Origin: Lachnospiraceae bacterium
GTDB lineage: Bacteria; Bacillota; Clostridia; Lachnospirales; Lachnospiraceae
NCBI GenBank assembly: GCA_017482485.1
Contig: JAFUMV010000064.1
Coordinates: 1 to 34,306 of the forward strand
Length of the DNA stretch: 34,306 nt
Reading direction: 5' to 3'
Each line of letters opens with the position of its first letter. Position 1 is the stretch's first letter. The position numbers and the translations under genes were made by a program. The notes beneath the pieces were generated by a model. The model worked only from the letters and a program-made list of their open reading frames with translations, had not been told where the DNA came from and ran no database searches. Below are positions 1-34,306 of the stretch, piece by piece.

Positions 1-604
1 AGGCGCATTCGATAAGGAAATCGTTCCTGTAGAAGTGAAGCAGAAGAAGAACACTATCGTGTTCAACAAGGATGAAGGCCCTCGTGCAGGCGTTACTGCT
101 GAAAGCATTGCTAAGCTTCGTCCTGCATTCAAGAAAGACGGTATTGTAACCGCAGCGAACTCTTCCGGTATCAATGACGGCGCAGCAGCAGTTGTTGTTA
201 TGAGCGAAGAGAAGGCAAAAGAACTGGGTGTTAAGCCTATGGCTACATGGGTAGCAGGCGCACTGGCAGGCGTAGATCCTTCTATCATGGGTATCGGACC
301 TGTTGCAGCTACCAGAAAGGTTATGGCTAAGACTGGCATGACAATCGATGAGTTCGATGTTATCGAAGCTAACGAAGCTTTCGCAGCACAGTCCATCGCA
401 GTTCAGAAAGATCTGGGATTCAAAGATGAAGTGCTTAACCCCAACGGCGGTGCAATCGCACTCGGACATCCTGTAGGTGCTTCCGGATGCCGTATTCTGG
501 TTACTCTGCTTCATGAGATGGAAGCAAAGGATCTGAAGAAGGGTCTGGCTACTCTGTGTATCGGCGGCGGCATGGGATGTGCTACCATCGTAGAGAGAGA
601 CTGA
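1..604 (+). CDS. thl: Acetyl-CoA acetyltransferase (thiolase), 3' part
   Basis: Thiolase that condenses two acetyl-CoA into acetoacetyl-CoA, the first step of butyrate synthesis in the cytoplasm. The frame is open from base 2, so the gene enters from outside the window; about 200 of the usual ~390 residues are present. The C-terminal catalytic blocks are clear: [14 protein letters not shown], holding the active-site His, and CIGGGMGCA, holding the second catalytic Cys. The N-terminal nucleophilic Cys lies outside the window. The stop is TGA at 602-604. It is followed by a 238-base gap with two stem-loops and then crt on the same strand, so it is the first visible gene of the butyryl-CoA operon. 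Assignment to acetyl-CoA rather than a longer-chain thiolase rests on the neighbouring genes. Confidence 0.95.
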
Positions 605-612
605 TTTTATAA

Positions 613-672
613 CTGTTCAGGACCTGGCAAATTTGCCGGAGATGAGATGTGTTTTCAATCGGTTCTGAACAG
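613..672 (+). repeat. Imperfect palindromic repeat, copy 1 (thl-crt gap)
   Basis: Arms CTGTTCAGGACC (613-624) and GGTTCTGAACAG (661-672) pair over 12 positions with one G-U. The interior contains GGCAAATTTGCC, itself palindromic. A related shorter copy lies at 8256-8290 on the other strand, sharing the CTGTTCAG arm and the GGCAAA core. It is not followed by a T-run, so it does not look like an intrinsic terminator. Confidence 0.6.
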
Positions 673-695
673 CAACATAAGGCTTTTTAAATGAT

Positions 696-725
696 GGAGA
701 ATGCCTCAGATCTGGGACATTCTCC
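696..725 (+). other. Stem-loop in thl-crt gap
   Basis: GGAGAATG (696-703) and CATTCTCC (718-725) form a perfect 8-bp stem with a 14-base loop. There is no T-tract afterwards. It may be an mRNA-processing or stabilising element between thl and crt; the role is inferred only. Confidence 0.45.
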
Positions 726-842
726 TGACTATGTAAAAAATGATGCCGACCATGGCGGAAACGGTATCAATGAATAATGGCGGCGACAGACAGGGCAATC
801 ATTCCGAAATGCAGCCGTACATAAAGAAAGGTGACGACACAA

Positions 843-1628
843 ATGGAATACATTTTATACGAAGTAAAGGGCAATTATGCGATCATCACCATCAATCGTG
901 AGAGAGCATTAAACGCATTGAATTCCACAGTTCTGGAAGAGCTTGATCAGACTCTGGACAATGTTGATCTGGATAACGTAAGATGTCTGATCTTAACAGG
1001 CGCAGGACAGAAGTCCTTCGTTGCAGGCGCAGATATCGGCGAAATGAGCACCCTGACAAAGGCTGAAGGCGAAGCTTTCGGTAAGAAGGGCAACGATGTT
1101 TTCCGCAAGCTGGAAACATTCCCCATTCCTGTAATTGCTGCAGTAAACGGCTTTGCTCTGGGCGGCGGCTGTGAAATTTCCATGAGCTGCGATATCCGTA
1201 TCTGCTCTGAGAACGCTGTTTTTGGACAGCCTGAAGTAGGACTGGGCATCACACCTGGTTTCGGCGGCACACAGAGACTGGCTCGTCTGGTAAGCCCCGG
1301 CATGGCTAAACAGCTGATCTACACCGCTCGCAACATCAAGGCTGACGAAGCTTACAGAATCGGTCTGGTTAACGCTGTATATCCTCAGGAAGAGCTGCTG
1401 GCAGCTGCTGAGAAGATGGCAGCAGGTATTGCAAAGAATGCTCCCATCGCTGTAAGAAACTGCAAGAAGGCAATTAACGAAGGTCTGGACGTTGATATGG
1501 ATCAGGCTATTGTGATCGAAGAAAAGCTTTTCGGTGACTGCTTTGAAACAGAAGATCAGAAGTACGGCATGGCATTCTTCCTTGACAAAAATAAGGAAAA
1601 GGTTAAAGCTCCTTTCAAGAACTGCTAA
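843..1628 (+). CDS. crt: 3-hydroxybutyryl-CoA dehydratase (crotonase)
   Basis: Enoyl-CoA hydratase that dehydrates 3-hydroxybutyryl-CoA to crotonyl-CoA. The protein is 261 residues, the normal crotonase length. Visible signatures are VAGADIGEM (60-68), the oxyanion-hole region, and GGGCEISMSCDIR with catalytic Glu111. GQPEVGLGITPGFGGTQR holds the second catalytic Glu131. I chose ATG 843 because AAAGGTG lies about 9 bases upstream; an in-frame GTG at 831 sits inside that ribosome binding site and is the less likely start. It lies between thl and hbd on the same strand. Assignment to the butyrate pathway is from context, since related crotonases have other substrates. Confidence 0.95.
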   Translation: MEYILYEVKGNYAIITINRERALNALNSTVLEELDQTLDNVDLDNVRCLILTGAGQKSFVAGADIGEMSTLTKAEGEAFGKKGNDVFRKLETFPIPVIAAVNGFALGGGCEISMSCDIRICSENAVFGQPEVGLGITPGFGGTQRLARLVSPGMAKQLIYTARNIKADEAYRIGLVNAVYPQEELLAAAEKMAAGIAKNAPIAVRNCKKAINEGLDVDMDQAIVIEEKLFGDCFETEDQKYGMAFFLDKNKEKVKAPFKNC

Positions 1629-1720
1629 ATCATGGATAGAACACTGCCTGTCAGATGCAGTCTGCAGGCAGCGTCAATATAAACAACACACATATTTATA
1701 AAAATCAGGAGGACAACACA

Positions 1721-2560
1721 ATGAAAGTTGGCGTTATCGGTGCCGGCACAATGGGTGCTGGAATTGCACAGGCTTTTGCAATGACAGATGGTTATGAAGT
1801 TTGCCTTTGCGATATCAAACAGGAATTCGCTGAAGGCGGCAAGGCAAGAATCCAGAAGAATATCAATTTCCTGGTAGGAAAAGAAAAGATCTCCGCTGAA
1901 AAAGGCGCAGAAATCATGGGCAAGATCACATGCGGATTAAAAGACATCTGCACAGACTGCGATCTGGTGATCGAAGTTGCTCCCGAAAAGATGGAAATCA
2001 AGAAGGCTACTTTCAAGGAACTGATGGATATCGTTAAGCCCGAGTGCATTTTCGCTTCCAATACTTCTTCTCTGTCCATCACAGAAATGGGCGCAGGCCT
2101 TGACAGACCTCTGATCGGCATGCATTTCTTCAACCCTGCTGACAGAATGAAGCTGGTTGAAGTTATCGCTGGTGAAAACACACCTGCTGAACTGGTTGAG
2201 AAGATCAAAGAGATCTCTGTAGAAATCGGTAAGACTCCTGTAGAAGTTAAGGAAGCTCCCGGCTTCGTAGTTAACAGAATCCTGATCCCCATGATCAACG
2301 AAGCTATCGGCATCTATGCTGAAGGCATCGCATCCGTGGAAGATATCGACACAGCTATGAAGCTGGGCGCTTCTCATCCCATGGGACCTCTGGCTCTGGG
2401 CGATCTGGTTGGTCTGGATATCGTTCTGGCTATTATGGAAGTTCTGTACAATGAGACAGGCGATTCCAAATATCGTCCTCATACTCTGCTTCGCAAGATG
2501 GTTCGTGCTGGTAAGCTGGGCCGCAAGACAGGCAAGGGCTTCTACGATTATTCAAAATAA
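1721..2560 (+). CDS. hbd: 3-hydroxybutyryl-CoA dehydrogenase
   Basis: NAD(P)H-dependent reduction of acetoacetyl-CoA to 3-hydroxybutyryl-CoA. The protein is 279 residues. The N-terminal Rossmann motif GAGTMG is at residues 7-12. The catalytic His135 lies in [17 protein letters not shown]. The C-terminal helical domain carries [16 protein letters not shown] and ends in [10 protein letters not shown], all typical of the family. ATG 1721 is preceded by AGGAGG (1707-1712) with 8-base spacing; an in-frame extension to 1655 has no ribosome binding site and is rejected. It is the third visible operon gene, 92 bases after crt. The coenzyme preference cannot be told from the sequence by eye. Confidence 0.95.
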
Positions 2561-2580
2561 ATCAAAAGTAAACATAAGCG

Positions 2581-2619
2581 CGGGCGGCAATAAACGGCAG
2601 AATTTTCTGCCGCTGCCCG
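2581..2619 (+). other. Strong intercistronic stem-loop, hbd-bcd
   Basis: The inner stem CGGCAGAA/TTCTGCCG (2595-2602 with 2605-2612) has a 2-base loop and is flanked by CGGGC (2581-2585) and GCCCG (2615-2619). It is followed only by GCTTTTAAGGAGG, a 4-T tract running into the bcd ribosome binding site. It may be a leaky terminator, a processing site or an mRNA 3'-end stabiliser inside the operon. Confidence 0.6.
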
Positions 2620-2643
2620 GCTTTTAAGGAGGATAAAAAAATC

Positions 2644-3795
2644 ATGGATTTTATGTTGGACAAGAAACATGAAATGGCAAGACAGCTCTTCAAAGAGTTT
2701 GCCGAAAAAGAAGTTAAGCCTCTGGCTCAGGAAGTTGATGAAACTGAAGAATTCCCCAGAGTTACCGTTGACAAAATGGTAAAAGCAGGCTTCATGGGTA
2801 TCCCGGTTCCCAAGCAGTACGGCGGCCAGGGCTGTGATATTTTAACATACGCTATGTGTGTAGAAGAACTTTCCAAGGTTTGCGGCACCACAGGCGTTAT
2901 TGTTTCCGCACATACATCTCTTTGCTGCGATCCTATTCTGACTTATGGTACAGAAGATCAGAAGCAGAAATACCTGGTTCCCCTTGCAAAAGGTGAAAAG
3001 CTTGGCGCATTCGGTCTGACAGAGCCCGGCGCTGGTACAGATGCGCAGGGTCAGCAGACAAAGGCTGTTTTAGATGGTGACGAATGGGTACTGAATGGTT
3101 CCAAGTGCTTCATCACAAACGGTAAGGAAGCTGATGTTTATATCATCTTCGCTGTAACAGGCATCGTTGAAAAGCGCGGCAGAAAGGTAAAAGAAATCTC
3201 CGCATTTATCGTAGAAAAAGGAACACCCGGATTTACCTTCGGTACAAAGGAAAAGAAGATGGGTATCCGCGGTTCCTCCACATATGAGCTGATTTTCCAG
3301 GATTGCAGAATTCCCAAGGAGAATCTGTTAGGACAGCAGGGTAAGGGCTTCGCAATCGCTATGCACACGCTGGACGGCGGCCGTATCGGTATCGCTTCTC
3401 AGGCTCTCGGTATTGCAGAAGGCGCTCTGGAATCCACCATCGCTTATGTTAAGGAAAGAAAACAGTTCGGCAGAGCAATCGGCGCTTTCCAGAACACACA
3501 GTTCCAGCTGGCTGATATGGCTACCAAATGCGAAGCTGCAAAGATGCTGGTTTACAAAGCTGCAATGGCAAAACAGACCCAGAAGGTTTATTCTGTAGAA
3601 GCTGCTATGGCTAAGCTGTATGCTGCAGAAGTTGCTATGGAAGTTACCACCAAGGCTGTTCAGCTCCACGGCGGTTATGGTTACACAAGAGAATACGATG
3701 TTGAGCGCATGATGCGTGATGCGAAGATCACAGAGATCTACGAAGGTACCAGCGAAGTTCAGAGAATGGTTATCTCCGGCGCACTGCTTAAGTAA
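2644..3795 (+). CDS. bcd: Butyryl-CoA dehydrogenase (acyl-CoA dehydrogenase)
   Basis: FAD-dependent reduction of crotonyl-CoA to butyryl-CoA; in clostridia this enzyme forms an electron-bifurcating complex with EtfAB. At 383 residues it is full length. The FAD/substrate signature GAFGLTEPGAGTDA is in the middle domain. HGGYGYTREYDVERMMRDAKI precedes the catalytic base Glu367 in YEGTSEVQRMVISG, the position used by short-chain acyl-CoA dehydrogenases. Start ATG 2644 follows AAGGAGG. It is co-directional with etfB and etfA, which supports the bifurcating role; that role is known for the family and not shown by this sequence. Confidence 0.95.
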   Translation: MDFMLDKKHEMARQLFKEFAEKEVKPLAQEVDETEEFPRVTVDKMVKAGFMGIPVPKQYGGQGCDILTYAMCVEELSKVCGTTGVIVSAHTSLCCDPILTYGTEDQKQKYLVPLAKGEKLGAFGLTEPGAGTDAQGQQTKAVLDGDEWVLNGSKCFITNGKEADVYIIFAVTGIVEKRGRKVKEISAFIVEKGTPGFTFGTKEKKMGIRGSSTYELIFQDCRIPKENLLGQQGKGFAIAMHTLDGGRIGIASQALGIAEGALESTIAYVKERKQFGRAIGAFQNTQFQLADMATKCEAAKMLVYKAAMAKQTQKVYSVEAAMAKLYAAEVAMEVTTKAVQLHGGYGYTREYDVERMMRDAKITEIYEGTSEVQRMVISGALLK

Positions 3796-3843
3796 TCGTA
3801 TAGTAACCGAATAAAGATAAATATAAATAAGTAGAATCATACA

Positions 3844-4626
3844 ATGAAAATCGTTGTTTGTGTAAAACAGGTTCCCGATACCAAGGGCGGCGTTAAGTTC
3901 AATCCCGATGGTACACTGGACAGAAGTGCAATGCTCGCGATCATGAACCCTGATGACAAAGCAGGTCTGGAAGCAGCTTTAAGATTAAAAGATCAGTACG
4001 GCGCAGAAGTAACCGTTATCACCATGGGTCTTCCCAAGGCTGAAGACGTATTGCGTGAGGCAATCGCTATGGGCGCAGACAAAGGTATTCTGGTAACAGA
4101 CAGAGTACTGGGCGGCGCTGATACATGGGCAACCAGCCAGACTCTGGCAGGCGCTATCAGAAACCTTGACTATGATCTGATCATCACAGGCCGTCAGGCT
4201 ATCGATGGTGATACCGCTCAGGTTGGTCCTCAGATCTCCGAGCACTTAAACCTTCCTGTTATCAGCTATGCTCAGAACATCAAGGTTGATGGCAATTCCG
4301 TTATCGTAGAGCGTCAGTTCGATGACAGATATCACGTTCTGAAAGCTCAGATGCCCTGCCTGATCACAGCTTTAGCAGAGTTAAACGAGCCCCGTTACAT
4401 GACTCCCGGCGGTATCTTCGATGCATATGATGCAGAAATCACTGTTTGGGGCAGAGCAAATCTGTTAGATGTTGAAGATTCTAACCTGGGTCTGAAGGGA
4501 TCACCTACACAGATCGCAAAGGCATCTGACAAAGTTCGTAAGGGTGCAGGCGAAAAGGTTGCTCTCGATCCGACAGAGTCTGTTGACTATATTATGGACA
4601 AGTTACTGACAAAACATGTAATTTAA
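3844..4626 (+). CDS. etfB: Electron transfer flavoprotein, beta subunit
   Basis: Small subunit of the electron transfer flavoprotein that works with butyryl-CoA dehydrogenase. The 260-residue length is typical. It begins MKIVVCVKQVPDT, a hallmark of EtfB, and contains the nucleotide-binding segment around DLIITGRQAIDGDTAQVGP and the family region ERQFDDRYHVLKAQMPCLITA. No convincing ribosome binding site precedes ATG 3844, unlike its neighbours, but the start is fixed by homology of the first residues. The gene lies 48 bases after bcd and 28 bases before etfA. Bifurcating EtfB carries a FAD; I could not distinguish that form by eye. Confidence 0.95.
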   Translation: MKIVVCVKQVPDTKGGVKFNPDGTLDRSAMLAIMNPDDKAGLEAALRLKDQYGAEVTVITMGLPKAEDVLREAIAMGADKGILVTDRVLGGADTWATSQTLAGAIRNLDYDLIITGRQAIDGDTAQVGPQISEHLNLPVISYAQNIKVDGNSVIVERQFDDRYHVLKAQMPCLITALAELNEPRYMTPGGIFDAYDAEITVWGRANLLDVEDSNLGLKGSPTQIAKASDKVRKGAGEKVALDPTESVDYIMDKLLTKHVI

Positions 4627-4654
4627 CAAATAACAGAAAAGCGTGGTGAATGAG

Positions 4655-5698
4655 ATGAACTTAGAAGAATATAAAGGCGTATTTGTCTTTGCACAGCAGG
4701 TTGACAACAAACTGAGCGGCATCGCTCTGGAACTGGTGGGCAAAGGAAAAGATCTTGCAAAGGATTTAGGCACAGAAGTAACTGCAGTTCTGATCGGTAG
4801 CGAAGTGAAAGATCTTTGCACAGAACTGGCTGAGTACGGCGCAGACAGAATCATTCTGGTTGACGATCCTGAACTGAAAGAGTACAGAACAGAGCCTTAT
4901 GCTCATGCTCTGGCAGAAGTAATCAAAACTTACAAACCTGAAATCATGCTGGTAGGCGCAACTGCAATCGGCCGTGACCTTGGCCCCCGCGTTTCCGCAA
5001 GAATTCATACAGGTCTGACAGCAGACTGCACCCAGCTGGAGATTGGTGATTTCCCGATCAATCCTATTCCCGGCAGAGAGCAGAAGCACAATCAGCTGCT
5101 GATGACTCGTCCTGCATTCGGCGGTAACACAATCGCTACCATCGCTTGCCCTGAGTTCCGTCCTCAGATGGCAACTGTTCGTCCCGGCGTTATGCAGAAA
5201 GCAGAGCGCGTAGTTGGCGCACAGGCAGTGATCGAAGAGTTCAATCCCGGCTTTACTCCCGACAACAAGTATGTTGAAATTCTGGAGATTGTAAAAGCTG
5301 TATCCGATATCGAAGATATCATGGATGCTAAGATCCTGGTATCCGGCGGCCGTGGCGTTGGCAGCGCAGAAAACTTCAAGCTTCTTGAGGATCTGACTGA
5401 TGCAATCGGCGGTACCGTAAGCTGCTCCCGTGCAGTAGTAGATTCCGGCTGGAAGCCGAAGGATCTGCAGGTAGGTCAGACCGGTAAGACCGTTCGTCCT
5501 CAGGTTTACTTTGCAATCGGTATTTCCGGTGCTATCCAGCATCTGGCTGGTATGGAAGAATCCGACCTTATCATCGCAATCAACAAAGATGAGACAGCTC
5601 CTATCTTTGATGTAGCTGACTACGGCGTTGTTGGCGATCTGAACAAGATCCTTCCTGCTCTGACAGAAAAGATCAGAGAAGCAAAAGCTGCAAAATAA
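4655..5698 (+). CDS. etfA: Electron transfer flavoprotein, alpha subunit
   Basis: Large subunit of the electron transfer flavoprotein. It is 347 residues from ATG 4655. The C-terminal FAD-binding domain is obvious: SGGRGVGSAENF, then SRAVVDSGW, GQTGKTVRPQVYFAIGISGAIQH and IIAINKDETAPIFDVADYGVVGD. I prefer ATG 4655, with GGTGA a few bases upstream, over the GTG pair at 4643-4648. It is the last gene of the butyryl-CoA operon and is followed 12 bases later by a strong bidirectional terminator. Together with EtfB and Bcd it probably links crotonyl-CoA reduction to ferredoxin reduction. Confidence 0.95.
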   Translation: MNLEEYKGVFVFAQQVDNKLSGIALELVGKGKDLAKDLGTEVTAVLIGSEVKDLCTELAEYGADRIILVDDPELKEYRTEPYAHALAEVIKTYKPEIMLVGATAIGRDLGPRVSARIHTGLTADCTQLEIGDFPINPIPGREQKHNQLLMTRPAFGGNTIATIACPEFRPQMATVRPGVMQKAERVVGAQAVIEEFNPGFTPDNKYVEILEIVKAVSDIEDIMDAKILVSGGRGVGSAENFKLLEDLTDAIGGTVSCSRAVVDSGWKPKDLQVGQTGKTVRPQVYFAIGISGAIQHLAGMEESDLIIAINKDETAPIFDVADYGVVGDLNKILPALTEKIREAKAAK

Positions 5699-5704
5699 TG
5701 CGTA

Positions 5705-5741
5705 TAAAAAAACCGGCGTTGTCAAAACGCCGGTTTTTTTA
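5705..5741. terminator. Bidirectional intrinsic terminator after etfA
   Basis: The stem AACCGGCGTT (5711-5720) / AACGCCGGTT (5726-5735) has a T-run on the plus strand (5734-5740) and an A-run just before it (5706-5712), which gives a T-run on the minus strand. It ends the butyryl-CoA operon and serves the convergent TPM-protein operon. Confidence 0.9.
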
Positions 5742-5773
5742 TTTAACAGGAAATCACGTACATTACAGATGCA

Positions 5774-6598
5774 TCAGAATCTGTGACCGCCGCCGCCGCC
5801 GGAGTGACCACCACCGCCACCGCCGCTGCTGCCGGAGCTTCCGCCGCCGGATCCACTGCCGCTGTCGGAACTTACAGGAGAATAGGTTTTGGTTTTGTGG
5901 GTGAAGCGTACATTCGCATGCTCCAGTCTGTAATGGCTTTTCATGCCGAGGGGAACATGGGCGTTGGATGGGCTTTTTAATGCGGACAGATATCTGGTCA
6001 GAAAGTAACATAAAAACATGGCCATGACTACCGCGAGAAAAGCATTGCTGGCATATTTCATGGGCTGAGCGATTCTGCTGCCCTCAAGCAGAGCAAGAAT
6101 TTGACTGAACGCCTCATAACTGCAGGTAAAGTAATCTCCGTTGGAGGCATATCTGTATACATTATCGGTAATGGTGTTCGCATAGCTTTTGGTGATCGTT
6201 TTATAAATGACGCCATCACTGTAGATCCAGAGCATGCGATAATCCATATCGATTAGGAACAGGGTACCGCTTGTAGAACCAAAAAGCTGTGCATAATAAT
6301 TCTCAGCAAAATGCGAGGTAGAAGAATAAGGGTTTGTTTCCAGGGTTTTGAATGCTGCGTTACCGTAGTCGGTAATTTCCTGAAGCAGAGCAGCGAGTTC
6401 TTCCTCCTGTTCAGAAGAGAGCAGATTGGCATCATCTTCCATAACCGTGCGAAAACCGGTATCAGGATTGGTATATCCCTCAGAGGCATAGACCTGAACG
6501 GACACAAGGGCTGACATGACAAAACACAGGCATATAAACCGGGAAAGAATCAGAGCATATTTTGGAATGAAAAAATGATCTACAGTATTTTCAGGCAC
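5774..6598 (-). CDS. TPM-domain membrane protein with Gly/Ser/His tail (YdjH-like)
   Basis: Function unknown; the architecture resembles TPM-domain (YgcG / YdjH-like) proteins. From GTG 6598 it is about 274 residues: a hydrophobic signal segment ending near VYASEG (~residue 40), an extracytoplasmic TPM-type domain (~45-175, with MEDDANLLSSEQEEELAALL), one membrane helix (~185-205, AFLAVVMAMFLCYFLTRYL), a basic stretch, then a ~30-residue tail almost wholly Gly, Ser and His. GGAGG sits 8 bases before GTG 6598; upstream GTG 6607 and ATG 6604 abut or overlap that site. The start overlaps the end of the zinc-ribbon gene by 8 bases, which indicates translational coupling. The N-terminal start and TPM call are moderately secure. 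Confidence 0.7.
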   Translation of the reverse strand: MPENTVDHFFIPKYALILSRFICLCFVMSALVSVQVYASEGYTNPDTGFRTVMEDDANLLSSEQEEELAALLQEITDYGNAAFKTLETNPYSSTSHFAENYYAQLFGSTSGTLFLIDMDYRMLWIYSDGVIYKTITKSYANTITDNVYRYASNGDYFTCSYEAFSQILALLEGSRIAQPMKYASNAFLAVVMAMFLCYFLTRYLSALKSPSNAHVPLGMKSHYRLEHANVRFTHKTKTYSPVSSDSGSGSGGGSSGSSGGGGGGHSGGGGGHRF

Positions 6599-8222
6599 GA
6601 TCATCACCTCCGGTGCGGTTAAACTGCGGCAGCTTTCGGGTAGCCAGTATATTGTAATAGCGGATCAGGTCCAGCATGGTAAAGCAGACTGCAAAAAGGG
6701 AAAGCATTGCGCCCGCATAATAAAAGAGATCGGATACAGGATTGATGGCTGTAATCATCAGTCCAATCAGTACGGCAACAGAAGAACCCAGAAAAAAGGG
6801 AAATTCCGACATTTTATCTAATTTAGTCCGCTTTTTCCAGGACAGAAAAGTGAATACTGCATTTGCCAGAAATAGCAGCCCCCATAAAAAGACAGAACCA
6901 TAACGAATACCGAACAGGAGAAGAACGGGTATGATGTAGCTTGCAGCTAAGATAAGGCCGACCCTCTTTAAGCTTTTTTTCAGAGACGTGTACTTACTTT
7001 TGCCCTTTCCGCGGCTTTTTTCAAGCGCATGGTTCCATTCATCGATTTCTGATTGTGACAGTGGCTGATTGACTTTTGCTGCCTGTTTTTTGGCCAGAAG
7101 CCCTTTATCCGTCACATAGAATTCTTTTTTGATGATCTGAGAAAGCACCCGAAAATATAAAAAGGATGCCGCTAATGCCAGAAGGCCGGACAATGCCATA
7201 ACAGCCGTGGGTTTTACTGTAAAAAATAAATTCAGTAAAATAAAAATCGGAACAGCTGTTACAAAAGAGGCAATCAGAAATTTTTTCGGATCGGCCGGCA
7301 GATCTGCAGCTGCTTTGCCGGTTTGACCATTTACCGTGGCATAGGCAACACGATCCTTGTTTCGATAGGCAAGAAACCAGACAGGATACATTACATGATC
7401 GACCTGATCACAGGCAGTGTGCAATGTCCATTCTTTATTGGCAGCGTCAGATGAAAGATTCAGGCTATGGGAACGGAATGCCCTTTCTTTTCTGATTTTT
7501 TTAAACGTCATATCTGCAGCCTGTTTGCGGGCATCGGATTTGTATGTATCAGAACCAATATCTGAGGTATCCGCATAAAATCCACTCAAAAAAGCGGGTG
7601 TAAAGTTCTTTTGCTGGCTTAAGTCAAAAGGAGCAATGGCCTCGCTGACAGCATCGGAAAAGGAGGAAGAAGCATCGTAAGAAATACCTTCGTATCCTGC
7701 ATCCAGATCGCCCTCCAGGGCATAGTGGTTGGTGATGATGTAATCACCGCGGCGATGGCGCCTGGTGGCAGAAAGCGAAATCGGGCCTTTGTTGGAAATA
7801 TTGTAAGACCAGTAGGGCATATAAATTCCACGAAAGCTGTCGATATATTTGGGATCTTTCAGCTCTTTGGGCGCAAAAAAAGCAAAGCGCATCATCCGCA
7901 TATAAGACTTTTTACAATCCTCTTTTGTGCGCTGGAATGGGATAATGTATTTGGGACGCCGTTTGTGCGAAATACGGCTGTCCAGAATCGTGGAGGCACC
8001 GCAGAAACTGCAAAAAGCAGCGGCAGTGTCATCGGAACTGTAAATTTCACCCCCGCACTGCGGGCAGGTAAAGGTAGTGACGTTAAAGGAATAATCTTCG
8101 ATAGCATCTTTTTCTTTCTGAAAAGCATATGGATCAAGGCTGGCATTGCAGGAGCGGCACAAAAGCTTCTGGCTGGCTATGTCAAATTGCAGATTTGCGC
8201 CGCAGTTTGGGCATTCGTACAT
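6591..8222 (-). CDS. Double zinc-ribbon polytopic membrane protein (YdjG-like)
   Basis: Function unknown. The protein is 543 residues from ATG 8222, chosen because GGGGGA lies 8 bases upstream; an in-frame ATG at 8246 has no ribosome binding site. Two cytoplasmic zinc ribbons are seen at the N terminus: Cys4/Cys7 with Cys22/Cys25, and Cys53/Cys56 with Cys71/Cys74. A soluble domain of ~220 residues follows, including RGIYMPYWSYNI. The C-terminal half has about six hydrophobic helices in pairs separated by a charged linker. The gene is coupled by overlap to the TPM-protein gene and follows the XRE gene on the same strand. In Bacillus subtilis a zinc-ribbon protein (YdjG) and a TPM protein (YdjH) are likewise neighbours and help recruit PspA; the equivalence here is inferred. 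Confidence 0.65.
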   Translation of the reverse strand: MYECPNCGANLQFDIASQKLLCRSCNASLDPYAFQKEKDAIEDYSFNVTTFTCPQCGGEIYSSDDTAAAFCSFCGASTILDSRISHKRRPKYIIPFQRTKEDCKKSYMRMMRFAFFAPKELKDPKYIDSFRGIYMPYWSYNISNKGPISLSATRRHRRGDYIITNHYALEGDLDAGYEGISYDASSSFSDAVSEAIAPFDLSQQKNFTPAFLSGFYADTSDIGSDTYKSDARKQAADMTFKKIRKERAFRSHSLNLSSDAANKEWTLHTACDQVDHVMYPVWFLAYRNKDRVAYATVNGQTGKAAADLPADPKKFLIASFVTAVPIFILLNLFFTVKPTAVMALSGLLALAASFLYFRVLSQIIKKEFYVTDKGLLAKKQAAKVNQPLSQSEIDEWNHALEKSRGKGKSKYTSLKKSLKRVGLILAASYIIPVLLLFGIRYGSVFLWGLLFLANAVFTFLSWKKRTKLDKMSEFPFFLGSSVAVLIGLMITAINPVSDLFYYAGAMLSLFAVCFTMLDLIRYYNILATRKLPQFNRTGGDDRA

Positions 8223-8255
8223 GGCAGATTCCCCCTGGATTTTCATGATATATAG

Positions 8256-8290
8256 CTGTTCAGAACCGGCAAAATTGCACTTTTGAACAG
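8256..8290 (-). repeat. Imperfect palindromic repeat, copy 2 (shorter)
   Basis: Arms CTGTTCA and TGAACAG bound a 35-base element. Read on the minus strand it contains AATTTTGCCGG then TTCTGAACAG, matching the 613-672 element except for a ~23-base interior deletion. It lies between the XRE gene and the zinc-ribbon gene, just upstream of the latter's ribosome binding site. Confidence 0.55.
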
Positions 8291-8296
8291 TTTCTA

Positions 8297-8533
8297 TTAT
8301 ATATCATAATCGTCAGGACGGAAACGATTATTTTCATCAGAATGATGCTCGCAGATATCACCAATTTCGCAGTTGAGAATATTGCATAAAATATCCAGCG
8401 TGTTTGTAGTCACGTTTTCATTTTTCTTGAGGCGGTCCAGCTGGCCTCTGCTGATTCCATAATCACGGATGAGCTGATACTGGGTGATCTGGCGCTCTTT
8501 GAGCATGTTCCATAGCCTGTCAAATTTAATCAT
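8297..8533 (-). CDS. Small XRE/Cro-type helix-turn-helix regulator
   Basis: A 78-residue DNA-binding protein that is almost only an HTH_XRE domain. The helix-turn-helix reads TQYQLIRDYGISRGQLDRLKKNENVT in two steps (about residues 17-43) and is followed by the usual NTLDILCNILNCEIGDICEH helix (~44-63). The acidic C-terminal tail has no extra domain. GAGGA precedes its ATG. It is the first gene of the minus-strand unit with the zinc-ribbon and TPM genes and is divergent from the DUF6809 gene. The intergenic region holds two matching dyads (8621-8640 and 8660-8679) that are good candidates for its binding sites, which would give autoregulation and control of the divergent gene. The target assignment is inference. 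Confidence 0.8.
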   Translation of the reverse strand: MIKFDRLWNMLKERQITQYQLIRDYGISRGQLDRLKKNENVTTNTLDILCNILNCEIGDICEHHSDENNRFRPDDYDI

Positions 8534-8620
8534 GGTAGTCCTCGATTCGGTGCAGGAAGATGACGTATCCTGTATAGTTAGTCTGGTAAAATAATCATCT
8601 CAGTACCCAAAATGAAAATA

Positions 8621-8640
8621 ATTCCCCGTATATGGGGAAT
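8621..8640. promoter_or_regulatory. Operator-like dyad 1
   Basis: ATTCCCC, a 6-base centre GTATAT, and GGGGAAT form a perfect inverted repeat. It lies in the divergent control region between the XRE gene and the DUF6809 gene and shares its pattern with dyad 2, with centres 39 bases apart. Likely bound by the XRE protein (inference). Confidence 0.6.
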
Positions 8641-8653
8641 ATAAACGAAAAGC

Positions 8654-8682
8654 TTGTTTATTCCCTGTATACGGGGTATACT
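8654..8682 (+). promoter_or_regulatory. Promoter with operator-like dyad 2 in its spacer
   Basis: TTGTTT (8654-8659), 17 bases, TATACT (8677-8682) is a plausible sigma-A promoter reading towards the DUF6809 gene. The dyad ATTCCC-TGTATACG-GGGTAT (8660-8679) fills the spacer and overlaps the -10, so a bound protein would block polymerase. It matches dyad 1 at most positions. Confidence 0.5.
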
Positions 8683-8711
8683 ATAAGATGCCGGTAGAAA
8701 AAAGTAAGGAA

Positions 8712-8740
8712 TTGACTTTTTTACGGCAATAAATTATGAA
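8712..8740 (+). promoter_or_regulatory. Sigma-A-type promoter upstream of DUF6809 gene
   Basis: TTGACT (8712-8717), 17-base spacer, TATGAA (8735-8740). It is closer to the gene than the dyad-covered promoter and has no dyad over it, so the gene may have one regulated and one constitutive start. Confidence 0.5.
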
Positions 8741-8779
8741 TGATCGGACAGTTGAAAAACATAAGGGAGATATCAGCAA

Positions 8780-9052
8780 ATGGATAAGAATATTATCATA
8801 GATTTATATTATGGACGTTTAAATCCAATGGAAATGGAAATTGGAGAAAAAGAGGAGTTTGAACGGCACAGCAGAAATTTTATAACAGGAATGGAAGCTT
8901 TTGCACAGAAGCTGCCGCCTCAGCTGAAAGAAGAATTTATAAAAATATGTGAGGATGAAATGAAATCAGAAGAAATCCTGCACAGAGACGGCTTTTGCAA
9001 AGGTTTTGAACTGGGACTTAAAATGGCTGTGGAAGCGCTCTGCAGAGAATGA
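8780..9052 (+). CDS. Small DUF6809-like protein
   Basis: A 90-residue protein of unknown function. It resembles the DUF6809 family of Firmicutes: an N-terminal LYYGRLNPME block, a central Glu/Lys-rich helix (KLPPQLKEEFIKICEDEMKS), and a C-terminal CKGFELGLKMAVEAL block. No signal peptide, membrane helix or metal motif is seen, so it should be cytoplasmic. GGGAG precedes ATG 8780 at normal spacing. It is transcribed away from the XRE operon across the shared dyad region, and its control region makes it a likely XRE target. The family call is from memory of the pattern and was not searched. Confidence 0.65.
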   Translation: MDKNIIIDLYYGRLNPMEMEIGEKEEFERHSRNFITGMEAFAQKLPPQLKEEFIKICEDEMKSEEILHRDGFCKGFELGLKMAVEALCRE

Positions 9053-9077
9053 ATCAGTAAAATAGTGCAAATATTGT

Positions 9078-9106
9078 TTGCCTTTTTTTGCCAAGTGCGT
9101 TATAAT
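9078..9106 (+). promoter_or_regulatory. Promoter of the flavin reductase-rubredoxin gene
   Basis: TTGCCT (9078-9083), 17 bases, then a perfect TATAAT (9101-9106), 42 bases before the start codon. Confidence 0.6.
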
Positions 9107-9147
9107 TAAAACAGGAATAATTACTGATTTAAGAAAGGAAATTTATT

Positions 9148-9789
9148 ATGAACACAAATGCATTCAGAAAACTTTCTTATGGCGTATATATCGTTTCTGC
9201 ATGGGATAACGGCAGAGCAACCGGCTGTACAGCCAACTCTGCAATGCAGATTACTTCCACGCCGGCAACAATTGCAGTGAGCATCAATCACAACAACTAC
9301 ACGAATAAATGTATCCAGGACAGCGGGCGCTTTGCGGTATCCATTCTTTCAGAGCAGTCAGATCCTTCCATCATCGGTACATTCGGTTTTCAGTCCGGTG
9401 AAACGGTGAATAAATTTGACAGTGTTGCATATGAACTGAAGGGATATATGCCTGTGGTGAAGGATTCCTGTGCATATATTGTCTGTGAAGTGATTGATAA
9501 GATGGAAACAGAGACCCATACCGTATTTCTGGGAAAAGTGGTTGATGCAGATGTTTTGAGCGATCAGGATCCCATGACCTATGCTTATTATCACAATGTG
9601 GTAAAGGGCAAGAGTCCCAAGAATGCGCCTACCTACATTCCGGAAGCTCAAGAGAGCAAGGCCACTGAAAAATGGGTGTGCGGAATCTGCGGCTATGTTT
9701 ATGAAGGCGATACTCCTTTTGAAGAGCTGCCGGAGGATTATACCTGTCCGGTATGCAAACAGCCGAAAGAAATATTTGTTAAGAAATAA
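9148..9789 (+). CDS. Flavin reductase-like (flavoredoxin) domain fused to rubredoxin
   Basis: A 213-residue two-domain electron-transfer protein. Residues ~1-155 form an FMN-binding split-barrel flavin reductase-like domain ([21 protein letters not shown] at the start, ISINHNN-like segment near residue 50). Residues ~175-213 form a C-terminal rubredoxin with iron ligands Cys178, Cys181, Cys200 and Cys203 ([10 protein letters not shown] and CPVCKQ). The same architecture occurs in the high-molecular-weight rubredoxin (Hrb) of acetogens, which passes electrons from NAD(P)H to diiron flavoproteins for oxygen or NO reduction. No such partner is in this window. It has its own promoter, the ribosome binding site AAAGGAA before ATG 9148, and a downstream stem-loop, so it appears monocistronic. 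Function in oxidative stress is inferred. Confidence 0.85.
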
Positions 9790-9814
9790 AGTGCGCACGT
9801 GTGTATGCGTTCTG

Positions 9815-9853
9815 ATCCCGGCAGGTATTGAATCACCTGCCGGGATTTGTTAT
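9815..9853 (+). terminator. Stem-loop terminator after flavin reductase-rubredoxin gene
   Basis: ATCCCGGCAGGT (9815-9826) and ACCTGCCGGGAT (9835-9846) form a perfect 12-bp stem with an 8-base loop, followed by TTGTTA. The T-tract is poor but the stem is very stable. Confidence 0.7.
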
Positions 9854-9928
9854 ACTGTTAAAAGCGGCGGACAGGGTCTTGGGAAAGATGGATGACTGCA
9901 GACGTTTGTCAGAAGATGGAAAGGACGC

Positions 9929-10420
9929 ATGATGGCTAAAAATAAAGAAATAAAAACGAACGCCATGCGCATACTGGACCGGATGAAAATATCCTATGCG
10001 CATTATACTTACGAATGTGAAGAATTTATTGACGGGATGCAGATTGTGGAAAAGCTTAAGCTGGATCCGACAAAGGTGTATAAGACACTGGTGACACAAA
10101 GCGCGTCCAAAGAATATTTTGTATTTGTTATTCCGGTAGCAGAGGAGCTGGATTTAAAGAAGGCGGCAAGAGTTGTGAACCAGAAGTCACTGGCTATGAT
10201 TCATGTAAAAGATATCAATCAGATCACCGGATATGTCCGGGGCGGATGTACCGCCGTCGGTATGAAGAAACAGTATGTTACGGTGATTGATGAGACGGCG
10301 GAGGCATTGGACACCATGGTGGTCAGCGGGGGAAGAATCGGCTCGCAGATTGAATTAAGGCCCCAGGATCTGGCGAAGGCCTCCAACGCGCAGTTTGCAC
10401 CGGTGACAGTGGAAGGATAG
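9929..10420 (+). CDS. ybaK: Cys-tRNA(Pro)/aminoacyl-tRNA deacylase, YbaK/EbsC family
   Basis: Predicted trans-editing hydrolase that removes cysteine wrongly attached to tRNA-Pro. The protein is 163 residues, the usual YbaK length, and single-domain. Visible family features are VYKTLVTQ (conserved Lys in the substrate pocket, about residue 51), VIPVAEELDLKKAARV, and the glycine-rich GYVRGGCTAVGMKKQ. VSGGRIGSQIELRPQDL is near the C terminus. ATG 9929 has AAAGGA upstream; a second ATG directly follows. It lies 18 bases before mtnA on the same strand, so the two are probably cotranscribed, without an obvious functional link. The exact substrate among the YbaK/ProX relatives is not certain. Confidence 0.85.
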   Translation: MMAKNKEIKTNAMRILDRMKISYAHYTYECEEFIDGMQIVEKLKLDPTKVYKTLVTQSASKEYFVFVIPVAEELDLKKAARVVNQKSLAMIHVKDINQITGYVRGGCTAVGMKKQYVTVIDETAEALDTMVVSGGRIGSQIELRPQDLAKASNAQFAPVTVEG

Positions 10421-10438
10421 AAAGAAAAGGGAAAGACT

Positions 10439-11530
10439 ATGGAAAACAAAAAGAACATCATGGAGTGCGAAACTGTTGATTTGAACCTGCAGAATAAAAC
10501 AGTTGTGATCATCGACCAGACAAAGCTTCCGGGAAGAACAGAAATGATAGAGCTAAAGACTGCGCAGGAGATATGGGACGCGATTTATTTGCTCAAGGTG
10601 CGGGGCGCACCGGCAATTGGGGTGGCAGCCGCTTTTGGAATCTATATTCTGGCTGATGCAATAAAAGATGAAACATACGCAGGATTTCTTGCAGAATTTC
10701 AGAAGCAGAAGGAATATCTGGATTCTGCCCGTCCTACGGCGGCAAATCTGTCCTGGGCATTAAAACGGATGGAGAAAGTGGTGTTGGATAACAGCGATAA
10801 GGCTGTGTCTGAAATCAAGGAACTGTTAAAGTTGGAATCCATCGCCATCAAGGAAGAAGACGTATGGGTATGCAAAACCATCGGAGAGTATGGTCTGAGC
10901 CTGGTAAAGCCGGGGGACGGAATTCTGACCCACTGCAATGCGGGGCAGCTTGCCACCAGCAAATACGGGACTGCGACAGCTCCGATTTATCTGGGCCAGG
11001 AACGGGGCTATAATTTCCACGTGTATGCGGACGAAACCAGACCGCTTTTGCAGGGAGCCCGTCTTACTTCCTACGAGCTGCATTCTGCGGGGGTGGATGT
11101 AACGCTGATCTGCGATAACATGTCAGCAACAGTCATGAAAAACGGCTGGGTAAACGCTGTGTTTGTGGGCTGTGACAGGGTTGCCGCCAATGGAGATACC
11201 GCAAATAAGATCGGCACCTCTGTGGTGGCCACAGTGGCAAAACGTTACAATGTTCCCGTTTATATTTGTGCGCCCACTTCCACCATTGATATGAACACGG
11301 CCACCGGCGCGGACATTCATATTGAACAGCGCCCGGCAGAGGAAGTGACTGAGATGTGGTACAAAGAAAGAATGGCTCCGGAAGGCGTGAAAGTATTTAA
11401 CCCGGCTTTTGATGTGACGGATCACGATCTGATTGCGGGAATTGTGACGGAATATGGTATCGCATATGCGCCCTATACAGAATCTCTTGCAGGAATTTTT
11501 AAGAAAAAAAAGGAAGCACAGAAAAAGTGA
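10439..11530 (+). CDS. mtnA: S-methyl-5-thioribose-1-phosphate isomerase
   Basis: Isomerises 5-methylthioribose-1-phosphate to the ribulose form in methionine salvage; relatives also act on 5-deoxyribose-1-phosphate. The protein is 363 residues. Family hallmarks are [14 protein letters not shown] (54-67), [10 protein letters not shown] with catalytic Cys166, [13 protein letters not shown], and [17 protein letters not shown] with catalytic Asp246. Both catalytic residues are present, which separates it from the eIF2B-like relatives. ATG 10439 has GGGAAAG before it. No other salvage gene (mtnK, mtnB, mtnD or mtnN) is in the window, so its route here is unclear. It converges on the Cys-rich protein gene across a shared terminator. 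Confidence 0.93.
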
Positions 11531-11550
11531 AAATTCGGTGCATGGAAAAT

Positions 11551-11591
11551 AAAAACAGCCGGAACGGTTTGGATGCCGTGCCGGCTGTTCT
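11551..11591. terminator. Terminator between convergent mtnA and Cys-rich gene
   Basis: AACAGCCGG (11554-11562) pairs with CCGGCTGTT (11581-11589), with an inner ACGG/CCGT extension. The A-run at 11551-11555 gives a T-run on the minus strand, so it mainly ends the minus-strand gene; the plus strand has only a weak T-tract. Confidence 0.75.
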
Positions 11592-11620
11592 TCTACAGTG
11601 GCGAAATGAATCTTTTACTT

Positions 11621-12025
11621 CTAAAATTTCAATACTTCCTCCACAACCTCCACTGCATTCATAATGCAGTCAGGACAGCTGCAGAGAACTTCTCCCGTAT
11701 CGATCCCTTTCAATTCCCGGCAGATGGTGGAATGACACTTTTCTTTGAAAAGGTTCAGCATTTCTTTGGAAATTTTATAAGTGTCAGCTTTGGTGGCCGG
11801 TGCATCGATATTTCCGTCGCTGTTATAAAAGCCGGCCAGCATGATGGCACCGGAAAGAGCACCGCAGGTGCCGTCCATACAGCCCATGCCAAGGCCGAAG
11901 CCTTCGCCTGCTTTGAATAAAGTTGCAACATCCACGCCGATTTCCTGGGCGTAAGCGCAGGCCACAGCCTGGCAGCAATTGAATTTACGATCGTGCAATG
12001 CGATAGCAAGTTCTTTTTTTGTCAT
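11621..12025 (-). CDS. C_GCAxxG_C_C family cysteine-rich protein
   Basis: A 134-residue protein of the C_GCAxxG_C_C family, probably a redox or metal-binding protein of unknown role. It has at least ten cysteines: Cys17-Cys18 in FNCCQAV, Cys23, GMGCMDGTCGALSGA in the family core, CHSTICRELKG, and the C-terminal CSCPDC. Members are often near transporters or reductases, but none is adjacent here. AGGAG precedes its ATG at good spacing. It is monocistronic, divergent from ptb, with promoters set back to back. The paired cysteines could bind a metal cluster or cycle as disulfides; that is inference. Confidence 0.8.
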   Translation of the reverse strand: MTKKELAIALHDRKFNCCQAVACAYAQEIGVDVATLFKAGEGFGLGMGCMDGTCGALSGAIMLAGFYNSDGNIDAPATKADTYKISKEMLNLFKEKCHSTICRELKGIDTGEVLCSCPDCIMNAVEVVEEVLKF

Positions 12026-12095
12026 GGTAGTATCTCCTTTGTATTGGGTGTGTGCTTATTTATGCACTGCAATTAAGCCCGGTTTGCATAAATTA

Positions 12096-12124
12096 AGTGT
12101 AGCACAATTTTTATAAGATGGGAA
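12096..12124 (-). promoter_or_regulatory. Promoter of the Cys-rich gene
   Basis: On the minus strand, TTCCCA, 17 bases, then TGC-TACACT, an extended -10. The -35 is weak. It lies back to back with the ptb promoter, only 7 bases apart. Confidence 0.4.
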
Positions 12125-12131
12125 GCACCCC

Positions 12132-12160
12132 TTGACCCACTGACGGCAAAGTGTTATTAT
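12132..12160 (+). promoter_or_regulatory. Promoter of ptb-buk
   Basis: TTGACC (12132-12137), exact 17-base spacer, TATTAT (12155-12160), giving a ~100-base leader before ptb. The leader contains a GGCC...GGCC inverted repeat (about 12190-12224) but no recognised riboswitch. Confidence 0.7.
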
Positions 12161-12268
12161 TTTAACATAAAGAGACCTTGATTTTCTGCGGCCAATTTTA
12201 CTTTAACTGCGGAAGTTGAGGCCGGAAAATGGCATTTGAATATCATATCACAAATGAGGTGGAGACAA

Positions 12269-13183
12269 ATGATTACAAATTTTGAAGGACTTATTTCCAA
12301 GGTTAAGGAATGCAGCAAGAAGAAGGTTGCTGTAGCGGTAGCACAGGATGATGCAGTGCTGGAAGCAGTGCAGGCTGCAAAAGAGCAGGGGATTGCGGAT
12401 GCGATTTTAGTAGGTGATGAAGCAAAGATCAGAGAAATCGCAGCGGAGCTGAACATGGATCTTTCCGATTATGAAATCATCAATGAGCCCGATAACTGGC
12501 AGGCAGCTTTAACCGCTGTTAAGCTGGCGCATGACGGTGTTGCTGACATGTATATGAAGGGTCTGATTGATACCAAATCTTTCTTAAAGAGCATTCTGGA
12601 CAAGGAAGTTGGTCTTCGTACCGGCAAGCCACTTTCCCATGTTGCAGTATTTGAAGTGGAAGGCATCAAACAGCTGCTGTTTTTAACAGACGTTGCATTT
12701 ATGACATATCCTACACTGGAGGATAAGGTACATATCATTGAGAATACCGTAGAAGTTGCTCACGCATGCGGTCTGGAGTGTCCCAAGGTTGCACCTCTTG
12801 CAGCAGTTGAAGTGGTGAATCCCAAGATGCCCGCTACCGTAGAAGCAGCAGAACTGACCAAGATGAACGAAGAAGGAAAGATCACAGGATGTATCGTGGA
12901 CGGACCTCTTTCCATGGATATTGCAATTGATCCGGAAGCAGCAGCTCATAAAGGTGCTGCCGGCAGAAAAGTGGCAGGCGATGCAGATATTCTGCTCTTC
13001 CCTGACATCCATGCAGGCAATCTGGTATACAAGACACTGGTTCATACCGCTAAGGTACAAAACGGCTGTATTCTGACCGGTACTAAGGTTCCGGCAATTC
13101 TGACAAGCCGTTCCGACAGCTTCCAGACGAAGGTGAATTCCATCGCTCTGGCAGCAGTAGTAGCAGAAGGTTTAAATAAATAA
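12269..13183 (+). CDS. ptb: Phosphate butyryltransferase
   Basis: Converts butyryl-CoA and phosphate to butyryl-phosphate and CoA, taking over the product of the operon at 1-5700. The protein is 304 residues, right for Ptb and shorter than most phosphotransacetylases. Recognisable blocks are AILVGDEAKIREIA, VADMYMKGLIDTKSFLKSIL, LLFLTDVAFMTYP, CIVDGPLSMDIAID and DILLFPDIHAGNLVYKTL. ATG 12269 is preceded by AGGTGGA; an in-frame upstream ATG at 12236 has none and is rejected. buk follows 81 bases later. Distinction from phosphate acetyltransferase rests on length and on pairing with a butyrate-kinase-type partner. Confidence 0.92.
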   Translation: MITNFEGLISKVKECSKKKVAVAVAQDDAVLEAVQAAKEQGIADAILVGDEAKIREIAAELNMDLSDYEIINEPDNWQAALTAVKLAHDGVADMYMKGLIDTKSFLKSILDKEVGLRTGKPLSHVAVFEVEGIKQLLFLTDVAFMTYPTLEDKVHIIENTVEVAHACGLECPKVAPLAAVEVVNPKMPATVEAAELTKMNEEGKITGCIVDGPLSMDIAIDPEAAAHKGAAGRKVAGDADILLFPDIHAGNLVYKTLVHTAKVQNGCILTGTKVPAILTSRSDSFQTKVNSIALAAVVAEGLNK

Positions 13184-13264
13184 AAAGCAGCAGTGCGCAC
13201 GGAGGCAGAAGTAAGTGCGTCCGAGAAGGCGGCAAACTGATAACAGAATAAGGAGAATTGAGTC

Positions 13265-14332
13265 ATGGCAATCAAAAGCTTAATCATCAATCCCGGCTCC
13301 ACATCCACCAAAATCGGTGTTTTTGAAGACGAGACACTTTTATTTGAAGAAACCCTGCGTCATCCCACCGAGGAGATTGCAAAGTATGCTTCCATCATCG
13401 ACCAGAAGGATTTTCGTAAGGATATTATTGTAAATTTCTTAAAGGAAAAAGACTGCGATATCAAATCCTTTGATGTAATTGTAGGCCGCGGCGGTCTGTT
13501 AAAGCCTATTCCGGGCGGCACCTATGCTGTCAGCGATGCTCTGCTGGCCGACTTAAAGACAGGTGTGCAGGGACAGCACGCTTCCAACCTTGGCGGTATT
13601 CTTGCAAGAGAAATCGGCGATGAAATCGGTGCACCTTCCTATATTGTTGACCCTGTAGTCGTTGATGAACTCACGGAAGTGGCACGTATTTCCGGTATGC
13701 CTGAACTTCCCAGAAGAAGTATCTTCCATGCGCTTAATCAGAAAGCTGTTGCAAGAAGATACGCAAAAGAACAGGGGGTTAAGTATGAAGACCTGAATCT
13801 GATCGTTATCCATATGGGCGGCGGTGTTTCTGTCGGCGCACATAAGAAGGGACAGATTGTGGATGTGAATAACATTCTGGACGGCGAAGGCGCATTTTCT
13901 CCCGAACGTGCAGGTACAGTTCCGGTAGGCGATCTGATCAAGCTGTGTTTCTCCGGCAAATATACGGAGAAGGAAATCTACAAGAAGATCTGCGGCAACG
14001 GCGGATACAACGGCTATCTTGGAACTAACGATGCCCGTGATGTGGAAAAGCTGGCAAAGGAAGGGAATCATAAGGCACAGGTTGTTTTGGATGCTTTCTA
14101 TTATCAGTTGGCTAAGGATGCCGGTGCTATGGCAGCAGTTCTGTGCGGTAAGGTAGATCAGATCATTCTGACCGGCGGTATCGCATACTCTCCGCTCACC
14201 AGAGAAAAACTGGAAGAGAGACTTGGCTTTATCGCTCCGTTCACCGTATATCCCGGTGAAGATGAGCTTTTGGCGCTTGCACAGGGCGCACCGCGCGTCA
14301 TGAAGGGCGAAGAGGCTGCCAAGGAATATTGA
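13265..14332 (+). CDS. buk: Butyrate kinase
   Basis: Transfers phosphate from butyryl-phosphate to ADP, giving butyrate and ATP, the energy-yielding last step. The protein is 355 residues, the Buk length, in the acetokinase/ASKHA fold. The N-terminal phosphate loop is [14 protein letters not shown] (9-22). The second phosphate motif is [15 protein letters not shown] and the adenosine motif is [11 protein letters not shown]. The [20 protein letters not shown] segment is typical of Buk rather than AckA. AAGGAG precedes ATG 13265. It forms a two-gene operon with ptb and is closed by a terminator. Branched-chain acyl phosphates are possible alternative substrates. Confidence 0.93.
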
Positions 14333-14360
14333 CTCTGTTTTTAATCATGAATCAAGTACA

Positions 14361-14398
14361 AAGACGGTCTGGCATGGGGTGTCAGATCGTCTTTTTTT
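14361..14398 (+). terminator. Intrinsic terminator after buk
   Basis: AAGACGGTCTG (14361-14371) pairs with CAGATCGTCTT (14383-14393 approx.) with one internal mismatch, followed by a run of seven T. Confidence 0.85.
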
Positions 14399-14463
14399 AC
14401 CTACAAAATAATGAATTTTCTGTTAAATATTTGTTATAACTTTGGGGGAAAGATGCCTGCGCC

Positions 14464-14492
14464 TTGCTTTTTGGAAATGAATCTGGTAGAAT
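14464..14492 (+). promoter_or_regulatory. Promoter of secA
   Basis: TTGCTT (14464-14469), 17-base spacer, TAGAAT (14487-14492). The ~100-base leader holds a stem-loop CCTGTAATTT / AAATTGCAGG (about 14515-14540). Confidence 0.55.
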
Positions 14493-14599
14493 ATACGTTG
14501 AGTTTATGCATCATCCTGTAATTTGCATGTAAATTGCAGGGTGCAGTTTGGAAAACAGGTGCAAAAGCCTGCATGTATGATTGATTGGAGAACAGATAC

Positions 14600-17164
14600 A
14601 TGAGTTTAGTAGAGAAAGTTTTTGGTACCCATAGCGAAAGAGAACTCAGAAGAATTGAGCCTATTGTAAAAAAGATTGAGGATCTTCGCCCGACGATGCA
14701 GGCCTTGACAGATGAGCAGCTGCGGGATAAGACAAAGGAATATAAGAAGCGTCTGGCGGACGGTGAAACACTGGATGATCTTTTGCCGGAAGCATATGCG
14801 ACTGTCCGTGAAGCGGGCCGCCGTGTGCTGAATATGGAACATTTCCATGTGCAGCTGATTGGTGGTGTTATTCTGCATCAGGGACGTATCGCAGAGATGA
14901 AAACCGGTGAAGGTAAGACATTGGTTTCCACACTGCCCGCATATTTGAATGCGTTGACAGGGCGTGGTGTACATGTCGTAACGGTTAACGATTATCTGGC
15001 ATCCCGTGACGCGCAGTGGATGGGCGCCATTCATGAATTCCTTGGACTGAAAGTCGGCGTTGTATTAAACAGTATGAAGCCGGAAGAACGCAGAGCTGCT
15101 TATGCCTGCGATATCACTTATGTGACCAACAATGAGCTGGGATTTGACTATCTGCGCGATAACATGGCGATTTATAAAGAACAGCTTGTTTTAAGAGATC
15201 TGCATTATGCGATTATCGATGAAGTGGACTCTGTCCTGATCGATGAAGCGCGTACCCCTCTGATCATTTCCGGTTCCAGCGGCAAATCCACAAGTCTTTA
15301 TCAGGCCTGCGATATTCTCGCAAGGCAGTTAAAGCGCGGTGCCGATGTGGAAGATTTAAGCAAGATGGACATCATTATGGGTGTTGAACAGGAAGAGACC
15401 GGAGACTTTGTTGTCAATGAGAAGGATAAGGTGCTCAATCTGACTGCACAGGGTATTTCCAAGGTTGAGAGATTTTTCAATATCGAGAACCTGGCGGATC
15501 CGGAAAATCTGGAAATCCAGAATAACATCATTTTAGCGCTGCGTGCGCATCATCTGATGCATCGCGACAAAGACTATGTGGTGAAGGACGACCAGGTACT
15601 GATCGTTGATGAATTTACAGGCCGTATCATGCCCGGCCGTCGTTATTCTGATGGTCTGCACCAGGCCATTGAGGCAAAAGAGCGCGTGAAGGTAAAGCGT
15701 GAGAGCAAAACGCTGGCGACCATTACTTTCCAGAACTTCTTCAACAAGTTCGAGAAGAAGGCCGGAATGACAGGTACCGCTTTGACAGAGGAAAAGGAAT
15801 TCCGTGATATTTACGGCATGGACGTTGTGGAAATTCCCACGAATCGTCCGATCGCAAGAATTGATCAGCATGATGCTGTTTACAAAACGAGAAAAGAGAA
15901 ACTGGGCGCGATCGTTGATGCGATTAAGGAAGCCCATGCGAAGGACCAGCCCGTGCTGGTTGGCACCATTACGATCGAGGCTTCCGAAGAACTTTCCGGA
16001 CTGCTTCGCAGGGAAGGCATTCAGCACAAGGTACTGAATGCGAAATTCCATGAACTGGAGGCGGAAATCGTTGCGGATGCAGGTATTCACGGTGCGGTTA
16101 CCATCGCTACCAATATGGCGGGCCGTGGTACCGATATCAAGCTGGATGATGAGGCCAAGGCGGCCGGCGGCTTAAAGATTATCGGTACAGAACGTCACGA
16201 ATCCAGACGTATCGACAATCAGCTGCGCGGACGTTCCGGACGTCAGGGTGACCCCGGTGAATCCAAGTTCTTCATCTCCCTGGAAGACGATTTGATGCGT
16301 CTGTTCGGTTCCGAAAAGATGATTTCCATGTTCAACGCTCTGGGAATTCCGGAAGGACAGGAAATTGAGCACAAGATGCTGACCAAAGCCATCGAAAATG
16401 CGCAGAAAAAAATTGAGGCAAATAACTACGGTATCAGAAAGAATCTGCTGGAATATGACCAGGTTATGAATGAGCAGCGTGAAATCATTTACGCTGAGCG
16501 GCACCGCGTATTAAATGGCGAGAGCATGCGCGATGTGATTTACAAGATGATTACGGATATTGTGGACAACACAGTGGACATGGTAATCGGTGAGGATTCC
16601 GATGTTGATGAATGGAATTTCAGAGAATTAAATACACTGCTTTTGCCCATCATTCCGTTGGCTCCGATTACGAAAGAGAGAGTCAGCAGCCCCAAAAAGA
16701 ACGGACTTAAGCAGCAGCTGAAAGAAGAAGCGGTAAAGTTTTATGAAGCAAAAGAAGCGGAGTTTCCGGAAGCGGAAATGATCCGTGAGGCTGAGCGCGT
16801 GATTCTTTTGAAAGTAATCGATAAAAAGTGGATGACGCATATCGATGATATGGATCAGCTGCGGCAGGGAATTGGTCTGCAGGCATATGCGCAGAAAGAT
16901 CCGCTGGTTGAATATAAGATGAACGGTTATGAGATGTTTGAAAATATGACAAACAGCATCAAAGAAGATACCGTTCGCGTTCTGTGCCACATCCGTATTG
17001 AACAGAAGGTGGAGCGAGAACAGATGGCTAAGGTAACCGGTACGAATAAGGACGAATCCGGTCCGAAGAAGCCTGTGAAAAGGGAAAAAATCAAAGTTTA
17101 CCCCAACGATCCCTGTCCCTGCGGAAGCGGCAAAAAGTATAAGAACTGCTGCGGACGTCATTAA
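14600..17164 (+). CDS. secA: Preprotein translocase ATPase SecA
   Basis: Motor of the Sec pathway that drives unfolded preproteins through SecYEG at the cytoplasmic membrane face. The protein is 854 residues, full length. NBD1 has Walker A in [13 protein letters not shown] (GEGKT 103-107) and Walker B DEVD at 207-210. The preprotein-crosslinking domain follows, then NBD2 with [23 protein letters not shown] and [13 protein letters not shown]. The C-terminal SEC-C zinc motif is [13 protein letters not shown] (Cys839, 841, 850, 851). ATG 14600 has GGAG at good spacing; an in-frame TTG at 14585 lies upstream of that site. prfB follows 93 bases later on the same strand with no terminator between, so the two may share transcripts. 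Confidence 0.97.
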
Positions 17165-17257
17165 ACTGTGCCCGTTCTATGGCTTAACTGTTTCTAAGAT
17201 GTGAGTTGACGGCTGCCGCAGTCTGAACGAAAATGTGAACAAGAGGAAATTGAAAAT

Positions 17258-18391
17258 ATGGCTATGGTGGAACTTGATCAGATGAAGTTCGAACTGCAGG
17301 GTTATGAGACAACTTTGCAGGAAGTTATCGATTCTCTGGATCTTGACGGAAAGAGCAAACGGATTGAAGAACTGGAGATGGAAATGGAAGCTCCGGGCTT
17401 TTGGGATGATCCGGATTCTTCAAACCGCAAAATGAAAGAATTAAAGAATTTAAAGGATACCAAGGAGCTCTGTGAAAAGCTCAAAACCCAGTATTCGGAT
17501 ATCGAAACCCTGATAGAAATGGGCTATGAAGAGGATGATCCGGATATGGTGGAAGAAACAAGAGCAGAGCTGGATGAGTTCATCAATGAATTGGAAGAAC
17601 TTCGAATCGGCACCCTGCTTTCCGGTGAATATGATAAGAATGATGCGATCCTAAAACTTAATGCCGGTGCGGGGGGAACAGAGAGCTGTGACTGGTGCGG
17701 TATGCTGTACCGCATGTACACCAGATGGGCGGAAAAGAGAGGATTTTCTGTAGAAGTGCTGGACTATCTGGACGGTGAAGAAGCCGGTATCAAGTCCGTT
17801 ACCTTCCAGGTGAATGGTGAGAATGCCTACGGCTATCTGAAATCGGAAAAGGGCGTACATCGTCTTGTTCGTATTTCCCCTTTCAATGCCCAGGGCAAAC
17901 GTCAGACCTCCTTCGTGTCTCTGGACGTCATGCCCGATATCGAAGAGGATCTGGATATTGATATTAATCCCGAAGACCTTCGTATCGATACCTATCGAAG
18001 CAGCGGTGCGGGCGGTCAGCATATCAACAAGACTTCTTCCGCGATCCGTATCACCCACCTTCCTACGGGCATCGTGGTACAGTGTCAGAATGAGCGTTCT
18101 CAGTTCCAGAACAAGGATAAGGCCATGCAGATGCTGAAAGCGAAACTGTATCTGTTAAAGCAGGAAGCGAATGCGGAGAAGCTTTCCGATATCCGCGGTG
18201 AAGTGAAGGATATTGCATGGGGCAATCAGATCCGTTCTTACGTTCTGCAGCCGTATAAGCTTGTAAAGGATCTGCGCACCAATCAGGAAGTGGCAAATGC
18301 GGACGGCGTGCTGGACGGCGGTCTGGATCCTTTTATCAATGCATATCTGAAATGGATCAGTGCAAGAAAGCCTGAGGAAGAGAATGCCTGA
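17258..18391 (+). CDS. prfB: Peptide chain release factor 2, no programmed frameshift
   Basis: Class I release factor that reads UGA and UAA stops and triggers peptide release. The protein is 377 residues in one continuous frame. The stop-recognition tripeptide SPF is at 207-209 (RISPFNAQGKR) and the catalytic GGQ at 252-254 (SGAGGQHINKTSSA). In many bacteria prfB has an in-frame TGA near codon 26 with a +1 shift at CTT TGA C. Here the equivalent place (17333-17347) reads TCT CTG GAT CTT GAC, in frame, so RF2 autoregulation by frameshifting is absent. Start ATG 17258 (second ATG at 17264) follows AGAGGA. A terminator closes the unit. Confidence 0.95.
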   Translation: MAMVELDQMKFELQGYETTLQEVIDSLDLDGKSKRIEELEMEMEAPGFWDDPDSSNRKMKELKNLKDTKELCEKLKTQYSDIETLIEMGYEEDDPDMVEETRAELDEFINELEELRIGTLLSGEYDKNDAILKLNAGAGGTESCDWCGMLYRMYTRWAEKRGFSVEVLDYLDGEEAGIKSVTFQVNGENAYGYLKSEKGVHRLVRISPFNAQGKRQTSFVSLDVMPDIEEDLDIDINPEDLRIDTYRSSGAGGQHINKTSSAIRITHLPTGIVVQCQNERSQFQNKDKAMQMLKAKLYLLKQEANAEKLSDIRGEVKDIAWGNQIRSYVLQPYKLVKDLRTNQEVANADGVLDGGLDPFINAYLKWISARKPEEENA

Positions 18392-18440
18392 AGAGGGTCT
18401 GTAATACAGACGGATTAAAGGAAAATTGTGTATGAAAGTG

Positions 18441-18480
18441 TGGACAGGAGACTGATAATGAAGTTTCCTGTCCATTTTTT
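18441..18480 (+). terminator. Intrinsic terminator after prfB
   Basis: TGGACAGGAGACT (18441-18453) pairs with AGTTTCCTGTCCA (18462-18474) with minor mismatches, followed by six T. Confidence 0.9.
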
Positions 18481-18619
18481 GAGATAGGAAAGTCCTCCGG
18501 ATTTCTATAGCCTAAAAAAGCCCCTGCGATGGATCGCACCGCGAAAATCTATTTTTGTAGAAAATTGACAAAAAAAGCGAAACAAATTTTTATATAATGA
18601 CAAAATTGATGTTTGGGGA

Positions 18620-18648
18620 TTGCCAGATAAAAAGACATATGGTAATAT
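18620..18648 (+). promoter_or_regulatory. Promoter of the sugar ABC transporter operon
   Basis: TTGCCA (18620-18625), 17-base spacer, TAATAT (18643-18648). Transcription would start near 18655, just upstream of the operator cluster. Confidence 0.5.
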
Positions 18649-18662
18649 TTGACTGTAAGAAA

Positions 18663-18700
18663 TGGAAACGTTACCGAAAACGATACCGACAACGTTTCCA
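18663..18700. promoter_or_regulatory. LacI-family operator cluster, three CG-centred boxes
   Basis: Outer arms TGGAAACGTT (18663-18672) and AACGTTTCCA (18691-18700) are perfect inverted repeats. Three AACG-like boxes have CG centres at 18669, 18681 and 18693, exactly 12 bases apart. The CG-centred A/T pattern is characteristic of LacI/CcpA-family operators. Lying just after the promoter, it could act as a roadblock. The LacI-type regulator at 22098-23150 is the likely ligand, with CcpA an alternative. Confidence 0.7.
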
Positions 18701-18728
18701 ATAAATTGCAGAGAAAGGGAGACATGTT

Positions 18729-20156
18729 ATGAAAAAGAAATTATTAAGTTTAGTGCTCGGCACAGCAATGGTTACCACATTACTGGCAGGTTGCGGTTCT
18801 ACAAGCACAGAAGCACCTGCAAGCGAAGCTGCTGAAGTTGAGAGCGAAGCTGTTGAGACACCTGCAGCTGAGTCTGAAGCAGCAGAAAGTGAAGTGGCAG
18901 AAGCACCTGCAGCAGAAGCTGGCGATGGCGCAGTTTATTATTTGAACTTCAAGCCCGAACAGGCTGAACAGTGGGAAGCACTGGCTGAAGTTTATACTGA
19001 AGAGACCGGTGTTCCGGTTACCGTTGTTACTGCATCAAGCGGTACATATGAATCTACTCTGAAGTCCGAAATGGCTAAAGAGGAAGCTCCTACATTGTTC
19101 CAGGTTAACGGTCCTGTAGGTCTTGCTACATGGAAAGATTACTGCTATGATCTGAAAGACAGCGATGTTTATAAGAACCTGTCCAGCGATGATTTCGCTC
19201 TGGTGAATGAAGATGGTTCCGTATCCGGTATCGCATATGTTATCGAAACTTATGGTATCATTTACAATAAGACTCTGCTGAATGACTATTTTGAAACAGA
19301 AGGTGCAGTTGCTACAAGCGTAGAAGAAATCAACAATTTCGATACCTTTAAGGCTGTTGTAGAAGATATTCAGGCTAAGAAAGATGAGCTCGGCATTCTG
19401 GGCGCATTCACCAGTGCAGGTATGGACGCTTCTTCCGACTGGAGATTCAAGACTCACCTTGCTAATATGCCTATCTATTATGAATACAAGGCTGACGGCA
19501 TCAGCTCTACCGATGCTATCAAAGGTACATATCTTGACAACTACAAGGCTATCTGGGATCTGTACATCAACAATGCAACATGCGAACCCAGCCTCCTTTC
19601 TTCCAAGACAGGTGAAGATGCTGCTTCCGAATTCGCTTTAGGGGAAGCAGTATTCTACCAGAACGGTACATGGGCATACGGCGATATCGCTGCTGCTGAA
19701 GAGATCTCTGATGAAGAACTCGGCATGCTTCCTATCTACATCGGTGGTGAAGGCGAAGAGAATCAGGGTCTGTGCACAGGTTCTGAGAACTACTGGTGTG
19801 TAAATGCAAAGGCTGATCAGGCTGATATTGATGCTACATTGGCATTCATCAACTGGGTAGTTACCAGCGATGCAGGAAGATCTGCTCTTGCAAATGACAT
19901 GGGCTTTGTAACTCCTTTCACAACAATGGCTGACTATCTGCCTGCTAACCCGCTGGTAGCAGCAGCTAACGAAGATATCGCAGCAGGCCATACAGCAGTA
20001 ACCTGGAACTTCACAACCATGCCTTCCGAAGAGTGGAAGAACGGCGTTGGTTCCGCATTGCTTGAGTATGCTCAGGGCACAGGCGAATGGGATGCAGTTG
20101 TAACAGCATTCGTAGATGGCTGGGCAACAGAAGCTGCAGCTGCAAAGGCAGAATAA
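18729..20156 (+). CDS. Sugar ABC transporter substrate-binding lipoprotein (CUT1)
   Basis: Extracellular solute-binding protein (family 1), anchored by lipid to the outer face of the membrane, delivering a sugar or oligosaccharide to the two permeases downstream. It is 475 residues: signal peptide ending in the lipobox LAGC with Cys22 as lipidation site, then a ~40-residue low-complexity Ala/Glu/Ser/Pro linker, then the binding domain from about residue 68 (VYYLNFKPEQAEQWEALAEVY). The C-terminal part has YWCVNAKADQADIDATLAFINWV, typical of CUT1 binding proteins. GGGAGA precedes ATG 18729. Ligand unknown. A stem-loop follows the gene, before the permeases, which should make it the most abundant subunit. 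Confidence 0.9.
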   Translation: MKKKLLSLVLGTAMVTTLLAGCGSTSTEAPASEAAEVESEAVETPAAESEAAESEVAEAPAAEAGDGAVYYLNFKPEQAEQWEALAEVYTEETGVPVTVVTASSGTYESTLKSEMAKEEAPTLFQVNGPVGLATWKDYCYDLKDSDVYKNLSSDDFALVNEDGSVSGIAYVIETYGIIYNKTLLNDYFETEGAVATSVEEINNFDTFKAVVEDIQAKKDELGILGAFTSAGMDASSDWRFKTHLANMPIYYEYKADGISSTDAIKGTYLDNYKAIWDLYINNATCEPSLLSSKTGEDAASEFALGEAVFYQNGTWAYGDIAAAEEISDEELGMLPIYIGGEGEENQGLCTGSENYWCVNAKADQADIDATLAFINWVVTSDAGRSALANDMGFVTPFTTMADYLPANPLVAAANEDIAAGHTAVTWNFTTMPSEEWKNGVGSALLEYAQGTGEWDAVVTAFVDGWATEAAAAKAE

Positions 20157-20199
20157 GGAAATACCTGTTCAGCTGTCAGGCGGTTGAGAAAACAATACA

Positions 20200-20227
20200 G
20201 GGTGGGCAGTTATGCCCACCCTTTTTT
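20200..20227 (+). terminator. Internal terminator between binding protein and permeases
   Basis: GGGTGGGCA (20200-20208) and TGCCCACCC (20213-20221) form a perfect 9-bp stem with a 4-base loop, followed by six T. It sits inside the operon, only 19 bases before the first permease start, so it must be partly read through unless the permeases have another promoter. Confidence 0.85.
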
Positions 20228-20245
20228 AAAGAAAGAGGAAAAGGT

Positions 20246-21088
20246 ATGGAGAAAGCAATTAAGAGGTATTTCCCAATTTTTGTATTACCCACAATGCTGG
20301 CCTTTATTTTGGGATTTATTGCACCTTTTATCATGGGTATCTATTTATCCTTCTGTAAATTCACAACGGTAACGGATGCGAAGTTTATAGGATTGGAAAA
20401 TTATAAAAAGGTATTTACAGACCCCACGTTCGTACATGCTTTATGGTATACTGCATTGTTTACGGCTGTAACTGTGGTTCTGATCAATGTGCTGGCATTT
20501 GCAGTTGCGTGGTTTTTGACGAAGGGGATTAAAGGAACCAATATTTTTCGTACAGTATTTTTTATGCCCAACCTGATTGGCGGTATCATTCTGGGATATA
20601 TCTGGCAGCTTTTGTTAAACGGTATTCTGATGCAGTTTAACAGAACGCTGACCTACTCTGCAACTTATGGTTTCTGGGGACTGGTCATTTTGATGTGCTG
20701 GCAGCAGGTCGGCTATATGATGATCATTTATATTGCCGGTATTCAGAATGTTCCCGGAGATCTGTTGGAAGCGGCCAAGATTGACGGAGCCAATTCCAAA
20801 CAGATTCTGACCAAGGTGACTCTTCCTATGGTAATGCCCTCCATTACCATATGTACTTTTCTGACATTGACAAACTCATTCAAACTGTTTGACCAGAACC
20901 TGGCACTGACAAATGGTGAGCCTTCCAATATGTCAGAAATGCTGGCGCTGAATATCTACAGCACATTTTATGGCCGTGCCGGATGGGAAGGTGTGGGTCA
21001 GGCTAAAGCAGTCATTTTCTTTATACTTGTTGCAGCGATTGCATTGACGCAGAACTATCTGACCAGAAGAAAGGAGGTACAGCAGTAA
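20246..21088 (+). CDS. Sugar ABC transporter permease, MalF/UgpA type
   Basis: Membrane-spanning subunit of a CUT1 carbohydrate importer. It is 280 residues with about six hydrophobic helices; the first is near residues 10-35 (FVLPTMLAFILGFIAPFIMG). The cytoplasmic EAA loop that contacts the ATPase reads LLEAAKIDGANSKQILTKVTLP. FMPNLIGGIILGYIWQ is typical of the MalF-like member. ATG 20246 has GAGGAAAAG upstream; the open frame continues upstream through the binding protein's end and the terminator, so that extension is rejected. The stop overlaps the start of the second permease by one base, so the two are translationally coupled. Confidence 0.92.
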   Translation: MEKAIKRYFPIFVLPTMLAFILGFIAPFIMGIYLSFCKFTTVTDAKFIGLENYKKVFTDPTFVHALWYTALFTAVTVVLINVLAFAVAWFLTKGIKGTNIFRTVFFMPNLIGGIILGYIWQLLLNGILMQFNRTLTYSATYGFWGLVILMCWQQVGYMMIIYIAGIQNVPGDLLEAAKIDGANSKQILTKVTLPMVMPSITICTFLTLTNSFKLFDQNLALTNGEPSNMSEMLALNIYSTFYGRAGWEGVGQAKAVIFFILVAAIALTQNYLTRRKEVQQ

Positions 21089-21954
21089 TGGCTAAGAAAG
21101 CGAAAGATGATGTGAGCCGGGTAAGAAGAGCAAAGCACGGAACAGTGCTGACGGTATTTTTCAGCCTACTGTCCATTGCTTATGTGTACCCGATTATTCT
21201 TGTTTTTATTAACTCCTTTAAGAAAAAAGCCTACATCAGCAGGAAGCCTTTTGCTATCCCCACAGGCAAAATGTTTGTTGGGCTGGAAAATTACATCAAT
21301 GGTATTGAGAAGACAGGATTGATAGACGCCTTCTTTGTATCGCTGTTTATCACAGTATTTTCCGTATTGGTAATTGTGGTGTGTACTTCAATGTGTGCCT
21401 GGTATATCAGTCGCGTACATAATAAAATGACAAGTACAATTTATTATCTGTGTCTGTTTTCCATGATCGTACCTTTTCAAATGGTAATGTTTACATTATC
21501 CAAAATTGCCAATATGCTGCATCTTAGCAATCCGGTAGGCCTGATTATTGTATACCTGGGATTTGGTGCGGGCCTTTCAGTATTCATGTTCTGCGGCTTC
21601 TGTAAAAGTATTCCGCTGGAAATCGAAGAGGCGGCAATGATCGATGGCTGTGCCCCGCTGCAGACTTTCTTTCAGGTAGTACTTCCAATTATGAAGCCTA
21701 CCTGCATTACAGTTGCAATCTTACAGACCATGTGGATCTGGAATGACTATTTGCTTCCATATCTGGTAATTGACCTGAAGCGATGGAAAACGATTCCGAT
21801 AGCGGTACAGTATCTGCGCGGCGGATACGGCTCCATTGATATGGGTGCCATGATGGGTGTTTTGGTCCTTGCGATTATTCCCATCATTGTATTTTATATC
21901 TCCTGTCAGAAATATATCATCGAAGGTGTTGTGGCCGGAGCGGTGAAGGGCTGA
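21088..21954 (+). CDS. Sugar ABC transporter permease, MalG/UgpE type
   Basis: Second membrane subunit of the CUT1 importer, 288 residues with six predicted helices. The EAA loop reads EIEEAAMIDGCAPLQTFFQVVLP. The MalG-like features are YPIILVFINSFKKK near the N terminus, IWNDYLLPYLVI and a C-terminal KYIIEGVVAGAVKG. AGGAGG is just upstream of ATG 21088, inside the first permease gene. No ATP-binding subunit follows, so a shared MsmK/MsiK-type ATPase encoded elsewhere probably energises the complex. The next plus-strand gene is the LacI regulator. Confidence 0.92.
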   Translation: MAKKAKDDVSRVRRAKHGTVLTVFFSLLSIAYVYPIILVFINSFKKKAYISRKPFAIPTGKMFVGLENYINGIEKTGLIDAFFVSLFITVFSVLVIVVCTSMCAWYISRVHNKMTSTIYYLCLFSMIVPFQMVMFTLSKIANMLHLSNPVGLIIVYLGFGAGLSVFMFCGFCKSIPLEIEEAAMIDGCAPLQTFFQVVLPIMKPTCITVAILQTMWIWNDYLLPYLVIDLKRWKTIPIAVQYLRGGYGSIDMGAMMGVLVLAIIPIIVFYISCQKYIIEGVVAGAVKG

Positions 21955-21967
21955 TTTAACAATCATC

Positions 21968-21997
21968 TTGCAAATCGGCTGAAAATCATGTTAAACT
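21968..21997 (+). promoter_or_regulatory. Candidate promoter of the lacI-type gene
   Basis: TTGCAA (21968-21973), 18-base spacer, TAAACT (21992-21997). It lies between the second permease and the regulator. Confidence 0.4.
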
Positions 21998-22030
21998 GGA
22001 TACAACATCAGAAGATAAGTGTTGGGTTTA

Positions 22031-22066
22031 AAAAGGTCTGCATCGGCATTGCCTGCAAGACCTTTT
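22031..22066 (+). terminator. Stem-loop before lacI-type gene
   Basis: AAAAGGTCT (22031-22039) and AGACCTTTT (22058-22066) form a 9-bp stem with an 18-base loop. It could terminate the transporter transcript or attenuate the regulator transcript; the T-tract is only four bases. Confidence 0.55.
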
Positions 22067-22097
22067 GAATTCGGCATCGAAGATAGGACTATATGAT

Positions 22098-23150
22098 ATG
22101 GGAGAAATAACGATAAAGGATATAGCCAGATTGTGCAATGTCGGTGTCAGCACTGTTTCAAGGGCCATCAATAATCATCCCGACATTACTGCGGAAACAA
22201 AGCAGCGCATCATGGACACTATACAGGAGTATGGTTATGTGCCCAACAACAGTGCCAGAAATCTAAAGCGGACAGATGCAAAGTGTATTGCGATTCTGGT
22301 TAAAGGCATGACGAATCCTTTTTTTGCAGACATGATTCAGGTAATGGAAGAATGTATACAGAAGAAAAAGTATGCAATGGTCATGCGCCATGTCGAGTTT
22401 GATGAAGATGAGGTAGATATCGCTCTGGAGCTGATTAAGGAAAAGCGGCTGAGAGGGATTGTTTTTCTGGGAGGATATTTTCATTCCAATGAGAAACTGG
22501 AAAAGATTCAGGTTCCGTTTATTCTGAGTACGGTAGGCTGTCCGCCTGAGAATATGAGCAGAAATTTATATTCTTCGATATCGGTTGATGACTGTAAGGA
22601 AAGTTATCGTATGACAGAGTATCTGATCTGCCAGGGAAAGCGCAGGATTGCAATTCTGACTGCTACGGAAGAGGATGGAAGTATCGGTAGCATGCGTCTG
22701 CAGGGATACCGAAATGCTCTGGCTGCATATGGAATTGAAGAACGGCCTGCGTTGATTCGTTATATGCACAGTGGTCGGGCGGAATATTCCATGGAAAACG
22801 GCTATAGTCTTACACAGGAACTGATTAATCTGAATGAGGAATTTGATGCAATTTTTGCAATTTCTGACGTAATGGCAATCGGTGCCTGTCGTGCACTGCA
22901 CGATAGCGGAATACGGGTACCGGAGGATATATCGGTAGCCGGTTTTGACGGACTTACGATGGGGGACTATTTCATTCCTGCTATTACAACCATGCGTCAG
23001 CCGGCAGTTGAAATGGCGCATGCAACGATGGAACAGCTTTTTGCAGTCATCGGCGGCAAAAAAGAGCATCAGCACATTGTATTTGAAGCGCAGCTTTTGG
23101 AAAAAGAATCAGTGAAAAAAGCGTTGGAACGTATCGCTGAAATGGAATAA
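22098..23150 (+). CDS. LacI/GalR-family transcriptional regulator
   Basis: DNA-binding sugar-responsive regulator of 350 residues. The N-terminal helix-turn-helix and hinge read ITIKDIARLCNVGVSTVSRA, then IMDTIQEYGYVPNNSARNL (to about residue 55), as in LacI/CcpA. The periplasmic-binding-protein-like effector domain starts at IAILVKGMTNPFFADMI and includes RRIAILTATEEDG, FDAIFAISDVMAIGACRAL and ISVAGFDGLTMGDYF. ATG 22098 with AGGA upstream is chosen over the TTG at 22065. It is downstream of the transporter it probably controls; the operator cluster at 18663-18700 is the likely target. Effector unknown, presumably the imported sugar or a derivative. Confidence 0.92.
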   Translation: MGEITIKDIARLCNVGVSTVSRAINNHPDITAETKQRIMDTIQEYGYVPNNSARNLKRTDAKCIAILVKGMTNPFFADMIQVMEECIQKKKYAMVMRHVEFDEDEVDIALELIKEKRLRGIVFLGGYFHSNEKLEKIQVPFILSTVGCPPENMSRNLYSSISVDDCKESYRMTEYLICQGKRRIAILTATEEDGSIGSMRLQGYRNALAAYGIEERPALIRYMHSGRAEYSMENGYSLTQELINLNEEFDAIFAISDVMAIGACRALHDSGIRVPEDISVAGFDGLTMGDYFIPAITTMRQPAVEMAHATMEQLFAVIGGKKEHQHIVFEAQLLEKESVKKALERIAEME

Positions 23151-23172
23151 GATGAATAATGCAAAACGGATG

Positions 23173-23204
23173 AAAAAAGCAGGCTTAAGAGGCCTGCTTT
23201 TTTT
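23173..23204. terminator. Bidirectional terminator overlapping the DUF975 gene end
   Basis: AGCAGGC (23178-23184) pairs with GCCTGCT (23192-23198) with a 7-base loop, an A-run before and a T-run after. It ends the lacI-type gene and the convergent DUF975 gene, whose last eight codons lie within it. Confidence 0.88.
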
Positions 23205-23904
23205 CAATCAGATCAAGATAAAAGTTTGCGTAAGTCTGCTGCTTATAAGGAAATAAAAACAGGTTGCCTATGCCGCAGCTCAAGGTTCCAAGCAAAGACA
23301 GAGGAAGAAAACTGAGCATCAGATAAAAATAACGGCCTTTGTTTTTCTTCATCAGCTTGCGGGAAGCCCTCAGACATTCAACAGCCTCCATTTCCGGAAA
23401 GTCCAGCATAATAAAATAAACCTGCGAATATATGATTTCGACATAAAGAGCCAACGGCAAAAAAATCAGAGCAATTGCCAGACCATAAATCAGCCAACGG
23501 TCATTTTTGGAGACGAAAAACTGCTGTAAACATAAGTCCGGCAGGATGGTGGGCAAAAAGAGAAGCAGGGAAGGGAAACACTGAATCTGCATCGCTTTTC
23601 CGGGACTGTTCCAGAAGCCCGTAAAAATGGTATTTGCATGGATCGGATGTCCGCATGCATTAGATAAAAACATACAGGCAATACCGACTTTGAAAATCGC
23701 AAAAAACAAATCCAACAGGAAATTCAGTCCATAATATAAAATGATGCCCAACGGAGGTTTTACGTCAAGTAATGCGCCGGGAACAGTAATCACATACTGC
23801 ATGACCATCAAAGTAACATAAGCGCCGACACAGGATAAATAGTGACCGGTCAGAGCACCTCTGGCTCTGGCCTTTAATTCGGCACTGGTTGCATATACCT
23901 TCAT
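23185..23904 (-). CDS. DUF975-family integral membrane protein
   Basis: Membrane protein of unknown function, 239 residues. It matches the DUF975 pattern: the N-terminal SAELKARARGALTGHY block, several hydrophobic helices, the central EAVECLRASRKLMKKNKGRYFYL segment, and a C-terminal PYKQQTYANFYLDL. About five or six helices are seen. I prefer ATG 23904, with GAGGA about 9 bases upstream, over ATG 23919, whose codon overlaps the upstream stop (ATGA) but has no proper ribosome binding site. It follows the DUF4190-like gene in a two-gene operon. The terminator hairpin runs into its last codons. Confidence 0.8.
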   Translation of the reverse strand: MKVYATSAELKARARGALTGHYLSCVGAYVTLMVMQYVITVPGALLDVKPPLGIILYYGLNFLLDLFFAIFKVGIACMFLSNACGHPIHANTIFTGFWNSPGKAMQIQCFPSLLLFLPTILPDLCLQQFFVSKNDRWLIYGLAIALIFLPLALYVEIIYSQVYFIMLDFPEMEAVECLRASRKLMKKNKGRYFYLMLSFLPLSLLGTLSCGIGNLFLFPYKQQTYANFYLDLIEKKQAS

Positions 23905-23915
23905 TATTCTATTCC

Positions 23916-24311
23916 TCATTTCTGAATCAATTCGGGGTCTATTCCATAGTTTTCCATTATTTCATCAAAAGTCATACCGGTCATCTGCTCATACGCTTCA
24001 TTTAAGGTATTCCAATATTCTTCTGTCATTTGCGGATTGGAAAATACGGTATAAAAAGCTATCACGCAAATCGCCACATTAATGACGAGAGCGCTTCCGG
24101 AAGAAATAACGCCGCCCAGCGCACGGCTGCTCATTTTGCCGGAACCTCTGGACAACATTCCAAGAATAATGGAAAGGCTGCCAAAGATCAGAGGCGGCAA
24201 TATCGTCATGGTAAAAGCAGAGAGAAGAGCAATAATCCCCAATACGAGGGAAGCTGTAGCAAAACCGTTGGGTCTGGAAACGGGCTGCTGCACTTGATTA
24301 TCGTATTCCAT
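23916..24311 (-). CDS. Small DUF4190-like membrane protein
   Basis: A 131-residue membrane protein of unknown function. A short polar N-terminal tail (VQQPVSRPNG) is followed by two hydrophobic helices: one from ASLVLGIIALLSAFT through ILPPLIFGSLSIILGMLSRG, one at GSALVINVAICVIAFYTVF (~75-95). The FATASLVLGIIAL start and SIILGMLSRG are the DUF4190-type pattern. A C-terminal acidic tail has EYWNTLNEAYEQMTGMTFDEIM. AAAGGA precedes its ATG. It is the first gene of a two-gene unit with the DUF975 protein, from a good promoter at 24344-24372. The family assignment is moderate. Confidence 0.65.
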   Translation of the reverse strand: MEYDNQVQQPVSRPNGFATASLVLGIIALLSAFTMTILPPLIFGSLSIILGMLSRGSGKMSSRALGGVISSGSALVINVAICVIAFYTVFSNPQMTEEYWNTLNEAYEQMTGMTFDEIMENYGIDPELIQK

Positions 24312-24343
24312 ATCAAAAAATCCTTTCTATGTATATAGCGTAC

Positions 24344-24372
24344 ATTTTAACACTTTTTTATGCCGGTGACAA
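24344..24372 (-). promoter_or_regulatory. Promoter of the DUF4190-like/DUF975 operon
   Basis: On the minus strand TTGTCA, 17 bases, TAAAAT. It is 32 bases before the start codon and diverges from the tex promoter. Confidence 0.65.
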
Positions 24373-24399
24373 ATGAAAAAAGTGTGAAGCAATCAGGAC

Positions 24400-24429
24400 T
24401 TGAAATGAGGACACCTTTTCCGCTATACT
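24400..24429 (+). promoter_or_regulatory. Promoter of tex
   Basis: TTGAAA (24400-24405), 18-base spacer, TATACT (24424-24429). The leader of ~70 bases holds the palindrome CCGCCATGGCGG (24477-24488 approx.). Confidence 0.55.
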
Positions 24430-24507
24430 TAGGAAAGGGCCTCTGTCATTTTATGGGAGACGGCCGGATGTCATGACCGCCATGGCGGCAGAATAGAGAG
24501 GAAGAAA

Positions 24508-26976
24508 ATGGACATTTTAAACAAGCTCAAAGAAGAACTGAAGGTAGAGCGCTGGCAGGTGGAAGCAGCAGTAAAGCTGATCGATGAGGGAAATACAATT
24601 CCGTTTATTTCCCGCTACAGAAAAGAAGTGACTGGTTCCTTAAACGATGAGATTCTGCGTGATCTTTACGAACGGCTGAATTATCTTCGTAATCTGGAGG
24701 AGAAAAAAGAGTCTGTTTTAAGCAGCATTGAAGAGCAGGGAAAACTGACCGATGAATTAAAGGAAAAAATTCTGGCGGCAGAGACTCTTGTTGTGGTGGA
24801 GGATTTATATCGTCCCTATCGGCCCAAACGAAAGACCCGGGCCAGTGTTGCAAAGGAAAAGGGATTGGAAGGGCTGGCTGAATTTATTTTGGCGCAGCAG
24901 ACGAAGGAAGCTCTGGAAACGGAAGCTGCGAAATATATCAGTGAAGAAAAAGGTGTTTCGGATGTGAAAGATGCGCTGCAGGGTGCAAAGGATATCATTG
25001 CGGAATCGATTTCCGATGAGGCCGATTATCGTATTTTTATCCGTAATCTGACAGTGGAAGAGGGAAAAATTACGAGCACGGCCAAGGATGAGAAGGCAGC
25101 CAGCGTTTATGAAATGTATTATGCCTATGAAGAGCCCGTGAAGAAAGCGGCAGGTCACAGAATACTGGCTCTAAACAGAGGGGAGGCCGAGAAGTTTTTA
25201 ACTGTGAAAGTAGAAGCTCCTGAAGAGCGAATTTTACAGTATCTGGCCAAAAAAGTAATTGTCGGAGAAAATCCGATCACTGAGCCTGTTTTGAAAGAAG
25301 TGATAGAGGACAGCTACAGCAGACTGATTGCCCCCGCCATCGAGAGAGAAATTCGCAATGACCTGACGGAAAAAGCGGAAGAAGGTGCGATTAATGTCTT
25401 TGGCAAAAACCTGGAACAGCTTCTGATGCAGCCTCCTATTGCAGGGAAGGTGGTGCTGGGCTGGGACCCTGCCTTCCGTACAGGCTGTAAACTGGCGGTG
25501 GTAGATCCAACCGGTAAAGTGCTGGATACCAAAGTGATCTATCCCACTGCGCCTCAGAACAAGATAGAAGAGGCGAAAAAGGAATTAAAGCGCCTGATTG
25601 AAAAATATGATGTTTCTTTGATTTCTGTCGGAAACGGAACTGCGTCCAGAGAATCAGAGCAGGTGATTGTGGAACTGATCAAAGAACTCAAAAAACCTGT
25701 GCAGTACGTGATTGTCAATGAGGCAGGCGCTTCCGTATATTCTGCAAGTAAGCTTGCAACAGAGGAATTTCCCAATTTTGATGTGGGACAAAGAAGTGCA
25801 GCTTCCATCGCGCGCAGACTGCAGGATCCGTTGGCAGAGCTGGTAAAAATTGATCCCAAATCCATCGGTGTCGGCCAGTATCAGCATGATATGAATCAGA
25901 AAAAACTGGGTGAAGCTCTCAACGGCGTCGTGGAAGATTGTGTAAATAAAGTGGGTGTGGACTTAAACACCGCCTCGGCGTCCCTTCTGGAGTACATTTC
26001 CGGTGTTTCTAAGACAATTGCAAAAAATATAGTGGAATATCGGGAAACCAACGGACGTTTTACCAACAGAAAACAGCTGCTGAAGGTTGCCAAACTTGGA
26101 CCCAAAGCTTTCGAACAGTGCGCCGGTTTCATGCGCATTCTGGATGGTGATAATCCGTTGGATGCAACCAGTGTTCATCCTGAATCCTATGAAGCAACAA
26201 TGAAGCTTTTGGAAAAGCTGGATCTTACCATGGATGATGTGCGCACACTGCAGGCACAGGCAAAAAAACAGAAGGCAGCAGGAAAGACGAATGGTCAGGC
26301 TGCAGCCGGTCAGACAGCAGGCGCAAAGACCGGTGATGGTGTACACAGCAGCAATGCCGGTAAGAATAAAAATGACAGACGCCAGAAACAGATCGTCATT
26401 CGTAACACCAATACTGCCATGGGCAAGGCATTGGCAGCAGCGATGAATGGGATGGTGCTGGAAGAAAATGGTAAAAACGCAGGAAAAAATGCAGCAAATG
26501 CAGGAAATAATGCGAACAATGTAAAGAGCGCTCAAAACGCTGCAAGTGAGGCTGCAGCGGCGGCATCCGCAACGGCAGTGCTGGAGCATAAAATCCGCGA
26601 CAAAAAGAAACTGGCAGAAGAACTTGGCATTGGCGAAATCACCCTGACGGATATTCTCAAAGAGCTGGAAAAACCCGCCCGTGATCCCAGAGAAAATATG
26701 CCTGCGCCAATTCTGCGCAGCGATGTTCTTGATATGAAGGACTTAAAACCCGGCATGGTTTTAAAAGGAACCGTGCGCAATGTCATTGACTTCGGTGTTT
26801 TTGTGGATATCGGTGTTCATCAGGATGGTCTGGTGCATATTTCTCAGATCACAGAACGTTATATCAAGCATCCTCTTGAAGCAGTGAGTGTTGGGGATAT
26901 TGTGGATGTGAAGGTGCTGGACGTGGATCTGAATAAGAAACGCATCAGCCTGACCATGAGACTGGACAAAAAGTAA
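24508..26976 (+). CDS. tex: Tex-family transcription accessory protein with low-complexity insert
   Basis: RNA-binding transcription accessory protein of the Tex/Spt6-like family. It is 822 residues, longer than the usual 720-770. The N-terminal helical domain begins IPFISRYRKEVTGSLNDE. The YqgF/RNase H-like domain has GWDPAFRTGCKLAVVD (~315-330) and SVGNGTASRESE. The helix-hairpin-helix region has LNTASASLLEYISGVSKTIAKNIV (~490-515). The S1 RNA-binding domain is at ~746-822 (LKGTVRNVIDFGVFVDIG). Between the HhH and S1 parts, residues ~580-690 form an Ala/Asn/Gly/Lys-rich insert not normal for Tex, while LGIGEITLTDILKELEKPARDPRE after it is normal. GAGAGGAAG precedes ATG 24508. Confidence 0.93.
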   Translation: MDILNKLKEELKVERWQVEAAVKLIDEGNTIPFISRYRKEVTGSLNDEILRDLYERLNYLRNLEEKKESVLSSIEEQGKLTDELKEKILAAETLVVVEDLYRPYRPKRKTRASVAKEKGLEGLAEFILAQQTKEALETEAAKYISEEKGVSDVKDALQGAKDIIAESISDEADYRIFIRNLTVEEGKITSTAKDEKAASVYEMYYAYEEPVKKAAGHRILALNRGEAEKFLTVKVEAPEERILQYLAKKVIVGENPITEPVLKEVIEDSYSRLIAPAIEREIRNDLTEKAEEGAINVFGKNLEQLLMQPPIAGKVVLGWDPAFRTGCKLAVVDPTGKVLDTKVIYPTAPQNKIEEAKKELKRLIEKYDVSLISVGNGTASRESEQVIVELIKELKKPVQYVIVNEAGASVYSASKLATEEFPNFDVGQRSAASIARRLQDPLAELVKIDPKSIGVGQYQHDMNQKKLGEALNGVVEDCVNKVGVDLNTASASLLEYISGVSKTIAKNIVEYRETNGRFTNRKQLLKVAKLGPKAFEQCAGFMRILDGDNPLDATSVHPESYEATMKLLEKLDLTMDDVRTLQAQAKKQKAAGKTNGQAAAGQTAGAKTGDGVHSSNAGKNKNDRRQKQIVIRNTNTAMGKALAAAMNGMVLEENGKNAGKNAANAGNNANNVKSAQNAASEAAAAASATAVLEHKIRDKKKLAEELGIGEITLTDILKELEKPARDPRENMPAPILRSDVLDMKDLKPGMVLKGTVRNVIDFGVFVDIGVHQDGLVHISQITERYIKHPLEAVSVGDIVDVKVLDVDLNKKRISLTMRLDKK

Positions 26977-26979
26977 GCG

Positions 26980-27008
26980 TTGACAGTGTGGTGTCTCTGT
27001 TGTATGAT
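26980..27008 (+). promoter_or_regulatory. Promoter of the riboswitch-ribU transcript
   Basis: Perfect TTGACA (26980-26985), exact 17-base spacer, TATGAT (27003-27008). It begins 3 bases after the tex stop codon. Confidence 0.8.
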
Positions 27009-27054
27009 AAGCAGGTAAAGCGTGCCTGGATGAATTCAGGCGCAATCATAAGGT

Positions 27055-27196
27055 AAAGTTCTTCAGGGTCGGGTGCAAGTCCCAACCGGTGGTATAGCCC
27101 ACGAGCCGCAAGGCATGATTCGGTGACTCCATAAGCTGCAAAGCATTACAGGTGGAGAAGTCCGGAGCCGACAGTACAGTCTGGATGAAAGAAGAC
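27055..27196 (+). ncRNA. FMN riboswitch (RFN element)
   Basis: The conserved RFN landmarks occur in order: TTCTTCAGGGTCGGGTGCAA, CCCAACCGGTGGTATAGCCC, ACGAGCCG, GATTCGGTGACTCC, GGTGGAGAAGTCCGGAGCCG, and ACAGTACAGTCTGGATGAAA with GAAGA closing P1. It binds flavin mononucleotide and should turn off ribU, the riboflavin importer gene downstream, when FMN is plentiful. The ~26-base TAAGCTGCAAAGCATTACAGG-like arm is the variable stem. The call fits both the sequence and the gene it precedes. Confidence 0.95.
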
Positions 27197-27286
27197 AAAC
27201 ATATGCATGAATGGAAGAAGGAGGCAGCGCTTTTGGACTGCACCATAAGCATTTCTTATCATTTATGCAAGCGATCTGGAATTACA

Positions 27287-27319
27287 GCCCGGAAGAAAGT
27301 TATTTTCTTTCGGGCTTTT
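27287..27319 (+). terminator. Riboswitch expression-platform terminator
   Basis: GCCCGGAAGAAAG (27287-27299) pairs with TTCTTTCGGGC (27305-27315), followed by TTTTCGTTT. GAAAGAA from the 3' side of the aptamer's P1 stem (27187-27193) is complementary to TTCTTTC (27305-27311) of the terminator, so an antiterminator could form when FMN is absent. Confidence 0.8.
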
Positions 27320-27460
27320 CGTTTATATGAGTGACGGACCAAACGAGTGTGTCCTCCGGAATCTTGTCGGAGGATTTGCATCGCGTGTCTGTTGCCGCAA
27401 TTATAGACGCCGGATCAGAAGCAAGAGAACTTTCCCTTCGCAAAACGAAAGGAGAAAAGT

Positions 27461-28189
27461 ATGAATCAGTTACTGCAAACCGTATCCGAAAACCTTATTT
27501 TCGTCCTGGAATTTCTGGGCCTGGTGGCCATCGCCTTTGGCATTGCCTATGCGGTGGAAAAAGCGGTCAAAAAGAAAAAAGGAGATACCGAGAGAATCCT
27601 TGCAACACGCAAAATTGTAGTAATGGGTGTTTTTTCTGCAATTTCCGCAATTCTGATGGTGATGGAGATGCCGGTGCCCTTTGCTCCTTCCTTCTATGCC
27701 ATTGACTTTTCGGAGCTTCCTGCGCTGATCGGAGCTTTTGCCTATGGCCCCGTGGCTGGTGTTATGATCGAATTTTGCAAAATTCTGATCAAAATATTTA
27801 TTAAACCTTCTTCCACCGCTTTTGTGGGCGAACTGGCTAACTTCCTGACCAGCTGTATGCTGGTGCTGCCGGCCTCAATTATTTATCTGCACAAAAAGAG
27901 CAGAAAGAATGCAATCATCGGAACAATAGCAGGAACATTTCTGATGACCAGCTTCGGCACCTTTTTCAATGCCGTTTATCTGCTGCCCAAATTTGCACGG
28001 ATGTACGGAATGCCGCTGGATTCCATTATTGCCATGGGAACGGCAATTCATCCTTCCATCGACAGCGTGACCGGTTTGGTGATCCTATGTGTGGCGCCGC
28101 TGAATCTTTTGAAGGGATCGCTGGTTTCGCTTTTAACAATTCTGATTTATAAAAAGCTGAGTCCGATTCTGAAAGCAGCACAGAAGTAA
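27461..28189 (+). CDS. ribU: Riboflavin ECF transporter S component RibU
   Basis: Substrate-binding membrane subunit of an energy-coupling-factor importer for riboflavin; it needs a shared EcfAAT module encoded elsewhere. It is 242 residues, longer than the usual ~190-200. The RibU core starts near residue 50 (RKIVVMGVFSAISAILMVME) and includes FYAIDFSELPALIGAFAYGPVAGVMIEFCKI and STAFVGELANFLTS, both characteristic. The extra N terminus (1-42) is one hydrophobic helix followed by a Lys-rich KAVKKKKGD linker. AAAGGAG precedes ATG 27461. Its FMN riboswitch strongly supports the riboflavin assignment. A terminator closes the unit. Confidence 0.95.
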   Translation: MNQLLQTVSENLIFVLEFLGLVAIAFGIAYAVEKAVKKKKGDTERILATRKIVVMGVFSAISAILMVMEMPVPFAPSFYAIDFSELPALIGAFAYGPVAGVMIEFCKILIKIFIKPSSTAFVGELANFLTSCMLVLPASIIYLHKKSRKNAIIGTIAGTFLMTSFGTFFNAVYLLPKFARMYGMPLDSIIAMGTAIHPSIDSVTGLVILCVAPLNLLKGSLVSLLTILIYKKLSPILKAAQK

Positions 28190-28204
28190 TAGCAGGATAA
28201 GAAG

Positions 28205-28229
28205 GCCCCGTTGCTGACGGGGCTTTTTT
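28205..28229 (+). terminator. Intrinsic terminator after ribU
   Basis: GCCCCG (28205-28210) and CGGGGC (28218-28223) with a 7-base loop, followed by six T. Confidence 0.9.
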
Positions 28230-28274
28230 GTACGACAGGAAACCTCACTTCTTATCGAATAAAAAATACGAATA

Positions 28275-28336
28275 TACGCACTTTTTCGCGGCAAAATTAT
28301 CGCTTACGCGACCGCGCTCGACACGGGGGGTGCGTA
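28275..28336. repeat. CG-rich intergenic block with inverted ends
   Basis: TACGCAC (28275-28281) and GTGCGTA (28330-28336) bound a block very rich in CG steps (CGCGG, TTACGCGACCGCGCTCG) in an otherwise AT-rich gap. It has no open reading frame. It may be a small dispersed repeat or a folded RNA element; no second copy is in this window. Confidence 0.4.
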
Positions 28337-28355
28337 AAACGCGCACTATTTTTGC

Positions 28356-28384
28356 TTGACCGAAAAGACGGAATGTTGTAGTCT
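28356..28384 (+). promoter_or_regulatory. Promoter of the ycxB-like/tsaE operon
   Basis: TTGACC (28356-28361), 17-base spacer, TAGTCT (28379-28384). It would drive the long gene string from 28461 to 33774, in which I see no clear internal terminator. Confidence 0.55.
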
Positions 28385-28460
28385 ATTAGTGTTGAAAATA
28401 AGTATCCGGAAGGTTTCCGGACAGACTGTGAGGGGCATTTTACTTTACAGGAGGATGAAA

Positions 28461-28937
28461 ATGGAATTAGAATTTGATGTAAAAATCGACGCAAGTACGT
28501 TGTATGACTATATGCTGCACCACACTTTTACAGGCTCGGCCGGTATTCTGGGAACTACCGTGGGGGCATTGGGGGTTGTGGCTTTCTTTATGAACGGTTA
28601 TCTGCTTTACTTGATTTTCGGACTGATTCTTTTGGCGTATCAGCCGGTTTCTTTGTACCTGAGAGCAAAACGGCAGGCTTTGAATCCGGTGTTTAAAGAG
28701 CCTCTTCATTATAAAATGACAGAAGAAGGCGTGTGGGTGTCTCAGGGGGAAACAGAACAGTTCCAGAAATGGGATGATATGTATAAGGCTGTTTCTACAA
28801 ATAAAAGCCTCATTTTATATACAAGCAGAGTTAATGCCAGCATCTTTCCCAGAAAAGATCTGGGCGCAAAGCAGGTGGACGTGATTTCCATGATTTCCCG
28901 TCATATGTCGCCGAAAAAGGTACAGATAAGGATGTAA
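28461..28937 (+). CDS. YcxB-like small membrane protein
   Basis: A 158-residue protein of unknown function. A short N-terminal beta segment (LEFDVKIDASTLYDYMLHHT) is followed by a two-helix hydrophobic hairpin (~30-70: GILGTTVGALGVVAFFMNG, then LYLIFGLILLAYQPVSLYL). A C-terminal soluble domain has YKMTEEGVWVSQGETEQFQKWDDMYKAVSTNKSLILYT and IFPRKDL. That layout and the xxWxDhxKxxxTxxxhhLY pattern are those of YcxB-like proteins. AGGAGG precedes ATG 28461. It ends 6 bases before tsaE, so it heads that operon, though no functional link to tRNA modification is known. Confidence 0.7.
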   Translation: MELEFDVKIDASTLYDYMLHHTFTGSAGILGTTVGALGVVAFFMNGYLLYLIFGLILLAYQPVSLYLRAKRQALNPVFKEPLHYKMTEEGVWVSQGETEQFQKWDDMYKAVSTNKSLILYTSRVNASIFPRKDLGAKQVDVISMISRHMSPKKVQIRM

Positions 28938-28943
28938 TCAGTT

Positions 28944-29378
28944 ATGATCATAGAGAGTTTCAGCGCGGCGGATACATACGCCTTTGGAAAGAAAATAGGA
29001 GAAGAAGCCTGTAGAGGACAGGTCTATACGCTGATCGGGGATCTGGGCGTTGGGAAAACCGTTTTTACCCAGGGAGTTGCAGCCGGTCTTGGTATTACAG
29101 AACCTGTAAGCAGTCCCACATTCACAATTGTACAGGTTTATGAGGAAGGCAGGCTGCCTTTCTATCATTTTGATGTGTACAGGATTGGTGATGTTGAAGA
29201 AATGGAAGAAATCGGGTATGAGGACTGCTTTTATGGAGAAGGACTCTGCCTGATCGAGTGGGCGAATCTGATTGAAGAGATTTTACCGGAGCATTACACC
29301 GAAATAAAGATTGAGAAGGACCTGGAGAAGGGGTTTGATTACAGGAAAATCACAGTGACCCGGATCGGAAATGATTGA
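28944..29378 (+). CDS. tsaE: tRNA t6A37 threonylcarbamoylation ATPase TsaE
   Basis: P-loop ATPase that works with TsaB and TsaD to make the N6-threonylcarbamoyl adenosine at position 37 of ANN-decoding tRNAs. The protein is 144 residues, as usual. Walker A GDLGVGKT is at 32-39; VSSPTFTIVQVYE (switch-like) and FYHFDVYRIGDVEEMEEIGYEDCF follow, ending in LCLIEWANLIEEILPE, all diagnostic. ATG 28944 overlaps no gene; AAGGA lies in the end of the previous gene. tsaB follows 26 bases later. The three t6A genes tsaE, tsaB and tsaD are all in this operon. Confidence 0.96.
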   Translation: MIIESFSAADTYAFGKKIGEEACRGQVYTLIGDLGVGKTVFTQGVAAGLGITEPVSSPTFTIVQVYEEGRLPFYHFDVYRIGDVEEMEEIGYEDCFYGEGLCLIEWANLIEEILPEHYTEIKIEKDLEKGFDYRKITVTRIGND

Positions 29379-29404
29379 TAAATTGCTTCGGAATGGAGAA
29401 GAAT

Positions 29405-30178
29405 ATGAAAATATTAGCACTGGACAGTTCCGGACTGGTGGCGAGTGTGGCGCTGGTTGAAGATGATGTACTGATCGCGGAATATACAACGGATTATAAA
29501 AAAACACATTCCCAGACACTTTTACCCATGCTGGATGAAATCAGAAAAATGGTGGATCTGGATCTTTCTTCCGTCGACCTGATCGCGGCGGCGGCGGGCC
29601 CCGGCTCCTTTACCGGACTTCGTATCGGTTCCGCAACGGCAAAGGGGCTTGGACTGGCACTGAATAAGCCATTGGCGGCAATTCCTACCGTGGATGCTCT
29701 GGCCTGGAACCTGTATGGCTGTGACAAAGTGATCTGCCCGATGATGGATGCCAGACGCAGTCAGGTTTATACCGGTCTGTATACCTTTGAAAGAATAAAA
29801 GAAACGATGCAGTTTCAGGTGATAAAGAAGCAGTGCGCCATGCCTGTGGAAGAACTGATTAATGAGCTGAATACGCTGGGAAAAGAAGTGATCTTTCTGG
29901 GAGATGGCGTGCCTGTTTATGAAAAGCAGATTCGGAGCGGCGTGCAGGTGCCTTACAGCTTTGCGCCTGCCGGCTGTAACAGACAGCGTGCGGCTACCAT
30001 TGCCATGCTGGGAGCGGAATATGCCAAAGAGGGCGCACTGATATCTGCGGGGGACTTTACGCCGGAATATCTGCGTATGTCTCAGGCTGAGCGGGAACGA
30101 ATGGAAGCTTCCGAAGCGGAAAAGGAGCGCATGAAAGCCGGAATTACACCGGCGTCCGCACATACGGCAGGAGAATGA
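29405..30178 (+). CDS. tsaB: tRNA t6A37 threonylcarbamoyltransferase subunit TsaB
   Basis: Non-catalytic ASKHA-fold partner that dimerises with TsaD in t6A synthesis. The protein is 257 residues. The start is MKILALDSSGLVASVALVEDD and the core has DLIAAAAGPGSFTGLRIGSATAKGLGLAL and CPMMDARRSQVYTGLY, typical of TsaB. The C-terminal ~30 residues are a charged Glu/Arg/Met-rich tail (RERMEASEAEKERMKAG) beyond the usual end. ATG 29405 has GGAGAAG upstream; the open frame starting at 29375 has none. rimI follows with a 3-base gap, as in many Firmicutes. Confidence 0.96.
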   Translation: MKILALDSSGLVASVALVEDDVLIAEYTTDYKKTHSQTLLPMLDEIRKMVDLDLSSVDLIAAAAGPGSFTGLRIGSATAKGLGLALNKPLAAIPTVDALAWNLYGCDKVICPMMDARRSQVYTGLYTFERIKETMQFQVIKKQCAMPVEELINELNTLGKEVIFLGDGVPVYEKQIRSGVQVPYSFAPAGCNRQRAATIAMLGAEYAKEGALISAGDFTPEYLRMSQAERERMEASEAEKERMKAGITPASAHTAGE

Positions 30179-30181
30179 GCA

Positions 30182-30661
30182 ATGGAACAGAAAACAGAGA
30201 TAATGTTTTTGACTTCCACACAGAAAAGGATAAAATTTCGTCAGATGAAAAAAGCAGATGCCGGACAGGCTGCGGCAATTGAGGCAATGTCCTCCGGGGA
30301 GGCCTGGACAGCAGACGGTTATCTGGATGCGCTGAAGAATCCGAATGCGCTATATATAGTGGCAGAGATGGACGAAACGGTGATAGGCTGTTGCGGTCTC
30401 TGGCAGTCCTTTGAGGATGCGGATGTCTGCAATGTGGTTATTGCCCCGGAATTTCGAAGACAGGGTATTGCCAGGCAGATGCTTCTTGCTCTGTTTGAAA
30501 TGGGAAAGAAAGTCGGCATAGAGAATTTTACGTTGGAAGTCAGAAAAGGCAATGTTCCTGCAATAAAGCTGTATGAAGAGCTGGGATTCGTTACCGAGGG
30601 AATTCGGAAGAATTTTTATGACAAACCAAAGGAAGATGCCCTCATTATGTGGAAAGGATAG
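30182..30661 (+). CDS. rimI: Ribosomal protein S18 alanine N-acetyltransferase-like (GNAT)
   Basis: GNAT acetyltransferase, probably N-terminal acetylation of ribosomal protein S18 from acetyl-CoA. It is 159 residues; the first ~17 (TEIMFLTSTQKR) extend beyond the usual RimI start. Acetyl-CoA motif A is VCNVVIAPEFRRQGIARQML (~82-101, with the R-R-Q-G-I-A loop). LEVRKGNVPAIKLYEELGFVTEGIRKNFY gives the RimI-specific end. GGAGAATGAGC precedes ATG 30182. The tsaE-tsaB-rimI-tsaD order is common in Firmicutes and strongly supports the name; other GNAT substrates cannot be excluded. Confidence 0.88.
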   Translation: MEQKTEIMFLTSTQKRIKFRQMKKADAGQAAAIEAMSSGEAWTADGYLDALKNPNALYIVAEMDETVIGCCGLWQSFEDADVCNVVIAPEFRRQGIARQMLLALFEMGKKVGIENFTLEVRKGNVPAIKLYEELGFVTEGIRKNFYDKPKEDALIMWKG

Positions 30662-30777
30662 GAAACGCATGGAAGAATTACCGGTATTTTTTTTAAGGCA
30701 AATCCGGTATAATTTCTGAGTCTGTATATGAAGTATTCACATAGCTTGGCTTTGTGATTTTCAAAGGAGGAAAAACC

Positions 30778-31023
30778 GTGCGTCAGTTTGGAAAAGATGG
30801 AAAAACGCTGCTGGCAGTCAGATGTAACGGCTGCGGGCGGTCTATGAAAGTGGAGAACGGTGTGCTGAAGGAAGGCTGCTTTTTGGGCAGACAGGATTTT
30901 GGATATTTCAGTACTATGGATGGACAGCGGCACAGTTTTGATTTGTGTGAGGAATGCTATCGGGAAATGGCAAAGGCATTCACCATCCCGGTGGAAATGG
31001 AGGACATCACCGAGCTCCTGTAA
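30778..31023 (+). CDS. Small putative zinc-binding protein
   Basis: An 81-residue protein I do not recognise by name. It has a treble-clef-like or zinc-ribbon set of cysteines: CNGCGRSM near residues 17-24 and LCEECYREM near 60-68. A glycine-rich middle has EGCFLGRQDFGYFSTMDGQ. The GTG start at 30778 is fixed by a strong AAAGGAGG 6-7 bases upstream; the frame is open from GTG 30754 but that lies before the ribosome binding site. It sits 116 bases after rimI and 47 before rnz, same strand. No motif tells its function; role in RNA or redox is not claimed. Confidence 0.75.
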   Translation: MRQFGKDGKTLLAVRCNGCGRSMKVENGVLKEGCFLGRQDFGYFSTMDGQRHSFDLCEECYREMAKAFTIPVEMEDITELL

Positions 31024-31070
31024 AAGCAGATTCATGCCGGAAGTGCCGTCATGAATCCGGGAGGAAAAGA

Positions 31071-32003
31071 ATGCTTGAAGTTTGTCTTTTAGGAACCGGA
31101 GGAATGATGCCCCTGCCTTATCGGTGGCTGACATCCTTAATGGTTCGATATAATGGAAAAAGTATTTTGATTGACTGCGGTGAGGGAACCCAGATTGCAA
31201 TGAAAGAAAAAGGATGGAGTCCCAAACCGATCGATATCATATGTTTTACACATTTTCATGCAGATCATATCAGCGGCCTGCCGGGAATGCTTCTCACAAT
31301 GGGGAACGCAGAACGGACACAGCCGCTTCTTCTCATTGGTCCGAAAGGCCTTACCAAAACGGTGAATGCGCTTCGCGTCATCGCGCCGGAGCTGCCGTTT
31401 AAAATTGAATGTGTGGAAATTTCAGAAACGGAACAGACCTTTTCGTTTGATGGCTTTAAAATAGAAACGTTTCGGGTGAATCATAATGTTACCTGTTACG
31501 GCTATAGCATCGTGGTGGAGCGCAAAGGTAAGTTCCAACTGGATAAGGCCGAATCTCTCGGTATCGAAAAGCGTTACTGGAATAGGCTGCAAAAAGGAGA
31601 AACTCTGGAAATTGATGGAAAAATATACACGCCTGATATGGTGATGGGTGAGACCAGAAAGGGGCTTAAGGTCACCTATTGTACCGATACCAGACCAACG
31701 GAAGGTATCGTGAAAAATGCAGCAGATGCGGATCTTTTTATCTGCGAAGGCATGTATGGAGAACCGGAGAAGAAAGATAAGGCAAAAGAGTACAAACATA
31801 TGACTTTTCTGGAAGCGGCCAATATGGCGAAGCGGGCAGAAGTCAAAAAGCTCTGGCTGACCCATTACAGTCCGTCTCTTGTGCATCCGGAGGAGTTCAT
31901 GGGCGGTGTGCGCAAAATTTTCCCTGATGCAATTGCAGCAAAAGACGGAAGAACCGAAGACCTAATGTTTGAAGAAGATGCAAACGAGGACAAAAAATCA
32001 TGA
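31071..32003 (+). CDS. rnz: Ribonuclease Z
   Basis: Endonuclease that trims the 3' trailer of tRNA precursors lacking encoded CCA. The protein is 310 residues, the usual length. The metallo-beta-lactamase zinc motif HFHADH is at 61-66, within [20 protein letters not shown]. The start [23 protein letters not shown], the C-terminal [35 protein letters not shown] and LTHYSPSL are RNase Z hallmarks. GGGAGG precedes ATG 31071. Its TGA overlaps the tsaD ATG by 4 bases (ATGA), so the two are translationally coupled. Both tRNA-Ser genes downstream lack an encoded CCA, which fits the need for this enzyme. Confidence 0.94.
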
Positions 32004-33034
32004 CAGATGAAAAAAAAGATGTATTGATTCTTGCGATAGAAAGCTCCTGTGATGAGACAGCGGCAGCAGTGGTGAAAAATGGCAGAGAGGTGCTGTCCAA
32101 TGTGATTTATTCTCAGATAGATCTGCACACGCTTTACGGCGGTGTAGTGCCGGAAATCGCTTCCAGAAAACATATTGAAAAAATCAACCAGGTGGTGGAA
32201 AAGGCACTGACCGATGCGGGAGTGACTCTGCAGGAAATCACGGCAATTGCAGTTACTTATGGACCGGGTCTGGTCGGAGCTCTTTTAGTGGGCGTTTCGG
32301 CAGCCAAGGCAATTGCATTTGCAGCGGATAAGCCGCTGGTAGGCGTGCATCATATTGAAGGACATATCTGTGCCAATTATATCGAAAATAAGGAACTGGA
32401 ACCTCCGTTTTTGTGTCTGGTGGTATCCGGTGGTCATTCCCATCTTGTAATGGTAAAAGGCTATGGGGAATACGAAATTCTGGGATGAACCAGAGACGAT
32501 GCAGCCGGCGAGGCTTTTGACAAAGTGGCTCGGGCCATCGGTCTGGGATATCCCGGCGGTCCCAAGGTTGACAAGGTATCCAGGGAGGGAAATCCGGATG
32601 CGATTCATTTTCCCAGGGCAAAAGTAGAGGATAATGTTTATGACTTCAGTTTCAGCGGTCTGAAATCTGCTGTGCTCAATTATATCAATGGCTGTCAGAT
32701 GAAGGGAGAAGAGATTAATCAGGCTGATGTGGCAGCTTCTTTTCAGAAATCTGTGGTGGACGTACTGGTGGATCATTCCATGCACGCAATAAAACAGTAT
32801 GGAATGGAGAAATTTGCCATCGCTGGAGGCGTTGCATCCAATTCTCATCTGCGGGAGGCGTTGGAAAAGGCCTGTGCTGAACAGAACATCACTTTTTATC
32901 ATCCATCTCCGATTTTCTGTACTGACAATGCGGCGATGATCGGAGTGGCAGGTTATTATGAGTATATCAAAGGTGTACGGCATGGCTGGGATTTGAATGC
33001 GGTGCCGAATCTGAGGCTGGGAGAACGAATCTGA
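32000..33034 (+). pseudogene. tsaD: tRNA t6A37 threonylcarbamoyltransferase TsaD, interrupted by in-frame TGA
   Basis: Catalytic iron-binding ASKHA subunit of t6A synthesis, normally essential. The frame would give 344 residues, normal length, with all family motifs: [13 protein letters not shown] (13-25), [19 protein letters not shown], metal ligands in HHIEGH (His118, His122), [43 protein letters not shown] and [11 protein letters not shown]. Codon 163 (32486-32488) is TGA, between EILG and TRDDAAG; a CGA or AGA Arg codon is expected there. Reading stays in the same frame on both sides, so it is one base substitution, not a frameshift. The ATGA overlap with rnz and the 1-base overlap with ispD are intact. 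Either a real nonsense mutation, a sequencing or assembly error, or rescued by suppression; TGA is a genuine stop for many genes here. Confidence 0.9.
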
Positions 33035-33774
33035 TGGAAAGAAAATTTACGACTGCAATTGTGCTGGCAGCAGGGCAGGGAAAACGCATGGGAACCAAGG
33101 TTGCCAAGCAATACCTGGAGATTAAAGGCCGTCCTCTTCTATATTATACACTGAAGGCCTTTGAAGAGTCGCCGCTCATTGATTCCATCATTCTGGTGGT
33201 GAAAGATCAGGATCAGGTTTTCTATTGTAAAAATGAAATTGTGGATGCATATGATTTCCATAAAGTGGATACCATAACTGTCGGAGGAAAAGAACGTTAT
33301 GATTCCGTATGGAATGCGCTGTGTGCGTTGGCGCATACAATGCCGGAAAAGGCAAAAGAAGGCTATGTTTTTATACACGATGGTGCCCGGCCTGTTGTGA
33401 CAGAAAGTATTTTAAAACGATGTCTGGAAAATGTGGAAGCCTATGGCGCCTGTGTGGCGGGAATGCCTGTTAAGGATACCATTAAGATCGCGGATGAAAC
33501 CGGATTTGCTGCCAGTACCCCCAGAAGGGATCTGGTATGGATGGTGCAGACACCGCAGGTTTTTGATTTCGGCCTGATTTATCGCGCTTATGAGGATATG
33601 GAGTCTGCTAAATCGGTATGGGAAACACAGGGATTAAAAATTACCGATGACGCTATGGTAGTGGAGACCTTTACGAATAAAAAAGTGAAGCTTGTGGAAG
33701 GATCTTATGAGAATATCAAAGTTACTACACCGGATGATCTGACCCTGGCGGCTGCATTTTTACAGGATTTATAA
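33034..33774 (+). CDS. ispD: 2-C-methyl-D-erythritol 4-phosphate cytidylyltransferase
   Basis: Transfers CMP from CTP to MEP in the non-mevalonate isoprenoid pathway. The protein is 246 residues. The CTP-binding start is VLAAGQGKRMGTKVAKQYLEI (conserved Gly-rich loop and Lys). VFIHDGARPVV holds the metal-binding Asp, with further motifs MPVKDTIKIADE, MVQTPQVFDFGLIYRAY and ITDDAMVVE, then GSYENIKVTTPDDL, all as in IspD. Its ATG overlaps the last base of the tsaD stop (TGATG), so translation is coupled to tsaD. That makes polar loss possible if ribosomes stop at the internal TGA. The ribitol-phosphate cytidylyltransferase TarI is a relative but fits less well. Confidence 0.9.
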   Translation: MERKFTTAIVLAAGQGKRMGTKVAKQYLEIKGRPLLYYTLKAFEESPLIDSIILVVKDQDQVFYCKNEIVDAYDFHKVDTITVGGKERYDSVWNALCALAHTMPEKAKEGYVFIHDGARPVVTESILKRCLENVEAYGACVAGMPVKDTIKIADETGFAASTPRRDLVWMVQTPQVFDFGLIYRAYEDMESAKSVWETQGLKITDDAMVVETFTNKKVKLVEGSYENIKVTTPDDLTLAAAFLQDL

Positions 33775-33866
33775 TTGAGTTGCTCCCGCTTTGAAGTACG
33801 GATTTGGCATTTTCGGAATGTGATGAAAAAGGTTGTAAAAAAATATATTTTTTTTGAAAAAAATGG

Positions 33867-33895
33867 TTGACACCGCGATTAGTTTTTGCTAGAAT
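33867..33895 (+). promoter_or_regulatory. Strong promoter of the tRNA-Ser pair
   Basis: Perfect TTGACA (33867-33872), exact 17-base spacer, TAGAAT (33890-33895). An A/T-only run (33836-33864) directly upstream resembles an UP element, and contains a weak AT palindrome that could also act as a poor terminator for ispD. Confidence 0.8.
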
Positions 33896-33947
33896 ACATC
33901 TTGCGCTGATGAAGTGCAGAACACGAAAGACACAAAGCGTGTGGCCT

Positions 33948-34033
33948 GGAGAGATATCGAAGCGGTCATAACGAGGCGGTCTTGAAAACCGTTTGTCCGA
34001 AAGGGCGCGTGGGTTCGAATCCCACTCTCTCCG
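33948..34033 (+). tRNA. tRNA-Ser, anticodon TGA
   Basis: The acceptor stem GGAGAGA (33948-33954) pairs with TCTCTCC (34026-34032), with discriminator G at 34033. The anticodon loop is CTTGAAA with anticodon TGA at 33983-33985, closed by GCGGT/ACCGT. A long variable arm (TTTGTCCGAAAGGGCG region) and the T-loop GGTTCGAATCC make it a class II tRNA, serine by anticodon. No CCA is encoded, so RNase Z processing is expected. It decodes UCN, mainly UCA. Confidence 0.97.
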
Positions 34034-34036
34034 TTA

Positions 34037-34080
34037 GATTCAAACAAAAACAACCTGCGGAGCGTGGTGAGGTTTGAATC
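34037..34080 (+). other. Inverted repeat between the two tRNA-Ser genes
   Basis: GATTCAAAC (34037-34045) and GTTTGAATC (34072-34080) are perfect 9-base inverted repeats around a 26-base loop. It may help precursor folding or processing; no T-run follows, so termination is unlikely. Confidence 0.45.
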
Positions 34081-34113
34081 AATAATTAAATAGTTGATGA
34101 TGAATCAGCACCT

Positions 34114-34202
34114 GGAGAAGTACCCAAGAGGCTGAAGGGACACCCCTGGAAAGGGTGCAGGTCGTTAATAGCGGCGCGAGGGTTCAAATCCCTCCTTCTC
34201 CG
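34114..34202 (+). tRNA. tRNA-Ser, anticodon GGA
   Basis: The acceptor stem GGAGAAG (34114-34120) pairs with CTTCTCC (34195-34201), discriminator G at 34202. The anticodon stem CACCC/GGGTG closes the loop CTGGAAA with anticodon GGA at 34148-34150. A long class II variable arm is present and the T-loop is GGTTCAAATCC. No CCA is encoded. It decodes UCC and UCU. Confidence 0.97.
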
Positions 34203-34232
34203 TTCGTTTGATGAAACCAAACGAAACTTTTT
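34203..34232 (+). terminator. Terminator after the tRNA-Ser pair
   Basis: TTCGTTTG (34203-34210) pairs with CAAACGAA (34218-34225), followed by ACTTTTT. The stem is AT-rich but perfect. Confidence 0.6.
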
Positions 34233-34242
34233 GAAAAAAGTG

Positions 34243-34271
34243 TTGACAAACAGGGTGATTTATGATAATCT
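34243..34271 (+). promoter_or_regulatory. Promoter for a transcript leaving the window
   Basis: Perfect TTGACA (34243-34248) with TAATCT 17 bases on (34266-34271), overlapping TATGATAAT. It follows the tRNA terminator and points out of the window, so it likely drives another stable-RNA or housekeeping unit just beyond. Confidence 0.6.
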
Positions 34272-34306
34272 GATCGAGTCGCCTAAAAACGACACTTTAG
34301 CGGAGA

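Follow-up and report, generated by a model that had tools for sequence, protein, structure and literature searches.

Lone in-frame stop codons have been reported as widespread and short-lived (PMC7918605, excerpted text), and the kind of case described here is therefore already known. According to the excerpts of PMC5289835, the tryptophan tRNA misreads UGA in both E. coli and B. subtilis and a U at the +4 position is said to reduce read-through, and the excerpted PMC7918605 cites a UGA read-through of 6% in B. subtilis carrying a normal prfB. The G24A substitution of E. coli tRNA-Trp, the Hirsh change, has been linked to the reading of UGA (PMC13092985, in part). The gene tsaD is classed as essential in E. 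coli (PMC5013485, in part) and has been retained by Mollicutes from which most other tRNA-modification genes have been lost (PMC4014445, in part). The excerpts of PMC9654439 do not mention that cells can tolerate losing tsaD, and the premature stop treated in the excerpted PMC5013485 concerns dnaX.

The present analysis concerns a stop codon within tsaD of a Lachnospiraceae bacterium whose genome is a draft of 153 contigs, 3,475,556 bases, and 90% completeness. The window, which is the whole stretch of DNA analysed, is 34,306 nucleotides long and constitutes an entire contig (C29) of that draft. The features at issue are the following:

17258..18391, plus strand: prfB (RF2, the UGA release factor), intact; TIGR00020 at 532.3 bits, cut-off 370, no internal stop
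28944..29378, plus strand: tsaE, intact; TIGR00150 at 127.6 bits, cut-off 60.1
29402..30178, plus strand: tsaB, intact; TIGR03725 at 165 bits, cut-off 69.3
32000..33034, plus strand: tsaD, tRNA N6-threonylcarbamoyladenosine transferase subunit, 344 codons with one internal stop; TIGR03723
32486..32488, plus strand: in-frame TGA at tsaD codon 163, where relatives carry R 67, K 8, Y 7, C 4, Q 1, M 1 (n=88)
32000..32488, plus strand: 162-aa tsaD product if UGA terminates, covering TIGR03723 positions 1-153
32525..33034, plus strand: possible re-initiation ORF of 169 aa with a GTG start, GAGG lying 11 bases upstream

The tsaD frame opens with the ATG at 32000 and its terminal stop ends at 33034, and as a single uninterrupted frame it fails at the TGA of codon 163. 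Read through that codon, the gene reaches 461.9 bits with the TIGR03723 profile (cut-off 296.1), spans positions 1-313 of 314, and contains exactly one stop. When the two halves were searched separately, they matched TIGR03723 at 1-153 and 155-313 and the Pfam TsaD family at 1-130 and 132-263, so that the frame and the family match continue on both sides of the TGA, as the preliminary description had reported. The lesion consists of this single stop, with neither a frameshift nor a second stop, and by its sequence it is a private, isolated, single-base nonsense codon. The preliminary description also regarded the remainder of the t6A pathway as complete, which was borne out: tsaE and tsaB are both intact and above their cut-offs in the window, and tsaC lies on another contig of the same genome. 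A TIGR03723 profile search of the 90%-complete genome, a check that the preliminary description had called for, found no second tsaD copy; the other match to the profile is tsaB and was rejected as a candidate.

Codon 163 was compared among 92 tsaD loci from relatives, which reduced to 88 distinct sequences after the removal of 4 duplicates, and no stop was found inside the aligned tsaD of any of the 88. The expectation that arginine is the usual residue at this position was upheld (67 of the 88 distinct relatives). The claim that the ancestral arginine codon lay one step from TGA also stood, but the preference for CGA did not: the nearest relative (G005; L004/L027), with 92% protein identity, carries AGA at codon 163, so a change from AGA to TGA is no less simple than one from CGA, and AGA is as likely as CGA to be the ancestral codon. 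The column itself is fairly variable, ranking 76 of 344 by entropy, and only 2 of 24 other tsaD codons that lie one step from TGA are equally variable. Within the genus, all 13 genomes have a tsaD match over the cut-off (this genome when read through), and the stop occurs in this genome only. A wider search of 397 genomes of the family gave 389 with a tsaD match, 375 of them above the cut-off, and among the 150 matches listed a stop was present in two tsaD genes, the TGA considered here and a TAA in the genome G182. The latter genome is a draft of 450 contigs at 79% completeness, and its lone in-frame TAA (L171, contig C36) falls just before the motif KFAIAGG. When 23 family genomes with a missing or poor tsaD were searched with a relative's TsaD, 13 were matched and 10 were not; inspection of ten stretches for apparent absence of the gene showed that six contain withheld bases and that in the other four, free of such bases, the tsaB contig is short or ends nearby, and absence there consequently means little. 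In the nearest relative, the end of the sister contig (L195/L196, G005:C10, about 16800-24813) bears two copies of secA-prfB in opposite orientation that are about 85% identical, a doubling that is either a real duplication or the product of a chimeric contig.

Against the nearest relative, dN was 0.043 upstream of the stop and 0.054 downstream, and dS was 1.23 and 1.24, respectively; dS is thus near saturation, so that the comparison is with another species and dN mostly reflects the time before the TGA. Of 15 window genes compared with a stretch from G005, ten had a match and five had none. With changes polarised using 11 other members of the genus, the branch leading to this genome carries amino-acid changes at 2 of 162 codons before the stop and 9 of 181 after it (Fisher p 0.066), and the sister branch carries 3 and 2, respectively. 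The excess after the stop may be a weak hint of relaxed constraint on the 3' part of tsaD, which by a rough estimate would have been unconstrained for at most about 6% of the branch.

The reading of UGA elsewhere in the genome was surveyed in 61 stretches totalling 1,018,773 of the 3,475,556 bases (29% of the genome), which were picked by tRNA or gene hits or by contig number rather than at random, using a scan that detects same-frame stops, not frameshifts, and requires coding-like sequence on both sides. The 747 coding segments in this sample end in TAA (386), TGA (254), or TAG (107), and among 77 same-frame stop candidates judged by eye, the tsaD codon was the only TGA inside a gene. ARAGORN read 42 tRNA matches, 41 with a normal anticodon and one with an odd loop, and assigned the anticodon TCA to none of them, in a draft tRNA set that is incomplete and lacks, for example, tRNAs for Phe, Tyr, and His. 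The odd case, a tRNA-like sequence to which ARAGORN assigned no normal anticodon, is at 12780-12852 of L154 (G000:C72). In the 90%-complete genome, the best match to tRNA-Sec scored 42.5 bits, below the cut-off of 47, and proved to be the Ser tRNA of the window, and the best match to selB reached 67.4 against a cut-off of 242.25. The 75 bases from the UGA onward contain no stable hairpin and fold no better than shuffled sequences (z-score 0.00). Genome-wide recoding of UGA was rejected, given that TGA terminates 254 of the 747 segments, RF2 is intact, and a TCA tRNA was absent from the 42 read; the preliminary description had likewise found no indication of it. In the tRNA-Trp(CCA) of this genome, position 24 is A (A24) and a G27-U43 pair stands at the top of the anticodon stem. 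Among 29 tRNA-Trp(CCA) genes including this one, taken from the loci that matched best when 60 genomes were searched and hence biased towards query-like sequences, 14 have A24 and 9 lack the standard 27-43 pair, features that have been linked in print to the reading of UGA. With A24 in 14 of 29 genes, the feature is family background and not an adaptation to the tsaD stop.

Three of the 77 candidates were kept: the tsaD TGA and two TAG codons, the second of them only as probable. The first TAG lies in a Y-family polymerase-like gene (L234, G000:C8, 3970-3972, minus strand), the parts of which around the stop match PF00817 and PF11799. The upstream part of this gene has a match in 10 of 12 other genomes of the genus, one of them weak, and none in two, including the nearest relative; the nine strong matches are open frames of 507-553 aa, and all nine have TGG (Trp) at the aligned codon and no stop. 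The second TAG (L241, G000:C16, 1336-1338, minus strand) is probably a third lone stop, in an epimerase-like gene whose upstream part matches positions 1-61 of 240 of Pfam Epimerase, whose downstream part matches no Pfam family, and which is absent from all 12 other genomes of the genus. Other candidates were set aside: the stop at 18211 of L154 terminates a TIGR02452 gene in the normal way, the match extending to the end of the profile; that at 4120 of L265 was read as a gene boundary, given the GTG start immediately after it; and the remainder resemble either adjacent genes, the second starting shortly downstream of the stop, or frames outside genes. Lone stops in this genome are not special to TGA or to tsaD, which lessens the weight that the tsaD case carries, and they fit the usual background level of errors in the consensus or of stray mutations.

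The preliminary description had listed a sequence error, a young nonsense mutation, and read-through or re-initiation as possible meanings, and these are still the right set of options. We favour a single-base consensus error of the draft assembly, at a probability of about 0.5, and we infer the wrong base itself: one miscalled base would have turned an arginine codon (AGA or CGA) into TGA, tsaD would be intact in the living cells, and a special mechanism would be unnecessary. This reading is favoured because no other copy was found of this gene, which is regarded as essential in E. coli and is retained in Mollicutes with few other tRNA-modification genes left, because the stop is absent from all 88 relatives and present in one of 13 genus genomes, because the gene bears no other damage (its frame is intact and dN is 0.043 on the 5' side of the stop and 0.054 on the 3' side), because other lone nonsense codons (TAG) occur in the assembly as a general error rate would give, and because tsaD of the fragmented draft G182 also bears a lone TAA. 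Against it, the TGA sits on a fairly variable column, where a random error need not land, and the distribution of branch changes (2 before and 9 after, p 0.066) is a weak hint; moreover, the genes with TAG stops are missing from some or all of the other genomes of the genus, so those stops could be real mutations in dispensable genes. As the genome is a 153-contig draft, an isolate for resequencing may not exist. The main rival, somewhat less probable than an error, is that the stop is a real, very young nonsense allele and that UGA is misread at its ordinary rate, with tRNA-Trp as the simplest agent, which would yield enough full-length TsaD for the strain to survive. The residue at the aligned position varies (R, K, Y, C, Q, M), which suggests that Trp may be tolerated, A24 is present in the tRNA-Trp(CCA) encoded here, the +4 base after the TGA is A and not U, and the downstream sequence is conserved. 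However, A24 is common in these tRNAs, RF2 is intact, the stop has been seen in one assembly only, the structure after it is at chance level, and leakiness of UGA cannot account for the TAG stops elsewhere in the assembly. A stronger form of this reading, in which UGA163 is a fixed allele of the species, all TsaD arises from near-cognate decoding of UGA by the A24 tRNA-Trp, and the level of t6A follows read-through efficiency, appears quite improbable; if true, it would couple a housekeeping tRNA-modification enzyme to translational fidelity.

It is unlikely that the allele is a real null or near-null, with cells living without TsaD or the mutant representing a dying sub-clone. Nine of the 11 polarised changes on the branch fall after the stop and 10 of the 23 family genomes picked because their tsaD was missing or poor remained unmatched, but the excess after the stop is not significant, tsaB, tsaE, and tsaC have all been retained along with a frame free of shifts or further stops, every one of the 13 genus genomes has tsaD over the cut-off when this one is read through, and the unconstrained period of the 3' part is limited to the small fraction of the branch roughly estimated above. 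Explanations beyond error, a leaky allele, or a null together take up only a sliver of the probability. Among them, programmed recoding, whether through selenocysteine, a suppressor tRNA with anticodon TCA, or a local signal for read-through, is very improbable: Cys does occupy the column in 4 of 88 relatives, and a suppressor tRNA may be missing from the assembly given its incomplete tRNA set, yet tRNA-Sec and selB fall below their cut-offs, none of the 42 tRNAs has the anticodon TCA while TGA ends about a third of the sampled segments (254/747), and RNA structure after the TGA is at chance level. A two-piece TsaD made by re-initiation has close to negligible probability. The GTG at 32525 is indeed 37 bases past the stop, as previously noted, and it opens a 169-aa ORF preceded by GAGG at 11 bases, but that GAGG lies within the codons of invariant residues 170-172 and need not be an evolved start signal, and the two pieces would split one family domain mid-way.

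The likeliest origin of the tsaD TGA is thus an erroneous base or a very recent mutation, not a new reading of the genetic code. If it is an error, it is a reminder that when a draft assembly shows an isolated stop in an essential gene, the reads should be checked before recoding is claimed; if it is real, it would show that a gut bacterium can manage on very little of an enzyme that is near-universal and normally essential, and that a gene interrupted by an in-frame stop need not be dead.

Among described systems, the tRNA-Trp(CCA) of this genome resembles the leaky tRNA-Trp(CCA) with G24A or a 4-bp anticodon stem in the excerpted PMC13092985 in having A24, and differs in that its 27-43 position is a G-U wobble and not open; A24 is moreover common among the tRNA-Trp genes read (14 of 29), and any decoding of UGA by this tRNA would be putative. 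The tsaD stop differs from the isolated stops of PMC7918605 (excerpted text) in that those were kept when shared by at least two species to limit artefacts, whereas the present one was seen once in a draft genome; it resembles them in being a single stop beyond which the gene is still conserved.
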